DNA from: Sphaerisporangium krabiense
Lineage (GTDB): Bacteria > Actinomycetota > Actinomycetes > Streptosporangiales > Streptosporangiaceae
Length of the DNA: 64,000 nt
Assembly (NCBI RefSeq): GCF_014200435.1
Contig: NZ_JACHBR010000001.1
Coordinates: forward strand, 4,840,001-4,904,000
Reading direction: 5' to 3'
The translations under genes and the position numbers were made by a program. Under the pieces are notes generated by a model. The model saw only the letters and a list, made by a program, of their open reading frames with translations. It ran no database searches and had not been told where the DNA came from. Shown in pieces: positions 1 through 64,000 of this stretch; within the stretch, counting starts at the first letter, position 1; each line of letters begins with the position of its first letter.

Positions 1-2106
<2,106 letters not shown>

Positions 2107-2255
2107 CACAAAGCAACAACACCCGCTGCGCGGGTGGTGCTCGCGTCCACTGTGTGATCTCAGAGACATCAAACCTGAGACCCACACCGATACCAATGTC
2201 CTATCGCGAGGTGGGTGTGTTGGTGGGTGGTGTGCTCGGTTGGTTGTTTCACGGG

Positions 2256-2373
2256 GTTACGGCGGTTTTAGCGGAAGGGAAACACCCGGTTACATTCCGA
2301 ACCCGGAAGTTAAGCTTTCCAGCGCCGATGGTACTGCACCGGGGACGGTGTGGGAGAGTAGGACACCGCCGGA
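2256..2373 (+). rRNA. rrf: 5S ribosomal RNA
   Basis: The sequence holds the conserved 5S core (CCCGGTTACATTCCGAACCC, then GCGCCGATGGTACTGC). The 5' GTTACGGCGGT and the 3' ACCGCCGGAC pair to form the closing helix, which sets the ends to within a couple of bases. It lies about 150 bases after the 23S gene, in the usual 16S-23S-5S order. No tRNA is seen in the spacer or after it. Confidence 0.96.
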
Positions 2374-2387
2374 CAATTTTTCGAATA

Positions 2388-2437
2388 GCAGGAAGGGCCA
2401 CCCCGGAGCCGCAGGGCTCCGGGGTGGCCCTTCCTGC
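2388..2437 (+). terminator. rRNA operon terminator
   Basis: A perfect 23-base stem (2388-2410 with 2415-2437) closes on a four-base GCAG loop. It begins 14 bases after the 5S gene, and a short T run lies just before it at 2377-2381. Its length, perfection and position make it the terminator of the ribosomal operon. Confidence 0.93.
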
Positions 2438-2718
2438 ATTTCCAGGACTCTATTCCCCCGCCGGCTTCCGTAGCGGCACGGCCATGCCGAGACGGCGCCC
2501 AGTGCCGGGCCCCGCGGAGAAAACGACCGCGGAGCTGCGCCGGGGATGCGGGGCTGCGCCAGGATATGGGCCTCGCCTCCGGCTCGGGCTGTGTTCTCTG
2601 GGCGCTACCGCGCACCCTGATCGACCCGTGACGCCTGACAACAACTCCAGGGGACCTTCGCGCATCCCTGCCACGACCTCCGGAACCTCTCGCTCCGCCA
2701 CGATGAGACCCATCAAGG

Positions 2719-2974
2719 GCGCCGCGACGGCGGGACGCAGGTCGGTATATCCCGGCGCCTATCACGGCGGCCCACCCCTCCCTGCTGGCGTAGGAAGCCG
2801 ACCGCCGCGAAGGCGAGAACGCTGAAGCGCGTCACGGAAATGGGCCTCGCCTTCGGCTCGGGCTGTGTTCCCGGCGCTGACGCGTATTTCTCTCGCACCG
2901 CGTACGACAGGAGACCGGACGGCTGGCCGCCGTTGTGGGCGCCGGGCTCCGCCGACCTGCGTCCCGCCGACGCG
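2719..2974. repeat. Imperfect inverted repeat in the non-coding island after rrn
   Basis: The segment from 2719 (GGCGCCGCGACGGCGGGACG onward) reappears in reverse complement ending at 2974, with one mismatch over the first 28 bases and looser similarity for about 30 more. The arms enclose about 140 bases that hold one copy of the GGGCCTCGCC..GGCTCGGGC element. The whole stretch 2438-3856 (1.4 kb) has no reading frame with convincing codon bias or homology; it is made of this inverted repeat, a long direct repeat and two tandem arrays described separately. Confidence 0.7.
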
Positions 2975-3410
2975 GCGCCAAGAAGAGCGCGCACCAGGAA
3001 CGGGAGAGACCAACGGGAGAGCCATGCGAGGGCTGGGGAAGCGTGCCAGGGGTGGGTGATCAGGGCGCGGGGTGGAATGAGCGTGGACCATGAAGCGGTA
3101 GTGGACGCGAAGCTTCAGGAGAGATGCGTCGAGCTGCGCCGGGGAAGGCAGGAGGCGGACCTTCAAGAGGCGCGGGGGCTGTGCCCGGGAGCGCGGCTGT
3201 CCGGGAGCGCGGCTGTGCCCGGGAGCGCGGCTGTGCCGGGGTATGGGCCTCGCCTTCGGCTCGGGCTGTGTTTCCCCATGCGCTGACGCGCATTCCATGC
3301 CCGGCGCGTACTGCGGAAGACCGGTCGGCTGGCCGCCGTTGTGGGGCGCCGGGCTCTGCCTATCTGCATCCCTGCGACGCGGTGCCAAGAAGCGCGCGCA
3401 CCAGGAATAG
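2840..3410. repeat. Long direct repeat, two copies of about 160 bases
   Basis: Positions about 2840-3000 and about 3243-3410 are diverged copies of one unit. Both begin ATGGGCCTCGCCTTCGGCTC, then carry GCTGACGCG, a GGCTGGCCGCCGTTGTGGG block, CGCCGGGCTC and finally AAGAAG(A)GCGCGCACCAGGAA. The opening element also occurs alone, slightly changed, at about 2567. The copies are separated by unrelated sequence and a short tandem array. No transposase or terminal repeats are visible, so this is not a recognisable insertion sequence. Confidence 0.75.
3177..3240. repeat. Short tandem repeat, 16-18 bases, about 3.5 copies
   Basis: The unit GGCTGTGCCCGGGAGCGC starts at 3177, 3195 (two bases shorter), 3211 and 3229 (partial). 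It sits between the two copies of the long direct repeat. A slippage-prone, non-coding array is the simplest reading. Confidence 0.8.
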
Positions 3411-3598
3411 GGAAGGGCGCGTCAGAGCCGGGGCAGCGTGAGCGCGGACCATGAACGGGAAGAGCGCGTCAGAGCCGGGGCAGGGTGAGCGCGGGGGCCG
3501 TGAAGGGAAAGGCGCGTCAGTGCTGGGGCAGGGTGAGCGCGGACCATGAACGGGAAGGCGCGTCAGTGCTGGGGCAGGGGGAGGGCGGACTGTGAGGC
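3410..3598. repeat. Tandem repeat, 47-48 bases, four copies
   Basis: Units start at 3410, 3457, 3505 and 3552. Each runs GGGAAGGGCGCGTCAG, (AG/TG)C(C/T)GGGGCAG, (C/G)GTGAGCGCGGACCATGAAC with few changes; the last unit diverges at its end. A looser relative (GAGCGTGGACCATGAAGCGG) lies near 3077. There are no unique spacers, so it is not a CRISPR array. It abuts the end of the second long direct repeat. Confidence 0.85.
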
Positions 3599-3856
3599 GG
3601 TGGGGGGTACGGGGCTTCTGGGGAGATGTGCCCCGGGGTGCGGTGGTGATCCTTGGGGAGGGGCATGTGCGGGTCTGCGTTATACGAGTTACAACGAAGA
3701 TCGTGCTGGTAGTGGCGCTTGTGTGGGCTTGTGGTTGGGGACGCTGGCGGGCGGGGATGGCCCGCTGGCGTCGTCCGGGGGGTGGGTACTGAAGGGGTGC
3801 AAGGGGCGAGTGGTCGGGGGGTTGAGGGGTGGGCGCCTGTTTGGGCGGTGGGGGGG

Positions 3857-5353
3857 TTAGGGGACGATTAGGAGGGAGTCGCCTACGGGGCGTTCTACGC
3901 CGTCGCTGGGGTGGTTTACCAGTTTGTTGTTGACGATCATGGCGGTGGAGCCGCCGCCGTCCAGGTTGATGGCCTGGCGGGCGCCTAGCCAGAGCATCAG
4001 GCGGGCGGCTTCGATCATGGAGGCGCCGACGGTGACGCCGGGCTTGCGGCCGTCGACGACGGCGAGGATCAGGGTGCCGGACTTGGTGACGCCGGCGAGC
4101 GTGCGCGGGTGGCGGCGGAGGATCATGTTGACGTTGGCGTGGCCGTCGGCCTGGGCGGTGACGTGTTCGCGGCCGTTGCGGACCAGGCCGACGCCTCCGC
4201 CGATGATGCTGGTCTGCGGGGTGAGGGGGACGGACTTGCCGGAGCGCAGGTCCTTGACCTTGGTGGTGACGGTCAGTTTCCACTGCTCGGGGGTGTGGGA
4301 GGAGATCCAGTCGGCCATGGTGCCGGTGCCGTGCAGCACGCGGGTTCCGGCCTTGACGGCTCCGCCGGCGGGGCGCACCTCCAGGACCTGGCCGGTCGCG
4401 TCGAGGACGGCGTCGGTGCCGTCGTCGGCGGGGGTCTTGGCGCCGAACTGCTCGGTGTACAGGATGAGCTCGTCGGCGCCGGCCGCGCGGTTGACGCCGT
4501 TCACGACGGTGCGCTCGCCGTCGGCGGAGACGGCGGTGACGGTGGTGCTGAGCTCGGTGATCCGGGCCGTGCGGTTCTTGAGGATGAGGGCGCTGCGGCC
4601 GGGGACGGCCTCGCTGAGCAGAGTGCCGTCGACCACGGAGATTCCGACGGGCTCGCCGCGCAGCTCCTTGGCGGTGTGGATGTTGAAGAACCCGCCGTTC
4701 ACGGCGGCGAGCGCCTTGGCGTGCTTGGCCATCGCGGACGTCTTCTCGCGCTTGGCGACGCTGACGCCCAGGCTGGAGTGGTAGCTGCCGCGGAAGACGC
4801 CGGGGTTGACGGTGAGGACGCGGAGCTGCCACGGCCCGGTGGTCTGCATCCCGTCATCGCCCAGGAAATCGGCCTTTGCCGGGATGTCTACCTCTTTGAG
4901 CTGCTTTACAACTTTGTCCGCCTCTTTGCGGTCTTTCAGGGACCACGAACCCAGACGCACCATGTAGCCGGCGCCCTCCGGGTAGTCGGCGACCGCCGGC
5001 CGGATGACCTCCTGGATCGTCGCCGGGAAGCCCGCGGCCTCACACGCGGCCGCCGCCGCTTCGGCGTCGGCGCGCTTGCCGACGTCCTTGCCGTTCATCA
5101 AGACCGACACCGTGTAGCCGTCCGTGGCGCTGCCATGGGTGAGCGTGAACAGGTCGACTCCGGGGGCGACGGCCTTGCTCGTCTGCTTGGCGGCCGCGCG
5201 GGGACCCAGCGGGAACGCCGTCGTCGGCAGCCCGGCCTGGGAGGAGGGAGCCGCCGCGGCGGCCGACGACTCCGCGGACGCGGCCACGGGCGCGCCTGTC
5301 GCTAGAAGGGACAGGGCGGCGAGGCCGGTGGTGAGGCGGCGCGGCGTCGGCAT
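3857..5353 (-). CDS. Secreted phosphodiester glycosidase (NAGPA/DUF2233) family protein
   Basis: The 498-residue product starts at MPTPRRL, chosen because GGGAG lies eight bases before this ATG, whereas the ATG 24 bases upstream lacks a good site. A signal peptide (charged MPTPRR, hydrophobic stretch, ASAES) indicates export. Residues near 85-155 resemble a small ligand-binding repeat of the SPOR kind (VRLGSWSLKDRKEADKVVKQ). The C-terminal half is the NAGPA domain, with NGGFFN in the middle and the family hallmark INLDGGGSTAM near the end. The family cleaves phosphodiester-linked sugars; the substrate here, perhaps a cell-wall glycopolymer, is an inference. It stands alone, 338 bases downstream of the P1 peptidase gene. 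Confidence 0.85.
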   Translation of the reverse strand: MPTPRRLTTGLAALSLLATGAPVAASAESSAAAAAPSSQAGLPTTAFPLGPRAAAKQTSKAVAPGVDLFTLTHGSATDGYTVSVLMNGKDVGKRADAEAAAAACEAAGFPATIQEVIRPAVADYPEGAGYMVRLGSWSLKDRKEADKVVKQLKEVDIPAKADFLGDDGMQTTGPWQLRVLTVNPGVFRGSYHSSLGVSVAKREKTSAMAKHAKALAAVNGGFFNIHTAKELRGEPVGISVVDGTLLSEAVPGRSALILKNRTARITELSTTVTAVSADGERTVVNGVNRAAGADELILYTEQFGAKTPADDGTDAVLDATGQVLEVRPAGGAVKAGTRVLHGTGTMADWISSHTPEQWKLTVTTKVKDLRSGKSVPLTPQTSIIGGGVGLVRNGREHVTAQADGHANVNMILRRHPRTLAGVTKSGTLILAVVDGRKPGVTVGASMIEAARLMLWLGARQAINLDGGGSTAMIVNNKLVNHPSDGVERPVGDSLLIVP

Positions 5354-5691
5354 TCGAAGGCTCCCGGGGGTGATCACATCTTTGCCGCACCATGGTCTTG
5401 GCTACGGCGGCCCGGGCGCCGGGGAACACGCCAACGTCTATGAGAATGTAACCCGGCGTCATCCGTAATCAGGGAAATATCGCCTCAGTGTCCTATCTCG
5501 CCGCTATATGCGTACCGTTATGTCACGCCCGGTAAGCGCGTCGTACGGCCGAAAAGGGGAAAGCGAACGGGGCCGAACCGGTTTTGGCCCGATGACGTGC
5601 GGCGGCGCGTTCCGCAACATCCCGGAATGGCGGACCCGGCGCGTTGTCCGAATACCGCTACACGTCCGCCCGGCCGGCTCCCCGGCGGCGG
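5354..5691. other. Intergenic region without a gene (338 bases)
   Basis: This stretch separates two genes read leftward. The part near 5440-5530 is AT-richer than its surroundings and should hold the promoter of the NAGPA-like gene. No open frame with biased codons, hairpin terminator with a T run or RNA gene is visible. Confidence 0.5.
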
Positions 5692-6795
5692 TCAGGCCAG
5701 GAGGGCGGCGAGGCGCCGGGGGTCCAGGCCGTGCGCGGTGACGCCGTCGGCGCCGGTCATGGTGTCGGCGGCGACCAGGACGTTGACGATGGCCTCCTCG
5801 ACGGCCTCGATGGTCGCCCAGAACAGCGGGTCGATGTACTCGTCGGCGAGGACCGTGACCGGGAACGTGCGCGGCGGGTGGCTGTCGATGGCGTTGGAGG
5901 GCAGGTTGCGGTTGTGCGTGGCGAAGCACAGGAAGCCGTCGCCGCTGCCGTTCTCCCCGGCCCCGCCGGTGCGGGCGACGCCGAGCGCGGCCCGCCGGGC
6001 GAGCCTGCGGCACTGGTGGGGGAGCAGCGGGGCGTCGGTGGCGACGATGCCGATGATGGAACCCGCCCCCTCGTGCGTGAGGGGGCGGGGCCGGGGAACG
6101 TCGGCCATGGCGCGTCCGACGGGCACGCCGTTGACGGTGAGGCGGTCGCGCATGCCGTGGTTGGCCTGGACCAGCACGCCGACGGTGTAGCCGCCGTCCG
6201 CCTCGGGCAGGACGCGCGAGGCGGTGCCGATGCCGCCCTTGAAGCCGTGGCAGATCATGCCGGTGCCGCCGCCGACCGCGCCCTCGGCGACCGGGCCGCC
6301 GCTCGCCGCGGCGTAGGCGGCCCTGACGTGCTCAGGCCTGACGTGCTGCCCGTCGATGTCGTTGAGCCTGCCGTCCCAGGTCTCGCCCACGACGGGCAGG
6401 GACCACGCCTGGCGTCCCCTGCCGAGGGAGGAGACCTCGAGTTCGACGATGGTGTCGCGGACGACGCCCACGGACGCGGTGTTGGTGAGCCCGATCGGCG
6501 AGCCGAGCAGGCCGAACTCGTCGAGGTAGGCCATGCCGGTGATCTCGCCGTTGCCGTTCAGCCAGTGGTAGCCCGCGTACACGGGCTCGTCGAAGGCCGA
6601 CCCCCCGTGCGGAAGGATCATCGTGACGCCGGTGCGCACCGGGCCCTGGCCGCGCACGCGCGGCCCGTCGCCGTGGATGAGGGTGGTGTGGCCGACCCTG
6701 ACGTCCGCGACGTCGGTGATCGCGTTGTACGGGCCGGGAGTGCCGGCGCCGATGACGATTCCGTGGTCACGTGCCCGCGTGGCGGTGGCGCTCAC
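5692..6795 (-). CDS. P1 family peptidase (DmpA-like, N-terminal nucleophile, S58)
   Basis: The 367-residue product belongs to the DmpA/BapA aminopeptidases, which mature by self-cleavage before a serine. The cleavage site is visible as GAG|SIIGIVATDAPLLPHQ with Ser246 as predicted nucleophile, nearly the position known for DmpA (Ser250). NTASVGVVRD, GGGTGMICHGFKGGIGTASR and SGDGFLCFATHN are further family signatures. The GTG start at 6795 overlaps the stop of the upstream PucR gene (GTGA) and has GGGAG four bases before it, so the two are translationally coupled. There is no signal peptide, so it acts in the cytoplasm. Family members cut N-terminal D- or beta-amino acids from small peptides and amides; its substrate here is unknown. 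Confidence 0.92.
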   Translation of the reverse strand: MSATATRARDHGIVIGAGTPGPYNAITDVADVRVGHTTLIHGDGPRVRGQGPVRTGVTMILPHGGSAFDEPVYAGYHWLNGNGEITGMAYLDEFGLLGSPIGLTNTASVGVVRDTIVELEVSSLGRGRQAWSLPVVGETWDGRLNDIDGQHVRPEHVRAAYAAASGGPVAEGAVGGGTGMICHGFKGGIGTASRVLPEADGGYTVGVLVQANHGMRDRLTVNGVPVGRAMADVPRPRPLTHEGAGSIIGIVATDAPLLPHQCRRLARRAALGVARTGGAGENGSGDGFLCFATHNRNLPSNAIDSHPPRTFPVTVLADEYIDPLFWATIEAVEEAIVNVLVAADTMTGADGVTAHGLDPRRLAALLA

Positions 6796-8402
6796 CGGGT
6801 CTCCCTTCTGAATGATTCCAGCGCCAGCAGGGCGACATGGAGCGACAAGCAGGAGTCGACGTCGTCGAGGTCGGTGTCGAGGATGCGTTCGAGGCGGCGG
6901 AGCCGGTCGTAGAAGGCCGGGCGCGACAGGTGGGCGCGCTGGGCGGCGACGGCCTTGTTGCGTCCGGCGTCGAGGTAGGTGCGCAGGATGCCGGTGAGGT
7001 CGCCGCCGCGGTGGGCGTCGTGGGCGAGCAGGGGGCCGAGCTCGCGCTCGGCGAAGGTCTGCAGCCGGGCGTCGTCGCGCAGGAGGTGGAGCAGGCCGCG
7101 CAGCCGCAGGTCGGGCAGGCGGTAGAAGGGGCGGCGGTCGGGCTGGCGCGCGGCGGCCTCGGCGACCTGCTCGGCCTCCAGGAAGCTGCGGCGGACGTCC
7201 CTGATCGACTCGACGACCGAGCCGGCGGCGAGGACGAAGGGCGTGGCGAACGCCGTGCGTAACCGCTCGGCCAGCGAGGTGAGCGCGGCCTCGGCGGGGG
7301 TGCGGGGCGGCAGGGGGAGCAGGACGCCGACGCGGTTCTGGTCCAGGGCGCCGACCAGGGCGGGCAGGCGGGCGTCTCTGCAGGCGGCGGCCGCCGCCTC
7401 GGCCAGCTCGCCGAGCTGGGCCTGGAGGTTGAGCGCGGTGTCGGCGGCGTCGGTGAGCCGCAGCACGACGCTGATGAGCTTCCTGCCGGTGAGCGGGACG
7501 CCCACCGCGCGGGCGCGGGCGGCGGCCTCGTCGGGGTCGGCGTAGGCGTGCGTGAGGATGCCGGTGATGATCGTGCCGTGCGCCTGGCGCTCCAGGCTTT
7601 CCTGGTGGCGTTCCAGCAGGCGGCCGAGGGCGAGGGTGGTGGCGGCGCGCTCGGCGAGGACGACGTCGCGGGGGCCGGGCGGCTCCTCGCAGATGATGAT
7701 GAGCCGCCCCCAGTCGTGGCCGCGCGCCCCGACCATGGTGACCAGCCAGCCGGAGGAGGGGTCGTAGGCGGTGCGCTCGTGGGGGCTGACGGCGCGGGAG
7801 CGGGCCTCCCAGTTGGCGAGCAGGACGCCGGTGTCGCGGCCGGCGGTCTCGCAGGCGAGCACCTGGTGGGCGAGGTTCTCCAGCAAGGCGGGCCGCGCGG
7901 ACAGGCGCGAGACCTGGGCGAGGACCTCGGCCGGCGAGGCGCCCTCGACCGACAGCTCGGTGAACACCTCGTGCAGTTGCTCGGAGGCGCGCAGCTCCTC
8001 GAGCTGGATGTCGATGATGCGGGCGTGCACCGACTCGGTGATCTGGACGAACGGGGTCTCGCGGGTGAGCGTGACGAGCGGGAGGCCGTGCAGCTCGGCC
8101 GACTCGACGACCGCGCGGGGCAGCTCGCGGATGAACCTGCGGCCGAGTTCGACGATGAGGCCGGAGGCGCCGACGGCGGCGAGGTCGGCGATGTAGTCGG
8201 CCAGCTTGTCGGGCTCCTCGGGCAGCGCGACCCCTGTGGTGAGGATCAGCTCCCCGCCGCGCAGGAGGTGGGCGATGTCGCTGACCTCGCCGACGTGCAC
8301 CCAGCGGACGCGGGTGTCCAACCGGTCGGCGCCGGCGACGACGCGCGGGCTGCCTCGGCGGACGGCGTCCAGCGCGAGAACGTCGGCCAGGGTCGGTAGC
8401 AT
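6792..8402 (-). CDS. PucR family transcriptional regulator
   Basis: The 536-residue protein has the full PucR layout: an N-terminal PucR sensory domain (residues 1-125, MLPTLADVLAL, GGELILTTG, GLPLVTLTRETPF), a central GGDEF-like region and a C-terminal helix-turn-helix (residues about 465-530, LRTYLDAGRNKAVAAQRAHL then RPAFYDRLRRLE). PucR proteins regulate purine, amine and amino-acid catabolism genes. Its stop overlaps the start of the P1 peptidase gene, making that peptidase the likeliest target. The start follows TACGCT by seven bases and has no ribosome binding site, so the transcript may be leaderless. GGACAT just before the start also recurs upstream of the aminotransferase gene at 11128. 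Confidence 0.93.
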   Translation of the reverse strand: MLPTLADVLALDAVRRGSPRVVAGADRLDTRVRWVHVGEVSDIAHLLRGGELILTTGVALPEEPDKLADYIADLAAVGASGLIVELGRRFIRELPRAVVESAELHGLPLVTLTRETPFVQITESVHARIIDIQLEELRASEQLHEVFTELSVEGASPAEVLAQVSRLSARPALLENLAHQVLACETAGRDTGVLLANWEARSRAVSPHERTAYDPSSGWLVTMVGARGHDWGRLIIICEEPPGPRDVVLAERAATTLALGRLLERHQESLERQAHGTIITGILTHAYADPDEAAARARAVGVPLTGRKLISVVLRLTDAADTALNLQAQLGELAEAAAAACRDARLPALVGALDQNRVGVLLPLPPRTPAEAALTSLAERLRTAFATPFVLAAGSVVESIRDVRRSFLEAEQVAEAAARQPDRRPFYRLPDLRLRGLLHLLRDDARLQTFAERELGPLLAHDAHRGGDLTGILRTYLDAGRNKAVAAQRAHLSRPAFYDRLRRLERILDTDLDDVDSCLSLHVALLALESFRRETR

Positions 8403-8534
8403 ATGTCCGAGCGTAGCCGATCAGGATGTAAGACTGACGGTGCACTACCTGACACAATGCCCTCCACCTGGTATGTCAGAGGGCGTTCCGCCGGTGACGG
8501 TGCGTGGGGAGGGCCCCGCGGAGGCTCGTGACGG

Positions 8535-9332
8535 TCACGCGGAGTGATCGGCCGGGGTCGCCGTTCCGTTCCCGGCGGCCTTCTCGCCGATCTCCCGGCC
8601 GTCCTCGTCGCGGCGCAGCCGGACCTCCAGGCCGTCGAGCATGGACGTCAGCCCGAAATCGAAGTTGAACGCCCTGGTGGCCGCCACCTCGCTGGCGGCG
8701 TAGCCGGCGTAACGGCACCGCAGCTCGGGAAAGTCGGCCGCCGCCACCTGGACCTGCTCCTGCATGGCGTCGTACCACTCCCGTTCGGCGGCCTCGGTGC
8801 CGCCCACCTTGGTGAGCAGGCCGACCTCGGGCGTGGTGGCGCCCAGCGTGTAGGCGACCACGGCGCTGACGGCGTAGTCCAGGGTTCTGCCGGTGAAGCC
8901 GCCCTTGCCGAAGGCGCTCATCAGGTTGTCCATGGCCTTCAGGGCGTTCGGCCCGATGCTCGGCATCGCGGGGACGAGCTGGGCCGCCCAGGGGTGCTGG
9001 AACAGCGCCTGGCGCAGGCCGTAGGCGAACCTCGTGGCCGCCTCGCGCCAGGTCGGGCACGCGACCGCCTGGGGAAAGCCGTCTTCGGCGTAGACCTCGT
9101 CGAGGACCAGCTCCAGCAGGTCGTCCTTGGTGGCGACGTGCCAGTAGATGCTGGTCGCGCCCGCGCCGAGCCGGGCGCCGAGCCTGCGCATGCTGAGCGC
9201 GTCCAGGCCCTCGGCGTCGAGCAGTTCGACCGCCGCGCGGACGATCTGGGCGCGGCTGAGCGCGGGCTGCTCGCGGCCTCGCCTGGGCGCGGTGTCGCGT
9301 GCCCAGACCGACCTGTAGGGCTTGGCCGCCAC
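8535..9332 (-). CDS. TetR family repressor of the adjacent MFS exporter
   Basis: The 265-residue product has a TetR DNA-binding domain (ALSRAQIVRAAVELLDAEG, LSMRRLGARLGAGATSIYWH) followed by the C-terminal ligand domain typical of TetR-class drug sensors. The GTG start at 9332 is preceded by AAGGAGG four bases away, far better than more upstream starts. It is divergent from an MFS drug exporter, and three evenly spaced 17-base palindromes lie between the two genes. This is the classic repressor-pump arrangement, so it probably represses both itself and the exporter until a drug binds. The ligand cannot be told from sequence. Confidence 0.92.
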   Translation of the reverse strand: MAAKPYRSVWARDTAPRRGREQPALSRAQIVRAAVELLDAEGLDALSMRRLGARLGAGATSIYWHVATKDDLLELVLDEVYAEDGFPQAVACPTWREAATRFAYGLRQALFQHPWAAQLVPAMPSIGPNALKAMDNLMSAFGKGGFTGRTLDYAVSAVVAYTLGATTPEVGLLTKVGGTEAAEREWYDAMQEQVQVAAADFPELRCRYAGYAASEVAATRAFNFDFGLTSMLDGLEVRLRRDEDGREIGEKAAGNGTATPADHSA

Positions 9333-9365
9333 GTGACCTCCTTCGTTCCCTCCAGGATAAAACGG

Positions 9366-9424
9366 CTCGCACACCGTTCGAGTCTTATCGTACGCTGTGC
9401 GAGTGACATCGAACACTGTACGAG
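9366..9424. promoter_or_regulatory. Three phased TetR operators between repressor and exporter
   Basis: Three 17-base palindromes start at 9366, 9387 and 9408, exactly 21 bases apart, with the pattern CTCGNACNCNGTNCGAG (the first base is A in copies two and three). The 21-base period puts all three on the same face of the helix. The first two cover the exporter promoter, including TACGCT at 9391-9396, and the third covers the first codons. They are most likely bound by the TetR protein encoded at 8535-9332. Confidence 0.8.
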
Positions 9425-10929
9425 ACCTCGGGTCCGGGGACGTGCCCGAGAAGAACCCGCGCCGCTGGTGGATCCTCGGCGTGCTGTGCGTCAGCCTGCT
9501 GGTGCTCGTCGTCGACAACACCGTGCTCAACCTGGCGATCCCGTCCCTCATCCGCGACCTCGGCGCGACCCCCGCGGACGTTCAGTGGATCATCGACGCC
9601 TACATCCTGGTGTTCGCCGGCCTGTTGCTGACCGCGGGGAGCCTGTCGGACCGGTTCGGACGGCGGCGCTTCCTCATCATCGGGCTCGCCGTCTTCGGCG
9701 GCGCCTCGCTGGTGGCGACGCTGGCGCAGGAGCCGTGGCAGCTCATCGGCGCGCGGGCCCTGATGGGCGTCGGCGGCTGTCTCCTCATGCCGAGCACCCT
9801 GTCGATCATGATCACGGTCTTCGACGACAGCGAGCGGCGCAAGGCGTTCGCCGCGTGGAGCGCCGTCGCCATGGTCGGCGTGATCGCCGGGCCCACCCTC
9901 GGCGGCTTCCTGCTCGAACACTACTGGTGGGGCTCGGTGTTCCTGCTCAACGTGCCGATCGCGATCGTCGCCATCGTCGCCGCGCTGCTGCTGATGCCCG
10001 AGTCCCGCGCCCCCGCGCGCCCCACGGACCCGGTCGGCGCGCTGCTGTCGATCGTCGGGATGACCGGTGTGATCTACGCGGTGATCGCCGCGCCCCGGTC
10101 GGGATGGACCTCGGCCGGCACCCTCGCCGGGTTCGCGGTCGGCGTGGTCGCCCTGGCGGTCTTCGTGCTCTGGGAACGGCGCTCGGCGCATCCCATGATC
10201 CCGCTCGACCTGTTCCGCAACCCCGCCTTCCGCGGCTCCTCGTTCTCCGTCGTGCTGCTGTCCTTCGGCACCGGGGCGCTGCTGCTGATGCTCACCCAGT
10301 ACCTGCAGTTCGTCCTCGGCTACGGGCCCATGCGGGCCGGTCTGGCGCTGCTGCCCTACGCGGTCGCGGCGGCGGTGTTCAACGCGGTCGGCGCGGGGCT
10401 CGGGCAGCGGGTCAGCAACCGCGCGCTGATCGCGGCCGGCATGGTGGTCATGGCGGGCGGGTTCGTGGTCCTCGGCCTCATGGGGCCGTCCGACGGGTAC
10501 GGCAAGCTGATCACGGGGCTGCTCATCATGGGGGTCGGCGGCGGCCTCGCCGGGCCGGCCGCGTACGCGACCCTGCTCGGCGCGGTGCCGCCCGAGCACG
10601 CGGGGGTCGGCTCCGCGCTCAACGACACCGTCCAGCAGGTCGGCATGGCGCTCAGCGTGGCCGTCCTCGGCAGTGTGCTCGCCGGCGTCTACACCGCCCG
10701 GATGCCCGAGGACGCCCCGGCCGCGGCCAGGCACTCGATCGACGGCGCGCTGGCGACGGGCGTCCCCGACCTCGTGCGCATGGGCAAGGAGGCCTTCGTG
10801 GCCGCGATGTCCTTCGGCGCGTGGGTGGGCGCCGCGCTCGGCGTCGCCGCGGGCGTGCTCGCCTACGTGATGCTCCGCCCCCGCACGGCGGGTGACGCCG
10901 CCGCGCGCGAGCCCGAGCCCGTCGCCTGA
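9403..10929 (+). CDS. MFS multidrug exporter, DHA2 (14-helix, EmrB/QacA) family
   Basis: The product of about 508 residues has 14 predicted membrane helices. It carries the MFS motif A after helix 2 (GSLSDRFGRRR) and the antiporter motif C in helix 5 (GVIAGPTLGG), plus WIIDAYILVFAGLLL typical of DHA2 proton-driven drug exporters. The N-terminal start is uncertain: GTG at 9397, 9403 or 9442 are all in frame. 9403 is chosen because TACGCT lies six bases before it, giving a leaderless transcript; a start at 9442 would put the third operator in the leader. It is regulated by the divergent TetR gene. The exported compound is unknown. Confidence 0.93.
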   Translation: MTSNTVRDLGSGDVPEKNPRRWWILGVLCVSLLVLVVDNTVLNLAIPSLIRDLGATPADVQWIIDAYILVFAGLLLTAGSLSDRFGRRRFLIIGLAVFGGASLVATLAQEPWQLIGARALMGVGGCLLMPSTLSIMITVFDDSERRKAFAAWSAVAMVGVIAGPTLGGFLLEHYWWGSVFLLNVPIAIVAIVAALLLMPESRAPARPTDPVGALLSIVGMTGVIYAVIAAPRSGWTSAGTLAGFAVGVVALAVFVLWERRSAHPMIPLDLFRNPAFRGSSFSVVLLSFGTGALLLMLTQYLQFVLGYGPMRAGLALLPYAVAAAVFNAVGAGLGQRVSNRALIAAGMVVMAGGFVVLGLMGPSDGYGKLITGLLIMGVGGGLAGPAAYATLLGAVPPEHAGVGSALNDTVQQVGMALSVAVLGSVLAGVYTARMPEDAPAAARHSIDGALATGVPDLVRMGKEAFVAAMSFGAWVGAALGVAAGVLAYVMLRPRTAGDAAAREPEPVA

Positions 10930-11000
10930 CGGGCCGCCGTCCGGAGCCCTCGCGGCTCGCCGCGCCGCGGGACGGGCGCGGCGGGGGCGCGGGCCGCGAG

Positions 11001-11063
11001 GATGTCCGGAACGGCTTGACGGATATGTCAGGACATCTTGCCGTCATGGAAAGAGGACATCAG
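11001..11063 (+). promoter_or_regulatory. Repeated GGACAT/ATGTCC motif upstream of the aminotransferase
   Basis: GATGTCC at 11001, the near-palindrome ATGTCAGGACAT at 11025-11036 and AGGACATCAG near 11054 are copies of one half-site in the 198-base gap before the aminotransferase gene. TTGACG at 11016-11021 could be a -35 element inside the cluster. The same GGACAT precedes the PucR gene start at 8402, so PucR binding is possible but is only an inference. Confidence 0.3.
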
Positions 11064-11127
11064 AAGTTGGGGGTTGCCACCATGTAAGGTGTTTTCGCGG
11101 TACGCCGACACCTTGGGGGTAGGGCTG

Positions 11128-12453
11128 ATGACCGTGAATCGACATAATCAGGTTATGTCCGACCTTTTCGCCCGGCACCGGGCGGTCATGCCCAACTGGT
11201 TGTCCATCTACTATGACGAGCCCATCGAGATCGTGCGGGGGAAGGGCAACCGCGTCGTCGACGCAGAGGGCCATACCTACCTGGACTTCTTCGCGGGCAT
11301 CCTCACCAACATGATCGGGTACGACGTGCCCGAGGTGCGCGAGGCCGTGGAGCGCCAGCTCGCCACCGGCGTGGTCCACACCAGCACCGTCTACCTGCTG
11401 CGCGGCCAGATCGAGCTGGCCGAGAAGATCGCCAGGCTGTCGGGCATCGAGAACGCCAAGGTCTTCTTCACCAACTCCGGCACCGAGGCCAACGAGACGG
11501 CCCTGCTGCTCGCCACCTACGCCCGCGGGTCCGACCAGGTGCTCGCCATGCGGCAGAGCTACCACGGCCGCAGCTTCGGCGCGCTGTCGGTCACCAGCAA
11601 CCGGAGCTGGAAGAACAATTCGCTCTCGCCGCTGAACGTCCACTTCCTGCACGGCGCCGACCGCCACCTGCCGCAGTTCCGCGGCCTGTCCGACGCCGAG
11701 TACATCGACGTCTGCGTCGCCGACCTGCGCCACGTGCTCGCCACCGCCGTGTCCAACGACGTGGCCGCGCTGATCGCCGAGCCGATCCAGGGCGTGGGCG
11801 GCTTCACGATGGCCCCCGACGGCCTGTTCAAGGCGTACAAGGAGGTCCTGGACGAGGAGGGCGTCCTCTTCATCTCCGACGAGGTGCAGACCGGATGGGG
11901 CCGCACCGGCTCGGCCTTCTTCGGCATCCAGAACCACGGCATGACGCCCGACATGATGACCTTCGCCAAGGGCCTCGGCAACGGCTTCGCGGTCGGCGGC
12001 GTGGTGGCCCGCGGCGACCTCATGGACGGCCCGCACGCCGTCGGCCTGGCGACCTTCGGCGGCAACCCGATCTCGATGGCCGCCGCCAACGCCACCCTCG
12101 ACTACGTCCTCGACCACGACCTGCAGTCCCGCGCCGCCGTCACCGGCGAGATCCTCCTCGGCGGGCTGCGCGAGGCCAAGGACCGGCTGCCGATCCTCGG
12201 CGACGTCCGGGGCAAGGGGCTGATGTTCGCCCTCGAACTCGTGGACCCCGCCACCGGCGCCCCCGCGCCCGCGCTGGCCGGCCGGTTCATGGAGGAGACC
12301 AAGAAGCTCGGCCTGCTCGCCGGCAAGGGCGGCCTGTACGGCAACGTGCTGCGCATGGCGCCCCCGCTGACGCTCACCGACGACGAGGCGCGCGAGGGCC
12401 TCGGCATCATCGTCACCGCGCTGGAGACGATCGACGAGGAGGTCGGCAGGTGA
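11128..12453 (+). CDS. Class III aminotransferase (aspartate aminotransferase family), omega-amino acid type
   Basis: The 441-residue product is a PLP-dependent class III transaminase. Visible are NSGTEANETALLLA (phosphate-binding loop), SYHGRSFGAL, the cofactor aspartate in FISDEVQTGWGRTG and the Schiff-base lysine in MMTFAKGLGNG. ATG at 11128 is preferred because GGGGGTAGGG lies just upstream; ATG at 11155 is an alternative. Its stop overlaps the start of the methylmalonate-semialdehyde dehydrogenase gene (GTGA). A transaminase making a semialdehyde that the next enzyme oxidises to an acyl-CoA fits beta-alanine or beta-aminoisobutyrate breakdown. The amine donor is inferred from this pairing, not proven. 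Confidence 0.9.
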   Translation: MTVNRHNQVMSDLFARHRAVMPNWLSIYYDEPIEIVRGKGNRVVDAEGHTYLDFFAGILTNMIGYDVPEVREAVERQLATGVVHTSTVYLLRGQIELAEKIARLSGIENAKVFFTNSGTEANETALLLATYARGSDQVLAMRQSYHGRSFGALSVTSNRSWKNNSLSPLNVHFLHGADRHLPQFRGLSDAEYIDVCVADLRHVLATAVSNDVAALIAEPIQGVGGFTMAPDGLFKAYKEVLDEEGVLFISDEVQTGWGRTGSAFFGIQNHGMTPDMMTFAKGLGNGFAVGGVVARGDLMDGPHAVGLATFGGNPISMAAANATLDYVLDHDLQSRAAVTGEILLGGLREAKDRLPILGDVRGKGLMFALELVDPATGAPAPALAGRFMEETKKLGLLAGKGGLYGNVLRMAPPLTLTDDEAREGLGIIVTALETIDEEVGR

Positions 12454-13967
12454 CCGGGCTCAAGCGGGCCGGCCACTGGATCGGCGGCGGCGAGGCGCCG
12501 GGCGGCTCCGGCAGGCGGTCGGAGATCTTCGACCCGGCGACGGGCGAGGTCGCCGGGCACGTCGACCTGGCCTCGGCCGAGGAGGTGGACGCGGCCGTCG
12601 CCGCGGCGGCGGCGGCGTTCCCCGCCTGGCGGGACGCCTCGCTGACCAAGCGCACGCAGGTGCTGTTCCGGTTCCGCGAGCTGATGCACGCCCACCGGGG
12701 CGAGGTGGCCGAGCTGATCAGCTCCGAGCACGGCAAGGTGCGCTCGGACGCGCTCGGCGAGGTCGCGCGCGGCCTCGAGGTCGTGGAGTTCGCCTGCGGC
12801 ATCCCGCACCTGCTCAAGGGCGGCTTCTCGGAGAACGTCTCGACCGGCGTCGACTCCTTCTCGATCCGCCAGCCGCTGGGGGTCGTGGCCGGGATCACAC
12901 CGTTCAACTTCCCGGCCATGGTCCCGATGTGGATGTACCCGGTCGCGATCGCCTGCGGCAACGCGTTCGTCCTCAAGCCCTCCGAGCGCGACCCGTCGGC
13001 GTCGCTGCTGATGGCCCGGCTGTGGAAGGAGGCGGGGCTGCCCGACGGCGTGTTCAACGTCGTGCAGGGCGACAAGGTGGCCGTGGACCGGCTGCTGGAG
13101 CACCCGGACGTGCGGGCGGTGTCGTTCGTCGGCTCCACCCCGATCGCCCGGTACGTCTACGAGACCGGCACCCGGCACGGCAAGCGGGTGCAGGCGCTCG
13201 GCGGCGCCAAGAACCACATGCTCGTGCTGCCCGACGCCGACCTGGACCTGGTGGCCGACGCCGCCGTCAACGCCGGCTTCGGGTCGGCGGGCGAGCGGTG
13301 CATGGCGATCTCCGTCGTGCTCGCGGTGGACCCGGTCGGCGACGAGCTGGTCGGCAAGATCGTCGAACGGGTCGGCGCGCTGACCGTCGGTCCGGGGGAC
13401 GACCCCGAGTCGCAGATGGGGCCGCTGGTCACCGGCGTCCACCGCGACAAGGTGGCGTCCTACCTGGACACGGCCGTCACCGAGGGCGCCAAGCTCGTGG
13501 TGGACGGGCGCGACACCCCGGTCAAGGGCGGGGCGACGGCGGCCGAGACCCCCGGCTTCTGGCTCGGCCCCACGGTGATCGACCACGTGCGCCCGGGGTC
13601 GGCCGTCCACCGGGACGAGATCTTCGGCCCGGTGCTGTCGATCGTGCGCGTCTCCTCCTACGACGAGGGGCTGGAGATCATCAACGAGGTCGAGTACGGC
13701 AACGGCACCGCGGTGTTCACCAACGACGGCGGGGCGGCCCGGCGGTTCCAGAACGAGGTCGAGGTCGGCATGGTGGGCGTCAACGTGCCGATCCCCGTGC
13801 CGATGGCGTTCTACAGCTTCGGCGGGTGGAAGTCCTCGCTGTTCGGCGACACCCACGTCCACGGCACCGAGGGCGTCCACTTCTACACGCGCGGCAAGGT
13901 CGTCACCTCGCGCTGGCCGGATCCGAGCCACGGCGGCGTGAACCTCGGGTTCCCCACCAACAAGTAG
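12450..13967 (+). CDS. mmsA: CoA-acylating methylmalonate-semialdehyde dehydrogenase
   Basis: The 505-residue enzyme oxidises methylmalonate semialdehyde to propionyl-CoA (or malonate semialdehyde to acetyl-CoA) with NAD+ and CoA. The family-specific signatures are visible: GVVAGITPFNFPAMVPMWMY, FVGSTPIARYVYETG, GGAKNHMLVLPDAD, the catalytic cysteine in GSAGERCMAISV and the C-terminal FYTRGKVVTSRWPD. The length matches the family. GTG at 12450 overlaps the aminotransferase stop, so the two are translationally coupled in one operon. It completes the pathway from an omega-amino acid to an acyl-CoA in valine, thymine or beta-alanine catabolism. Confidence 0.96.
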   Translation: MTGLKRAGHWIGGGEAPGGSGRRSEIFDPATGEVAGHVDLASAEEVDAAVAAAAAAFPAWRDASLTKRTQVLFRFRELMHAHRGEVAELISSEHGKVRSDALGEVARGLEVVEFACGIPHLLKGGFSENVSTGVDSFSIRQPLGVVAGITPFNFPAMVPMWMYPVAIACGNAFVLKPSERDPSASLLMARLWKEAGLPDGVFNVVQGDKVAVDRLLEHPDVRAVSFVGSTPIARYVYETGTRHGKRVQALGGAKNHMLVLPDADLDLVADAAVNAGFGSAGERCMAISVVLAVDPVGDELVGKIVERVGALTVGPGDDPESQMGPLVTGVHRDKVASYLDTAVTEGAKLVVDGRDTPVKGGATAAETPGFWLGPTVIDHVRPGSAVHRDEIFGPVLSIVRVSSYDEGLEIINEVEYGNGTAVFTNDGGAARRFQNEVEVGMVGVNVPIPVPMAFYSFGGWKSSLFGDTHVHGTEGVHFYTRGKVVTSRWPDPSHGGVNLGFPTNK

Positions 13968-13972
13968 CCCCC

Positions 13973-14005
13973 GCGCGGTCCTCCGTCCTCCGCGGAGGGC
14001 CGCGC
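13973..14005 (+). terminator. Terminator after mmsA
   Basis: A 13-base GC-rich stem (13973-13985 with 13993-14005, one G-U pair) closes on a seven-base loop and starts six bases after the mmsA stop codon. There is no T run, which is common for terminators in this group. Confidence 0.75.
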
Positions 14006-14067
14006 CACGGGACCCGCCCGGCGGCGGGCGGCTAGGCTGCTCGCAAGGTGACGACGAGGGGGCCCGG

Positions 14068-15363
14068 GTGTCGAAGGTGAGACGACGTCGCAGCGCCGGC
14101 GCGGCGTCGCTGGCGGCGGCCGCGGCGCTGCTCGCCGCGTGCGGCGCCGGGACCGGGGCCCACGAGCAGCGCGCCCAGGTGGTCGCCGCGCGCGCCACGC
14201 CACGCCCGCCCTCCGCCACCCCGCCGGTCACCCCGTCGGCCTCCGTGTCGGGTACGGCCTCGCCGTCGCCGTCCCGCACGGCGCCCGGGCGCGGCGAGGG
14301 CACGGTGACCGTGGTCGCCTATCGGGGGTACGCCGAGTACGGCGGCAGCGACTCGGCGGTCAACTGGGTGGGGGAGTTCGAGAGGAACACCGGCTGCCGG
14401 GTGAACCTGCGTTACGCGCAGAACGCCGACGAGCTGGACAAGCTGGTCTCCGGGGGCGACTACGACGCGGTCGCGGCGCCGCCGCAGGTGGCGGGCCGGC
14501 TGATCGCGGAGAAGAAGGCCGCCGCCCTCACCACCTCCCTCATCCCGCGCTACCAGCAGATCCCCGAGTGGCTGCGCACCCAGCCCGCGATCACCGCCGA
14601 AGGCCGGGTGTACGGCGTGCCGTACCTGTGGGGGTACTACCGGACCTTCTACGACGACAGCCGGTCGCCGCGCCCGAAGGCGGACGCGCTCTACTCCGGC
14701 GCCGTCCCGGCCGTGCTCAGGGACGGCCCGCTGAGCATCGCCGACGCCGCGCTGCGGCTGAAGGAGAGCAAGCCCTCGCTGGGCGTGAAGAACCCCTTCA
14801 AGCTCACCCGGCAGCAGTTCGACGCCGCGCTCGCGCTGCTCGGCGCGCATGCCGCCGGCGGGCGGTCGTACTGGACGAACCCGGTCGAGGCGGTGCAGGC
14901 CCTCTCCGGCGGCGAGGCGCGCGTCGTGCGCGCCCTGCCCTACACCGGGTACGTGGCGCGCGCGGCCGGGCGTCCGGTCAAGGCGCTGGACGAGCGGGGG
15001 CCGACCACCGGCTGGGTGGACTCCTGGATGATCTCCGCGCAGGCGGCGGCGCCCAACTGCGCCTACCGCTGGATCGACTGGGCCGTCTCCGCCAAGCCCG
15101 AGCAGCAGGCGGCCGTCTGGAACGGGCTCGCGCCCGCCAACCCGCGCGGCTGCACCTGGGATCCCGGCGACGACGCCGCCAAGGCGGCGCGGGCCGCCCT
15201 GGCCGCACGGGTCTGCGACGCCTACCAGGTGGACGGCGAGCGTCCCCGTGACGTCGCCTTTGCCGTCCGCCCATCGAAGGATTGCGGCGGCCGGGACGGG
15301 GAATGCACCGACTATGCCGAGTGGGCCGCCGCGTGGCAGCGGCTCGTCCGGCCCACGGGGTGA
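14068..15363 (+). CDS. Extracellular solute-binding lipoprotein (polyamine, PotD-like)
   Basis: The 431-residue product starts at GTG with GAGGGGG upstream. It has a lipoprotein signal peptide with lipobox LLAAC (Cys near residue 32) and a Ser/Thr/Pro-rich linker to about residue 75. The following solute-binding fold is of the spermidine/putrescine type (VTVVAYRGYAEYGGSD, GGDYDAVAAPPQ, VYGVPYLWGYYRTFY, GWVDSWMISA). No permease or ATPase gene is nearby, so it either serves a transporter encoded elsewhere or works as a sensor. Its place among amine-degrading enzymes supports an amine ligand. It is flanked by terminators and stands alone. Confidence 0.85.
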   Translation: MSKVRRRRSAGAASLAAAAALLAACGAGTGAHEQRAQVVAARATPRPPSATPPVTPSASVSGTASPSPSRTAPGRGEGTVTVVAYRGYAEYGGSDSAVNWVGEFERNTGCRVNLRYAQNADELDKLVSGGDYDAVAAPPQVAGRLIAEKKAAALTTSLIPRYQQIPEWLRTQPAITAEGRVYGVPYLWGYYRTFYDDSRSPRPKADALYSGAVPAVLRDGPLSIADAALRLKESKPSLGVKNPFKLTRQQFDAALALLGAHAAGGRSYWTNPVEAVQALSGGEARVVRALPYTGYVARAAGRPVKALDERGPTTGWVDSWMISAQAAAPNCAYRWIDWAVSAKPEQQAAVWNGLAPANPRGCTWDPGDDAAKAARAALAARVCDAYQVDGERPRDVAFAVRPSKDCGGRDGECTDYAEWAAAWQRLVRPTG

Positions 15364-15427
15364 TCGTGACCATCGCGTGAGAGGGCCGCGGGCTCGCCTG
15401 TTCCCCCGCCGGGCGAGGTCCGCCCAG

Positions 15428-15462
15428 GGCGCTCCGGAACATTCCCCCGACTCCGGAGCGCC
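15428..15462 (+). terminator. Terminator after the solute-binding lipoprotein gene
   Basis: An 11-base perfect stem (15428-15438 with 15452-15462, GGCGCTCCGGA and its complement) with a 13-base loop is followed by TT. It lies 64 bases after the lipoprotein stop codon. Confidence 0.7.
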
Positions 15463-15591
15463 TTCTCGCGGCGCGGGCCGCCGCCCGGCGCCGGCGTGGC
15501 CCAAGAGGTCCTAGACCGTCCTTTCCGGCGGTGTGAAGCGGGCGAGGCGCTGGAATCCGCAGGCTTTCCGGCACTTCCCCACGCCCTCATA

Positions 15592-15621
15592 TTGAATGGT
15601 CGACCAGTCAGTTGGTACCGT
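15592..15621 (+). promoter_or_regulatory. Promoter with FadR/GntR-like palindrome before the saccharopine-dehydrogenase-like gene
   Basis: A -35 hexamer TTGAAT (15592-15597) and a -10 hexamer TACCGT (15616-15621) are 18 bases apart, and the start codon follows seven bases later. The perfect palindrome TGGTCGACCA at 15597-15606 lies directly behind the -35 element. The TGGT-N-ACCA form is typical of FadR-subfamily GntR repressors. No GntR gene is present in this window. Confidence 0.65.
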
Positions 15622-15628
15622 CTTCGGC

Positions 15629-16891
15629 ATGCGCATTCTGCTGGTAGGCGCGGGGGGAGTCGGGTCCGCCGTGGTCCCGATCGCCGCGCGCCGGGACTTC
15701 TTCGACCACATCGTCGTCGCCGACTACGACCGCGCACGCGCCGAGGCCGTCGCCGGGAGATCGGCTTCAGGACAAGGCGCGGCACAGATCCATGAACAGA
15801 CCTCCGGGCCGGGGGATCCGCGCTTCAGCGCCATCGGCCTGGACGCCTCCGACCAGGCCGCGGTGGAGGCCGCGCTGCGCGAGCACCGCTGCGACGTGCT
15901 CGTCAACGCCGTGGACCCGCGGTTCGACATGCCGTTGTTCCGGGCCGCGCTGAACGCGGGGGCCCACTACCTGGACATGGCGATGTCCCTGTCCCGGCCG
16001 CACCCGAGCCGGCCGTACGAGCTGCCCGGCGTCAAGCTCGGCGACGAGCAGTTCGCGATGTCGGCGGAATGGGAGGCCAAGGGACTGCTCGCCCTGGTCG
16101 GCATGGGCGTCGAGCCCGGCCTGGCCGACGTCTTCGCCCGCTACGCCGCCGACCACCTGTTCGAGAGCATCGACGAGATCGGCATCCGCGACGGCGCGAA
16201 CCTCGTCGTCAGGGGCGAGGACGGGCAGGAGGCCTTCGCGCCCACCTTCTCCATCTGGACCACGATCGAGGAGTGCCTCAACCCGCCGGTGATCTGGGAG
16301 GACGGCGGCTGGCACACCACCGAGCCGTTCAGCGAGCCCGAGGTCTTCGACTTCCCCGAGGGCATCGGCCCCGTCGAGTGCGTGAACGTGGAGCACGAGG
16401 AGGTGCTGCTGATCCCGCGCTGGGTGAAGGCCCGCAAGGTGACGTTCAAGTACGGCCTCGGGGACGAGTTCATCGACGTGCTACGGACGCTGCACAAGCT
16501 CGGGCTGGACTCCACCGAGCCGGTGCGGGTGCGCGGCCACGAGGTGTCGCCCCGGGACGTGGTCGCCGCGTCGCTGCCCGACCCGGCGACGCTCGGCGAG
16601 CGGATGCGCGGCAAGACCTGCGCCGGGACCTGGATCAAGGGCGTCGGCAAGGACGGCGCGCCGCGCGAGGTCTACCTGTACCACGTCGTGGACAACGCGT
16701 GGTCGATGCGCGAGTACGGCGCGCAGGCCGTGGTGTGGCAGACGGCGGTGCATCCCGTCGTCGCGCTGGAGCTGCTGGCGCGCGGGGCGTGGAAGGGCCA
16801 AGGGGTGCTCGGGCCGGAGGCGTTCGAGCCGGAGCCGTTCCTCGCCCTGCTGAACGAGTACGGCTCGCCGTGGGGGATGCGCGAGAGCTGA
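15629..16891 (+). CDS. Saccharopine dehydrogenase family NAD(P)-dependent enzyme
   Basis: The 420-residue product begins with a Rossmann dinucleotide site (MRILLVGAGGVGSAVVPIAA) and continues with DVLVNAVDPRFDMPLFRAAL, NAGAHYLDMAMS and GMGVEPGLADVFARYAA, all typical of the saccharopine dehydrogenase fold. Such enzymes join or split an amino acid and an aldehyde, as in lysine breakdown or carboxyspermidine formation. Neighbouring aminotransferase and GABA genes suggest an amine or lysine pathway, but the substrate cannot be named. ATG at 15629 is chosen because a good promoter ends seven bases before it, giving a leaderless transcript; the in-frame start 33 bases upstream would lie inside the promoter. 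It converges with the small zinc-binding protein gene. Confidence 0.88.
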   Translation: MRILLVGAGGVGSAVVPIAARRDFFDHIVVADYDRARAEAVAGRSASGQGAAQIHEQTSGPGDPRFSAIGLDASDQAAVEAALREHRCDVLVNAVDPRFDMPLFRAALNAGAHYLDMAMSLSRPHPSRPYELPGVKLGDEQFAMSAEWEAKGLLALVGMGVEPGLADVFARYAADHLFESIDEIGIRDGANLVVRGEDGQEAFAPTFSIWTTIEECLNPPVIWEDGGWHTTEPFSEPEVFDFPEGIGPVECVNVEHEEVLLIPRWVKARKVTFKYGLGDEFIDVLRTLHKLGLDSTEPVRVRGHEVSPRDVVAASLPDPATLGERMRGKTCAGTWIKGVGKDGAPREVYLYHVVDNAWSMREYGAQAVVWQTAVHPVVALELLARGAWKGQGVLGPEAFEPEPFLALLNEYGSPWGMRES

Positions 16892-16900
16892 CGTCCCCGC

Positions 16901-17158
16901 TCAGGGCAGCGCGGCCCTCTTGTGGGGGGAGGGCTTGTGGCGTCGCGGGGCGGGCGTCGCGGGGAGCAGGACCTTGGCGCACTCCTCGCAGGCCATCACC
17001 GGCGTGCCCGAGGGCAGCCTGCCGACGCGGACCCGGGGACGCGGCCACTTCTTGTGGCACACCACGCAGGCGTCGCCGTCGCGCTGCGGTCCGGTCAGGT
17101 CGCCGGGGTCGAACGTCAAGGAACGCCGTGATGCTCCGGCCGGATCCCAGCTACTCAT
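16901..17158 (-). CDS. Small zinc-ribbon-like protein
   Basis: This 85-residue basic protein has two CxxC pairs, CVVC near residue 31 and CEEC near residue 57, separated by about 22 residues. That spacing fits one structural zinc site. AGGAG sits four bases before the ATG, which supports it as a real gene, as does strong GC bias at third positions. Its tail (RRHKPSPHKRAALP) is positively charged and could contact nucleic acid. The function is unknown. It converges with the saccharopine-dehydrogenase-like gene, with nine bases between the stop codons. Confidence 0.75.
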   Translation of the reverse strand: MSSWDPAGASRRSLTFDPGDLTGPQRDGDACVVCHKKWPRPRVRVGRLPSGTPVMACEECAKVLLPATPAPRRHKPSPHKRAALP

Positions 17159-17282
17159 CCCGCTCCTGCTGATCGAATGTCTTGTACCCGAACCGTTATA
17201 ACTCCATTACCCTCAGTGATCGACTAGTGCGATGTCAAGGATGGGTTAAATCACGCGCATCGCACGCGCCGGACAACAACAA

Positions 17283-17315
17283 AAGGGGCACCCGGCAGCA
17301 AGCCGGGTGCCCCTT
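17283..17315 (-). terminator. Terminator after gabT
   Basis: A 14-base perfect stem (17283-17296 with 17302-17315) closes on a five-base loop. Read leftward it is followed by TTTTGTTGTTGT, a good U-rich tail. It starts 11 bases after the gabT stop codon. Confidence 0.92.
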
Positions 17316-17326
17316 CGGTGGTCCTC

Positions 17327-18709
17327 CTAAACGGCGGACACGGCCTTCTCCAGGATGGACAGCCCCTCGTCCAGCAGCGCGTCGGAGATGGCCAGCGGCG
17401 GCAGGAAACGCAGCACGTTGCCGTAGGTGCCGGCGGTGAGCACCACCAGTCCCTCGGCGTGGCAGCGCTGGGCGATCTCGCCGGTCAGGGCCGGGTCCGG
17501 CTCCTTGGTGCCCGGCTTGACCAGCTCGATCGCGATCATCGCGCCGCGCCCGCGCACGTCGCCCACGACCGGGCAGCGCTCGGCCAGCGCGGCGAGCCGG
17601 GGCAGCATCAGGTCGCCGATCTGGCGCGCCCGCGCCACGAGGCCGTCCGCCTCGATCGTCTCCAGCACGGCCAGCGCCGCCTCACAGGCCAGCGGGTTGC
17701 CGCCGTAGGTGCCGCCGAGGCCGCCGACGTGGACGGCGTCCAGCAGCTCGGCCCTGCCGGTGACCGCGGCGAGCGGCAGGCCGCCGGCGATGCCCTTGGC
17801 CGTGCAGATGATGTCGGGGACGATGCCCTCGTCCTCACAGGCGAACAGGTGGCCGGTGCGGGCGAAGCCGGTCTGCACCTCGTCGGCGACGAACACGATG
17901 CCGTTGGCCTTGGCGAACTCGGCCAGCCTGGGCAGGAAGCCGCGGGCCGGCACGACGAAGCCGCCCTCGCCCTGGATCGGCTCGATCACGATCGCGGCGA
18001 CGTTCGACGCGCCGATCTGCTTCTCGATCGCGTCGATCGCCTGGGCCGCGGCCTCCTCGGCGCAGTCGTCCGGGCCGGTGGGCCAGCGGAACGGGTACGC
18101 CATCGGCATCCGGTACACCTCAGGGGCGTACGGGCCGAACCGGTGCTTGTAGGGCATGTTCTTGGCGGTCAGCGTCATCGTCAGCAGCGTGCGGCCGTGG
18201 TAGCCGTGGTCGAACACCACGACGGCCTGGCGGCCGGTCGCGTGCCGGGCCACCTTCACCGCGTTCTCCACGGCCTCGGCGCCGGAGTTGACGAGGAACG
18301 TGCGCTTCTCGTGGTCACCGGGCGTGAGGTGGTTGAGCTTCTCGCACACCTCCACGTACGACTCGTACGGCGTGACCATGAAGCAGGTGTGGGTGAAGTC
18401 GGCGACCTGGCGCTGGACCCGCTCGACCACGCGCGGAGCGGCGTTGCCGACGGTGGTCACCGCGATGCCGGAGCCGAAGTCGATCAGGGAGTTGCCGTCC
18501 GCGTCCACCAGCACGCCGCCGCCCGCGTGGGTGACGAAGACCGGCAGCGTGGTGCCGATGCCCGGCGGCACGGCGGACTGCTTGCGGGCGAACATCTCCC
18601 GCGACCGCGGTCCGGGGATCTCGGTGAGGAGGCGGCGCTCCTGCGGGAGCGTGGGGCCGCCGTGTGCGATGGGCCCGTCCGGCCGGTGTGCGTCACGCTC
18701 GGTGCTCAT
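17327..18709 (-). CDS. gabT: 4-aminobutyrate--2-oxoglutarate transaminase
   Basis: The 460-residue enzyme moves the amino group of GABA to 2-oxoglutarate, giving succinate semialdehyde. Class III transaminase signatures typical of actinobacterial GabT are visible: GSGIAVTTVGNAAPRVVERV, FLVNSGAEAVENAVKVAR, FDHGYHGRTLLTMTLTAKN, VIEPIQGEGGF, the cofactor aspartate in FVADEVQTGFARTG and the lysine in DIICTAKGIAGGLP. The start MSTERDAHR at 18709 gives the usual family length. It is divergent from a PucR regulator, the usual arrangement for GABA genes in this group, and an aldehyde dehydrogenase able to take its product lies at 21213. A terminator follows. Confidence 0.95.
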   Translation of the reverse strand: MSTERDAHRPDGPIAHGGPTLPQERRLLTEIPGPRSREMFARKQSAVPPGIGTTLPVFVTHAGGGVLVDADGNSLIDFGSGIAVTTVGNAAPRVVERVQRQVADFTHTCFMVTPYESYVEVCEKLNHLTPGDHEKRTFLVNSGAEAVENAVKVARHATGRQAVVVFDHGYHGRTLLTMTLTAKNMPYKHRFGPYAPEVYRMPMAYPFRWPTGPDDCAEEAAAQAIDAIEKQIGASNVAAIVIEPIQGEGGFVVPARGFLPRLAEFAKANGIVFVADEVQTGFARTGHLFACEDEGIVPDIICTAKGIAGGLPLAAVTGRAELLDAVHVGGLGGTYGGNPLACEAALAVLETIEADGLVARARQIGDLMLPRLAALAERCPVVGDVRGRGAMIAIELVKPGTKEPDPALTGEIAQRCHAEGLVVLTAGTYGNVLRFLPPLAISDALLDEGLSILEKAVSAV

Positions 18710-18775
18710 GCCTTCGACCGTACGGCCACCGGGCCGCGCTGCCGACCTGGCGACATGGCACAATAAGGCCGAGCC

Positions 18776-18796
18776 GCTTGTCCATCTTGTACAAGC
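18776..18796. promoter_or_regulatory. Candidate PucR operator between gabT and its regulator
   Basis: GCTTGT at 18776-18781 and ACAAGC at 18791-18796 form an inverted repeat that contains the perfect 10-base palindrome CTTGTACAAG (18786-18795). It lies in the 121-base gap between the two divergent genes, where a shared operator would be expected. Binding by the PucR protein is inferred. Confidence 0.55.
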
Positions 18797-18830
18797 GCGT
18801 ACGGTTTTCGAGGGTCCTTCTGGGGGCGGG

Positions 18831-20330
18831 ATGGCTCCGAGCCTGCGGCGCGTGGCGGCGATGCCACCGCTGCGCCTTCGCGTCCGCGCGGGAGCCGGCG
18901 TGCTGGACCGGCCGGTGCGGTGGGTCGCCGTGAGCGAGCTGGAGGATCCGACGCCGTTCCTGGAAGGGGACGAGCTCGTGCTGACCACCGGCATGCGGCT
19001 CGGCCCCGGCGACGCGGCGGCCTACGTCGCCAGGCTGGTCGCCCGCGGGGTGGCCGGGCTCGGTTTCGGCGTGGGCCTCGGCCACGAGGACGTGCCGCCC
19101 GCGTTCGTCGAGGCGGCGGAGCGGGCCGCGCTGCCGCTGGTCGAGGTGCCCAGGGAGACGCCGTTCATCGCGATCGGCAAGGCGGTCAGCGAACTGCTCG
19201 CCGCCGAGCGGTACGAGGAGCTCAGCGCCGCCTTCACGGCGCAGGGCCGTCTCACCCGGGCCGCGCTGCGGGAGGAGGGCACCGCCGCGGTGGTGGAGCG
19301 CCTCGCCCTGGAGATCCACGGCTGGGCCGCCCTGTTCGACGACACGGGCACGCTGCTCAGCGCCGCCGGGGCGGGCGCGGACGAGGGCGCCGCGATGGCC
19401 GGGCACGAGATCGGACGGCTGCGGGCCCCGGGCGCGCCCGCCAGCCTGGCCGTCTCCGGGCCGTCCTGGCACGTCGTCGTGCAGCCCCTCGGCGACCAGC
19501 CGCGGGTGCGCGGGTTCCTCGCCGTCGGCGCCGCGCGCCCGTTCTCGCCGGTCGGCCACACCGTCGTCAACACCGCGGGCTCGCTGCTCACGCTGGCGCT
19601 CGAACAGGGACGGGCGCGGCTGGCCGTCCAGCGCCGCGTGCGCACCGCCGCGCTGCGGCTGCTGCTGGCCGGGGACGCCGCCTCCGCCGGCGAGGTCCTG
19701 GAGGCCGCCGGGCCACAAGGAGCCGTCCGGGTCTCCGAGGCGGACGAGATCCCGGCCGGGCCCGTGGTCGTGCTGGCCTGCGAGCCCCGGGACGCCGAGG
19801 CGCTGCTGGACGCGCTCCCGGTGTTCGCCGCGCCCTGGGGGCCGCTGGTGGTGGCGCTGGCCCCTGAGGGCGACGCCGAGCGGGTGATCGGCCTGGCCGC
19901 CGCGCACGGCCGGGTCGGCGTGGGCGGCCCCGCAGGGCCCCGGGAGCTCGCCACGGGGCTCGACCAGGGCCGGCGCGCGCTGGCCTCCGCCGCGCCCGTG
20001 ATGCGCTTCGCCGACCTCGCCGGGCAGGGGCTGCTGTCGCTGGTGGACCCCGGCCTGCTGGAGGGCTTCGCCTCCTCGCTGCTGGCGCCGCTGCGCGAGT
20101 ACGGCTCCCGCGCCGACCTGGTGGAGTCGCTGCGGGCCTACCTGGAGTGCAACGGCCACTGGGACGCGGCGGCGCAGCGGCTCGGCGTCCACCGGCACAC
20201 CCTTCGCTACCGCATGCGCCGCGTCGGCGAACTGCTCGGGCGCGACCCGGACGACCCCGCCGCCCGCGCCGAGCTGTGGATCGCCCTGTCCGCGCCGGAG
20301 CGCGCCTCGGGGAGCCCGAGAGGCCGGTGA
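18831..20330 (+). CDS. PucR family regulator, likely of gabT
   Basis: The 499-residue product has an N-terminal PucR domain (SLRRVAAMPPLRLRV, GDELVLTTGMRLGPGD, LPLVEVPRETPFIAIGKAV) and a C-terminal PucR-type helix-turn-helix (residues about 435-490, SLRAYLECNGHWDAAAQRL then VHRHTLRYRMRRV). The central part is degenerate compared with the GGDEF-like domain of other members. ATG at 18831 has GGGGGCGGG just before it. It is divergent from gabT and separated from it by a 121-base gap holding a palindrome, so it is probably the GABA-responsive activator of gabT. Confidence 0.92.
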   Translation: MAPSLRRVAAMPPLRLRVRAGAGVLDRPVRWVAVSELEDPTPFLEGDELVLTTGMRLGPGDAAAYVARLVARGVAGLGFGVGLGHEDVPPAFVEAAERAALPLVEVPRETPFIAIGKAVSELLAAERYEELSAAFTAQGRLTRAALREEGTAAVVERLALEIHGWAALFDDTGTLLSAAGAGADEGAAMAGHEIGRLRAPGAPASLAVSGPSWHVVVQPLGDQPRVRGFLAVGAARPFSPVGHTVVNTAGSLLTLALEQGRARLAVQRRVRTAALRLLLAGDAASAGEVLEAAGPQGAVRVSEADEIPAGPVVVLACEPRDAEALLDALPVFAAPWGPLVVALAPEGDAERVIGLAAAHGRVGVGGPAGPRELATGLDQGRRALASAAPVMRFADLAGQGLLSLVDPGLLEGFASSLLAPLREYGSRADLVESLRAYLECNGHWDAAAQRLGVHRHTLRYRMRRVGELLGRDPDDPAARAELWIALSAPERASGSPRGR

Positions 20331-20339
20331 GCGCGGCCG

Positions 20340-20984
20340 TCAGAGCGGGACGGGCAGGCTGTCCTTGTGGACCAGGTAGCGGCTGATCGCGGCCAGGGTC
20401 ACCGAGGCGTACACCCGGTCGTCGCGCAGGTGGCCCGCCCGCTCCAGGCTGACGGCGCCCTGCGCCGCCGCCCACAGGCAGTCGGCGATCTTGCGCGGCT
20501 GGGTGGGGACGAGGTAGCCCGCCGAGATGCAGTCGGCGATGGCCCGGTCCAGGACGTTCACCGCCGCCCTGGCCAGCGTGCGCGCCCGCTCGCTCGGCTC
20601 GAACCCCGGGATCGCCTTCTCGAACATCACGCTGTAGTAGCCGGGCTCGGCCAGGCACGCCTCGCGGTAGGCCGGGCCGAGCGAGGTGAGGTACTCGAGC
20701 GGGTCGGGGTGGCGCGGCACCGCGGCGAGCCGGCGGCGGAACCGCTCGAAACCCTCCAGGTACAGCGCCTCGGCCAGGCCCTCCTTGTTACCGAACATCG
20801 TGTACACGACGGTGGTGGAGCACCCGGCCTCGCTGGCGATGCGCCGCACGGTGAGGCTCTCGGGCCCGTGGCTGAGCAGAAGGTCGCCCGCGACCTGGAT
20901 GAGACGTTTTCGTAGCTCGTCGTGGGACGTCTGGTTGCCCAGCGCGTACGCCCCTTGGAGACCGAGCGGCGCCGGCGAAACCAT
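20340..20984 (-). CDS. TetR family transcriptional regulator
   Basis: The 214-residue product has a TetR helix-turn-helix in residues 22-68 (LRKRLIQVAGDLLLSHG, LTVRRIASEAGCSTTVVYTM) and a C-terminal domain of the TetR_C_33-like type (EYLTSLGPAYREACLAEPGYYSVMFE). It converges with the PucR gene, with nine bases between the stops, and is divergent from an aldehyde dehydrogenase gene across a 228-base gap. That gap contains an odd-centred near-palindrome (TCCGTTACGGA at 21101) and an inverted repeat over the dehydrogenase promoter. The dehydrogenase is therefore the likely target. Confidence 0.9.
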   Translation of the reverse strand: MVSPAPLGLQGAYALGNQTSHDELRKRLIQVAGDLLLSHGPESLTVRRIASEAGCSTTVVYTMFGNKEGLAEALYLEGFERFRRRLAAVPRHPDPLEYLTSLGPAYREACLAEPGYYSVMFEKAIPGFEPSERARTLARAAVNVLDRAIADCISAGYLVPTQPRKIADCLWAAAQGAVSLERAGHLRDDRVYASVTLAAISRYLVHKDSLPVPL

Positions 20985-21194
20985 GAGCGACCCAGACCCT
21001 TCTCAGCAAGGACCCCCGCACGGGCCCGCATCTGGACTTAACCACGTGCCAGAGGCTTCAAACCGACATGCAGTAGAAAACATTCTTAAATTGCGGCATG
21101 TCCGTTACGGAAAGGGGAAGTACCGTTTCTTATGCGGATTGTAGCGCTCGATGGCGCCTCTTGTCCGCAGTGGAGTAGGCATCGCGCCACCTTC

Positions 21195-21212
21195 GTGACA
21201 TACCGTCGTCAC
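21195..21212 (+). promoter_or_regulatory. Promoter -10 inside an inverted repeat, aldehyde dehydrogenase gene
   Basis: GTGAC (21195-21199) and GTCAC (21208-21212) flank a -10 hexamer TACCGT at 21201-21206. The start codon follows six bases after the hexamer and no ribosome binding site is present, so the transcript is probably leaderless. A repressor bound here would cover the promoter; the divergent TetR protein is the obvious candidate. Confidence 0.5.
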
Positions 21213-22640
21213 ATGGACGTACGCCCCTTCTGGCTCGCCGGTTCGCCCGCCCGGGGCGAGGCGGAGCTCACGGTGACCAACCCTCACGACGGCCGAGTCG
21301 TCGGCATCGCATCCGTGCCCGACCCCGACCAGGCCGAACAGGCCGTCGCCGCCGCGCACGCGGTGCGCAAGGAGGCCGCGGCCCTGCCCATCCACGTGCG
21401 CGCCGAGGCCCTGGCCCACGTCTCGCGGCGCCTGTCGGAGCGCGCCGAGGAGATCGCCCGGCTGATCAGCGCCGAGAACGGCAAGCCCATCTTCTGGGCC
21501 CGCGGCGAGGTCGGCCGCGCCATCTCCACCTTCCGCTTCGCCGCCGAGGAGACCCGGCGCTTCAGCGGGGAGGTCCAGCGCCTGGACACCGAGCCCGCCG
21601 CGGCCGGCCGCCTGGCCTACGTCTCGCGCCAGCCGCACGGCCCGGTGCTCGCGATCACGCCGTTCAACTTCCCGCTGAACCTCGTCGCCCACAAGGTCGC
21701 CCCCGCCATCGCGGTCGGCGCGCCGGTGGTCGTCAAGCCCGCGCCCGCCACCCCGCTGTCGTCGCTGCTGCTCGGCGAGCTGCTCGCCGAGACCGACCTG
21801 CCCGCGGGCATGTTCTCGGTGCTGCCCGTGCCCAACGACCGCGCCGCCGCCCTGGTCGAGGACCCCCGCCTGCCCGTGGTCTCCTTCACCGGCTCCGGGC
21901 CCGTCGGGTACGCCATCAAGGAGCAGGTGCCGCAGAAGCACGTGACGCTGGAGCTCGGCGGCAACGCCGCGGCCGTGGTGCTCGCCGACGCCGACCTGGA
22001 CTGGGCCGCCGGGCGCATCGCCCTGTTCTCCAACTACCAGGCCGGGCAGAGCTGCATCGCCGTCCAGCGGGTCATCGTCGACGAGTCCGTGCTGGACGCC
22101 TTCACGCCGAAGCTGCTCGCCGCCGTGGACGCCCTGGTCGTCGGCGACCCCGCGGACGACAAGACGCAGGTCGGGCCGCTGGTCTCCGAGCAGGCCGCCG
22201 AGCGGGTCGAGCAGTGGATCGCCGAGGCCGTCGAGGCGGGCGCCCGCGTGCTCGCCGGCGGCGACAGGGACGGCGCCACCGTCGCCCCCACCGTGCTCGC
22301 CGGCGTCCCGGCTAGCGCCAAGGTGATCTGCGAGGAGATCTTCGGTCCCGTGCTGGTGATCCAGCCGGTGGCCTCGGCGGACGAGGCGTTCGCCGCCGTC
22401 AACGACTCCAAGTACGGCCTGCAGGCGGGGGTGTTCACCCGCGACCTCGGCCTGGCGTTCCGCGCCGGCAAGGAGCTGGAGGTCGGCGGCGTGATCATCG
22501 GCGACGTGCCGTCCTACCGCGCCGACCAGATGCCCTACGGCGGCATCAAGGAGTCCGGCGTGGGCCGGGAGGGCCTGCGCTCGGCCATGGAGGACTTCAC
22601 CTACGAGAAGGTGATGGTGCTCACCGGGCTCACGCTCTAG
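21213..22640 (+). CDS. NAD(P)-dependent aldehyde dehydrogenase
   Basis: The 475-residue enzyme has the complete aldehyde dehydrogenase fold: ITPFNFPLNLVAHKVAPAIA, VSFTGSGPVGYAIK, the general-base glutamate in LELGGNAAAVV, the catalytic cysteine in YQAGQSCIAVQRV and EEIFGPVLVIQPV. The QSCIAVQRV form is seen in the lactaldehyde/phosphonoacetaldehyde/succinate-semialdehyde branch. Given gabT four kilobases away, oxidation of succinate semialdehyde to succinate is a plausible role, but the substrate is not proven. The start at 21213 is chosen because the promoter ends just before it. It converges with a protease gene across a shared terminator. Confidence 0.9.
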   Translation: MDVRPFWLAGSPARGEAELTVTNPHDGRVVGIASVPDPDQAEQAVAAAHAVRKEAAALPIHVRAEALAHVSRRLSERAEEIARLISAENGKPIFWARGEVGRAISTFRFAAEETRRFSGEVQRLDTEPAAAGRLAYVSRQPHGPVLAITPFNFPLNLVAHKVAPAIAVGAPVVVKPAPATPLSSLLLGELLAETDLPAGMFSVLPVPNDRAAALVEDPRLPVVSFTGSGPVGYAIKEQVPQKHVTLELGGNAAAVVLADADLDWAAGRIALFSNYQAGQSCIAVQRVIVDESVLDAFTPKLLAAVDALVVGDPADDKTQVGPLVSEQAAERVEQWIAEAVEAGARVLAGGDRDGATVAPTVLAGVPASAKVICEEIFGPVLVIQPVASADEAFAAVNDSKYGLQAGVFTRDLGLAFRAGKELEVGGVIIGDVPSYRADQMPYGGIKESGVGREGLRSAMEDFTYEKVMVLTGLTL

Positions 22641-22651
22641 CCCGGACCAGT

Positions 22652-22689
22652 GCCTGAGGGCCGCTCCCGAGCCGGGGCGGCCCTCAGGC
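22652..22689. terminator. Shared bidirectional terminator
   Basis: A perfect 13-base stem (22652-22664 with 22677-22689) with a 12-base loop lies between two converging genes. Its right arm includes the stop codon of the protease gene, so it serves both directions. Confidence 0.85.
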
Positions 22690-23736
22690 GCGCTCCGCGG
22701 TCTCGAACAGGCGCCTGGCCTCGTCGCCGAAGTAGGGGCCGTACATCGTGCCGGGGTCGTCGCTGTACTTGAAGCTGCTCACCGAGGTGATCACCCCCTG
22801 TCCGGTGGCGGGGTCGAACGCGCTCAGCCACGGGCCGCCACTGGAGCCCGCCGTCAGATCGCAGCGCATTCCCTGGTCGGAGGTCTGGTCGTGCGGGTCG
22901 CCGTGCGGGGCGCCCGCGCAGTACACCAGGTGCTCGCCGTCGTAGGGCGGGTCGGCCGGGAAGCCGAACCCGTACGCGCGCAGGCCGCGCGGCCGGTTGA
23001 ACCCGATGTCCTGGCCGCCGACCACCTCGGTCAGGTGGCCGCGCGCCGAGGGGTTCACCACCACCATGGCCAGGTCGTGGCTGTCGTCGCCGCGCCGTGA
23101 CCAGCGCTCGGGCACCAGCACGCGCCGGGCCGTGAACGCCCCGTACGGCCGCCGCCCCGCGTCGTAGCCCGGCACGAACGTCCAGTTCTCCGCCCAGGCG
23201 CCCGCGCCGTCCTTCGCGCAGTGCCCGGCCGTGACCACCACGTCCATGTTGTGGCTGCGCACCGCGCCCGCCGAGCAGACGAAGTCGACGCCGCGCATGG
23301 TCAGGAAGACCCGGCCGACGGTGCGCGTCACCGCGCCGCCCGCCGCCCAGCGCGCCCCGGTGGTGCCCACCCGCGCCCCGCTCGCGCGGCGCCGGGCGGG
23401 AGGCCCTGCCGCGCCCGGCCAGGGCGGGACGGGCAGCCGGACGGGCGTGGCGGACGCCGGCGGCGGGACCGCGCCGGAGGCCAGGGCGCCGAGCGCGGAC
23501 ATCTGGCCGAGCAGGTCGGCGGGCAGGGCGCGCGCCATGCGCCGGTGGGTCCAGTAGCCGAGCACGCGCCGCCGCTCGCTCCGGGTGCGCGCGGCGGCGT
23601 GGGCGATGACGCCCGCGGGCCCGGGCCGGGTCACCGGGGCGGAGGCGGGGAGGGGACGGGCCGGGCCGCGGGACGGGGCGCCCAGGAGCCCGGCCAGCAG
23701 GGAGAGGGCGGCGACCAGGGGGAGGATCGGCGTCAT
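22684..23736 (-). CDS. Secreted trypsin-like serine protease
   Basis: The 350-residue product starts with a signal peptide (MTPILPLVAALSLLAGLLGA) and a Pro/Ala-rich propeptide-like stretch to about residue 130. The chymotrypsin-fold domain follows, with the triad in VVVTAGHC, DDSHDLAMVVV and AGSSGGPW. Cysteines near the histidine (VCSAG..TAGHC) suggest a disulfide, as in glutamyl-endopeptidase relatives. It has the same architecture and end (KYSDDPGTMYGPYFGDEA) as the gene just upstream, so the two are paralogues in tandem, 51 bases apart. A role in extracellular proteolysis is inferred. Confidence 0.9.
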   Translation of the reverse strand: MTPILPLVAALSLLAGLLGAPSRGPARPLPASAPVTRPGPAGVIAHAAARTRSERRRVLGYWTHRRMARALPADLLGQMSALGALASGAVPPPASATPVRLPVPPWPGAAGPPARRRASGARVGTTGARWAAGGAVTRTVGRVFLTMRGVDFVCSAGAVRSHNMDVVVTAGHCAKDGAGAWAENWTFVPGYDAGRRPYGAFTARRVLVPERWSRRGDDSHDLAMVVVNPSARGHLTEVVGGQDIGFNRPRGLRAYGFGFPADPPYDGEHLVYCAGAPHGDPHDQTSDQGMRCDLTAGSSGGPWLSAFDPATGQGVITSVSSFKYSDDPGTMYGPYFGDEARRLFETAERA

Positions 23737-23787
23737 GGCTCCCGAGTGTGAACGACGCTGCGTGCCCTCGCGGATACTTTCGGTAAA

Positions 23788-24870
23788 TCAGGTGGCGTTC
23801 TCGTTCTGGGCCGCCGTGTAGACCGCCTGGGCCTCCTGGCCGAAGTACGGCCCGAACATCCAGTACGGGGCGAAGTTGTACTTGAAGCTGTTCACCGAGT
23901 TCAGCGAGCCCGTCCCGGTGCGCGCGTCGAAGCCGGTGAACCAGCCGCCGCCGCTGGAGCCCCCGGTCATGTCGCAGGACAGTCCCTGGTCGGTGGAGAC
24001 CAGGTAGTCGTCGAACACCCGGCCGGAGCAGTAGATCAGCCGGGACCCGTTGTACGGGCTCGCGGCCGGGTAGCCGAAGGCGTGCATCTGGCGGCCCCGC
24101 GGCTGGTTGAACGCCACCGCGGCCCCGCCGACCACGTCGGTGAGGCGCTGCCCGTTCAGGGGCGCGACGACGGCGGCGGCCACGTCGAAGTTCATGTCCT
24201 CGCCGGAGCTCCACTGCGGGGTGGTGAGCAGGTCGGTGGCCACCCACGTCCCGTACGGGCGGGCGCCGTTGTCGTAGCCGGGGACGAACACCCAGTTGGT
24301 GTGGAAGGCGCCGCCGAGCTTCACGCAGTGCCCCGCGGTGATGACGACGCTCTTGTTCGCGCTGCTGACGGCGGTGCCCGAGCAGGAGGCGCCGCGGCCC
24401 TGGTAGGTGAAGAAGACCCTGCCCTCGGCCTTGGTGATCGCGCCGCCCCACGTCCACGGCAGGCCGGAGGAGCGGAAGGGCGGGGGCGTGACCGGCGTGG
24501 GGGAGGGGGACCCCGAGGGCGACGGCGTCGCGGAGGAAGAGGGAGAGGGAGTGGGGGTGGGCGCGTCGGACGGCTCGGCCGCCGCGCGGCTCACCCCGGT
24601 CGGGCCGCCGGGCGCGACGGTCGTCCTGCCGCCACGGGTGCGGACCAGGTCCAGCGGCCTGGCCGCGGCCATCTTCGCCGGGGTCCAGTACCGCTTGACG
24701 CCGCGCTGCTCGCCGGAGGTGTCCGCCGCGTCGTGGACGATGGGCCGGGGAGCGCGCGCCGGCGCGGGCGGCTTGGCGGCGTCCGCGGCGGGGGCGGTGA
24801 GCACGATGCCCGCGGCGGCGAGGGGCGCCAGGGCGAGTACGGGGACGAGACGTCGTGCGGTGCGGTGCAT
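23788..24870 (-). CDS. Secreted trypsin-like serine protease (paralogue)
   Basis: The 360-residue product begins at [17 protein letters not shown], where AGGAGGA lies upstream of the ATG, and has an Ala-rich signal peptide ending near ADAA. A Pro/Ser/Thr linker (residues about 98-128) precedes the catalytic domain. The triad is visible as [20 protein letters not shown] and GGSSGGGW; the residue after the last glycine pair is G rather than the usual P. The region [17 protein letters not shown] resembles VLGYWTHRRMARALPAD in its neighbour, suggesting a shared propeptide. It is 51 bases upstream of its paralogue and probably in the same transcript. Confidence 0.9.
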
Positions 24871-25131
24871 GCGGGGGTCCTCCTGAGGGGCGTGCGCCGG
24901 GCGGAGGGCGCGCCCGCGGGGGGAACGCGCGGCGCGTCCCGCCGTGCCCGGCTCGTGCTGTCGGTGCCGTGTCTGACGCGCGACCGTAGTGCGACAGATC
25001 GCCGCATTTCTCGTGATTCGCCGAGACGGGTATGGCGGGATTCGGGCATTGAGCTGCTGCTTTCCCACCCGTCGCTGTGGTGTCACGCGGGTCGGCCGTG
25101 GGCGGGGACCGGCCCCGCGATAATGGAGGGC

Positions 25132-26346
25132 ATGCAGACGTCACTCGCCGTCCCCGCCGGCATCGGGGCGGCCGCGCCAGAGCCGCGCGAGCCCCGGTCG
25201 ATCGTCGTGCTCGGCTCGACGGGCTCGGTGGGCACCCAGGCGCTGGACGTCATCGCCCGCGAGCCCGGCCGTTTCCGCGTCGCCGGGCTGGTCGCGGGCG
25301 GCGGCCAGGCCGACCTGCTCGCGCGCCAGGTCGAGCGGTTCGCGCCCGAGGTCGTCGCGGTCGCCGACGAACGCGCCGTCCCCGCCCTGCGCGAGGCGGT
25401 GGGGAACGTCCCGGTGCTCGCCGGTCCCGAGGGCGTCGCCGAGGTCGCCGCCTGGCCGTGCGACATCGTGCTGAACGGCATCACCGGCGCGGTGGGGCTC
25501 ACCTCCACGCTGGCGGCGCTGTCGGCGGGGCGGGTGCTCGCGCTGGCCAACAAGGAGTCGCTGATCATCGGAGGGCCGCTGGTCAAGCGCGCCGCCGGGC
25601 CGGGACGCATCCTGCCCGTGGACTCCGAGCACTCGGCGATCGCCCAGTGCCTGTGGGCCGCCGGGCCGGAGGGCCACGACCCCGCGGCGGTGCGGCGGCT
25701 GGTCGTCACGGCCAGCGGCGGCCCGTTCCGGGGCCGGTCCCGCGCCGACCTGCGGGACGTCACGCCCGAGCAGGCCCTCAAGCACCCCACCTGGGACATG
25801 GGCCCCGTCATCACGCTGAACTCCGCCACGCTGGTCAACAAGGGGCTGGAGGTCATCGAGGCGAACCTGCTGTTCGACATCCCCTTCGACCGCATCACCG
25901 TCGTGGTCCACCCGCAGTCCGTGATCCACTCGATGGTGGAGTTCGTCGACGGCTCGACGATCGCGCAGGCCAGCCCGCCCGACATGCGGCTGCCCATCTC
26001 CCTCACGCTCGGCTGGCCCGCCCGCGTCCCCGGTGCCGCGCGACCCGTCGACTGGACCAAGGCCCACACCTGGACCTTCGAGCCGCTGGACGACGAGGCG
26101 TTCCCCGCCGTGGCGCTGGCCCGGCACGTCGGCGTCCTCGGGGGCACGGCGCCGGCCGTCTACAACGCGGCCAACGAGGTCTGCGTGGACGCCTTCCTGG
26201 CCGGACGGCTGCCGTTCCCGGGCATCGTCGACACGATCGAGGCGGTCGTCGGCGCGCACACCGTGTCCCCGGCCGGCTCGGTCGAGGAGGTCCTGGCCGC
26301 CGACTCCTGGGCCCGCGCGCGGGCGCGCGAGCTGACGGGGGTTTAG
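25132..26346 (+). CDS. dxr: 1-deoxy-D-xylulose 5-phosphate reductoisomerase
   Basis: The 404-residue enzyme converts DXP to MEP with NADPH, the first committed step of the non-mevalonate isoprenoid pathway. Family signatures are present: [14 protein letters not shown] (NADPH site), [16 protein letters not shown], the metal-binding [43 protein letters not shown] and [15 protein letters not shown] at 25132 follows GATAAT (25119-25124) by seven bases, so a leaderless start is likely; ATG at 25123 is within that hexamer. The next gene is ispG, 192 bases on; the membrane protease gene normally found between them is absent. Confidence 0.97.
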
Positions 26347-26460
26347 GCCCGCCCGGGTGTGAGATCGGCCATAGGGCCGTGGCGCCCGCGGCGGGCGCGC
26401 CAAGGTGGGACGCCGCACGTGTATGCCGACCAAGGCCGCTTAATGGGTATCTCTGTGTCC

Positions 26461-26492
26461 GTAACCCTGAGGTGCGCGGGGTTACCTAGACT
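26461..26492 (+). promoter_or_regulatory. Inverted repeat and -10 element upstream of ispG
   Basis: GTAACCC (26461-26467) and GGGTTAC (26479-26485) form a perfect seven-base inverted repeat, directly followed by TAGACT (26487-26492), a plausible -10 hexamer 46 bases before ispG. The 192-base gap between dxr and ispG therefore seems to hold an independent promoter for ispG, perhaps with an operator. Confidence 0.5.
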
Positions 26493-26538
26493 GGATCCGT
26501 CTGAGCGCGCTGCCGAACCGACCAAGGTGCTGGAACAT

Positions 26539-27708
<1,170 letters not shown>

Positions 27709-27723
27709 CCCGCGCCCGTTCGT

Positions 27724-27748
27724 GGCCCCGCCGCAGGTCGGCGGGGCC
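27724..27748 (+). terminator. Terminator after ispG
   Basis: A 10-base perfect GC stem (27724-27733 with 27739-27748) with loop CAGGT begins 15 bases after the ispG stop. A second, weaker inverted repeat (ACCCTTCCTGG at 27751 with its complement at 27782) follows and runs into the next gene's start. Confidence 0.75.
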
Positions 27749-27790
27749 AGACCCTTCCTGGCCCCCGCTCGGTGGGTGTATCCAGGAAGG

Positions 27791-28894
27791 GTGCGGCTCC
27801 GCAGGCGGGAGACGGGCGCCCGCCGGGTCTGGCAGTCCGGTCAGGCCGTGGTGGCGGTCTCGCTCGCGCTGATCGCGATGATCACGATCGCCGACCTCAT
27901 CACCCCGGCGACCATCCAGTTCAGCCCTTTTCTGATCGTCGCGCCCGCGGTCGCCGCCTCCGCCGCCGGCCCCGGGCGCACCGCGCTGATCGCCGCCGTC
28001 GCCGTCGCCGACCTGATCCTGCTCGACGTCCGCTCCTCCCTCCTCGGCATGCCGGCCGCGCGGGCGCAGTTCGCGGCGCTCGTGCTGGTCTCGACGTTCC
28101 TCGTGGTGTTCGCCGCCGTGCGCGAGCGACACAAGGAGGAACTGGTGCGCGTCCGCTCGATCGCCGAGGCCGCGCAGCAGGCGCTGCTCCGCCCGCTCCC
28201 CGCGCGGCTCGGGCCGCTGCGGGTCGCCTCGGCGTACCTGGCCGCCGAGCGGGAGGCGCAGATCGGCGGCGACCTGTACGCCGCCGCGCCCGCGAACGCC
28301 GGGGCGCGGCTGCTGATCGGCGACGTCCGGGGCAAGGGGTTGCCCTCGGTGTCGGACGCGGCGCTGCTGCTCGGCGCGTTCCGCGAGGCGGCCCGCCGCC
28401 ACGCGGCCCTGCCGGAGGTGGCCCGCCACCTGGACGAGAGCGTCCGCGTCGACCTGGAGGAGAACTCCGAGCACTCCGGGGAGGTCTCGGAGAACTTCAT
28501 CACCGCGGCCGTCCTGGAGGTGCCGGGGGACCGGCAGGTGCTCCACCTGATCGACTGCGGGCATCCTCCGCCCCTGCTGGTCCGCGACGGCCGGGTCTCC
28601 ACCCTGCACGTGGCCGCCCCCTCGCCGCCGCTCGGCCTCGGGGAGCTGGGGGACGGCGCCTACCGGGTCGCGACGTTCGACTTCCGGCCGGGCGACACCC
28701 TCCTGCTCTACACCGACGGCGTCGTGGAGGCCCGATGCCCGTCGGGAAGTTTCTATCCGCTGGAGGAACGCCTCGGCTCCTGGCCCGGCGACGGCCCCGA
28801 GGCCCTGATCGCGCACGTGCGCGCCGACCTGCTCGCCCACGTCGGCGGACGGCTGGAGGACGACGCCGCCATGGTCGCCATCCGCCGCCTGTGA
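27791..28894 (+). CDS. Membrane-anchored SpoIIE-type PP2C phosphatase
   Basis: The product of about 367 residues has three or four hydrophobic helices in its first 115 residues (VVAVSLALIAMITIADLI, FLIVAPAVAASAAG, LIAAVAVADLILLDV, FAALVLVSTFLVVFAAV). A linker with EELVRVRSIAEAAQQALL follows, then a SpoIIE/PPM phosphatase domain with GGDLYAAAP, DVRGKGLPSVSDAALLLGAF, DCGHPPPLLV and LLLYTDGVVEAR, which carry the metal-binding aspartates. Such enzymes dephosphorylate anti-sigma-factor antagonists. No partner sigma or antagonist gene is adjacent. The start is uncertain: GTG 27791 overlaps a small inverted repeat and GTG 27776 is an alternative. Confidence 0.88.
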   Translation: MRLRRRETGARRVWQSGQAVVAVSLALIAMITIADLITPATIQFSPFLIVAPAVAASAAGPGRTALIAAVAVADLILLDVRSSLLGMPAARAQFAALVLVSTFLVVFAAVRERHKEELVRVRSIAEAAQQALLRPLPARLGPLRVASAYLAAEREAQIGGDLYAAAPANAGARLLIGDVRGKGLPSVSDAALLLGAFREAARRHAALPEVARHLDESVRVDLEENSEHSGEVSENFITAAVLEVPGDRQVLHLIDCGHPPPLLVRDGRVSTLHVAAPSPPLGLGELGDGAYRVATFDFRPGDTLLLYTDGVVEARCPSGSFYPLEERLGSWPGDGPEALIAHVRADLLAHVGGRLEDDAAMVAIRRL

Positions 28895-29044
28895 ACCGGC
28901 GCCCGCGCCGGGAACCCGTCGATAGTGACTGCCGAAGGTAATCACATGACTACGGAATGGTAAACATTGCTCGTCCGGGCGCTTGCCCGACCGCACCATC
29001 CGGCAGCATCGCCTCTGGTCCCAGCAGGCGGAGGAGAGTGACGG

Positions 29045-30631
29045 GTGAGACGGGTTCTCGGAGTGGTCGCGAGCGCGGCGGTGCCGATCGCGCTGGTCGC
29101 CGGCCTCACGACCGGGGCACGGGACGCGGCCGCCGCGCCCCGCGACACGGTGCAGTGGGGGGCGTGCCCCGGGCCGAAGACGGCCGCGAAGGTCGAGTGC
29201 GGCACCGTCAGGGTCCCTCTCGACCACGCCAAGCCCGACGGCCCGGCCATCTCCCTGGCCCTCAACCGCGTCAGGGGCTCGGCCTCGCACGACCAGAACG
29301 GCGAAGGGGTGCTGCTGGTCAACCCGGGCGGCCCCGGAGCCTCCGGCATCACGCTCGCCCGGTACGTCGCGGCCGCGCTGCCCAGGGACGTCGCCGCCCG
29401 CTACGACGTGATCGGCTTCGACCCGCGCGGCGTCGGGGCCAGCGAGCCCGCCCTGAGCTGCGTGGACCCGAGGAAGCACTTCGCCGCCCCGCGCCTCGAC
29501 CAGGTGCCGGGCGACCGCGCCGCCGAGGCGGCCCTGCTGGCCAAGGCGCAGGAGTACGCGCAGGCGTGCGCCACGCGCTGGCCGTTGGTGCTGCCGCACA
29601 TGGCCACCGAGAACTCGGCCCGCGACATGGACGCGATCCGCCAGGCGCTCGGCGAGCAGAAGATCAGCTACCTCGGCTACTCCTACGGCACCTACCTCGG
29701 CGCGGTCTACGCCACCCTGTTCCCGAGCCGGGTCAGGCGGCTCGTACTGGACAGCGTGGTCGACCCCGAGGGGGTGTGGTACGACGCGAACATCGCCCAG
29801 GACTACGCCTTCGACCGGCGCCACCACGACTTCCTCGCCTGGGTGGCCCGCCACCACGACGTCTACCGCCTCGGCCGCACCGAGTCCGACGTCGCCGCCG
29901 CCTACGCCGGCATGCGCCGTGGCCTCGCCGCGAGGCCGTCCGGCCCGATCGGCCCGAGCGAGCTGGACGACATCTTCACCGTCGGCGGTTACACCGACCT
30001 CGTGTGGCCGCAGCTCGCCGGCGCGTTCGCCGCCTACGTCCGCAAGGGGCAGGGCGACCTGCTGGTCAGCGCCTACCGCCAGCACGTCGACCACGACGCC
30101 GCCGCGGAGAACAACTACGCCGTGTACCTGGCGGTGCAGTGCCGCGACGCCGACTGGCCGCGCGACTGGGGCCGCTGGGTGGCGGACACCGTCAAGGTCA
30201 ACGCCAAGGCGCCGTTCATGGCCTGGCAGAACGCCTGGTACAACGCGCCGTGCGCCTTCTGGCCGGTGAAGGGCGGGCCGCCGCTCCGCGTCGGCGGGTC
30301 CGCCGGCCTGCCGCCGATCCTGCTGGTGCAGTCCCGCTACGACGCCGCCACCCCGTACGCGGGGGCGCTGCGGGTGCGCGCCCGGTTCCCGAGCGCCCGG
30401 CTGCTGCGGGAGGGCGGCGGCAACCACGGGGTGTCCTTCGGCGGCAACCCCTGCGTCGACCGCCACCTGGCCGCCTACCTGCGCGACGGCAGCCTCCCCG
30501 GCGGCGCGGACCGGCACGCGGGGCGCCGCCCCGACGCCACGTGCGCCGCGGGACCCGAGCCGAAACCGCTCCCGCCGCCGACCCGCGGGCACGGACACCT
30601 GCGGCTCAGAAAGGTGATCGCGGCTCCGTAG
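29045..30631 (+). CDS. Secreted alpha/beta hydrolase (tripeptidyl aminopeptidase-like)
   Basis: The 528-residue product begins with a signal peptide (MRRVLGVVASAAVPIALVAG to ARDAAA). It has VLLVNPGGPGASG (oxyanion region), YDVIGFDPRGVGASEP, the nucleophile in YLGYSYGTYLGAVYA, the aspartate in LLVQSRYDAATPY and the histidine in GGNHGVSFGGNPC, the layout of SlpD/SlpE-like tripeptidyl aminopeptidases. Two or more cysteine pairs suggest disulfides outside the cell. GTG at 29045 has GGAGGAGAG upstream. It sits between genes of the ispG neighbourhood and the GNAT gene, and is probably a later insertion into that conserved block. Confidence 0.92.
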   Translation: MRRVLGVVASAAVPIALVAGLTTGARDAAAAPRDTVQWGACPGPKTAAKVECGTVRVPLDHAKPDGPAISLALNRVRGSASHDQNGEGVLLVNPGGPGASGITLARYVAAALPRDVAARYDVIGFDPRGVGASEPALSCVDPRKHFAAPRLDQVPGDRAAEAALLAKAQEYAQACATRWPLVLPHMATENSARDMDAIRQALGEQKISYLGYSYGTYLGAVYATLFPSRVRRLVLDSVVDPEGVWYDANIAQDYAFDRRHHDFLAWVARHHDVYRLGRTESDVAAAYAGMRRGLAARPSGPIGPSELDDIFTVGGYTDLVWPQLAGAFAAYVRKGQGDLLVSAYRQHVDHDAAAENNYAVYLAVQCRDADWPRDWGRWVADTVKVNAKAPFMAWQNAWYNAPCAFWPVKGGPPLRVGGSAGLPPILLVQSRYDAATPYAGALRVRARFPSARLLREGGGNHGVSFGGNPCVDRHLAAYLRDGSLPGGADRHAGRRPDATCAAGPEPKPLPPPTRGHGHLRLRKVIAAP

Positions 30632-30675
30632 GGCCGGTTCGTTCCAAAATCGGCCCGGTCGCGTAGGCTAAGCCC

Positions 30676-31521
30676 GTGATGCTGCGAACATCGGCGTCGC
30701 GCGTGCTCGACGACCAGGACCGCGACGAGGTGCTCACGATCCTCGACGCCGATCCGGTGGCCAACGTCTTCGTCGCCTCCCGGGTACGGTCCGTCGGGCT
30801 CAGCCCGGCGCGCCTCGGCGGGCAGATGTGGGGCTTCGGCCCCCGTGGCGGGATGACCGCCCTCTGCTACTCGGGGGCCAACCTGGTCCCGGTCAACGCC
30901 GGTCCCGAAGCCGTCCAGGCGTTCGCCGACCGCGCGCGCAGGCAGGGCCGCCGGTGCTCGTCGATCGTGGGTCCCGCGGACGCCGTCGAGAAGATCTGGG
31001 AGCGCCTGGAGCCGTACTGGGGGCCCGCGCGGGCGATCCGCTGGGCCCAGCCGGTCATGGCCACCTCCGCGCCGTCGCCGGTGCCGCCCGATCCGCTCGT
31101 CCGCCAGGTGCGCCCCGAGGAGTTCGCCACGCTGCTTCCCGCGTGCGTGGCGATGTTCACCGAGGAGGTCGGCATCTCACCCGACCTCGGGGACGGCGGC
31201 GCGCTGTACCGCTCGCGGGTGGCCGAGCTGATCCGCATCGGCCGCTCCTTCGCCCGCATCGAGGACGGTCTCGTCGTCTTCAAGGCCGAGGTGGGGGCGG
31301 TGACGCCGCAGGTCTGCCAGATCCAGGGCGTGTGGGTCCACCCGGACCGGCGCGGCCGGGGGCACGCCGTGGCGGGCATGGCCGCGGTCGTGGAGCAGAC
31401 GCTGCGGCACTTCGCGCCCGTGGTGTCGCTGTACGTCAACGACTTCAACGTGGCCGCGCGGGCCGCGTACCGCAGGGTGGGCTTCAAAGAGGTGGACACC
31501 TTCATGTCCGTCCTCTTCTGA
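30676..31521 (+). CDS. GNAT acetyltransferase with N-terminal DUF4081 domain
   Basis: The 281-residue product matches the actinobacterial DUF4081-GNAT family, whose mycobacterial member is the neighbour of ispG (gcpE). The N-terminal half (VLDDQDRDEVLTILDADPVA, NVFVASRV) is DUF4081; the C-terminal half is the acetyl-CoA-binding domain (IQGVWVHPDRRGRGHAVAGM, LYVNDFNVAARAAYRRVGF). TAGGCT at 30664-30669 lies six bases before the GTG start, so the gene is probably leaderless; ATG at 30679 is the alternative. The substrate is unknown. Here it is separated from ispG by two unrelated genes. Confidence 0.9.
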   Translation: MMLRTSASRVLDDQDRDEVLTILDADPVANVFVASRVRSVGLSPARLGGQMWGFGPRGGMTALCYSGANLVPVNAGPEAVQAFADRARRQGRRCSSIVGPADAVEKIWERLEPYWGPARAIRWAQPVMATSAPSPVPPDPLVRQVRPEEFATLLPACVAMFTEEVGISPDLGDGGALYRSRVAELIRIGRSFARIEDGLVVFKAEVGAVTPQVCQIQGVWVHPDRRGRGHAVAGMAAVVEQTLRHFAPVVSLYVNDFNVAARAAYRRVGFKEVDTFMSVLF

Positions 31522-31592
31522 CCTCTGCTGGCTGGTTCTGCCGGGGGTTCGCCGCCACCGCGCGGGTTCCGCGGCGCCGGTACTCTTGGCGG

Positions 31593-32345
31593 GTGCTCGA
31601 ACTGGTGACCGCGACGCGGTACGTGACCCCGCTGCGGGAGGGCGGGTCGCTGCCGGGCGTCGTCGAGGCGGACGATCTCGGCACCTACGTCGTGAAGTTC
31701 CGCGGCGCCGGCCAGGGGCGGCGGGTGCTCGTCGCCGAGATCATCTGCGCGGAGCTGGCGCGGCGGTTCGGCCTGCGCACCCCCGACCTCCGGATCGTGG
31801 ACCTGGACCCGCGGATCGGCGCGCGTGAGCCCGACCCGGAGATCCAGGAACTGCTCAAGGCCAGCGAGGGCCACAACCTCGGCGTCGACTTCCTGCCCGG
31901 CGCGCTCGGCTTCGACCCCCTGGCCTGGTCGCCCGACCGTGCCTTCGCCTCCCGGCTGCTGTGGTTCGACGCGCTGATCCACAACGTGGACCGGAGCTGG
32001 CGTAACCCCAACCTGCTGGTCTGGCACGGTGACACCTGGCTGATCGACCACGGCGCGGCGCTGTGGTTCCACCACAACTGGCGCACCGCCGACCCGCAGC
32101 GTCCCTTCGACGCCCGCGACCACATCATGGCGCCGTACGCCGAGCGCATCGAGGAGGCCGACGCCGAGCTGCCGGGCCTGGTCACCGAGGACGTGCTGCG
32201 CGAGGTGACCGCGCTCGTCCCCGACGAGTGGCTGGAGGACGAGCCCGGCTTCGCCGGCCCCGCGGCCGTGCGTGACGCCTACATCGAGCACCTTCTCGCC
32301 CGTGCCCACGGCCCGCGCGCCTGGCTGCCGGAGGTCGCGCGATGA
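31593..32345 (+). CDS. HipA-like kinase family protein
   Basis: The 250-residue product is a short HipA-type kinase. The ATP-anchoring lysine is Lys35 in TYVVKFRGAG. The catalytic loop is HNVDRSWRNPN (His130, Asp133, Asn138), and the metal-binding aspartate is Asp152 in LIDHG. It lacks the N-terminal HipA subdomain of true HipA toxins. GTG at 31593 follows TACTCT by six bases with no ribosome binding site, so it is probably leaderless. Its stop overlaps the start of a DUF3037 gene (ATGA). The two genes are a recurring pair in actinomycetes and other bacteria, but the substrate of the kinase is not known to me. It is not accompanied by a HipB-like antitoxin. Confidence 0.85.
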   Translation: MLELVTATRYVTPLREGGSLPGVVEADDLGTYVVKFRGAGQGRRVLVAEIICAELARRFGLRTPDLRIVDLDPRIGAREPDPEIQELLKASEGHNLGVDFLPGALGFDPLAWSPDRAFASRLLWFDALIHNVDRSWRNPNLLVWHGDTWLIDHGAALWFHHNWRTADPQRPFDARDHIMAPYAERIEEADAELPGLVTEDVLREVTALVPDEWLEDEPGFAGPAAVRDAYIEHLLARAHGPRAWLPEVAR

Positions 32346-32728
32346 GCGGCGCGCCCGAGGTCTACGAGTACGCGGTGATCCGGGTGGTGCCCTGCCTGGT
32401 GCGCGGCGAGCTGATCAACGCCGGGGTGATCCTGTACTGCCAGCCCCGCGACTACCTGTGCGCGCGCACCGAGCTGGACGAGCCGCGGCTGCGCGCCATC
32501 GACGAGGACGCCGACGCCGCGCAGGTCCGCCTGGCGCTGCTGGCCTACGAGCGGGCCTGCGCGGGGGAGTCCGAGTCGTTGCGCGCCCAGTCCCTGGGCA
32601 GCAGGTTCCGGTGGCTGACCGCGCCGCGCAGCACGATCGTGCAGGCCGGCCCCGTGCACGCCGGGCTCACCCGCGACCCCGCCGCCGCGCTGGAGGGCCT
32701 GATGGACCGTCTGGTGCGCAGGCCCTAA
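32342..32728 (+). CDS. DUF3037 family protein, partner of the HipA-like kinase
   Basis: This 128-residue protein shows the DUF3037 signature (YAVIRVVPCLVRGELINAGVI, then LYCQPRDYL) and a later LGSRFRWLTAPRSTIVQ. ATG at 32342 overlaps the stop of the kinase gene, so the two are translationally coupled and should be made in fixed ratio. No signal peptide or membrane segment is present. The function is unknown; a modulator or substrate of the kinase is a reasonable guess from the constant pairing. Confidence 0.87.
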   Translation: MSGAPEVYEYAVIRVVPCLVRGELINAGVILYCQPRDYLCARTELDEPRLRAIDEDADAAQVRLALLAYERACAGESESLRAQSLGSRFRWLTAPRSTIVQAGPVHAGLTRDPAAALEGLMDRLVRRP

Positions 32729-32807
32729 GCTGGCCGAAGATCCGTCCCCGGCCCATCGCCTGGCCCGGCGCGGCGCGCCACGGCCCGTGAAGGAGAGGAA
32801 CGGCCTC

Positions 32808-33632
32808 ATGCGGCTCGGCGTCACCATGTTCGCCACCGACAGGTCCATGCCGATCACCGATCTGGCCCGCGCGGCCGAGGAACGCGGCCTCGTCTCGCTG
32901 TGGGTTCCCGAGCACACCCATATCCCCGTCTCGCGCCGGACGCCGCACCCCTCGGGGCAGCCGCTGCCCGAGATGTACAAGCGCACCCTCGACCCGCTGG
33001 TCGCCCTGTCCTACGCCGCCGCCGTGACCGAGCGCCTCACCGTCGGCACCGGCATCATGCTCCTCGCCCAGCGCGACCCCATCGCCACGGCCAAGGCCGT
33101 GGCCACGCTCGACCTGCTGTCCGGCGGCCGGTTCGCGCTCGGCGTCGGCTTCGGGTGGAACGCCGAGGAGATGGAGACCCACCACGTGCCCTACGACCGG
33201 CGCCGCGAGGTCGTCCGCGAGCACGTCCTGGCGATGAAGGGGCTGTGGACCGAGGAGGCCGCGGGGTTCGCGGGCGAGCACGTCGCGTTCGAGCCGTCGT
33301 GGTCGTGGCCCAAGCCCGCGCGCGTGCCCCCGGTGTACCTCGGCGGCGGCGCGGGGCCGAAGATGTTCGCGCACATCGCCGAGTACGCCGACGGGTGGCT
33401 GCCCCTGGGCGGCGGCGGGCTCAGGGACGCGCTGCCCGCGCTGCGCGAGGCGGCGGAGAGGGCCGGGCGCGACCCGGCGACGATCGAGGTCATCCCCTTC
33501 GGCGTGGACCCCGACCGGGGCAAGCTGGAGCACCTCGCCGGGCTCGGCGTCGGCCACGTCGTGTGCTCCGTGCCGAGCGGTCCCGCCGACGCCGTGCTGC
33601 CCGTCCTGGACGCCTACGCGTCGCTGCTCTGA
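32808..33632 (+). CDS. LLM class F420-dependent oxidoreductase
   Basis: The 274-residue product is a luciferase-like TIM-barrel oxidoreductase of the TIGR03619 type: LGVTMFATDRSMPITDLARA, LWVPEHTHIP, LTVGTGIMLLAQRDPIATAK, TLDLLSGGRFALGVGFGWN and VPPVYLGGGAGPKMF. These use deazaflavin F420, which fits an actinomycete. ATG at 32808 has AAGGAGAGG upstream; the start 21 bases earlier would lie within that site. The substrate is unknown. Its 3' end overlaps the converging MBL-fold gene by 19 bases. Confidence 0.92.
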   Translation: MRLGVTMFATDRSMPITDLARAAEERGLVSLWVPEHTHIPVSRRTPHPSGQPLPEMYKRTLDPLVALSYAAAVTERLTVGTGIMLLAQRDPIATAKAVATLDLLSGGRFALGVGFGWNAEEMETHHVPYDRRREVVREHVLAMKGLWTEEAAGFAGEHVAFEPSWSWPKPARVPPVYLGGGAGPKMFAHIAEYADGWLPLGGGGLRDALPALREAAERAGRDPATIEVIPFGVDPDRGKLEHLAGLGVGHVVCSVPSGPADAVLPVLDAYASLL

Positions 33633-34954
33633 GCCCGGTTCCGGTCCGGCACCCACCACACCCGGCCCCCGGCGATCTCCTGGTACACGTCCAGCAGGTC
33701 CTCGCCGGAGGTCACGCTGCGCGACTCGGCGGCGGCCCAGGTGTAGACGCCGCGCGCCATGATCGAGGTCTCCTGCCGCGCGCGCAGCGTGTAGACCCGG
33801 GCCCTGATCTCGTGCAGCTTGTGGTCGCCGGGGCCGGCCTGCACGGCCAGCTCGGCGAGCTGGCAGGCGAGCCGCGGGTCCCCTTCCGCCGCGGCGGTCG
33901 CCGCGCGGGCCGCGAGCGCGGGCGCGCCGCCGGCCAGGTCCGCCAGCGCGCGGGCCAGCACCTCGTCGGGCGCGGGCTTGAGGTGGGCGGGGTTGCCGTC
34001 GTGCCAGCCGCCGTACAGCCGCCAGACGTTGCGCACGACGAACTCCGGCTCGTCGTGGTAGGGCCGCAGGAACGGCCTGCGGGCCAGCGCCTCGGGAGGC
34101 CGCACGGCGTGGACGATCTCGTCCAGGCGCGCCCCGGCGTTCATGAGCTCCAGGGTGCGCTCGACCAGGTGGTCCAGGTAGTCGGCCGTCTCGGTGAGCG
34201 CCTGGCGCACCCGCGCGGCCCCGGCGACGGGCAGGCCGTGGCCGGGCAGCAGCACCTCCGCGCCCAGGGCCGCCATCGCGCGCAGCGCGACCGCCCACTC
34301 GTCCGGGTAGCGCTGGGCCTTCTGCGGGTTGCCCGCGTTCGGCGTCACCCAGGCGAACAGGTCGCCGGTCAGCAGCACGCCGCGCTCGGGCAGGAACGCC
34401 CAGGTCGCGTCGTCGGTCTCGCCGCGCGCGTGCCGCATCTCGAAGGTCACCTCGCCCAGCGAGACGTTGATCTCGTCGCGGTAGGTGAGGTCGGGCTGCC
34501 GGTAGGAGGCCGGCCAGGTCAGCCGGGAGAAGCCGTACTGCCGCTGGTTGACCATCGTGTTGTAGCCGGCGGTCCTGGCGTAGCGGGCGAACCGGCGGGT
34601 GACGGCCTCGTGCGCGATCACGACCGGCCGGGGGCCGTCCTCCGCCTCGAACGGGCCGAGGCCCGCGACGTGGTCGAGGTGACCGTGGGAGAAGACCGCG
34701 TAGCGGACCGGCTCGTCCGACCAGGCCCGCATGGCCGCGTGCATGGCCGGCGCGTCCACGTCGTTGCCGGTGTCGAACAGAGCCAGGCCGCCATCGCCCC
34801 TGATGCCGTAGACGTTGCCGAAGGCGGGCCACATCACCACGCCCTCGGCGACCTCCTGCGCCCCCCTCGAGCGCAGGTCCCCCAGCGGCACCTCTCCGGG
34901 CGTCACCGCCCCTCGCCAGACGCTGTCGGCGTGGTCGAGGATCGGTGACGTCAT
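33614..34954 (-). CDS. MBL-fold hydrolase with alkyl-sulfatase dimerisation domain
   Basis: The 446-residue product has a metallo-beta-lactamase domain with the zinc motif HGHLDH (His90, His92, Asp94, His95), then RHARGETDDATWAF, LLTGDLFAW and LLPGHGLP. Residues about 290-400 (YLDHLVERTLELMNAGARLD, EFVVRNVWRLYGGWHDGNP) match the alkyl sulfatase dimerisation domain. The usual third SCP2-like domain is absent, so it is shorter than SdsA1-type sulfatases. Hydrolysis of an alkyl sulfate or related ester is likely but unproven. No signal peptide is present. It lies 102 bases downstream of the LuxR-type regulator gene on the same strand. Confidence 0.88.
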   Translation of the reverse strand: MTSPILDHADSVWRGAVTPGEVPLGDLRSRGAQEVAEGVVMWPAFGNVYGIRGDGGLALFDTGNDVDAPAMHAAMRAWSDEPVRYAVFSHGHLDHVAGLGPFEAEDGPRPVVIAHEAVTRRFARYARTAGYNTMVNQRQYGFSRLTWPASYRQPDLTYRDEINVSLGEVTFEMRHARGETDDATWAFLPERGVLLTGDLFAWVTPNAGNPQKAQRYPDEWAVALRAMAALGAEVLLPGHGLPVAGAARVRQALTETADYLDHLVERTLELMNAGARLDEIVHAVRPPEALARRPFLRPYHDEPEFVVRNVWRLYGGWHDGNPAHLKPAPDEVLARALADLAGGAPALAARAATAAAEGDPRLACQLAELAVQAGPGDHKLHEIRARVYTLRARQETSIMARGVYTWAAAESRSVTSGEDLLDVYQEIAGGRVWWVPDRNRAQSSDA

Positions 34955-35056
34955 GCGCCCAGCCTCGCCCGGAGCCCCGCGCCGTCGCAGTAGGGAGTTC
35001 CCTACACCTCCCGCCCTCGTCTGACACGGGCGCACGCGCGCCGCGCGGGACGCGTG

Positions 35057-37684
35057 TCAGATGTCGCCGCGCTCGTAGGCGAGCGCCAGCTCGACGCGGG
35101 AGCGCAGCCCCGTCTTGGCGTACACGCGCGACAGGTAGACCTCCACGGTCTTGCGGCTGTAGTGCAGCTCCTCGGCGATCCGCGGGTTGGACAGCCCGCC
35201 CGCGACCAGCTCCGCCACGCGGCGCTCCGCGGTGGTGAGCACGGCCGAGGGCGCGGGGGCCAGGCCCGCCTCGCGCAGGCGGTGGGCGGCGCGGTCGCGC
35301 CAGGGCGCGGCGCCGAGCTCGCCGAAGACGGCGTGCGCGCGGACGAGCTGGCGGGCGTCCCCGAGGACGCCGAGGACCAGCCGGGCGTGCGCCTCCTCGA
35401 ACTTCAGCCCGTCGGCCCGCGCGGTCTCCAGCGCGGCCCCGGCCCGTTCGGCGTCCTGGAAGGCGGCCGCGGTGGCGAGCAGCGCCGTCAGCCGGGCCCG
35501 CGGCGTGCCGCCGTGCGCCATCTCGTCCAGCGCGAGCGCGGCGGCGCGGGCGCCGTCGGCGTCGCCTGTGATGATGAGCATGGCGGTGCGGAAGCCGAGC
35601 GCCCGGTGGGCGACGTCGGTAGGGCCGGTGCGCACGGCCTCGTCCACCAGCCGCAGCGCCGACGCGCGGTCGCCCACGCCGAACGCCCGCCTGGCGGCGA
35701 ACAGGGCGCGCAGCGACACCTGGAGGACGCAGGTGAGCGGCGGGCCGGCGAGCAGCGGCTCGGCCTCGTCGTAACGCCCCTGGTCGAGCAGGATGTCCAG
35801 CTCGATGTTGCGCAGCAGCGCCGCGTTCTCGCGCAGCCCGGCCTCGGTCAGCGCGACGGCGTCGGAGCGCAGGTCGCGCAGCGCCCGCTCCCACTCGCCG
35901 CCGAGCCTGCGCACCACGGCCAGCGTGCGCACGTGCTGTCCGGCGATGTCGTGCCAGCCGAGCCCCCGGTAGATCTGCTCCGCCTCGGCGAGCAGGCCGA
36001 GCGTGCGGGTGCGGAGCCCGGCGCTGGCCATGATGTGCGCCGCGGACTCCAGCGCGGCCAGCCGGGCTCCGGGCGGCAGCGCCGCGGACGCGGACAGCAG
36101 GGCGCCCAGCGCGCGCTCGGCCTCGGCCCAGTCGCCCTTGATCAGAGAGTCGCCCGCCAGGGCGCTGAGCGTGATGACCAGGTCCTCGGGCGGGCAGGTG
36201 GGCAGCGCCGCCCACGCCTCGCGGACCAGCGCGCCGCAGTCCTCGCCGAGCTGGGTGCGCACCACCGCCTGCTGGGCGAGCAGCGCGGCCCGGTGGTCGG
36301 CGTGCGGCAGGTGCTCGGCCGCGATCGACACCGCCAGCTCGTACCGGCCCATGGAGTGCGCGGCGTTCACCATCGTCTGGGCGGTCCGGGTGTGGCGGCG
36401 TCCCGGCTCCAGCACCGCGAGCGCCTGGCGGCCGGCCCGCAGCGCGTCGACCGGGCGCGACCCCTTCCAGTACGACAGCGCCTCGCGGGCCAGCAGGACG
36501 CCGCGCTCGTGCGCCGGGGCCAGCTCGGCCGCCCGGCCGTACCAGTGTCCGGCCGAGAGCGGCGCCGTCCAGCGGGTCGCCTCGGCGGCGCGCAGCATGG
36601 CGGGCAGGGCCTCGGCGCTCGTGCCGCCCTCGGCGAGGTGGGAGGCCCATTCCAGGACGCTGCGCGCGCCGGCCAGGCCCTGGCGGTGCAGCAGGCCGGC
36701 GATGCGGGCGTGCACCCGGCGGCGCTCGGCCGGGCCGAGGTCGGCGTACAGGGCCTCGGCGACCAGCGGGTGGGCGAACTCGTAGGCGTCGTCGTCGGCG
36801 GGCACGAGCAGGCCGTCCCCGACCAGCCCGTCGAAGGCGCGCTCCGCCTCGGCCGCGTCCAGGCCGGCGATCTCCGCCAGGGCGGGCAGGTCGGCCGTGC
36901 GGGCGGGCCGGGTGCGGCGCAGCGCGGCCAGCACGCGGGCCAGCCCGCGCCCGCCGCGGTCGCGCTGGAAGAGGCGGCCGAGGATCGCGCCCCGGCGCGG
37001 GCCCGGGTAGGCCGACTGCACCGCGCCGCCCTGCACGAGCGTCAGCACGGCCTCGCGGACGAACCACGGGTTGCCGCGGCTCTCCTCGTGGACGTGCCGC
37101 ACGAGCGAGGCGCTCGGGGCGCGGCCGAGCAGGCCGGTCACCACCTCGGCGACCTCCTCCGGCGCCAGGGGGCGCAGCCCGGCGACGACGTCGGCGTCCA
37201 TCGCGGGCAGCCGCCGGGCGGTGCCGGCCACCACGAGGCCGGGGACGCGCCGGGGGAGCACCGACAGCACGCCGATGGTGTCGGCGTCGGCCAGGTGCAG
37301 GTCGTCGATGGCGAGCAGCGTGCGGCCCGGCAGGCGGCGCAGCAGGTTGGCGGTGTGCACGGCGGGCGCGGCGCCGAGGACGCCGAGCGCGGCCTGGTCG
37401 ATGGCCTCCATGAGCCTGGCCAGCGGCTCGCGCGCGACCGGGTCGTCCTGGAGCGGGCCGAGGGCCTCGGTGAGGGCGGCGTAGGCGAGGCCGCTGCCGA
37501 AGTCGCGGGCCTGCCCGTGCAGCACCCGCAGCCCGATGGACCTGGCCATCTCGCGGGTCTCCGCCAGCAGGTGCGTCTTGCCGATGCCGGCCTCGCCGTG
37601 GACGAGCAGCGTCACGGGCGGGACGCGCAGCGCGGCCTCGAAGCGGCGCAGGATCTCGCTCCTGCCGGCGAGGTGTTCGGTCAC
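35057..37684 (-). CDS. LuxR family regulator with AAA/STAND ATPase (LAL type)
   Basis: The 875-residue product has a Walker A site at residues 30-38 (GEAGIGKTH), a Walker B near residue 123 (LLAIDDLHLAD), a long helical TPR-like middle region (residues about 380-790) and a C-terminal LuxR helix-turn-helix (LTTAERRVAELVAGGLSNP, RIAEELHYSRKTVEVYLSRV). This is the LAL layout of large ATP-dependent activators that sense a small molecule. GTG at 37684 is the chosen start. It is probably the activator of the MBL hydrolase gene directly downstream, though that is inferred from position only. Confidence 0.92.
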   Translation of the reverse strand: MTEHLAGRSEILRRFEAALRVPPVTLLVHGEAGIGKTHLLAETREMARSIGLRVLHGQARDFGSGLAYAALTEALGPLQDDPVAREPLARLMEAIDQAALGVLGAAPAVHTANLLRRLPGRTLLAIDDLHLADADTIGVLSVLPRRVPGLVVAGTARRLPAMDADVVAGLRPLAPEEVAEVVTGLLGRAPSASLVRHVHEESRGNPWFVREAVLTLVQGGAVQSAYPGPRRGAILGRLFQRDRGGRGLARVLAALRRTRPARTADLPALAEIAGLDAAEAERAFDGLVGDGLLVPADDDAYEFAHPLVAEALYADLGPAERRRVHARIAGLLHRQGLAGARSVLEWASHLAEGGTSAEALPAMLRAAEATRWTAPLSAGHWYGRAAELAPAHERGVLLAREALSYWKGSRPVDALRAGRQALAVLEPGRRHTRTAQTMVNAAHSMGRYELAVSIAAEHLPHADHRAALLAQQAVVRTQLGEDCGALVREAWAALPTCPPEDLVITLSALAGDSLIKGDWAEAERALGALLSASAALPPGARLAALESAAHIMASAGLRTRTLGLLAEAEQIYRGLGWHDIAGQHVRTLAVVRRLGGEWERALRDLRSDAVALTEAGLRENAALLRNIELDILLDQGRYDEAEPLLAGPPLTCVLQVSLRALFAARRAFGVGDRASALRLVDEAVRTGPTDVAHRALGFRTAMLIITGDADGARAAALALDEMAHGGTPRARLTALLATAAAFQDAERAGAALETARADGLKFEEAHARLVLGVLGDARQLVRAHAVFGELGAAPWRDRAAHRLREAGLAPAPSAVLTTAERRVAELVAGGLSNPRIAEELHYSRKTVEVYLSRVYAKTGLRSRVELALAYERGDI

Positions 37685-37826
37685 CTCTCACCGCGGGGCG
37701 GGGCGTGGGGGCGGGCGCCGGGGGGCTGCCGGGTGGGTATGGTCATCGTCACCATTTTCGCGCGATCGGCTCGTGAAGCCATTCGCGCGGGAGACGGCCG
37801 TGGATGACGCGGGCCGCCCCGAAGTC

Positions 37827-38531
37827 TCACCCGGCGGTCGGCCGCTCCGCGCGGGGGCGCCGTACGGAGTGCCGGACGGTGCCGAGCAGGGCGGCGAGGA
37901 CGAGGACGGCCAGCAGTACGGGGAGCAGTACTCCGGCCAGGCCGGCGGAGGTCGTCGCGGTGAGGGGGGTCTCGGCCGCGGCGAGCGTCACCGAGGCGGT
38001 GCCGGTGAGGGAGGTCGGCGATGTCTTGGCGCTCGCGTCCATGGCGAGCTTGACCTTCTCGGGGTAGCCGTAGCCGACGACGTAGGTCTGCTCGCGGGTC
38101 TTCTCGCGGACGTGCCCGCCGTCGACGTTGCCCTCGATGGTGCGGATGGTGCCGCCGTCCACGGCGACGACCATGCCCACGTGGTCGATGCCGTCCACGG
38201 TGCCCGAGCCGCTCCAGTCGTAGAACACCACGGCGCCGACCTCGGGGGTGTCGCCCCAGGCGTCGTGGTCGACGAACCACTGGGCGTGGTTCGGGGTGTA
38301 GGCGAACTGGCCGAACCACTTGTCGTAGCCGAGCCGGTGCGCCGCCCAGGACAGGAGCATGTCGCACCAGGGCTGGGCCGAGTAGTCGGAGTCGAACTCG
38401 ACGGTCTTGCCGTACCAGTCTCCGTACTTGGTGTAGCCGCCGCCCTGCTCGCCGTAGCCCAGCTGGGACTTGAGCAGGCTGATCATGTTCTTCAGTTCCG
38501 AGGACAGCTCGGAGGACGGTTCGGACGTCAT
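37827..38531 (-). CDS. CHAP-domain protein with C-terminal membrane anchor
   Basis: The 234-residue product has a CHAP amidase/endopeptidase domain. The catalytic cysteine is in SAQPWCDMLLSWAAHRLGY, the histidine in GIDHVGMVVAV and the acidic residue near TIEGNVDGG. A Ser/Thr-rich linker leads to one hydrophobic helix (GVLLPVLLAVLVLAALLG) and a basic tail. No signal peptide is visible at the N-terminus, so how the domain would reach the wall is unclear. AGGAAGG lies upstream of the ATG. CHAP enzymes cut peptidoglycan peptide bridges. Confidence 0.88.
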   Translation of the reverse strand: MTSEPSSELSSELKNMISLLKSQLGYGEQGGGYTKYGDWYGKTVEFDSDYSAQPWCDMLLSWAAHRLGYDKWFGQFAYTPNHAQWFVDHDAWGDTPEVGAVVFYDWSGSGTVDGIDHVGMVVAVDGGTIRTIEGNVDGGHVREKTREQTYVVGYGYPEKVKLAMDASAKTSPTSLTGTASVTLAAAETPLTATTSAGLAGVLLPVLLAVLVLAALLGTVRHSVRRPRAERPTAG

Positions 38532-38863
38532 GGAAGCGAGGGACCTTCCTGTGCCTACCGGCGCCGGGGCACGCCGGACTGGGTGTGAGGCAGGACGTTA
38601 GCCAGGAAAAGCGCAGGTCAAAAGACGGCCAAGTCCTGGTGTCCACCGGTCAGGAAGATCGTTTTCTGGGCCGGGAGGCTCGGTGGCGCAGGGGTTTCCG
38701 GCTCCGTGCCGGTCTCGCGCGGGTCATGCATGGAATGGGATTTCTTTACCCAAAGCTTACTAAACCGGTCAAAGTAGAACGGTGTTCGGGAGGCTCGTCG
38801 CCCATCGGCGGCATGATCCCCGATCTCGCCACGTCCCAGGGCTCCAGGCGCTCGGCCCGCGCC
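38532..38863. other. Intergenic region without a gene (332 bases)
   Basis: The stretch lies between the start of the CHAP gene and the end of the esterase gene, both read leftward. It includes an AT-richer patch near 38735-38775. The promoter of the CHAP gene must lie in its left part. No terminator hairpin with a T run and no biased reading frame were seen. Confidence 0.5.
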
Positions 38864-40084
38864 TCACGACGACGGGCTCGGCGCGGGCTCGATGGGGACG
38901 TCCTGGGCCGGCGTGCGGAGCTGCCGCGCCAGCCAGGGGAGGGCCTGCGGCACCTCGCGGCTCCAGGTGTTGAAGTTGTGGCCCCCGCTCGGCAGGATCA
39001 GCGACGAGGCCCGCATCGGCGGCCGGACGGCGGCGAGGAAGTCCAGCGTCATCTTGTAGTTGGACTCGCCCTTCTGGCTGCTGGTGAGCAGCACCGAGAT
39101 CGGCGGGTGCGGCAGGTGGATCAGGCGCCACATCATGTCGTTCTCGCGCATGAGCCTGCGGCTGCCGCCGAACAGGTCGCCCGTGGTGGCGTCGATCGGC
39201 GGCCTCAGGTAGCCCGACAGCGAGACGGCCGCGGAGTACGCCTCGGGGTGGCGCATGCTGATCTTGAGCGCGCAGTAACCCCCCGTGGAGGCGCCGAGGA
39301 TGCCCCAGCTCGCGGCGTCGGTGCCCACGCGGAAGCCGCTCGCCATCGCGTCCTTCAGATCCTTGGTGAAGTACGTCTCGGCCTGGGGGCCGCGCGGCAC
39401 GTCCACGCACTCGGTGTCGCGGGGCGGCGCGACGGTCGGGCGCATCAGCACCATGATCGAGGGGGCCATCTCGTTCCCCGCGATGGCCTTGGCGGCCACG
39501 AACGGCATGTTCATGCGGGTCACCAGGTTGCGCGCGTCACCGGGGTAGCCGGTCAGCGCGACGATCACCGGGAAGCGCGTGTTCGCGTACCTCTCCTCGA
39601 AGTACTGCGGCGGCAGGTACACGAACGCCGGCGAGCTGAGCCGGGACGTCGCGCCCGAGATGACGACCTCCTGGAGCCGGCCCCCGGCGTCGCTCCTGCC
39701 GCCGGAGGCCAGGGGGACGTGGGTGGTGCCGATCACCTGGACGCCGCCGGCCGGTCGCAGGGCGGGGGCCTGGGCGCCGGGTGCCGCCGGGTCGGCCACG
39801 ATCGGGGCGGAGGTCTGCCCGCCGCCGGTACCGAGCAGATCCTCCCAAGTGCCATAAAAGCCGAAATAGTTATTCAGCACGAGCCCGAGCGTGGCCAAGG
39901 TCAGCATCTGGTTTCCCACCAGGACGACCAGCCGCCCGGCGACCGCCGGCCAGGTGCGCGCGCTCAGCCGCGGCCATATCCACCACACCGAGGCCACGAG
40001 CCCCACCACGGCGAGCAGGCCCACCAGAAGCTCCAGCTTTATCGAGGTGAGTCCCAATGTAACGTCTCCCGGTCTTGGTCTCAC
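38864..40084 (-). CDS. Membrane-anchored esterase (alpha/beta hydrolase), possible aminoacyl-lipid hydrolase
   Basis: The product of about 406 residues opens with two hydrophobic helices (LLVGLLAVVGLVASVWWIW and VVLVGNQMLTLATLGLVL). An exported domain of the PF00756 esterase family follows, with VIVALTGYPGDARN, the nucleophile in GILGASTGGYCALK and a histidine in LPSGGHNFNTW. The start is uncertain: a TTG at 40057, with GGGAG eight bases upstream, is an alternative to GTG at 40084. It is divergent from an MprF-like synthase gene. In Corynebacterium glutamicum a membrane esterase next to such a synthase removes the amino acid from lipids, so the same role is a good hypothesis here. Confidence 0.85.
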   Translation of the reverse strand: MRPRPGDVTLGLTSIKLELLVGLLAVVGLVASVWWIWPRLSARTWPAVAGRLVVLVGNQMLTLATLGLVLNNYFGFYGTWEDLLGTGGGQTSAPIVADPAAPGAQAPALRPAGGVQVIGTTHVPLASGGRSDAGGRLQEVVISGATSRLSSPAFVYLPPQYFEERYANTRFPVIVALTGYPGDARNLVTRMNMPFVAAKAIAGNEMAPSIMVLMRPTVAPPRDTECVDVPRGPQAETYFTKDLKDAMASGFRVGTDAASWGILGASTGGYCALKISMRHPEAYSAAVSLSGYLRPPIDATTGDLFGGSRRLMRENDMMWRLIHLPHPPISVLLTSSQKGESNYKMTLDFLAAVRPPMRASSLILPSGGHNFNTWSREVPQALPWLARQLRTPAQDVPIEPAPSPSS

Positions 40085-40204
40085 TCCACGGCGTATTTTA
40101 TGGTAGTGCCAGCAAAAGTGGCTGAGGCGATATAGGGCCAGGTTAAGGATGTATCACTTCTCGGACGCCCGAAGCACGGACCGCACCCTCTAGTGTGTCC
40201 TGAT

Positions 40205-42022
40205 GTGAAGGGCCGGACACGCCTTCCGCGATTTATGGTGTCTCGTACGTGGATGCCGTCCGCGGCTGGATATGCGGTGCTGTTCGTCGGGATAATCGAC
40301 ATCATTCGCGGCGTGTTCCCGCATTTCCGGCGCAGCCGGGTCGGCGTCATCGCGGCCGTGCTGCCCGGCACGGTCACCACCCTGGCCGCCGCCGCGTCCC
40401 TGCTGGTCGGCGTTCTGCTCGTGATGCTCGCCCACGCGCTGCGCCGCCGCAAGGCGCGCGCCTGGCGCGCCGTGGTCGTGCTGCTGCCCCTCGGCGCGAT
40501 GGTCGAGGCGCTGCGCTGGAGGCACTCCGCCACGGCGGTGATCGGCCTGGTCCTGTTCGTCGTGCTCCTGGTCGACCGGCGGGAGTTCCACGCCCTGTCC
40601 GACCCCAGGTCACGCTGGCGGGCGCTCGGCGCCTTCCTGGCCCTCGGCTCCCTCGACCTGGCCGTCGGCTGGGTGATCGTCAACGTGCACCCCTCCACCC
40701 TCGTCGGCGACCCGTCCCCGGGGGAGCGGCTCCGGCACGTCCTGCTCGGCCTGGTCGGCATGGAGGGCTCGGTGCGCTACTCGCTGGACCGCACGGCCGA
40801 CCTGGTCTACTTCTCGCTGGCCGGGCTCGGCGCGCTGACCGCCGTCACCACGCTCTACCTGGCCCTGCGCCCGGAACGCCCGGTGTCCGCGCTGAGCGGC
40901 GAGGACGAACGCCGCCTGCGCGCGCTGCTCGACCGGCACGGCGCGCAGGACTCCCTCGGGTACTTCGCGCTGCGGCGCGACAAGAGCGCGATCTTCTCCC
41001 CGAGCGGCAAGGCGGTCGTCGCCTACCGCGTGGTCGCGGGCGTCGCGCTGGCCAGCGGCGATCCCATCGGCGACGTGGAGGCGTGGCCGGGGGCCATCAG
41101 GCGCTTCATGGAGGAGGTCGGACGGCACGCCTGGGTGCCCGCGGTCATCGGCTGCAGCGAGACCGGCGGCGAGGTCTGGACGCGCGAGGCGGGCCTGTCG
41201 GCGCTGGAGATCGGCGACGAGGCCGTCGTCGAGGCCGCCCGCTTCACGCTGGAGGGCCGCGCCATGCGCAACGTCCGCCAGATGGTCAACCGCACCGAGC
41301 GCGCGGGCTACACCTGCCGGGTGCGGCGGGCCCGCGACCTGTGCGCGCACGACGCGCGGCGCGTCCGCGCGGCGGCCGAGTCCTGGCGGGGCGCCGAGAC
41401 CGAGCGCGGCTTCTCCATGGCCCTCGGCCGTCTCGGCGACCCGTCGGACGGCGACTGCGTCATCGTCACCGCGCACAAGGCGGGCCGGGCCGGTCCGCAC
41501 GGCGACGCGATCCGGGCGATGCTGCACTTCGTGCCCTGGGGCGCGGGTGGCATCTCGCTCGACCTCATGCGCCGCGACCGGGACGCCGACCCCGGGCTCA
41601 ACGAGTTCCTCATCGCGAAGACGTTGCAGGCCGCCCCGCTCCTCGGCGTCACCCGCGTCTCGCTGAACTTCGCCATGTTCCGCTCTGCGCTGGCGCGGGG
41701 GGAACGGCTCGGCGCCGGGCCGGTGCTGCGCGCCTGGCGCGGCATTCTGCTGTTCCTGTCGCGCTGGTTCCAGATCGAGTCGCTGTACCGGTTCAACGCC
41801 AAGTTCCAGCCGTCCTGGGAGCCGAGATTCCTTTTGTACCCGACGGCGCGCGACCTGCCCCGGATCGGGCTCGCGGCGTTGCAGGCCGAGGCGTTTCTCA
41901 CGGTCGGCAGGCCCGTGCCGCCATGGCGTCGCGGCACGGGATCCACGCCGCCGGGAAAGACATCCCATCGGGGTTACTGGCCCATAGGTCCGTTAACGGA
42001 TGAAGGGCGGGAAATGACGTGA
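40205..42022 (+). CDS. MprF-like aminoacyl-phosphatidylglycerol synthase (DUF2156)
   Basis: The product of about 605 residues has five to six membrane helices in the first 220 residues, then the DUF2156 aminoacyl-transferase domain: YFALRRDKSAIFSPSGKAVV, VAGVALASGDPIGD, GRAMRNVRQMVNRTERAGY, DLMRRDRDADPGLNEFLI, SLNFAMFRSAL and SLYRFNAKFQPSWEPRFLLY. The family moves lysine or alanine from tRNA to phosphatidylglycerol, lowering the negative surface charge and giving resistance to cationic peptides. It has fewer helices than full MprF. GTG at 40205 is chosen because TAGTGT lies eight bases before it; GTG 40193 and ATG 40235 are alternatives. The amino acid used is unknown. Confidence 0.9.
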   Translation: MKGRTRLPRFMVSRTWMPSAAGYAVLFVGIIDIIRGVFPHFRRSRVGVIAAVLPGTVTTLAAAASLLVGVLLVMLAHALRRRKARAWRAVVVLLPLGAMVEALRWRHSATAVIGLVLFVVLLVDRREFHALSDPRSRWRALGAFLALGSLDLAVGWVIVNVHPSTLVGDPSPGERLRHVLLGLVGMEGSVRYSLDRTADLVYFSLAGLGALTAVTTLYLALRPERPVSALSGEDERRLRALLDRHGAQDSLGYFALRRDKSAIFSPSGKAVVAYRVVAGVALASGDPIGDVEAWPGAIRRFMEEVGRHAWVPAVIGCSETGGEVWTREAGLSALEIGDEAVVEAARFTLEGRAMRNVRQMVNRTERAGYTCRVRRARDLCAHDARRVRAAAESWRGAETERGFSMALGRLGDPSDGDCVIVTAHKAGRAGPHGDAIRAMLHFVPWGAGGISLDLMRRDRDADPGLNEFLIAKTLQAAPLLGVTRVSLNFAMFRSALARGERLGAGPVLRAWRGILLFLSRWFQIESLYRFNAKFQPSWEPRFLLYPTARDLPRIGLAALQAEAFLTVGRPVPPWRRGTGSTPPGKTSHRGYWPIGPLTDEGREMT

Positions 42023-42118
42023 TCAACGGCTATTTCGGAGTTGCCGTCGGCCCATTCCGGCGTTTCCGTGCATTATCCCGGAAGATAGCGAACCATCCGT
42101 CTCGGAAATCTGGCGGAT

Positions 42119-43714
42119 TCAGGCGATGAGCCGCGCGGCGTGCAGGCGTTCGTCCAGCGCCGCGACGCTGCGCGTGCGCTGCCATGGGCCGAGCTTCTCG
42201 CGGGTCTCCACGACCGACCGCGCCAGCCGGGGTGAGGTGTTGCGCCGCGCCAGCCCCGCGGCCTGGCCGAGCTCCTCGCACGCCTGCTCGATGTCGCGCA
42301 GGTCGAGGTGCGCCTGCGCGGTCTTCAGGCGGATGTAGGCGACGTTGCGGACGAAGGTCGGGTCGATGCCGGCCGCCGCGCCCGCCGCGACCTCCAGCGC
42401 CTTGACGGGGTCGCCGGTGTCCAGCAGGCAGCCGGTCTTGGTGGACAGGTACTGGCCCTGGCCGTAGAAGGGGACCAGACGCGCCCCCGGATCTCCGGCG
42501 TCGGCGCCGTGCAGCTCGCGCTCGGCCTGGTCCACCGAGCGGAAGCAGCGGGTGTGGTCCTTGCGGCGCTCGGCCTTGGCCGACCGCCTGACCACCGCCG
42601 CGTACGCCCGCGCCCCGACGTCGCAGGCGTAGGCGGTGAGCAGCTTGCTGCCCGCGCGCCGCCCCCAGGCGAGGGCGCCGAGCGCGTGCTCGACGCCGAG
42701 GCGCGGGTCGCCCCGCCAGGTGGCGAGCTGGCTCCAGTTGGCCAGCACCATGCCGCACATGGCGTCGTCGTCGGCCTGGTGCGCCGCGTCGCGGGCCTGC
42801 GCGTAGTAGTGGTCGGCGCCGCGGAAGTCGTTGAGGTTGAACAGCATCCAGCCCGTGCAGCGGCGGACGTCGGCCAGCAGGGACAGGACCTTGGCGCGCA
42901 TGTGGTCGGCCACCCCCGCCGACAGCAGGGACATCACCAGGGTCTGCTGGGCGAGGACCGTGGCCACGGTGGCCTGCGGGCCGAGCAGGTCCTCCTGGCG
43001 CATGCACCGCCGCAGCACGGCCTCGATGTGCTCGACCGTGGCGTCGTCCACGCGGCTCGGATCGGTGACCGCCATCGTGACGCGCCGCGCCTCCTCGATG
43101 TCGAGCCGGTCGAACAGAGGCGAGGCGTAGGCGGAGGTCGCCGCGGCCCCGATGAGGGCGAGAACGTCACGTCGATTCATCTGCGTTGCCCAATCCGTGA
43201 AGGCGTGGACGAGCTGCTCGAACTCCCGGTCACGCGGCTCACCCGGCGAGGCGGGTCCGGGGAAGGATTGCGTCGGCAGGATGTCCGCTATGTCGCTGAA
43301 AGTGAGGGTAAATATGGGCGATACCGCAGGGATATCCCGCCTGCGGGGCACATTCGCGTTCGGGTCGGAGCCCGTGTGGTCCTCGCCGTCCACCAGATCG
43401 CAGGCCCGGCACCCGTAGATGCGGGCGAGGCGGTTGAGCCCGGCCACCGGAGGCTCGTTGCCCGTGACCGCGGGCCACGCCTCCCACGAGCCCAGCTTGC
43501 GGACGCTGAACGGCTCGGAGGGCCAGAGGGACTTCCACTGCTCCACCACGCGCTCCTGGGTGAGCCGATGGGCCTCGCGGAACGCCTGCCGCGCGTTGAG
43601 CCGGTAGCGGCGCCGGTACTCCTGGGCGATCTCCACCCACGTCGCCCCACGTTCCCGTAAATCGGTGGTCAGGCGGTCCATCTCTTCTTTGAGACTGCGT
43701 GGCTTACGTGGCAT
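42119..43714 (-). CDS. Actinomycete regulator with N-terminal DNA-binding region and TPR-like C-terminal part
   Basis: The 531-residue product resembles the large XRE-type regulators that actinomycetes carry in many copies. The N-terminal region includes ATWVEIAQEYRRRYRLNARQ, AFREAHRLTQERVVEQW and LNRLARIYGCRACDLVDGED, the last typical of the family. MNRRDVLALIGAAATSAY marks the middle, and the rest is helical repeats with tetratricopeptide character (DFRGADHYYAQARDAAHQAD). It is divergent from an RsbW-like ATPase gene, a frequent pairing in this phylum. Several TTTCCG elements lie between the two genes. Its target and signal are unknown. Confidence 0.85.
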   Translation of the reverse strand: MPRKPRSLKEEMDRLTTDLRERGATWVEIAQEYRRRYRLNARQAFREAHRLTQERVVEQWKSLWPSEPFSVRKLGSWEAWPAVTGNEPPVAGLNRLARIYGCRACDLVDGEDHTGSDPNANVPRRRDIPAVSPIFTLTFSDIADILPTQSFPGPASPGEPRDREFEQLVHAFTDWATQMNRRDVLALIGAAATSAYASPLFDRLDIEEARRVTMAVTDPSRVDDATVEHIEAVLRRCMRQEDLLGPQATVATVLAQQTLVMSLLSAGVADHMRAKVLSLLADVRRCTGWMLFNLNDFRGADHYYAQARDAAHQADDDAMCGMVLANWSQLATWRGDPRLGVEHALGALAWGRRAGSKLLTAYACDVGARAYAAVVRRSAKAERRKDHTRCFRSVDQAERELHGADAGDPGARLVPFYGQGQYLSTKTGCLLDTGDPVKALEVAAGAAAGIDPTFVRNVAYIRLKTAQAHLDLRDIEQACEELGQAAGLARRNTSPRLARSVVETREKLGPWQRTRSVAALDERLHAARLIA

Positions 43715-43774
43715 CGCGAACCCCCCGGCCCCCGTGGATGCGTATCGCCGACACCGAGAGTAGCCAAAGCCTGC

Positions 43775-43856
43775 TTTCCGTTACGCACGGTTGTCAGGAA
43801 TCGGCGGCCACAGCGCCGGTTTCCGCCACCGGAAACGGCCCACGCCCGCGTTTCCG
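43775..43856. promoter_or_regulatory. Cluster of TTTCCG elements between the divergent regulator and ATPase genes
   Basis: TTTCCG occurs at 43775-43780, 43820-43825 and 43851-43856, and in reverse at 43830-43835. The middle pair forms the inverted repeat GTTTCCG-CCAC-CGGAAAC (43819-43836). The 301-base gap 43715-44015 holds nothing else I can recognise. Binding by the XRE-type protein is the natural hypothesis. Confidence 0.5.
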
Positions 43857-44015
43857 GGCTCCCGGCTACAGACGCACCCCGTCTGAACGCCTGTTGACGC
43901 GGACACCGCCCACCGGAAGGTGAAGGTCCGCCCCGTTACCCGGTTCCGCCTGACCCGCGGGCGGTGCCGTCACGAAGACGACGCCCCTGAACGCGAAAGG
44001 CGAGGGAGATTCGTG

Positions 44016-44726
44016 ATGACCCGCATCCCAACCCGCCCCCGTGAGGCCCGCTGGGAGCTGCCCGCCGACCCCCGCGCCACGGCCGCGTGCCGCGCGCTGG
44101 TCCGCGTGACGCTCGCCGAGTGGGGCCTGCGCGACCTGACCGACGACATGGTGGTCGTGGTCACCGAATTACTGGCGAACGCCCTCATCCACGGCGAGCC
44201 CCCGATCCACCTGACGCTCCGGCGCGCGCACGGCGCGCTCGTCGGCGCCGTCACCGACCTCGGCCCGGGACGGCCCCGGCTGCTGGCCGCCGCCGCCGAC
44301 CTGGAGCACGGGCGCGGCCTGCGCATCGTGGACGCCCTCACCGACAGCTGGGGCGTCGATCCGCTGCCCGGCGGGGCCGGCAAGACGATCTGGTTCGCCC
44401 GCGCCGCGCCGGACCCGGTCGCGCCGCGCCCGCAGAGGGACCGTCAGAGGGAGGAGTACAGCACGAACACGTTGCCCGACGGGTCGCGCAGCACGGCCCT
44501 GACCTCGTGCGGCCCGGTCTCCGGCCCCGAGACCAGCTCCGCGCCCGCCGCCGTCAGGTCGCGCACCGCCTCCGGCACGTCGCCGACCTTGTACGAGGGC
44601 GCCGTCACCGCGCCCGCGACCTGCTCGCCGCCCGCGGCGAGCGCGACGGTCACCCCGCCGCCGTCCAGCGCGGCGAAGCGGTCGCCGTCGCGGAACTTCA
44701 CCGCCAGGCCCAGCGTCCGCGAGTAG
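44016..44726 (+). CDS. RsbW-like ATP-binding protein with an overlapping C-terminal extension
   Basis: Residues 1-135 form a GHKL ATPase domain of the anti-sigma type: VVVVTELLANALIHG (N box), VTDLGPGRPRL (G1) and EHGRGLRIVDALTDSWGV (G2). GAGGGAG precedes the ATG. After the domain the frame stays open for a further 100 residues to 44726, so its 3' end overlaps the converging VOC gene by 283 bases. The extension has no recognisable fold and its codon pattern is dictated by the other strand. A frameshift that removed an earlier stop is possible, although neither other frame has a stop in the first 100 bases after the domain. Divergent from the XRE-type gene. Confidence 0.75.
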   Translation: MTRIPTRPREARWELPADPRATAACRALVRVTLAEWGLRDLTDDMVVVVTELLANALIHGEPPIHLTLRRAHGALVGAVTDLGPGRPRLLAAAADLEHGRGLRIVDALTDSWGVDPLPGGAGKTIWFARAAPDPVAPRPQRDRQREEYSTNTLPDGSRSTALTSCGPVSGPETSSAPAAVRSRTASGTSPTLYEGAVTAPATCSPPAASATVTPPPSSAAKRSPSRNFTARPSVRE

Positions 44727-44797
44727 AACGCCACCGCCTCGTCCAGGTCGGTGACCGGGATCAGGACGTTGCCGAGCTTCTGGGCGTGCGCGCTCAC
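44444..44797 (-). CDS. VOC (glyoxalase/bleomycin-resistance) family protein
   Basis: The 117-residue product is a single VOC-fold protein: LGNVLIPVTDLDEAVAFYSR, TLGLAVKFRDGDRFAALDGG, VTVALAAGGEQ and VRAVLRDPSGNVFVLYSSL with the terminal metal-binding region. GTG at 44797 is chosen because GGAGG lies five bases before it. Members bind divalent metals and act as isomerases, dioxygenases or drug-sequestering proteins; which applies here is unknown. Nearly its whole length (283 of 354 bases) is overlapped by the 3' extension of the ATPase gene on the other strand. Confidence 0.88.
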   Translation of the reverse strand: MSAHAQKLGNVLIPVTDLDEAVAFYSRTLGLAVKFRDGDRFAALDGGGVTVALAAGGEQVAGAVTAPSYKVGDVPEAVRDLTAAGAELVSGPETGPHEVRAVLRDPSGNVFVLYSSL

Positions 44798-44913
44798 GCT
44801 GGCCTCCACGGGGGTAGATCGTCTTCTCGACCGTACCCGCGCGACGGCCCGGCGCGCACCCGCTTCAGGGGGGCGTCTAGGGGATCCGCCCGGCGGGCGG
44901 ACCCCCACGACAC

Positions 44914-44932
44914 GGGGCCGGCCACCGGCCCC
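44914..44932 (-). terminator. Small hairpin after the Ser/Thr kinase gene
   Basis: An eight-base stem (44914-44921 GGGGCCGG with 44925-44932) closes on a three-base loop six bases after the kinase stop, read leftward. Without a T run it is a modest terminator candidate. Confidence 0.45.
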
Positions 44933-44937
44933 CCGGT

Positions 44938-47535
44938 TCACCTGGCGTCGTGCGGACGCCGGTCGTGCCCGGGTGAGGGCGCCGCGCGTTCCTGCTCGCC
45001 CGGCCGCTCGCCGGTCGGCCGGCTCGCGGGCGTGTGCTTCTGCTTGCCCGGCCGCTCGCCGGTGGGCCGGGCCGAGGGTGTGTGCTTCTGCTTGCTGGGC
45101 TGCTCGCCGGTCGGCTGGGCCGAGGGCGCGCGTCCCGGCTCGTTCGGGCGCTCGCCGCTCGGCTCGTCGGAGGGCTCGTCGCTGGGCTCGTCGTCCGGCT
45201 CCGGGCTCGGCTGCTCGCACGGCTCGCCCCGGTCCGACCACCGCGCGCTGTCGCTCGCCGAGCCGAGGTCGGAGCTGACGGTCACCGTGACCTTGCGGGT
45301 GTCCAGGTAGCCGCACTCGGGGGTGGAGAACCGAGCGGTGTAGGTGCGCTCGTAGGCGGTGTCGCCGCTCAGCGTCGCCTGGCGCGTGACCGTGTGGCTG
45401 TCCCCGCCCTCGCCGCCGCTCAGCGTCTGGGTGAACGTCGCCGACAGCGCGACCGAGTCAGGGGTCGAGCTCTTGACCCTGACCGTCACCGCGCGCCCGT
45501 CGAAGCCGAGGATCGACACGGCCGGCGGCGCGCACTTGGACCCGGCGACCCTGACCTCCTTGGTCTGGGCGCCGTTGGCGGCGGCCGGCCGCGTGGCGAC
45601 CCGCACGCCGAAGTAGGCGACCTTGCCGCACGCGACCTCGCCGAGGCTCCCGCGCAGCGAGGCGCGGTAGGAGGTGTCGCCGGAGAACGTGCGCGAGGCC
45701 CGGTCGACCACCTTGGCCGCGCCCTCGCCCTCCCTGCGGGTGAACTCGGCCGCGAGGCTCACGGCTCCGGGCCCGCTCGTGCGCAGCGACACCTCGGCGG
45801 TGCCGCCGTTCCACTCCAAGGCCAGGTCGTCGACCGTCGGCGGCGGGCACGGCTCGCCCTTCACGGTGACCGTCCTGGTCTCGGTCCCGCCCGCGGCCTT
45901 GGGCGCGGTGGAGACCGTGACGCGGCGCACGACGGTGGTGCCGCAGGCCGGGGTCTCGAAGCCGCCGTCCAGCGTCCGGCTGTAGGAGGTGGCGCCGGAG
46001 AGGGTGACCGTGCGGGTGACGGCGGGGGCGGCGAGGGTGAGCGCGCGGGTGCCGGCGCGGCCGAGGCCGGCGGCCGAGGTCCCCTCGGTGAACCGCGCGG
46101 TCAGGGTGACGTTCTCCGTGGTGGTGGTGCGCACCCGCACGGTGGCCGCCAGCCCGTCGAAGGAGACGCCGAGGTCGCTCACCGACAGCCGGGTGGGCGT
46201 GGGGGTCGGGGTGGGCGTTGGGGTGGGCGTCGCCGGGGGCTTGGGGGTGGGTGTCGGGGTGGGGGTCGGCTTGTGCGTCGGGGACGGCTTGGTGCTCGTG
46301 CCGGGCGTGGGGGAGGACTTGCCCGTCGGAGGGGGCGGCGGGGTGTCCGGGGCGGAGGTGTGCGGCGGGATGGCGGAGGAGGACTTCGGCGTCCCCGTGA
46401 CCGCGGGATCGGCGCCGGAGTCCGAGGGGGTGGGCGTGGCCGCCGCCGGAGGGCTGCCCGGCTGCTCCGCCCCGGCGGTCGGCTCGATCAGCGAGACGCC
46501 CCGCACGGGAGTGTCGTGGCGGTTGGCGGCCAGCACCGCGATCACGACGCCGACCGCGAGGATGCCCGCGCCGATCAGCACGCGCGGCAGGTGCCGCACC
46601 CGCGCGCGGCCGCGTGGACGTCCCAGCGAGGAGGCGGCGTTGCTGGACCCGGCCTGCGCGCCCGGCTCCGCCAGCGGGAAGAACAGCGCCAGCAGCGCGG
46701 CCAGCTCCGCCAGGTGGCGGCGGCCCCGCTCCTCCCAGTCCTGCCCGTACGCGGCGACCGCCGCGCTCTCCAGCTCGCCGACGAACGCGCGCGCGGTGGT
46801 GGGCCGGTCGGCCGGGTTCTTGGCCATGCCGCGGGCGACCAGCGAGCGCACCGAGCTCGGCACGGCGTCGGCGGGGATGGGCGCCGACTGGTGCTGGTGG
46901 CGCAGGGCGGCCGGGTGGTCGGCGCGGTAGGGCCGCCTGCCGGTGAGGCACTCGAAGAACACGCAGGTGGCGGCGTAGACGTCGGTCGCGGGGCTCGAGG
47001 GCGCGCCGTTCCACTGCTCGGGGGCCATGTACGACGGCGTGCCGGACGGGGTGCCGGGCTGCCCGGCCGGGGTGGCGATGCCGAAGTCGGCGAGCTTGCT
47101 GAACCCGTCGGCCTGGACCAGGACGTTCTCGGGCTTGTAGTCACGATGGACGATGCCCTGGGCGTGCGCCGCCGCGAGCCCGGCGAGGGAGCCCTTGAGC
47201 ACGACCAGCGCGGCCTCCGGGCTCGTGGATCCGTGGTCGTGGAGGATCCTGCGCAGCGCCACGCCGTCCACGAGCTCCATCACGATCGCCGCGCCGAGGG
47301 GGCTCTCGACGTACTCGTAGAAGCGCACGATGTTGCGGTCGTCGATCTCGACCATCGTGCGGGCCTCTTCGCGGAACGCGGCGAGGAACCGCGGGTCCGA
47401 CCTCAGCTCGTCGCTCAGATATTTGATCGCCACATGGGCGCCGGTCTCGTCGTAGGTGGCCAGAACGACCCGGCCGCTCCCGCCGGAGCCCAGAACGCGT
47501 TCTTCCCGATAACCGGGAACGGACCAGGCGTTCAT
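44938..47535 (-). CDS. Membrane Ser/Thr protein kinase with three extracellular beta repeats
   Basis: The 865-residue protein has an N-terminal Hanks-type kinase domain (residues 8-260: GSGGSGRVVLA, Lys38 in VAIKYL, HRDYKPEN at 130-137, DFG at 150-152, SYMAPEQW). One membrane helix follows (about 319-337), then a Pro/Thr linker (375-448). Next come three tandem repeats of about 100-110 residues (about 452-563, 566-668, 672-773) that share LxxxFDG-like starts, SGxTxYxRTL, a TPxCG cysteine and a closing GEPCxPP cysteine. The acidic tail (775-800) leads to degenerate repeats of RPTGERPGKQKHTPSA. GAGGGG lies before the ATG. The repeats are not PASTA domains; they probably sense or bind something outside the cell. 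Confidence 0.93.
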   Translation of the reverse strand: MNAWSVPGYREERVLGSGGSGRVVLATYDETGAHVAIKYLSDELRSDPRFLAAFREEARTMVEIDDRNIVRFYEYVESPLGAAIVMELVDGVALRRILHDHGSTSPEAALVVLKGSLAGLAAAHAQGIVHRDYKPENVLVQADGFSKLADFGIATPAGQPGTPSGTPSYMAPEQWNGAPSSPATDVYAATCVFFECLTGRRPYRADHPAALRHQHQSAPIPADAVPSSVRSLVARGMAKNPADRPTTARAFVGELESAAVAAYGQDWEERGRRHLAELAALLALFFPLAEPGAQAGSSNAASSLGRPRGRARVRHLPRVLIGAGILAVGVVIAVLAANRHDTPVRGVSLIEPTAGAEQPGSPPAAATPTPSDSGADPAVTGTPKSSSAIPPHTSAPDTPPPPPTGKSSPTPGTSTKPSPTHKPTPTPTPTPKPPATPTPTPTPTPTPTRLSVSDLGVSFDGLAATVRVRTTTTENVTLTARFTEGTSAAGLGRAGTRALTLAAPAVTRTVTLSGATSYSRTLDGGFETPACGTTVVRRVTVSTAPKAAGGTETRTVTVKGEPCPPPTVDDLALEWNGGTAEVSLRTSGPGAVSLAAEFTRREGEGAAKVVDRASRTFSGDTSYRASLRGSLGEVACGKVAYFGVRVATRPAAANGAQTKEVRVAGSKCAPPAVSILGFDGRAVTVRVKSSTPDSVALSATFTQTLSGGEGGDSHTVTRQATLSGDTAYERTYTARFSTPECGYLDTRKVTVTVSSDLGSASDSARWSDRGEPCEQPSPEPDDEPSDEPSDEPSGERPNEPGRAPSAQPTGEQPSKQKHTPSARPTGERPGKQKHTPASRPTGERPGEQERAAPSPGHDRRPHDAR

Positions 47536-47759
47536 CGATTCCCCTCAGAGGTGGTGATGCTCCCGTCTCCCCAGACGAAGGTCTCACCCGATACGGCAAA
47601 TGTCACGAGATTGGTAGATCATTGCGGTGACGATTTGATTACGCTAGGTATGCCGGTTAAGCATACGTCAAGGTCAGAGCCATGTTCGGGTGGGTGGCGC
47701 GGCCCCGGCCACCCCGGGAGCGCGGTAGACCACTCCCCCCGCCGGGGGTGCGGACGGGG

Positions 47760-48902
47760 TCAGGAGAGGCAGTCGTAGACGGCCGAGGCCAGGCGGTACG
47801 CGCGCAGCGCGCCCGGGCCGGTGGTCATCATCCGGTTCATCGTGTACGCCATCGCGAGCCCGCGCCGGGGGTCGCCGAGGCCGAGGGCCCCGCCGAGCCC
47901 GGTGTGGCCGAACGCCGTCTCCGCCCCCTTGCGCGGGGTGAGGAAGTACATCGACGGGCGCATGAAGCCCAGGCCGTAGGCGCTGTCGACGAGCATGACG
48001 CGGTCGGGCCCCGACACGCGGACCCGCGTCCCGTACTCCAGGGTCTCGCGTGCGACGATCTCGCCCGCGACCAGGTCGCGGTAGAACCCGGCGAGGCCGC
48101 GGGCCGTGGCGACCATGCCCATGGCGGGCCACCCGGCCCGCATGATGACCGGGTGGTTGCCGCCGCCCTTGAGCTTGTTGGGGTTGGGGTTGCCGAGGGC
48201 CCGGGTCATCAGGCCGTCCTTGGAGTGGCCGGGGAAGCCGGCCGAAGCGCCGATTCCGCCCGCCGGCTCGCCCGCCGACATGCGCGCCGCGCGGGCGGCG
48301 ACGTCGTCCGGCGCGCCGAGCCACAGGTCCAGCCCGCGCGGCCCGGCGATCTCGCGGGCCACGATCTCGCCGGCGGTCGCGCCCGCGACGCGGCGGATCA
48401 CCTCGCCGGTCAGGAAGCCGAAGGTGAGCGCGTGGTATCCGTGCGCGGCGCCCGGCGTCCACAGCGGGGACTGGCCGGCCAGGCGGGCGGCGATGGCGGG
48501 CTGGTCCTCGAACTCCGCGACGGGCACGTCCTGCTCGACGACGGGCAGACCGGCCTCGTGGGTGAGCAGCCACTCCACCGTGATCCCGTCCTTGCCGTGG
48601 GCGGCGAACTCCGGCCAGACCTTCGCCACCGGCGCGCGCAGGTCGACCAGCCCGCGTTCGGCGAGCCACAGCAGCACGGTGGCCGTGACGGCCTTGGTGC
48701 AGGAGTAGGTGAGCACCGGCGTCTCGCGCTCCCAGGGCCGTCCGGTGTGCCGGTCGGCGACGCCGTCCCACAGGTCGACCACCGGCTCCCCGTGCAGGTG
48801 GACCGCGAAGGCGGCGCCGAGCTCCTCGCCACGGGCGAAGTTGTCGTCGAAGACCCGGCGCACCCGGTCGAACCGGGGGTCGCAGTGGCCCTGAGCCGTC
48901 AT
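47760..48902 (-). CDS. Serine hydrolase, beta-lactamase class C fold (EstB-like)
   Basis: The 380-residue product has the SxxK motif in TYSCTKAVTATVLLWLAERG, the YxN-like tyrosine in HGYHALTFGFLTGEVIRR and a third motif HTGLGG near the C-terminus. DLWDGVADRHTGRPWE and LLTHEAGLP are typical of the esterase/EstB branch rather than true beta-lactamases. No signal peptide is visible, so it acts in the cytoplasm, probably as an esterase or amidase. The substrate is unknown. It is 102 bases upstream of the end of a MarR gene on the same strand and probably not part of its operon. Confidence 0.9.
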   Translation of the reverse strand: MTAQGHCDPRFDRVRRVFDDNFARGEELGAAFAVHLHGEPVVDLWDGVADRHTGRPWERETPVLTYSCTKAVTATVLLWLAERGLVDLRAPVAKVWPEFAAHGKDGITVEWLLTHEAGLPVVEQDVPVAEFEDQPAIAARLAGQSPLWTPGAAHGYHALTFGFLTGEVIRRVAGATAGEIVAREIAGPRGLDLWLGAPDDVAARAARMSAGEPAGGIGASAGFPGHSKDGLMTRALGNPNPNKLKGGGNHPVIMRAGWPAMGMVATARGLAGFYRDLVAGEIVARETLEYGTRVRVSGPDRVMLVDSAYGLGFMRPSMYFLTPRKGAETAFGHTGLGGALGLGDPRRGLAMAYTMNRMMTTGPGALRAYRLASAVYDCLS

Positions 48903-49004
48903 GCGCGCACCTCTGTTCCAGGACGCTCCGGGAAGTGATCGTCGCCGCCCCAGCCTAACAAGCGCGGCCCGGCCCGGCGGCGGCCGAGCGGCGCCGCGGA
49001 GGGG

Positions 49005-49550
49005 TCAGCGGACGCGGCGCCGTCCGATGACGAGCAGGACCTCGCGCAGCGCGTCGGCCGCCCGGCGCACGGTCTCCTCCGGGACGGCGGCCATGACGTC
49101 GGAGTGCGCGCGGCCGGAGGCGTCGAGCGCGGTGGCGGCCACGCGGCGGCCCTCCTCGGTGAGGCGGACCCAGCGGCTGCGGCCGTCGCCGGCGTCGGCC
49201 TCGCGGTCGACGTATCCGGCGCGCGCCAGCCGCTGCAGGACGTTGCTGGTGCCGCCGGAGGTCAGGAACAGCGAGCGCGTCAGGTCGCTGGGCTTGAGGC
49301 GGTACGGCGGGCCGGCGCGGTGCAGCGCCGCGAGCACGTCGAACTCGGCGTAGGTCAGGCCGAGCTCCGCCATCTCGGCGCGCGTGGCCTGCTCCAGGAG
49401 CCCGCCGATGCGCGAGACGCGCTTGCTCAGCTCCAGGACGGTCACCAGCGAGGCGGGCAGCTCGGCCGCCCAGCCGGGCACCAGGGCGTCGACCTCGTCC
49501 TGGCGCGGGGCGCCGGCCTCGTCCCGGGCGTCGTGTCCTTCATGCCGCAC
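49005..49550 (-). CDS. MarR family regulator of the adjacent amidohydrolase gene
   Basis: The 181-residue protein has the MarR winged helix-turn-helix: AEMAELGLTYAEFDVLAALH, LKPSDLTRSLFLTSGGTSNVL and the wing YVDREADAGDGRSRWVRLTEEG. GTG at 49550 is the likely start. It is divergent from an amidohydrolase gene across 61 bases that contain overlapping AT-rich palindromes on top of the promoter. That geometry makes it the repressor of the amidohydrolase and probably of itself. Confidence 0.92.
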   Translation of the reverse strand: MRHEGHDARDEAGAPRQDEVDALVPGWAAELPASLVTVLELSKRVSRIGGLLEQATRAEMAELGLTYAEFDVLAALHRAGPPYRLKPSDLTRSLFLTSGGTSNVLQRLARAGYVDREADAGDGRSRWVRLTEEGRRVAATALDASGRAHSDVMAAVPEETVRRAADALREVLLVIGRRRVR

Positions 49551-49574
49551 CCGAGAAGAGTACCTTCACCCATA

Positions 49575-49604
49575 TTGCTTTTCTAAAAGCTTTTGAGCTA
49601 ACTT
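49575..49604 (+). promoter_or_regulatory. Amidohydrolase promoter with overlapping MarR operators
   Basis: TTGCTT (49575-49580) and TAACTT (49599-49604), 18 bases apart, form a promoter; the start codon follows seven bases later. Two overlapping palindromes, GCTTTTCTAAAAGC (49577-49590) and AAAAGCTTTT (49585-49594), fill the space between and overlap the -35 hexamer. Such an AT-rich block in this GC-rich genome is a typical MarR operator. Confidence 0.75.
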
Positions 49605-49611
49605 TCCTGCT

Positions 49612-50901
49612 ATGGCTACGTCGCTTTTGATCCGTAATGGGCTCCTCATCGATCCAGACCCCGTCCCCGTGGTGCGCAGTGGTGACGTCCTCGTCGAGGA
49701 CGGCGTGATCGCGGCCGTGGAGACCTCGCTCCCGGACGTACCCGGCGCCGAGGTGATCGACGCGATGGACCGCATCGTGATGCCCGGGTTCGTCGACACC
49801 CATCGGCACACCTGGCAGGCGGGCATCCGCTCGGTGGCCCCCGACGTCACCTTCGCCAAGTACCTGGGCCGCGTGCTCGGCGAGCTGGCGCCCCGCTACC
49901 GGCCCGAGGACGCCTACATCGGCAACCTCGCCGGCGCGCTGGAGTGCCTGGACGGCGGCGTGACCACGCTCCTGGACTGGTCGCACGTGCAGCTCACGCC
50001 CGGGCACACCGACGCCGTCGTGGACGCGCTGCGGCGGTCGGGGATCCGCGCGGTGTTCGGGTACTGCTACGGCGGGGACGGCGGCCCGCAGGGGCTCGCG
50101 GCCGAGGGGCGCCGCGTCCGCGAGCGGTACTTCGACCGCTCCGGCGGCCTGCTGTCGATGGCGGTGGCCGCGCTCGGCCCCGAGATCGCCGGCGAGGAGC
50201 TCGCCCTGCACGAATGGCGGCTGGCCCGCGACCTGGACCTGCCGCTGTCGGTGCACATGGGCGGGCACGGCGCCGAGAGCGCCGAGCGTGGCCTGGCCTT
50301 CCTGGTGAAGAACGACCTGCTCGGCCCGCGCACGACCTTCGTGCACCCGAACTTCTACACCGACGACGCGCTCCGGCGCATCGGCGACAGCGGGGGCACG
50401 GCCTCGGTGTCGCCGTTCGTGGAGGCCGGGCTCGGCATCGGCCACCCCGCGACCGGCCGCGCCCGCGCCAACGGCGTGCCCACCGGGCTCGGCGCCGACA
50501 CCGTGGCGAGCGCGCCCGGCGACATGTTCTCGGTGATGCGGGCGGCCTACGCGCTGGAGCGGGCGCGGCCCGAGGGGGCCGGCATGGGCCTCACCACCGG
50601 GGACGTGCTGCGCATGGCGACGATCGAGGGGGCGCGCGTGGCCGGGCTCGGCGAGGTGACCGGGTCGCTGACGCCGGGCAAGCAGGCCGACCTGGTGCTG
50701 CTGCGCGCCGACACGCTCGGCATGGCCCCGGTCCACGACCCGATCGGCGCGGTGGTGCTGTCCGCCGACCGTAGCGCGGTCGACACCGTGATCGTGGGCG
50801 GGCGGGTGGTCAAGCGCGACGGCGTGCTGTGCCACCACGACGTGCCGGCGCTGCTGGCGGCCCTCACCGAGTCGGCGGGGTACCTCGTCGCCGGGGGCTG
50901 A
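49612..50901 (+). CDS. Amidohydrolase family protein (ATZ/TRZ, 8-oxoguanine deaminase-like branch)
   Basis: The 429-residue metal-dependent hydrolase shows the HxH pair in PGFVDTHRHTW (His64, His66), the third histidine in LPLSVHMGGHG, the fourth in TTFVHPNFY and the aspartate in GLGADTVASAPGDMFSVMR. This is the layout of chlorohydrolases and cytosine/guanine-type deaminases. LTPGKQADLVLLRAD near the end is the usual closing strand. The start lacks a ribosome binding site and lies seven bases after the -10 hexamer. It is controlled by the divergent MarR repressor. A deamination or dechlorination substrate such as a purine or triazine analogue is possible but unproven. Confidence 0.9.
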   Translation: MATSLLIRNGLLIDPDPVPVVRSGDVLVEDGVIAAVETSLPDVPGAEVIDAMDRIVMPGFVDTHRHTWQAGIRSVAPDVTFAKYLGRVLGELAPRYRPEDAYIGNLAGALECLDGGVTTLLDWSHVQLTPGHTDAVVDALRRSGIRAVFGYCYGGDGGPQGLAAEGRRVRERYFDRSGGLLSMAVAALGPEIAGEELALHEWRLARDLDLPLSVHMGGHGAESAERGLAFLVKNDLLGPRTTFVHPNFYTDDALRRIGDSGGTASVSPFVEAGLGIGHPATGRARANGVPTGLGADTVASAPGDMFSVMRAAYALERARPEGAGMGLTTGDVLRMATIEGARVAGLGEVTGSLTPGKQADLVLLRADTLGMAPVHDPIGAVVLSADRSAVDTVIVGGRVVKRDGVLCHHDVPALLAALTESAGYLVAGG

Positions 50902-50944
50902 GCGGCGGGGCCGCGGGCCGTGCGGCGCGGGCGCGTCACGCGGC

Positions 50945-51577
50945 TCAGGTGCTCAGGATGCGCGCCGACTCCGACTCGTGCGCCAGCCTTCGCAGCACGT
51001 CGAACGCCTTGCCGTACAGGACCGTGCCGACGACCAGGGACTCGACCGCCGTCTCCCGGGCGCCGTGGAAGGGGATCTTGCCCATCTCGTGCTCGGCCAC
51101 CAGCCGCATCGTCAGGGCGGCGTACTCGCGCAGCCCCTCGTCGGAGGTGGGCATGCCGAGCTGGTCGAGCCGGACGAGCACCTGCGCCAGCTCCTCGCGG
51201 GTGGGCGCCTCGGGGTGCACGGTCCAGCCGAGGGCGTCGATGAGCCGGTCCACGCGCTCGCGGGCCCGGACGTGCTCGGGGTCGCCCGGCGCGTGCTCGG
51301 CGGGGGAGGCCAGCGCGTAGTGGGCGGTGCCGAGCATCGTGTGGAGGGGCATGTCCTCGTCCTCGACGGCCGCGATGATCTCGCTGATCGTGGCGACGGG
51401 CAGGCGCCCGACCTCCAGCAGCGCCCGGATGAGCCGGAGCCTGCGCAGGTGCCGGTCGCCGTACTCCGCCCGGGTGGCGGACGTCTGCTCGCCCTGGGGG
51501 AGCAGGCCCTCGCGCAGGTAGTACTTGATCGTGGGGATGGGCACTCCCGACACCGCGCTGAGCTGGGAAATCCGCAT
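50945..51577 (-). CDS. MerR family transcriptional regulator
   Basis: The 210-residue product begins with a MerR winged helix domain (MRISQLSAVSGVPIPTIKYY, LREGLLPQGEQTSATRAEYG, RHLRRLRLIRALLEVGRLP). The long C-terminal domain has no metal-binding cysteines, so it more likely senses an organic ligand. GGGGGC lies before the ATG. A 15-base palindrome sits 23 bases upstream of the start and fits self-regulation. It is 79 bases downstream of the DUF574 methyltransferase gene. Confidence 0.92.
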   Translation of the reverse strand: MRISQLSAVSGVPIPTIKYYLREGLLPQGEQTSATRAEYGDRHLRRLRLIRALLEVGRLPVATISEIIAAVEDEDMPLHTMLGTAHYALASPAEHAPGDPEHVRARERVDRLIDALGWTVHPEAPTREELAQVLVRLDQLGMPTSDEGLREYAALTMRLVAEHEMGKIPFHGARETAVESLVVGTVLYGKAFDVLRRLAHESESARILST

Positions 51578-51599
51578 GCCCCCGATGATACCCCCTCTA

Positions 51600-51614
51600 G
51601 ATAGCCTCGCTATC
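51600..51614 (-). promoter_or_regulatory. MerR-type operator
   Basis: GATAGC-CTC-GCTATC is a perfect 15-base interrupted palindrome in the 79-base gap upstream of the merR-like gene. MerR proteins bind this kind of dyad within the promoter spacer, so autoregulation is likely. Confidence 0.65.
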
Positions 51615-51656
51615 CAATGGAGGGCGCATGTCACCGCCGCGGGCCGGGCGCGGGGC

Positions 51657-52469
51657 TCAGCCGTCCTGCCGGGGGACGAGCCCGACGCCGCCGAGGGCGC
51701 CCGGGGCGGCGGGGTCGAGCTCCTCCTCCTCGTCCGCCCACTCGCGCAGGTGGGTGAGGCCGGGAGCCACCATGTCGAGCCCGGTGAAGTACGCGTCGAT
51801 CGTCTCGCGGTCGCGGAGCCTGAGCGTCCCGCGGGTGCGGGTGTAGATCTCACGCGCCCGGGCGACGGCGTCGGCGTTCACCACCCCCTTGTAGCCGTGC
51901 GACAGCACGAGCCCGCCGCCGGGGGGCAGCGAGCCGCGCAGGTACGACACGATGCTCGCGGCCTCGTCGTCATCGTCGACGAAGTGGACGATCGCGCAGA
52001 GGATCACCGCGAAGGGCCGGTCCAGGTCGAGGTGCCCGCGGACCCGCGGGTCGTCCAGGATGGCCTTGGGGTGGCGCAGGTCGCCCTCGACGACGCAGGT
52101 GCGCGGGCTGTCCGCGAGCAGCGCGCGGGCGTGCACCAGCACGATGGGGTCGTTGTCGACGTAGACGACGCGCGCCCCGGGCGCGGCACGCTCGGCGACC
52201 TGGTGGACGTTCTCCTGCGTGGGCAGGCCGGTGCCGATGTCGATGAACTGGGTGATCCCGGCCGCGGTGAGCAGGCGCACGGCCCGCTTGAGGAAGGCCC
52301 GGTTGTCGCGGGCGAACTGCCGCGCGTTGGGGAACAGCTTGATGATGTTCTCGGCGGCCTCGCGGTCGGAGGCGAAGTTGTCCTTGCCGCCCAGGTAGTA
52401 GTCGTACATGCGGGCGACGCTGGGAGTCTTGGGGTCGATCCCGGGAGGTGCCTTGTCGGTTCCGCTCAT
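51657..52469 (-). CDS. DUF574 SAM-dependent methyltransferase
   Basis: The 270-residue product belongs to the actinomycete-specific family marked by PSVARMYDYYLGGKDNFASD and FPNARQFARDNRAFLKRAVR, then the SAM-binding FIDIGTGLPTQENVHQVA and VVYVDNDPIVLVHARALL. ATG at 52469 is preferred, with AGGG seven bases upstream; GTG at 52502 is an alternative. Genomes of this group carry many copies and their substrates are mostly unknown. The acidic loop FVDDDDEAASIV follows motif IV. Confidence 0.92.
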   Translation of the reverse strand: MSGTDKAPPGIDPKTPSVARMYDYYLGGKDNFASDREAAENIIKLFPNARQFARDNRAFLKRAVRLLTAAGITQFIDIGTGLPTQENVHQVAERAAPGARVVYVDNDPIVLVHARALLADSPRTCVVEGDLRHPKAILDDPRVRGHLDLDRPFAVILCAIVHFVDDDDEAASIVSYLRGSLPPGGGLVLSHGYKGVVNADAVARAREIYTRTRGTLRLRDRETIDAYFTGLDMVAPGLTHLREWADEEEELDPAAPGALGGVGLVPRQDG

Positions 52470-52660
52470 CCGCGCCCTCGCCCTCGCAGTCAGAGACGTC
52501 ACGCCGGGTGACCAGCGTCATATCGCCGAATATAGACGACAATCCAGATCACGGTGATCATGTGACCAGTCTTCGTCTCGATGTCACTTGACGGTCACAG
52601 GCGCCGGCCACGCGCTGTGCCCGGGCGCTGTCCGGACGGTGTCCGGGCCGGGGTCGTCCC

Positions 52661-52693
52661 GCCGTCCGTTCCGCCGCGCGCGCGGCGGACGGC
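52661..52693 (-). terminator. GC-rich hairpin after the AlkD-like gene
   Basis: GCCGTCCG (52661-52668) pairs with CGGACGGC (52686-52693) around an inner self-complementary CG-rich stretch. Read leftward it lies 14 bases after the AlkD-like stop codon. No T run follows. Confidence 0.6.
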
Positions 52694-52706
52694 GGGCACG
52701 GCGGGT

Positions 52707-53390
52707 TCAGCGTTCGGGGAGGTTCTTGAGCGCCTCGCGGCGGCTCAGGCCGTTCAGTCCCTTGAGCCTGACGTACCGGAGCACCTCGCGCGGGTCGGTC
52801 TTGGCGTACTCGCGCAGGGCCCAGCCGATGGCCTTGCGGGCGAAGAAATCGGTGTCCGAGAGGCTCGGCTCGATGCAGGCGTATAAGAGGCCGAGGTCGG
52901 TGCGGTCCTTGAAGGCGTTCTGGCAGAGGATCGCCGTGCGGCGCTTCCACAGGTCGGGGCCGCCCGCCCACTCCAGCATCAGCGGGCGCATCGTGTCGGG
53001 GTAGGCGCGCAGCAGCCCGCCGACCCTGTGGACGGCCAGCTCGTCCACGTAGTCCCACCAGGCGCCCGTGACGATCATCTCCTCGTACATGGGCACCGTG
53101 TAGAGCGTCTGGAAGGGCTTGTAGTAGCGGTAGGCGCACAGCTCGATCGCGGCGTAGCGCTCCTCGCGGTACTCGGCGTCGCGCCACAGCGCGAGCACGG
53201 CCCTGCGCCACTCGGGGGCGGTGTCGATGCGGTGCTCGGCGAAGACGCGCTTCACCGCGGCCCGCCTCGGCGCGGCCTGCGCGCCGAGGAAGGGCATTGC
53301 CGACTTCATGTACGCCTGCATGGCGGGGGCCTTGGCCGGGTCGGCGGCCTCCGTCAGGGCCAGCCGCACGGCCTTGTGCAGCGGCGTCAT
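52707..53390 (-). CDS. AlkD-like DNA alkylation repair protein
   Basis: The 227-residue product is an all-helical HEAT-like protein of the AlkC/AlkD family of DNA glycosylases. TGAWWDYVDELAVHRVGGLL carries the conserved tryptophan and catalytic aspartate region; LWKRRTAILCQN and FFARKAIGWALREYAKTDP supply the arginine and tryptophan that contact DNA in AlkD. ATG at 53390 overlaps the stop of the KstR2-like gene (ATGA), so the two are translationally coupled. Members excise alkylated bases without base flipping. Why it is coupled to a lipid-type repressor is unclear. Confidence 0.9.
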   Translation of the reverse strand: MTPLHKAVRLALTEAADPAKAPAMQAYMKSAMPFLGAQAAPRRAAVKRVFAEHRIDTAPEWRRAVLALWRDAEYREERYAAIELCAYRYYKPFQTLYTVPMYEEMIVTGAWWDYVDELAVHRVGGLLRAYPDTMRPLMLEWAGGPDLWKRRTAILCQNAFKDRTDLGLLYACIEPSLSDTDFFARKAIGWALREYAKTDPREVLRYVRLKGLNGLSRREALKNLPER

Positions 53391-54118
53391 GCGGGGTGGC
53401 TGGTCCGTTCGCCCGTGGCCAGGCCGTCGAACAGCACCGTGATGTAGTGCTCGGCGAGGGCCGCGGTGTTGAGGCGCCCGCCGGGGCGGAACCAGCGGAC
53501 GGCCACCCAGATCGCGTCGCGGATCATGCGGTAGGTCAGCTTGGGATCGACGTCCGGCCGGAGCGCGCCCTCGGCCTGGCCGCGCTTGATCTGGCCCACC
53601 CACATGCGCTCGACCTCGTCCTCGGCCCTGATCAGGTAGTCGAAGCGGTCGCCGGGGAGGGAGCGCAGGTAGTTCCAGTCGTTCTGCATCACCGTGATCG
53701 CGGCGCGGTGCGGCTCCAGGGTGCCGAAGCCGATGCGCACCATCTCCGACAGCACCGCGCGGGCGTCGCCGCCGCCGTCCAGGGCCGAGCGGTAGCGCGC
53801 GATAAGGTCGTGGAGGAACGTCGACAGGACCTCGTCGACGATCGTCTCCTTGGAGTCGAAGTGGTGGTACAGGCTTCCCGAGAGGATGCCCGCCTCGTCG
53901 GCGATCTGGCGCACGGTGGTGGCCTGGAAGCCCTTGCGGGCGAAGAGCTCGGCGGCGAGCTTCACCAGATGGTCGCGGCGCTCGGAGGCGGAGCCCGAAG
54001 AGGCCGCGCGGCGGGCGGTGCCCTGGCGCCCGGTCGTCGCGCCGCCGGCCGCGCCCGCGGGTGTCGTCGCGACCGTGGAGGCGCCGCCGGAGTTCTTTCG
54101 GGTGTTCACGTCCTCCAT
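53387..54118 (-). CDS. KstR2-like TetR family repressor
   Basis: The 243-residue protein has a low-complexity N-terminal tail (residues 1-45) and a TetR DNA-binding domain with RRDHLVKLAAELFARKGFQA and TTVRQIADEAGILSGSLYHH, followed by FDSKETIVDEVLSTFLHDLI, closely resembling KstR2. The ligand domain includes ITVMQNDWNYLRSLPG. KstR2 of mycobacteria represses genes for the last rings of cholesterol in response to a CoA ester. Two matches to the KstR2 operator lie between this gene and the divergent thiolase-like gene. No other steroid ring genes are seen here, so its ligand may differ. Confidence 0.88.
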   Translation of the reverse strand: MEDVNTRKNSGGASTVATTPAGAAGGATTGRQGTARRAASSGSASERRDHLVKLAAELFARKGFQATTVRQIADEAGILSGSLYHHFDSKETIVDEVLSTFLHDLIARYRSALDGGGDARAVLSEMVRIGFGTLEPHRAAITVMQNDWNYLRSLPGDRFDYLIRAEDEVERMWVGQIKRGQAEGALRPDVDPKLTYRMIRDAIWVAVRWFRPGGRLNTAALAEHYITVLFDGLATGERTSHPA

Positions 54119-54130
54119 TATGGGGGTCCG

Positions 54131-54144
54131 TGCAATCGCTTGCT
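54131..54144. promoter_or_regulatory. KstR2-type operator, weaker site
   Basis: TGCAATCGCTTGCT matches eight of the ten fixed positions of the KstR2 motif AnCAAGnnCTTGnT. It lies 12 bases upstream of the repressor start, where it would allow autoregulation. Confidence 0.5.
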
Positions 54145-54194
54145 CGCCTAACGCGGAGGGCGAGTCACCTGCTCATGCGGCGTTCCCCGCGTCG

Positions 54195-54208
54195 AACAAG
54201 CGCTTGTC
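54195..54208. promoter_or_regulatory. KstR2-type operator, strong site
   Basis: AACAAGCGCTTGTC matches nine of the ten fixed positions of AnCAAGnnCTTGnT and contains the perfect palindrome ACAAGCGCTTGT (54196-54207). It lies 50 bases upstream of the thiolase-like start, so the KstR2-like protein should control that gene. Confidence 0.8.
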
Positions 54209-54258
54209 GCGAACCGCGCGCGCGGCGGGCGCGGACGACCGGAAGGGCGGTTCCCCCA

Positions 54259-55374
54259 ATGACCGAGGCCTACATCATCGGCGCCGTGCGCACCCCCGCG
54301 GGCCGCAGGGACGGGGGCCTGGCCAAGGCGCATCCCGCGGACCTCGGCGCGCTGGTCGTCCGTGCGCTGATCGATCGTACCGGGGCGGACCCGTCCGCCG
54401 TGGACGAGATCGTCCTCGGGTGCGACGACGCCGCGGGGCCGCAGGGCGGCAACCTCGCGCGGACGTGCTGGCTGGCGGCCGGGATGCCGCCCGAGGTGCC
54501 CGGCGTGACGCTGGACCGCCGGGGCGGGTCGTCCCAGCAGGCCGTGCACGCCGCCGCGCGCGCCGTGTGGAGCGGGAGCGCGGGGCTGGTCGTGGCGGGC
54601 GGGGTGCGCAGCACGAGCATGGTCCCGCCCTCGGAGGCCGATCCCGTCGCGGGCTCGCGCGGGTGGCGGGCGCGGTACGGCGGGCGGGCGTTCCCGCAGC
54701 TGCGGACCGCCGAGACGATCGCCGGGAAGTGGGACGTCTCGCGGCGTGAGATGGAGGAGTTCGCGGTGCGGTCGCACCGGCGCGCGGCCCGGGCCCTCGC
54801 CGAGTGGCGCTTCGAGCGGGAGGTCGTCCCGGCCGCCGGCCTGCTCACCGACGAGGGCCCCCGGCCTGACCTCGGCCTCGCCGAGCTGGCCGCGCTGGAG
54901 CCGTGCGCCGAGGGCGGCAGGCTGACCGCCGCGCTGACCGCCGAGCCCTGCGACGGCGCCGCGGCCGTGCTGATCGCCTCGGCGGACGCGGTGCGGGCGC
55001 ACCGGCTGAGCCCGCGCGCCCGCGTCCACCACGCCTCCGCCCGGGCCTGCGACCCCGCCGCCCCGCCCGCCTTCGCCGCCGCGACCGCCCGCGCGCTAGA
55101 CCGAACGGGTATGGCGGCGGACCGGCTGGACGTCGTGGAGGCGGACGAGGCGTACGCCTGCCTGCCGCTCGCCTGGGCGCGCGAGACCGGCGTGGACCCG
55201 GAGCGGATCAACCCCAACGGCGGCGCGCTCGCGCTCGGCGACGCCCTGGGCGCCTCGGGGGCGCGGGCGCTGACCTCGCTGCTCCACGAGCTGGAACGCG
55301 CCGGCGGGCGCTACGGACTCCAGGTGGCCGAGGACGGATTCCAGGCGGAGATCACGATCATCGAACGTCTCTGA
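54259..55374 (+). CDS. Thiolase-fold protein lacking the thiolase catalytic residues
   Basis: The 371-residue product aligns over its whole length with acetyl-CoA acetyltransferases of the FadA6 type (MTEAYIIGAVRTPAGRRDGG, DLGALVVRALIDRTGADPSA, ERINPNGGALALG, ITIIERL). Every catalytic position has changed: the nucleophile Cys89 is Gly (LDRRGGSSQQAV), the His of GHP is Asp328 (GDALGASGAR), the second Cys is Glu358 (GLQVAEDG) and the NEAFA motif is DEAYA. The frame is intact and strongly codon-biased, so it is not a decayed pseudogene. It is probably a binding or structural subunit, or has a different activity. Controlled by the divergent KstR2-like repressor. Confidence 0.88.
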   Translation: MTEAYIIGAVRTPAGRRDGGLAKAHPADLGALVVRALIDRTGADPSAVDEIVLGCDDAAGPQGGNLARTCWLAAGMPPEVPGVTLDRRGGSSQQAVHAAARAVWSGSAGLVVAGGVRSTSMVPPSEADPVAGSRGWRARYGGRAFPQLRTAETIAGKWDVSRREMEEFAVRSHRRAARALAEWRFEREVVPAAGLLTDEGPRPDLGLAELAALEPCAEGGRLTAALTAEPCDGAAAVLIASADAVRAHRLSPRARVHHASARACDPAAPPAFAAATARALDRTGMAADRLDVVEADEAYACLPLAWARETGVDPERINPNGGALALGDALGASGARALTSLLHELERAGGRYGLQVAEDGFQAEITIIERL

Positions 55375-55624
55375 GCCCTGTGCGCCGTGCGCCGCGGGGG
55401 CACTCCTCGGGAGGTTCTCCGAGGCCCGCCCCAATTTTGGGAGCGTTCTCACTCACAGAAATCCCATGGTCGTGGGTATGGAAAACAGGAAAGTTTCCTA
55501 TTAGATTGTCGAAATGTCCGAGACGGCGCCCCGGGAGGCGATGACTTTCCGCGGACGCCTCGCCCCGTAACGGTCCTGCGAGCCTCCGGCGCGAGCCGCC
55601 GATGCCACCAGGCGAGGAGAGTGC

Positions 55625-57301
55625 ATGAAGCGCAGCCCTGAGCTACTGCGTCTGGCCGATTCGGTCCTCCTCCCCGGGTTCGAAGGACGAACACCCCCGG
55701 ACTGGCTGCGGCGCCGACTCGGCGAAGGGCTGTCGGGCGTGGTGCTGTTCTCCAGGAACATCGGGACGCCGTCCGAACTCGCCGAGCTGACCGCGGCCCT
55801 GCGCGCGGAGCGCCCCGAGGCCGTCATCGGCATCGACGAGGAGGCCGGGGACGTCACCCGGCTGGAGGCCAGCACCGGCAGTTCGCGCCCGGGCAACTAC
55901 GCCCTCGGCGTGGTCGACGACGTCGCCCTCACCGAGAAGGTCGCCTACGGCGTCGGCCTGGACCTCGCCGCCTCCGGCGTCAACGTCAACTTCGCCCCCG
56001 CGGCCGACGTGAACTCCAACCCGCGCAACCCCGTCATCGGCCTGCGCTCCTTCGGCGCCGATCCCGAACTCGTGGCGCGGCACACCGCCGCCTGGGTACG
56101 GGGGCTCCAGGCGGCGGGCGTCGCCGCCTGCGCCAAGCACTTCCCCGGACACGGGGACACCGCCGTCGACTCCCACCACGGCCTGCCGTCGGTCGGGGCG
56201 TCGCTCGAGCAGCTTCACAAGGTGGAGCTGCTCCCGTTCCGCGCCGCCATCGCCGAAGGCGTCCAGATGATCATGACGGGCCACCTGCTCGTCGACGCCT
56301 ACGACCCCGGCCTCCCCGCCACGCTCAGCCCGCGCATCCTCACCGGACTGCTCAGGGACGAGATGGGGTTCCAGGGCGTGACCATCACCGACGCCGTGGA
56401 GATGGCGGCGATCGTCGAGCGGTACGGCATCGGCGGCGGCAGCGTGCGCGCGGTCGCCGCGGGAGCCGACCTGATCTGTATCGGTGGCGAGCACGCGGAC
56501 GACGAGGTCGTCGTGACGATCCGCGAGGCGATCGCCGACGCCGTCGCCGAGGGCGCGCTGCCCGAGGAGAGGCTCGCCGAGGCCGCGCGCCGCGTCGAGG
56601 CCCTCACCACCTGGACCGGCTCCTTCCCCGGCCCGCGGCCGTCCGCCGCCCGGGAGACCCTGACGCTCGGCGCGCACCTGGACGGCCACGCGGCCGCCGC
56701 GATGGCGCTGGACGGGCACGGGGCCCCCGCTCCGGACCTGGACGGGCACGTGGGTCTGGACGGGCACGCCAGCGCCACGGCGCTGCTCGACGGGTCGTCC
56801 TCGGACGGGTACGACGACGGGCCCGGGCACGTGCCGCCGGGGCTGGACGCCGCGCGGCGGGCCATCCGCGTCGCCGGCGACCCCGGGTCCGCGCTGCCGC
56901 TTCCCGCCGCGCCGCACGTGGTGGAGCTGACGCCCCTCATGAGCATGGCGATCGACAAGCACATGCCGTGGGGCGTCGGCGAGCCGCTGGGCAAGCTGCT
57001 GCCCGGCACGACGGTGACCCGCGCCGGCGAGGAGGAGGCCGGGAGCCTGGACGAGGCCGTCCTGCGCTCGGCCGAGGACCGGCCGCTGGTGCTGGTGGTC
57101 CGCGACGCCCACCGCCACGCCTGGCAGATCGACGCGCTGACCCGGCTCCTGGCCGCGCGGCCGGACGCGATCGTGGTCGAGATGGGCCTGCCGGGGCGCA
57201 CCGACCTCGGCGCCGTCCACATCGCCACGCACGGCGCGGCCCGCGTCTGCGGCCAGGCCGCCGCCGAGGTGCTCACCGGCCTCCTGCCCGTCCCGTCCTG
57301 A
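55625..57301 (+). CDS. Glycoside hydrolase family 3 protein (beta-N-acetylhexosaminidase type)
   Basis: The 558-residue product has the GH3 N-terminal barrel: LSGVVLFSRNIGTPSELAEL, AVIGIDEEAGDVTRLE, NVNFAPAADVNSNPRNPVIG, KHFPGHGDTAVDSHHGLP (the flexible histidine loop of NagZ enzymes) and the nucleophile aspartate in VTITDAVEM. The C-terminal domain (residues about 420-558) is a GH3_C-like flavodoxin fold. Between them is an insert at residues about 352-400 with four LDGH repeats. No signal peptide is present, so it acts inside the cell, probably in peptidoglycan or amino-sugar recycling. A strong hairpin follows. Confidence 0.9.
   Translation: MKRSPELLRLADSVLLPGFEGRTPPDWLRRRLGEGLSGVVLFSRNIGTPSELAELTAALRAERPEAVIGIDEEAGDVTRLEASTGSSRPGNYALGVVDDVALTEKVAYGVGLDLAASGVNVNFAPAADVNSNPRNPVIGLRSFGADPELVARHTAAWVRGLQAAGVAACAKHFPGHGDTAVDSHHGLPSVGASLEQLHKVELLPFRAAIAEGVQMIMTGHLLVDAYDPGLPATLSPRILTGLLRDEMGFQGVTITDAVEMAAIVERYGIGGGSVRAVAAGADLICIGGEHADDEVVVTIREAIADAVAEGALPEERLAEAARRVEALTTWTGSFPGPRPSAARETLTLGAHLDGHAAAAMALDGHGAPAPDLDGHVGLDGHASATALLDGSSSDGYDDGPGHVPPGLDAARRAIRVAGDPGSALPLPAAPHVVELTPLMSMAIDKHMPWGVGEPLGKLLPGTTVTRAGEEEAGSLDEAVLRSAEDRPLVLVVRDAHRHAWQIDALTRLLAARPDAIVVEMGLPGRTDLGAVHIATHGAARVCGQAAAEVLTGLLPVPS
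56678..56767 (+). repeat. Four copies of a 12-base repeat inside the GH3 gene
   Basis: CTGGACGG(C/G)CAC occurs at 56678, 56708, 56738 and 56756, always in frame, coding LDGH. The copies are 30, 30 and 18 bases apart, and Asp/Gly-rich sequence continues to about 56830. It lies in the linker between the two GH3 domains and probably expanded by slippage. Confidence 0.85.
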
Positions 57302-57351
57302 CCCCGGACGAGCCCGTCCGGCGCACCGCCCACTGAGCGCGCCTTAGCGTG

Positions 57352-57394
57352 GCCACCGGCCCGTCTCCCGTTCCTCGGGAGGCGGGCCGGTGGC
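57352..57394 (+). terminator. Terminator after the GH3 gene
   Basis: A 19-base stem (57352-57370 with 57376-57394, one G-U pair) with a five-base loop starts 50 bases after the GH3 stop codon. The remaining 133 bases to 57527 hold no gene. Confidence 0.88.
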
Positions 57395-57527
57395 ATCTCG
57401 TGGGTACGGCCGCGTCGCGGGAAACGCACCCAGCCTGACGCCCTGATCCGCCTCCGCGGTCCGGGGGCAGTCAGCGCTCTGTGATCACCGCATCGACAGG
57501 GGCGTCGTCCTGCATGAGCGCCAGTGC

Positions 57528-57552
57528 CGTATGGTGTACGGTACGCCATACG
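57528..57552. promoter_or_regulatory. 25-base palindromic operator before the NTF2-like gene
   Basis: Arms CGTATGGTGTAC (57528-57539) and GTACGCCATACG (57541-57552) match at 11 of 12 positions around one central base. It ends 18 bases before the start codon and directly precedes GATATAG and the ribosome binding site. A TetR- or PadR-type repressor encoded elsewhere is likely to bind it; none is adjacent. Confidence 0.75.
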
Positions 57553-57570
57553 ATATAGCGGGAGGACGGC

Positions 57571-57996
57571 ATGTACCAGCCGAGCGCCGAGGAACTGAAG
57601 AGCATTGAGGAATGGTTCGCCGACTACGATGCGCTGGCCGAGCAGGGCGCCATCGAGCAACTGGCCGACCTGGCGGTCTTCCCGATGAACGTGGCCACCG
57701 ACGTGCCGGGCGGCCACGCGAGCGTCCGCCAGTGGACGCGGGCCGAGTACGTCGAGGCGATGAAGGAGTCCATGGGGGGCGGCACCGCCGGGCTCGGCCT
57801 GCGCTCGACGCGCGTCCCGCGCTTTCTCAGCCCGAACCTGGTGGTCGTGGAGACCGAGGCGACGATGACGATGGAGGGCCAGGAGCACCACATGCACTAC
57901 GCCGACCTGCTGGTGCGCACCGAGGATGGGTGGGCGTTCCAGACCATGGTGCAGGGCGGCTGGGGTCACGGCTGGCCACCCGCCAACCGCGGCTGA
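57571..57996 (+). CDS. NTF2-like (SnoaL/DUF4440-type) small protein
   Basis: The 141-residue product has the cone-shaped NTF2-like pattern: a long first helix (SAEELKSIEEWFADYDALAE), a conserved QLADLAVFPM stretch and a series of amphipathic strands (NLVVVETEATMTMEGQEHHM, YADLLVRTEDGWAFQTMVQG). GGAGGA lies close before the ATG. Members are small enzymes or binding proteins, sometimes in polyketide or steroid pathways. Function here is unknown; a large palindrome upstream shows that it is specifically regulated. Confidence 0.8.
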   Translation: MYQPSAEELKSIEEWFADYDALAEQGAIEQLADLAVFPMNVATDVPGGHASVRQWTRAEYVEAMKESMGGGTAGLGLRSTRVPRFLSPNLVVVETEATMTMEGQEHHMHYADLLVRTEDGWAFQTMVQGGWGHGWPPANRG

Positions 57997-58077
57997 CCGC
58001 GCCGTTCCCGGTCGGGGCACGCCTGGGCGCCGAGGCGGCGGCACTTGCTCGGTCTTGTGACTGTCGGGTCGTCGTCC

Positions 58078-58106
58078 GCGAGGCGCTCCGTCGTGGAGCG
58101 CCTCGC
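58078..58106 (+). terminator. Terminator after the NTF2-like gene
   Basis: A perfect 12-base stem (58078-58089 with 58095-58106) with loop GTCGT lies 82 bases after the NTF2-like stop codon and before the AT-rich promoter region of the dehydrogenase gene. Confidence 0.8.
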
Positions 58107-58202
58107 CGCCGTGCCGTGTCCTCGGGTTGCTTGAGGTTTGCCCACATATATCGCCATTTCCAGGGAAAACTTCGATGGTTGCTCCGGAAAAGGAATCGGT
58201 GA

Positions 58203-59117
58203 ATGAGCGGTATCTGTGCGGGACGCGTCGTCGTGGTGACCGGTGCCGGGCGCGGCATCGGCAGGGAGCACGCCCTGGAGTTCGCCCGCCAGGGCGCCAA
58301 GGTCGTCGTGAACGACCTCGGGACCGACACCAGAGGCGGAGGACGCTCCAGCGCCCCGGCGCTCGCGGTGGTCGAGGAGATCCGCGACCACGGCGGGGAC
58401 GCGGTCGCCAACTGCGACGACGTGGCGGACTGGGAGGGCTCGGCGCGGCTCGTGAAGACGGCGGTCAGCGCCTTCGGCGGGCTGGACGTGCTGGTCGGCA
58501 ACGCCGGCTACCTGCGGGACCGCATGATCGTCTCGATGACCGAGCACGACTGGGACGACGTGATCCGCGTCCACCTGAAGGGGCACTTCCTGCCGCTGCG
58601 GCACGCCGCCGCGTACTGGCGGGAGCGTGCCAAGGCGGGGGAGGCGCGGGACGCCCGGGTCGTCACGACCACCTCCGGCGCCGGGCTGCTCGGCAGCGTC
58701 GGCCAGGCCAACTACGCCGCCGCCAAGGCCGGGATCGTCGCGCTGACGCACACGGCCGCCGCCGAGCTCGCCCGCTACGGCGTCACGGTCAACGCCGTCA
58801 CGCCCTCGGCGCGAACCCGCCTCACCGAGGAGGCGTTCGCCTCCATGGTGGCCCCGCCGGAGTCCGGCTTCGACGTCATGGACCCGGCCAACGTGGCGCC
58901 CCTGGTGGTCTGGCTGGGCTCGGCCGAGTCCTCCGGCGTCACCGGGCGCGTCTTCGAGGTCGAGGGCGGCATGATCTCCATCGCCACGGGCTGGACCCAC
59001 GGCCCGGGCGTCGACAAGGGCTCCCGCTGGGAGCTGCACGAGATCGGCGAGGCGGTCGGCAAGCTGCTCGCCGAGGCCCCGGTCCCCGACCCGGTGTACG
59101 GCGTGGCACAGATCTGA
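58203..59117 (+). CDS. Short-chain dehydrogenase/reductase
   Basis: The 304-residue product has the classical SDR sites: VVTGAGRGIGREHALEFARQ (NAD(P) binding), NDLGTDTRGGG, the LVGNAGYLRDRM motif, catalytic Ser in TTTSGAGLLGSVGQ and YxxxK in NYAAAKAGI. The extended C-terminus (GWTHGPGVDKGSRWELHEIG) and NDLG motif resemble the SDRs encoded with fatty-acid and steroid catabolism genes in mycobacteria. It lies four kilobases from the KstR2-like repressor, but no KstR2 motif is visible upstream. The substrate is unknown. Confidence 0.92.
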   Translation: MSGICAGRVVVVTGAGRGIGREHALEFARQGAKVVVNDLGTDTRGGGRSSAPALAVVEEIRDHGGDAVANCDDVADWEGSARLVKTAVSAFGGLDVLVGNAGYLRDRMIVSMTEHDWDDVIRVHLKGHFLPLRHAAAYWRERAKAGEARDARVVTTTSGAGLLGSVGQANYAAAKAGIVALTHTAAAELARYGVTVNAVTPSARTRLTEEAFASMVAPPESGFDVMDPANVAPLVVWLGSAESSGVTGRVFEVEGGMISIATGWTHGPGVDKGSRWELHEIGEAVGKLLAEAPVPDPVYGVAQI

Positions 59118-59133
59118 GGCCCGTCCGGCGACC

Positions 59134-59164
59134 TTGACCATACTTCGCGAGGCGATGTATGGTC
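59134..59164 (+). promoter_or_regulatory. Promoter-operator of the O-acetylation cassette (PadR box 1)
   Basis: A -35 TTGACC (59134-59139) and -10 TATGGT (59158-59163), 18 bases apart, are embedded in an inverted repeat with arms GACCATACTTC (59136-59146) and GATGTATGGTC (59154-59164). An ATG follows seven bases after the -10. The same arrangement, with a perfect repeat, stands before the padR gene at 61885, so PadR very likely controls both. Confidence 0.85.
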
Positions 59165-59170
59165 GCCGGC

Positions 59171-59227
59171 ATGCCCGACGACCCTTCACGGCGCGCGGAA
59201 CCGGCCGCGACCGGCCGCGAGGGCTGA
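59171..59227 (+). CDS. Putative 18-residue leader peptide before the MBOAT gene
   Basis: The frame MPDDPSRRAEPAATGREG begins exactly where the leaderless start is predicted, seven bases after the -10 hexamer, the same place as the padR start relative to its twin promoter. It ends 10 bases before the MBOAT start, in another frame. The MBOAT gene has only GAGGG about 15 bases upstream, so translation of this short frame may help start it. It could also simply be untranslated leader. Confidence 0.45.
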   Translation: MPDDPSRRAEPAATGREG

Positions 59228-59237
59228 GCGTCCGCCG

Positions 59238-60680
59238 ATGTCGTTCGCCTCCCCGCTGTTCCTCTGGTTCTTCATGCCCGTCACCCTCGTGACGTACTGG
59301 GCCACGCCCCGGCGTCTGCGCAACCATGTCGTGGCCGTGGCCAGCCTGGTCTTCTACGCCTGGGGCGCCGGGCCGTACGTGGCGCTGCTGGCGTCGGCGA
59401 TCCTGGTGAACTTCGCGGCGGGCATCGCGATCGACTCTCCGCGGGTCTCGGCGCGGGGCCGGACGGCCGTGCTCGTGGGGGCGGTCGCCTGGGACCTCGG
59501 CATCCTCGCCGTGTGGAAGTACGCGGGGTTCGCCGCCCGCCAGATCGACGCGTTGTCGACCGCGCTCGGCCTCGGGCACGGCCCGGTCGTGGACCTCGCC
59601 CTGCCGATCGGCATCTCCTTCTTCACCTTCCACCACATCTCCTACGTGGTGGACGTCCACCGGCGCAGCAGGCCCGCGCAGCGGGGCCTCGTCGGCTTCG
59701 TCACCTACATCACGATGTTCCCGCAGCTCGTCGCGGGCCCGGTCGTCCGCTACCACGAGATCTCCGCCCAGCTCGCCGACACCGCGCGCGACCGGTACGC
59801 CGACTTCGCCGCGGGCTTCCCCCGCTTCGCGCTCGGCCTGGCCAAGAAGGTGATCGTGGCGGACACCGTCGCCCCGATCGCCGACGCCGCGTTCGCCGTC
59901 CCCAGCGGGGAGATCGGCGCCGCGACCGCCTGGGTGGGGGCCCTGGCCTACACCGTGCAGATCTACTTCGACTTCTCCGGGTACTCCGACATGGCGGTCG
60001 GCCTGGGCATGATGTTCGGGTTCCGCCTGCCGGAGAACTTCGCCCGGCCGTACTCGGCCTGCTCCGTCACCGACTTCTGGAGGCGCTGGCACATCTCGCT
60101 GTCGCGCTGGTTCCGCGACTACGTCTACATCCCGCTCGGCGGCAACCGCCGCGGCACGGCGGTCACGTACCGCAACCTGCTGGTCATCTTCGTGCTGTGC
60201 GGCTTCTGGCACGGCGCCGGCTGGACGTTCCTGTGCTGGGGCCTGTACCACGGCGGCCTGCTCGTCGCCGAGCGGGCGCTCGGCTGGGACAGGCCGCCCG
60301 GCGGCGTCCCGGCCCTGGTCCTGCGCCGCGCCGCGACCTTCCTGCTGGTCGTCGCCGGATGGGTCCTGTTCAGGTCCGCCGACCTGTCACAGGCGGCCGG
60401 CATGCTCGGGGCCATGGCCGGGGCGCGCGGCGGCGGGCTCGACGAGTTCGTGCTGTTCTCCCTCGACCACCGGCGGACGGCCGTCCTCGTCCTCGCGCTC
60501 ACCGTGGTGCTGCTGCCCGCCTCCCAGAGCCTCGGACGGCTGCTGGAGCGGGGACGCGACGGCGCGGCGCGGTGGGCCGTCACGGCGGCGCGCGTGGCGG
60601 TGACCTGGGTCGCGGCCCCGTACGCGGGCGTGCTCGTCGCCGCGGGCACCTTCAGCCCGTTCCTCTACTACCAGTTCTGA
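59238..60680 (+). CDS. MBOAT family O-acyltransferase (AlgI-like)
   Basis: The 480-residue protein has about ten to twelve membrane helices and the AlgI/PatA/DltB signature: LPIGISFFTFHHISYVVDVH, MFPQLVAGPVVRYHEI, TVQIYFDFSGYSDMAVGLGM, DFWRRWHISLSRWFRDYVYI and the invariant His325 in VLCGFWHGAGWTF. Such proteins pass an acetyl group from the cytoplasm across the membrane to surface polysaccharide, peptidoglycan or teichoic acid. The next gene, two bases on, codes for an AlgJ/AlgX-like partner, so the two form a complete O-acetylation module. It is expressed from the PadR-type promoter-operator at 59134. Confidence 0.95.
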   Translation: MSFASPLFLWFFMPVTLVTYWATPRRLRNHVVAVASLVFYAWGAGPYVALLASAILVNFAAGIAIDSPRVSARGRTAVLVGAVAWDLGILAVWKYAGFAARQIDALSTALGLGHGPVVDLALPIGISFFTFHHISYVVDVHRRSRPAQRGLVGFVTYITMFPQLVAGPVVRYHEISAQLADTARDRYADFAAGFPRFALGLAKKVIVADTVAPIADAAFAVPSGEIGAATAWVGALAYTVQIYFDFSGYSDMAVGLGMMFGFRLPENFARPYSACSVTDFWRRWHISLSRWFRDYVYIPLGGNRRGTAVTYRNLLVIFVLCGFWHGAGWTFLCWGLYHGGLLVAERALGWDRPPGGVPALVLRRAATFLLVVAGWVLFRSADLSQAAGMLGAMAGARGGGLDEFVLFSLDHRRTAVLVLALTVVLLPASQSLGRLLERGRDGAARWAVTAARVAVTWVAAPYAGVLVAAGTFSPFLYYQF

Positions 60681-60682
60681 CC

Positions 60683-61888
60683 ATGGATACCGCCACTCTC
60701 ACGAGGACCCCAGAAAAGGCTTCCCGACGGCGCCGCCGCGTCGCCGCCCTCGCCGCGTTCGTCTTCTTCTTCGGCCCCGCGGTGGCGTTCGCCGCAGGGG
60801 ACAGGGCCGGCGAGATCGAGAACCGCCAGCTGGCCGCCTTCCCGGCGCTGTCGCGGCGGTTCGCGGCAGGCTTCGAGGCATGGGCCGTGGACCACCTGCC
60901 CTTGCGCGGAGAGGCCGTGCGGGCCCACGCCCTGCTGTCGGAAGGGCTCTTCGGCGAGCAGCCCTCGTACGCGACCGCCGGGCCGCGCGCCTACCCCCGG
61001 GTCATCGAGGGACGCGACGGCTGGCTGTACTTCGGCGACGACGTGGCCGAGGCGTGCCGGCCCGCCGGGACGACGGCCGGGATCCTGGACCGCGTCCGCA
61101 GGCTGGGCGAGATCGTGCGAAGGTCCGGCCGGAGGTTCGTGTTCACCGTCGCGCCGGACAAGACCACCGTCTCGCCGGACAAGCTGCCGGACCGGTTCCT
61201 CGGCGAGGGCTGCCTGCGCGGGCGCAAGAAGGAGTTCTGGGCCGCGCTGGACGCCGCCCGCCCGCCCGGGTACCTCGACCTGCGCGCCCCGCTGCTGCGG
61301 CTGCAGCGCGACACGGGCGAGCCGGCCTACTTCCGCACCGACAGCCACTGGAGCGAGCGCTCCGCCGCCCTGTACGGCGAGGAACTGGCGCGCGTCCTGC
61401 GGCCCGGCCTGAGCGAGGACACGCGGCTCACCTTCCTCGGCCGTTCGCCGCGCGAGGGCGACCTCGGCAGGCTGCTCGGCGCCCCCCGCCAGGAGGACGC
61501 CGCCCGCTGGCGGCTGGACCGGGACGGGGTGCGCCGCGTCGCGCAGGACGACCGGGACGCGCCGCTCGCCTTCCGCGTGACCAACGCCTCCGCCCGCGCC
61601 GCGCTGTTCCGGCCGCGGACCCTGCTCATCGGCGACTCCTTCACCCGGGAGTCCACGCCGTGGATCACCCCGTACTTCGCGGACCTCACCGTGCTGCGCA
61701 GCGACGCCCCGGCCAGAGCCGGTCCCGAGCGGGTCGCCGGGTACGTGAGGGACGCCGAGGTGGTGGTGTTCGAGATGGTCGAGCGCTACTGGGCGGGCGG
61801 CCACGGGGAGACGCTGACCGACGAGACGCTCGCCGCGGTGGAGAAGGCCCTGGAGGCGGCACCGCGGCGCGCGGGCGATCCTGGTTGA
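60683..61888 (+). CDS. AlgJ/AlgX-like O-acetyltransferase, SGNH fold
   Basis: The 401-residue product has a basic N-terminus and one membrane anchor (ALAAFVFFFGPAVAFAAG), then an exported domain. WLYFGDD, FTVAPDKTTVSPDKLP, the catalytic pair in FRTDSHWSERSA (Asp220, His222) and the serine in LLIGDSFTRES (Ser319) match the AlgJ/AlgX acetyltransferase active site. It should take the acetyl group from the MBOAT partner and place it on a glycan outside the membrane. Its stop codon lies inside the -35 element of the padR promoter, showing how tightly the two units are packed. The glycan target is unknown. Confidence 0.92.
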   Translation: MDTATLTRTPEKASRRRRRVAALAAFVFFFGPAVAFAAGDRAGEIENRQLAAFPALSRRFAAGFEAWAVDHLPLRGEAVRAHALLSEGLFGEQPSYATAGPRAYPRVIEGRDGWLYFGDDVAEACRPAGTTAGILDRVRRLGEIVRRSGRRFVFTVAPDKTTVSPDKLPDRFLGEGCLRGRKKEFWAALDAARPPGYLDLRAPLLRLQRDTGEPAYFRTDSHWSERSAALYGEELARVLRPGLSEDTRLTFLGRSPREGDLGRLLGAPRQEDAARWRLDRDGVRRVAQDDRDAPLAFRVTNASARAALFRPRTLLIGDSFTRESTPWITPYFADLTVLRSDAPARAGPERVAGYVRDAEVVVFEMVERYWAGGHGETLTDETLAAVEKALEAAPRRAGDPG

Positions 61889-61915
61889 CCATACTTCTGA
61901 CCTCGAAGTATGGTC
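61885..61915 (+). promoter_or_regulatory. padR promoter-operator (PadR box 2)
   Basis: A -35 TTGACC (61885-61890) and -10 TATGGT (61909-61914), 18 bases apart, lie within a perfect inverted repeat: GACCATACTTC (61887-61897) and GAAGTATGGTC (61905-61915) around a seven-base spacer. The padR start follows seven bases after the -10. It is the twin of the site at 59134 and indicates autoregulation. Confidence 0.88.
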
Positions 61916-61921
61916 TCGGCC

Positions 61922-62257
61922 ATGGCCACCGGATCCTCATCGGTGAGCGAGCCGACGTACTTCATCCTCGCCGCCCTCCTCGACGGTCCCCTGCACGGCC
62001 ACGGCATCATCAAGCGCGTCCTGGACCTGTCCGAGGGCCGCATCAGGCTTCCCGTCGGCACCCTCTACGGCGCCCTCGACCGGCTGGCCACGCACGGCCT
62101 GATCGTCCTGGACCACGAGGAGGTCGTGGACGGCCGCCCCCGGCGCTACTACCGCCTCACCGAGCACGGCGACGGCGTGGTCACCGCCGAGGCCCGCCGC
62201 ATGCAGAAGGCCGCCGCGATCGTCACCGGCCGGGCCCCCGGGACGGCGCCGGCGTGA
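61922..62257 (+). CDS. PadR family transcriptional regulator
   Basis: The 111-residue protein is a short PadR winged-helix repressor: TYFILAALLDGPLHGHGIIK, RVLDLSEGRIRLPVGTLYGA, LDRLATHGLIVLDHEEVVDG and RPRRYYRLTEHGDGVV. ATG at 61922 is chosen because the ATG 12 bases upstream lies in the -10 element. The gene is leaderless and probably represses itself through the palindrome over its promoter, and the O-acetylation cassette through the twin site. Its stop overlaps the start of the next gene (GTGA). Confidence 0.94.
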   Translation: MATGSSSVSEPTYFILAALLDGPLHGHGIIKRVLDLSEGRIRLPVGTLYGALDRLATHGLIVLDHEEVVDGRPRRYYRLTEHGDGVVTAEARRMQKAAAIVTGRAPGTAPA

Positions 62258-63207
62258 CGCCCGCCGACGACGCCCGCCCGGGCGGGGCGGGCAACGCCGT
62301 GACCCCTCTGGAGCGCCGGTACCGCCGGCTGCTGCGCGCCTATCCGCCGGGGCACCGGGCCGGCCACGGCGAGGAGATGATCGCGACGCTGCTCGTCGCC
62401 GAGGCCGGCCGTCGCGTGCCCTCGTGGCGCGAGGCGCGGGCCCTGGTCGCGGGGGGCCTCCGGGCGCGCGCCCTCGACGCGGGGCGCGTTCCCGCCCTGG
62501 GGGACGGCGCGCACCTCGGGGTCACGGCGCTGGCGGCGGTGAACCTGGGCGTCCTGCTGCCGTACGCGGGATCGGTCCCGGTGTGGACGGCGCTGGCGGC
62601 GGCGGCGCTGCTGGCCGTGACCCGGGGCCGGATCGGCGCGGCGCTCCTTCTGGTGGCGCTGGTCGGCGGCAAGGTGGCCGCCGTGGCGCTCGGCCGTCCC
62701 TGGCTGGACGAGACGCTGCTGCCGGTCTTCCCCGACGCGCCGTGGCGTCTGCCCGCGCTGTACTCCACCGGAGGGCCGGTCGCGCCCGTCGCCGCCTACG
62801 CGCTCGCCTTCCTCGGGCTCCTGGCGCTGGCCGCGCGGCGCGTCCCGGTCCGGACGAGGACGTGGCGATGGTGGCTCGTGGCGCCGCTGGTGGCGGGCGC
62901 GGACCCCTCCTCGTGGCTCTCCGTGCAGCCGGGATCGGCGCGCGAGATGGGCCGGGTCGCCTTGGAGGTCGCGCTCCTGTGCCTGGCGGTGTGGGCGGGC
63001 CGCGTCGCGGCCGATCCGCGCTGGGCCGTCGCCGGCGCGCTCGCCGTGACGCCGGTCATCGTCGCCTGCGTGGAGAACACCCTGGCGGGCGGGTACGGGT
63101 ACGTCCTCTACGGCCGTCAGGAGCTGTCCCACCTGGGCGTGCTCGTGCTGCTGGTCGTCGCCGCGGGCGCGGCGCCGCTGCGCGCCCGGCGGCGCGTGCT
63201 GCTGTGA
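62254..63207 (+). CDS. PadR-associated integral membrane protein
   Basis: The 317-residue product has a cytoplasmic N-terminus with TPLERRYRRLLRAYPPGHRA and GHGEEMIATLL, a motif often seen in membrane proteins encoded after PadR genes. Seven or eight hydrophobic helices follow from residue about 85 onward. GTG at 62254 overlaps the padR stop, so the two are translationally coupled; its own stop overlaps the start of the next gene in the same way. No enzymatic motif is visible. A sensor or anti-regulator acting with PadR is an inference from the coupling. Confidence 0.82.
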   Translation: MTPADDARPGGAGNAVTPLERRYRRLLRAYPPGHRAGHGEEMIATLLVAEAGRRVPSWREARALVAGGLRARALDAGRVPALGDGAHLGVTALAAVNLGVLLPYAGSVPVWTALAAAALLAVTRGRIGAALLLVALVGGKVAAVALGRPWLDETLLPVFPDAPWRLPALYSTGGPVAPVAAYALAFLGLLALAARRVPVRTRTWRWWLVAPLVAGADPSSWLSVQPGSAREMGRVALEVALLCLAVWAGRVAADPRWAVAGALAVTPVIVACVENTLAGGYGYVLYGRQELSHLGVLVLLVVAAGAAPLRARRRVLL

Positions 63208-64000
63208 CGCGCCTCCCGGGCCGGGCGGCCCGATGGACGACCGCGCGCGCGGCCCTGCGCCGGGCAGGGCGCCTCGTGCCGGCGATGCTGGTCGTCCTGG
63301 CGGTGTGCGGCGCCCCCGGCGTCCGCGACGCGGGCGCCGCCCGGTACGGAGGCGGGCGGGACGCGCTCACGTGGCGGGAGGAGCTGCGCGCGGACTGCAT
63401 GAGGCGGCACGGGTTCCGGTACGTGCCCTCGCCGGGCAGGCACGTCAACCCCGTCCGCCGGGACACCCCGGAGGCGCGGGCCCGCGACATGGGGGAGTAC
63501 CCGGCGATGCGCCGGTTCCGGGAGAAGTACGGATTCGGGATCTTCGCGCTCTACGCCTATCCCCGCGAGTTCGGGAACCCCATGGTCCCGGTCGGGGGGC
63601 CGCTGGAGCCGAACGTGAGGATCCGAATGGCGCTCTCGCCGACCCAGCGCCACGCCTACCAGGACGCCGACGACGCCTGTTACGCGGAGGCGGTCAAGGC
63701 GGTCACGGGCAAGGAGGTGACCTCGTCCTACGACCACATGACGCAGGCGGACGCGCGGATCAGGGACCTCGTCGCCACCGAGCTGGACACCGACCCGCGG
63801 CTCGCCCGGCTCGGCGCGCGGATGGCCGCGTGCCTGTGGCGCGAGGGCTACGCCGTGCCCTCCCCGACGCCCTCGGCGCTGGCCGCCCGGGGGCCGGACG
63901 CCTTCCACGCGGAGGAGGTGCGGCTCGGACGCCGGATGGTGGAGCCCGACGAGCGCGTCCCGGAGGCGGCCTACTACGCGCCGCCGCTGACCCCGCAGGA
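63204..64000 (+). CDS. Secreted protein of unknown function (3' end outside window)
   Basis: An open frame runs from GTG at 63204 to the window end, at least 265 residues, with strong G/C bias at third positions. The start overlaps the stop of the membrane-protein gene (GTGA), the third coupled junction in a row. The N-terminus has a basic region and a hydrophobic segment (LVPAMLVVLAVCGAPG) that acts as a signal peptide; the cysteine near residue 36 could be a lipobox but is not ideal. WREELRADCMRRHGFRYVPS and AACLWREGYAVPSP suggest two related cysteine-containing units. I do not recognise the family. Confidence 0.75.
   Translation, partial: MTRLPGRAARWTTARAALRRAGRLVPAMLVVLAVCGAPGVRDAGAARYGGGRDALTWREELRADCMRRHGFRYVPSPGRHVNPVRRDTPEARARDMGEYPAMRRFREKYGFGIFALYAYPREFGNPMVPVGGPLEPNVRIRMALSPTQRHAYQDADDACYAEAVKAVTGKEVTSSYDHMTQADARIRDLVATELDTDPRLARLGARMAACLWREGYAVPSPTPSALAARGPDAFHAEEVRLGRRMVEPDERVPEAAYYAPPLTPQ

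Follow-up and report, generated by a model that had tools for sequence, protein, structure and literature searches.

Closest described systems

The transcriptional regulators LmrR and PadR sense small molecules directly. Among the studied cases compared, the nearest to the locus described here are the PadR repressors LftR, LstR and LltR of Listeria, which, in the parts of Hauf et al. (2019, PMC6624303) drawn on here, are autorepressing regulators of membrane-protein operons. Common to both are a small PadR protein, its own operon as a main target, few targets, membrane-protein genes and a presumed envelope signal; in those same parts of the paper, however, the Listeria systems come without a glycan O-acetylation pair or a lipoprotein gene. 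A second point of reference is the HAAS–PadR dyad, proposed, in the sections of Ravi et al. (2024, PMC11237479) used here, as an alternative to two-component systems. As those sections describe it, the dyad joins padR to a membrane protein whose N-terminal part has three helices, and this layout recurs in our material, padR being accompanied by a membrane gene in 30/30 family and 7/7 distant loci, but neither Pfam nor a profile comparison shows any similarity of the membrane family to HAAS.

On the enzymatic side, AlgI–AlgJ/AlgX and PatA–PatB, as covered by the portions of PMC9487903 relevant here, combine an MBOAT with a separate SGNH protein. The locus has the same combination, and in its SGNH protein the histidine motif precedes the serine motif, as those portions give it for AlgJ/AlgX (PMC9487903). 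Unlike in the alginate systems, there is no alginate cluster in the window (the whole stretch of 64,000 nucleotides of Sphaerisporangium krabiense DNA that was analysed), and control is predicted to run through a PadR operator. The likeness to DltB–DltD is partial: the MBOAT aligns with DltB structures, but its partner is AlgX-like and the DltB model stays below its cut-off. Has glycan O-acetylation been seen among the outputs of PadR? Among the literature matches listed, none reports PadR control of O-acetylation.

The locus and its probable twin promoter-operators

Downstream of an SDR gene the elements follow in the order box 1, 18-codon ORF, MBOAT, SGNH, box 2, padR, membrane gene and secreted gene, as listed here by window position.

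58203-59117: SDR gene, upstream neighbour of promoter-operator 1 (P1)
59134-59164, + strand: P1; TTGACC at 59134-59139, 18 nt, TATGGT at 59158-59163; palindrome (box 1) at 59136-59164
59171-59227, + strand: 18-codon ORF between P1 and MBOAT; leaderless-type start; stop codon at 59225-59227
59238-60680, + strand: MBOAT O-acyltransferase of AlgI/PatA/DltB type; PF03062; FWHG at residue 323
60683-61888, + strand: AlgX/AlgJ-like SGNH protein; PF16822; hydrophobic segment 20-38; DSHW at 220, GDSF at 317
61885-61915, + strand: promoter-operator 2 (P2); TTGACC at 61885-61890, 18 nt, TATGGT at 61909-61914; palindrome (box 2) at 61887-61915
61922-62257, + strand: padR, 111 aa; PF03551, 61 bits; ATG 7 nt behind TATGGT
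62254-63207, + strand: membrane-protein gene; GTGA overlap with padR
63204-64000, on to about 64142, + strand: secreted four-cysteine protein gene; GTGA overlap with the membrane gene; runs out of the window

An earlier, sequence-only reading of this DNA had placed two 29-bp inverted repeats at 59136-59164 and 61887-61915, each holding a -35 and a -10 hexamer, and both are found exactly there. The pattern GACCATACTT-N12-TATGGTC occurs at exactly two places in the genome of 8,529,851 bases, where base composition would give 3e-5, and the reversed pattern used as a control has no match in the whole genome. Tolerating up to three mismatches adds two places, with three mismatches each. In a promoter scan of 58900-64000 the two boxes are the only promoter-like sites (shuffles mean 0.0). 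The same interval contains no terminator-like site (shuffles mean 0.6), so transcription from P1 could continue into padR. The SGNH stop codon, TGA at 61886-61888, lies within the -35 box of P2, and the claimed coupling of padR, membrane and secreted genes is borne out by GTGA overlaps at both junctions. A leaderless start 7 nt behind each box had also been read from the sequence; this holds for padR, with its ATG at 61922, but not for the MBOAT gene, which starts at 59238. The palindrome common to padR and the O-acetylation pair is probably the PadR operator.

Conservation of box 1 and the 18-codon ORF

What, then, starts behind box 1? The ATG at 59171, 7 nt downstream, is in another frame than MBOAT; it begins an 18-codon ORF whose stop lies 10 nt before the MBOAT ATG; the MBOAT start at 59238 aligns with the starts of its homologues. 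Box 1 was found in three of the 11 genomes of the genus (the window's genome, G191 and G108), and ORF length, stop and 10-nt gap are identical in all three. The stretch made up of TT, box 1 and the following 6 nt is identical at 37/37 positions in both G191 and G108. Between the window and G108 the upstream region keeps 22/58 positions, the ORF 41/57 and the first 150 nt of MBOAT 123/150. Conservation of the box next to MBOAT in relatives, on which the sequence-only reading depended, is thus perfect in two relatives despite diverged flanks, within the genus. Outside these three genomes the best DNA match to box 1 is a padR promoter (G104:C23, 93 percent over 43 nt).

A conserved leader peptide was considered for the ORF and rejected: G000 and G108 differ at codon positions 1/2/3 by 4/7/5 changes (41/57 identity), and 16 changes free of third-position bias argue against such a peptide. 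From sequence, the ORF is better explained as serving re-initiation, or as a relic, than as coding for a functional peptide. The ORF is weakly similar to lipoprotein starts, its score being reached by 18 of 300 shuffles for G000 and 32 of 300 for G108.

The O-acetylation pair

The MBOAT protein matches PF03062 with 115.3 bits, aligns with the DltB structure 6bug at 5.5e-27 and carries the histidine motif FWHG at residue 323. On the NCBIfam DltB model it scores 161.1 bits against a cut-off of 375, which places it outside Dlt membership. Its partner matches PF16822 (ALGX/SGNH) with 79.9 bits and, weakly, AlgJ 4o8v (E 9.7e-4), and it has the DxHW and GDS motifs and the hydrophobic segment (20-38) of an AlgX/AlgJ-type SGNH protein. 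In six-frame translations CG[FL]WHGA, DSHW and GDSFT are present in 22/22 related loci. The pair had been called a complete O-acetylation module and, judged by its motifs, the MBOAT and the AlgX/AlgJ-like SGNH protein do appear intact. In G108 the SGNH gene lies in two overlapping frames (L045, about 6595-7742), through sequencing error or decay.

Of 297 family genomes, 26 have an SGNH homologue at E<=1e-15, three of them in the boxed arrangement. Of the 23 others, 20 were examined (G087, G109 and G201 were left out). MBOAT lies directly upstream of SGNH in all 20, two of which belong to the same genus (G031, G129); on both strands of the surrounding 10-14 kb none has the box, the best sites carrying 5-7 mismatches of 17, and none has a padR homologue at 1e-5 within the same distance. 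The proposal that the five genes form a general cassette is therefore not supported, the order being shared by three genomes while all 20 other pairs examined are without box and padR. Of the proposed PadR control of O-acetylation there remains the probable operator common to padR and the pair. By eye, another palindrome, about GGCATAACC-N-GGTTATGCC, is visible upstream of the unboxed MBOAT gene in L130, L132, L135 and L137-L142, and in L130 and L135 a gene for an OmpR-type response regulator precedes MBOAT on the opposite strand. The pairs with the other palindrome may be under a different regulator.

padR and its box across relatives

PadR has the winged-helix domain of its family (PF03551, 61 bits, cut-off 27) and matches 35 distinct PadR-type PDB sequences. 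Homologues at E<=1e-15 are found in 192/297 family genomes. In the window and in all 30 best family loci the palindrome stands at padR's own promoter: 16 of the 30 boxes have no mismatch in the 17 fixed bases, three have one, four have two, five have four and two have five. The padR start lies exactly 7 nt behind TATGGT in 24 of these loci and 6-10 nt behind it in the other six. As a control, eight of the genome's 21 other PadR-family places were tried; five aligned, with 8-10 mismatches, and three gave no match.

Counted by hand over the 297 family genomes, the two-strand box (<=2 mismatches) is present in 52 of the 99 genomes that have a PadR at E<=1e-30 and in none of the 198 others (Fisher p 1e-30). 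The remaining 47 genomes with a close PadR are without it, so operators drift or differ. One-strand matches alone were seen in 10 further genomes, of which seven do not belong to the 99; the reversed pattern gave one-strand matches in 18 genomes and both-strand matches in none. A scan of the GTDB contig set for the box with a near ATG returned 19 exact sites, 13 at padR and six at a lipoprotein gene; 18 stand under Streptosporangiaceae genus names and one under '[Actinomadura] parvosata'.

Is self-repression then the rule? A second padR clade argues against this. Among 32 of its loci, sampled together with other box sites, 26 lack the box in front of padR (6-9 mismatches), which speaks against self-repression as a general rule. 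A shorter core, CGTTNAACGGA, precedes padR in 19 of these 26 loci and is absent in seven. Boxes of second-clade loci lie mostly at the lipoprotein promoter; the window's PadR groups with the first clade. In distant padR–membrane dyads (L162, L163, L164), ATATATCG-type palindromes were noticed by eye near the padR start, and these could possibly be another self-operator.

The membrane and secreted partners

Which genes, then, belong with padR? Within 1.5 kb of the 30 best padR loci there is a membrane gene in 30/30 and a secreted or lipoprotein gene in 25/30, while MBOAT-SGNH is present in three, all of the window's genus, and absent in 27. Since 27/30 padR loci and 20/20 MBOAT-SGNH pairs stand apart from each other, the membrane and secreted proteins belong to PadR rather than to acetylation. 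Searched for across the phylum, with few candidates scored per genome, the membrane family had matches in at least seven of 295 other genomes. In all seven of these distant loci padR immediately precedes the membrane gene, with no lipoprotein gene in the flank, so padR and the membrane gene look like the old core. By sequence, the ancestral unit looks like padR plus the membrane gene, mostly with a lipoprotein gene, the box sitting on leaderless padR or lipoprotein promoters.

Neither the membrane protein nor the secreted protein has a Pfam or NCBIfam match. The former consists of a three-helix N-terminal part followed by 6-8 hydrophobic helices; in the predicted structure (mean pLDDT 78.1) the N-terminal helices would span 18-29, 32-49 and 58-76. 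Fold comparison with the PDB gave best E-values of 1.4 for this model and 0.4 for the lipoprotein model (mean pLDDT 87.1), so no function was inferred from fold, and in a profile search of PDB sequences the membrane family reached a best E of 0.11 and the lipoprotein family had no match up to 5. An identity with HAAS was rejected: 0/12 members of the membrane family match HAAS in Pfam, and hhalign gave a probability of 1 percent. The sole PF22564 match of this genome lies elsewhere, not in the membrane protein. Most homologues of the secreted protein have a lipoprotein-type N-terminus; in the alignment, the exported protein of two genomes (window 63204-64000; L087 4122-5078) is without a clear lipoprotein motif.

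A model for the locus and its alternatives

The reading we hold to be rather likely is one of PadR autorepression, relieved through the coupled membrane protein, with an O-acetylation operon gained by promoter capture. PadR would bind the 29-bp palindrome covering the -35 and -10 of both promoters, and would thereby repress its own operon of padR, membrane protein and exported four-cysteine protein. In this Sphaerisporangium lineage it would also repress the MBOAT-SGNH operon for surface O-acetylation. The padR-linked membrane protein is the likely envelope sensor that would relieve PadR, upon which the exported protein would be made and a cell-surface glycan acetylated, with acetyl as the presumed group and a glycan as its presumed target. 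The acetylation pair would have captured a complete promoter-operator along with the start codon belonging to it, and this start would survive as the 18-codon ORF. Capture by MBOAT is seen in three related genomes and so counts as one event. The sequences suggest that the sugar-decorating genes received the box recently from an older envelope-signalling module.

How do other explanations fare? PadR might sense a small molecule directly, the membrane protein being merely a regulated effector, for instance a transporter. We regard this as a serious possibility, if somewhat short of an even chance: the 111-aa PadR does match those 35 PadR-type PDB sequences, and in the parts of the Listeria study used here PadR repressors have membrane proteins as their targets and LftR responds to the antibiotic aurantimycin (PMC6624303). 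In the distant loci, however, the membrane family stands directly behind padR in 7/7 cases while other targets change, and such constant pairing favours a regulatory partner. That the repeat belongs to another regulator, with padR a mere neighbour, is unlikely; PadR binding is a prediction here and 47/99 close-PadR genomes are without the two-strand box, but in each of the 30 best loci the box stands where padR itself begins, and its two-strand form is in 0/198 genomes that have no close PadR.

Quite improbable is the earlier reading, that the five genes form a conserved cassette devoted to O-acetylation and that the membrane and secreted proteins have their role in it: one gene order does recur in three genomes, but MBOAT-SGNH is missing from the 1.5-kb flank of 27/30 padR loci and the 20 other pairs examined have neither padR nor box. 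Most improbable, in our view, is that box 1 and its ORF are what a recent insertion left behind, neutral and with no working operator. The restriction to three genomes and the unconserved ORF peptide would agree with this, but G108 has kept the box whole (37/37 nt, against 22/58 upstream and 41/57 in the ORF). The preferred reading, autorepression with captured acetylation genes, concerns a real, well-kept regulatory architecture, in which a known kind of repressor has recently gained a new output in one lineage.

Of more interest is the wider module, whose exported targets change. Tentatively, and with rather less confidence than for the locus itself, we propose that an undescribed PadR–membrane-protein dyad, non-HAAS by sequence, governs an envelope response throughout Streptosporangiaceae, and that its leaderless promoter-operator is a portable unit, four-cysteine lipoproteins, subtilases and the O-acetylation operon having joined via operator and start codon, the trace being either a short ORF or an N-terminus of foreign origin. 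If true, surface-glycan O-acetylation joins the outputs controlled by PadR repressors, and the regulon would be small and well bounded, its gain of targets readable from DNA lineage by lineage. For actinomycetes the dyad would offer a candidate route of envelope signalling, and a start codon travelling with its operator would suggest a concrete route of bacterial regulon growth.

Other genes behind the box

What else lies behind the box? Of 30 box loci (L046-L075), 18 have a lipoprotein gene behind the box, five have padR and two a subtilase (PF00082), and five match none of these classes (L046, L049, L050, L061, L070). About 180 nt downstream of the box in L070 a lipoprotein-like ORF begins. 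L061 has, at 1501-1529 (G003:C424:29161-29189), a mismatch-free palindromic box in one orientation with no leaderless gene behind it. Twenty further stretches, hand-picked from the site list and partly from genomes already sampled, have a lipoprotein gene in 13 cases, a subtilase in two and padR in one; the other four (L172, L174, L175, L177) fall in none of the three classes.

Secreted subtilase (S8) genes follow the box in L066, L067, L168 and L176, and none of these four has a padR homologue in the fetched 3-4 kb; the sequences suggest that boxed subtilases are regulated in trans. When subtilase starts were compared with lipoprotein starts, 0 of 300 shuffles were as similar for L176, 1 for L066, 2 for L067 and 99 for L168. 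The L176 subtilase opens with MPKRSS, as lipoproteins do, and here the promoter was likely captured along with the first codons. In the window itself, the ORF at 55625-57301, which we take to resemble a beta-N-acetylhexosaminidase, shows in translation a run of LDGH-type repeats in mid-protein.
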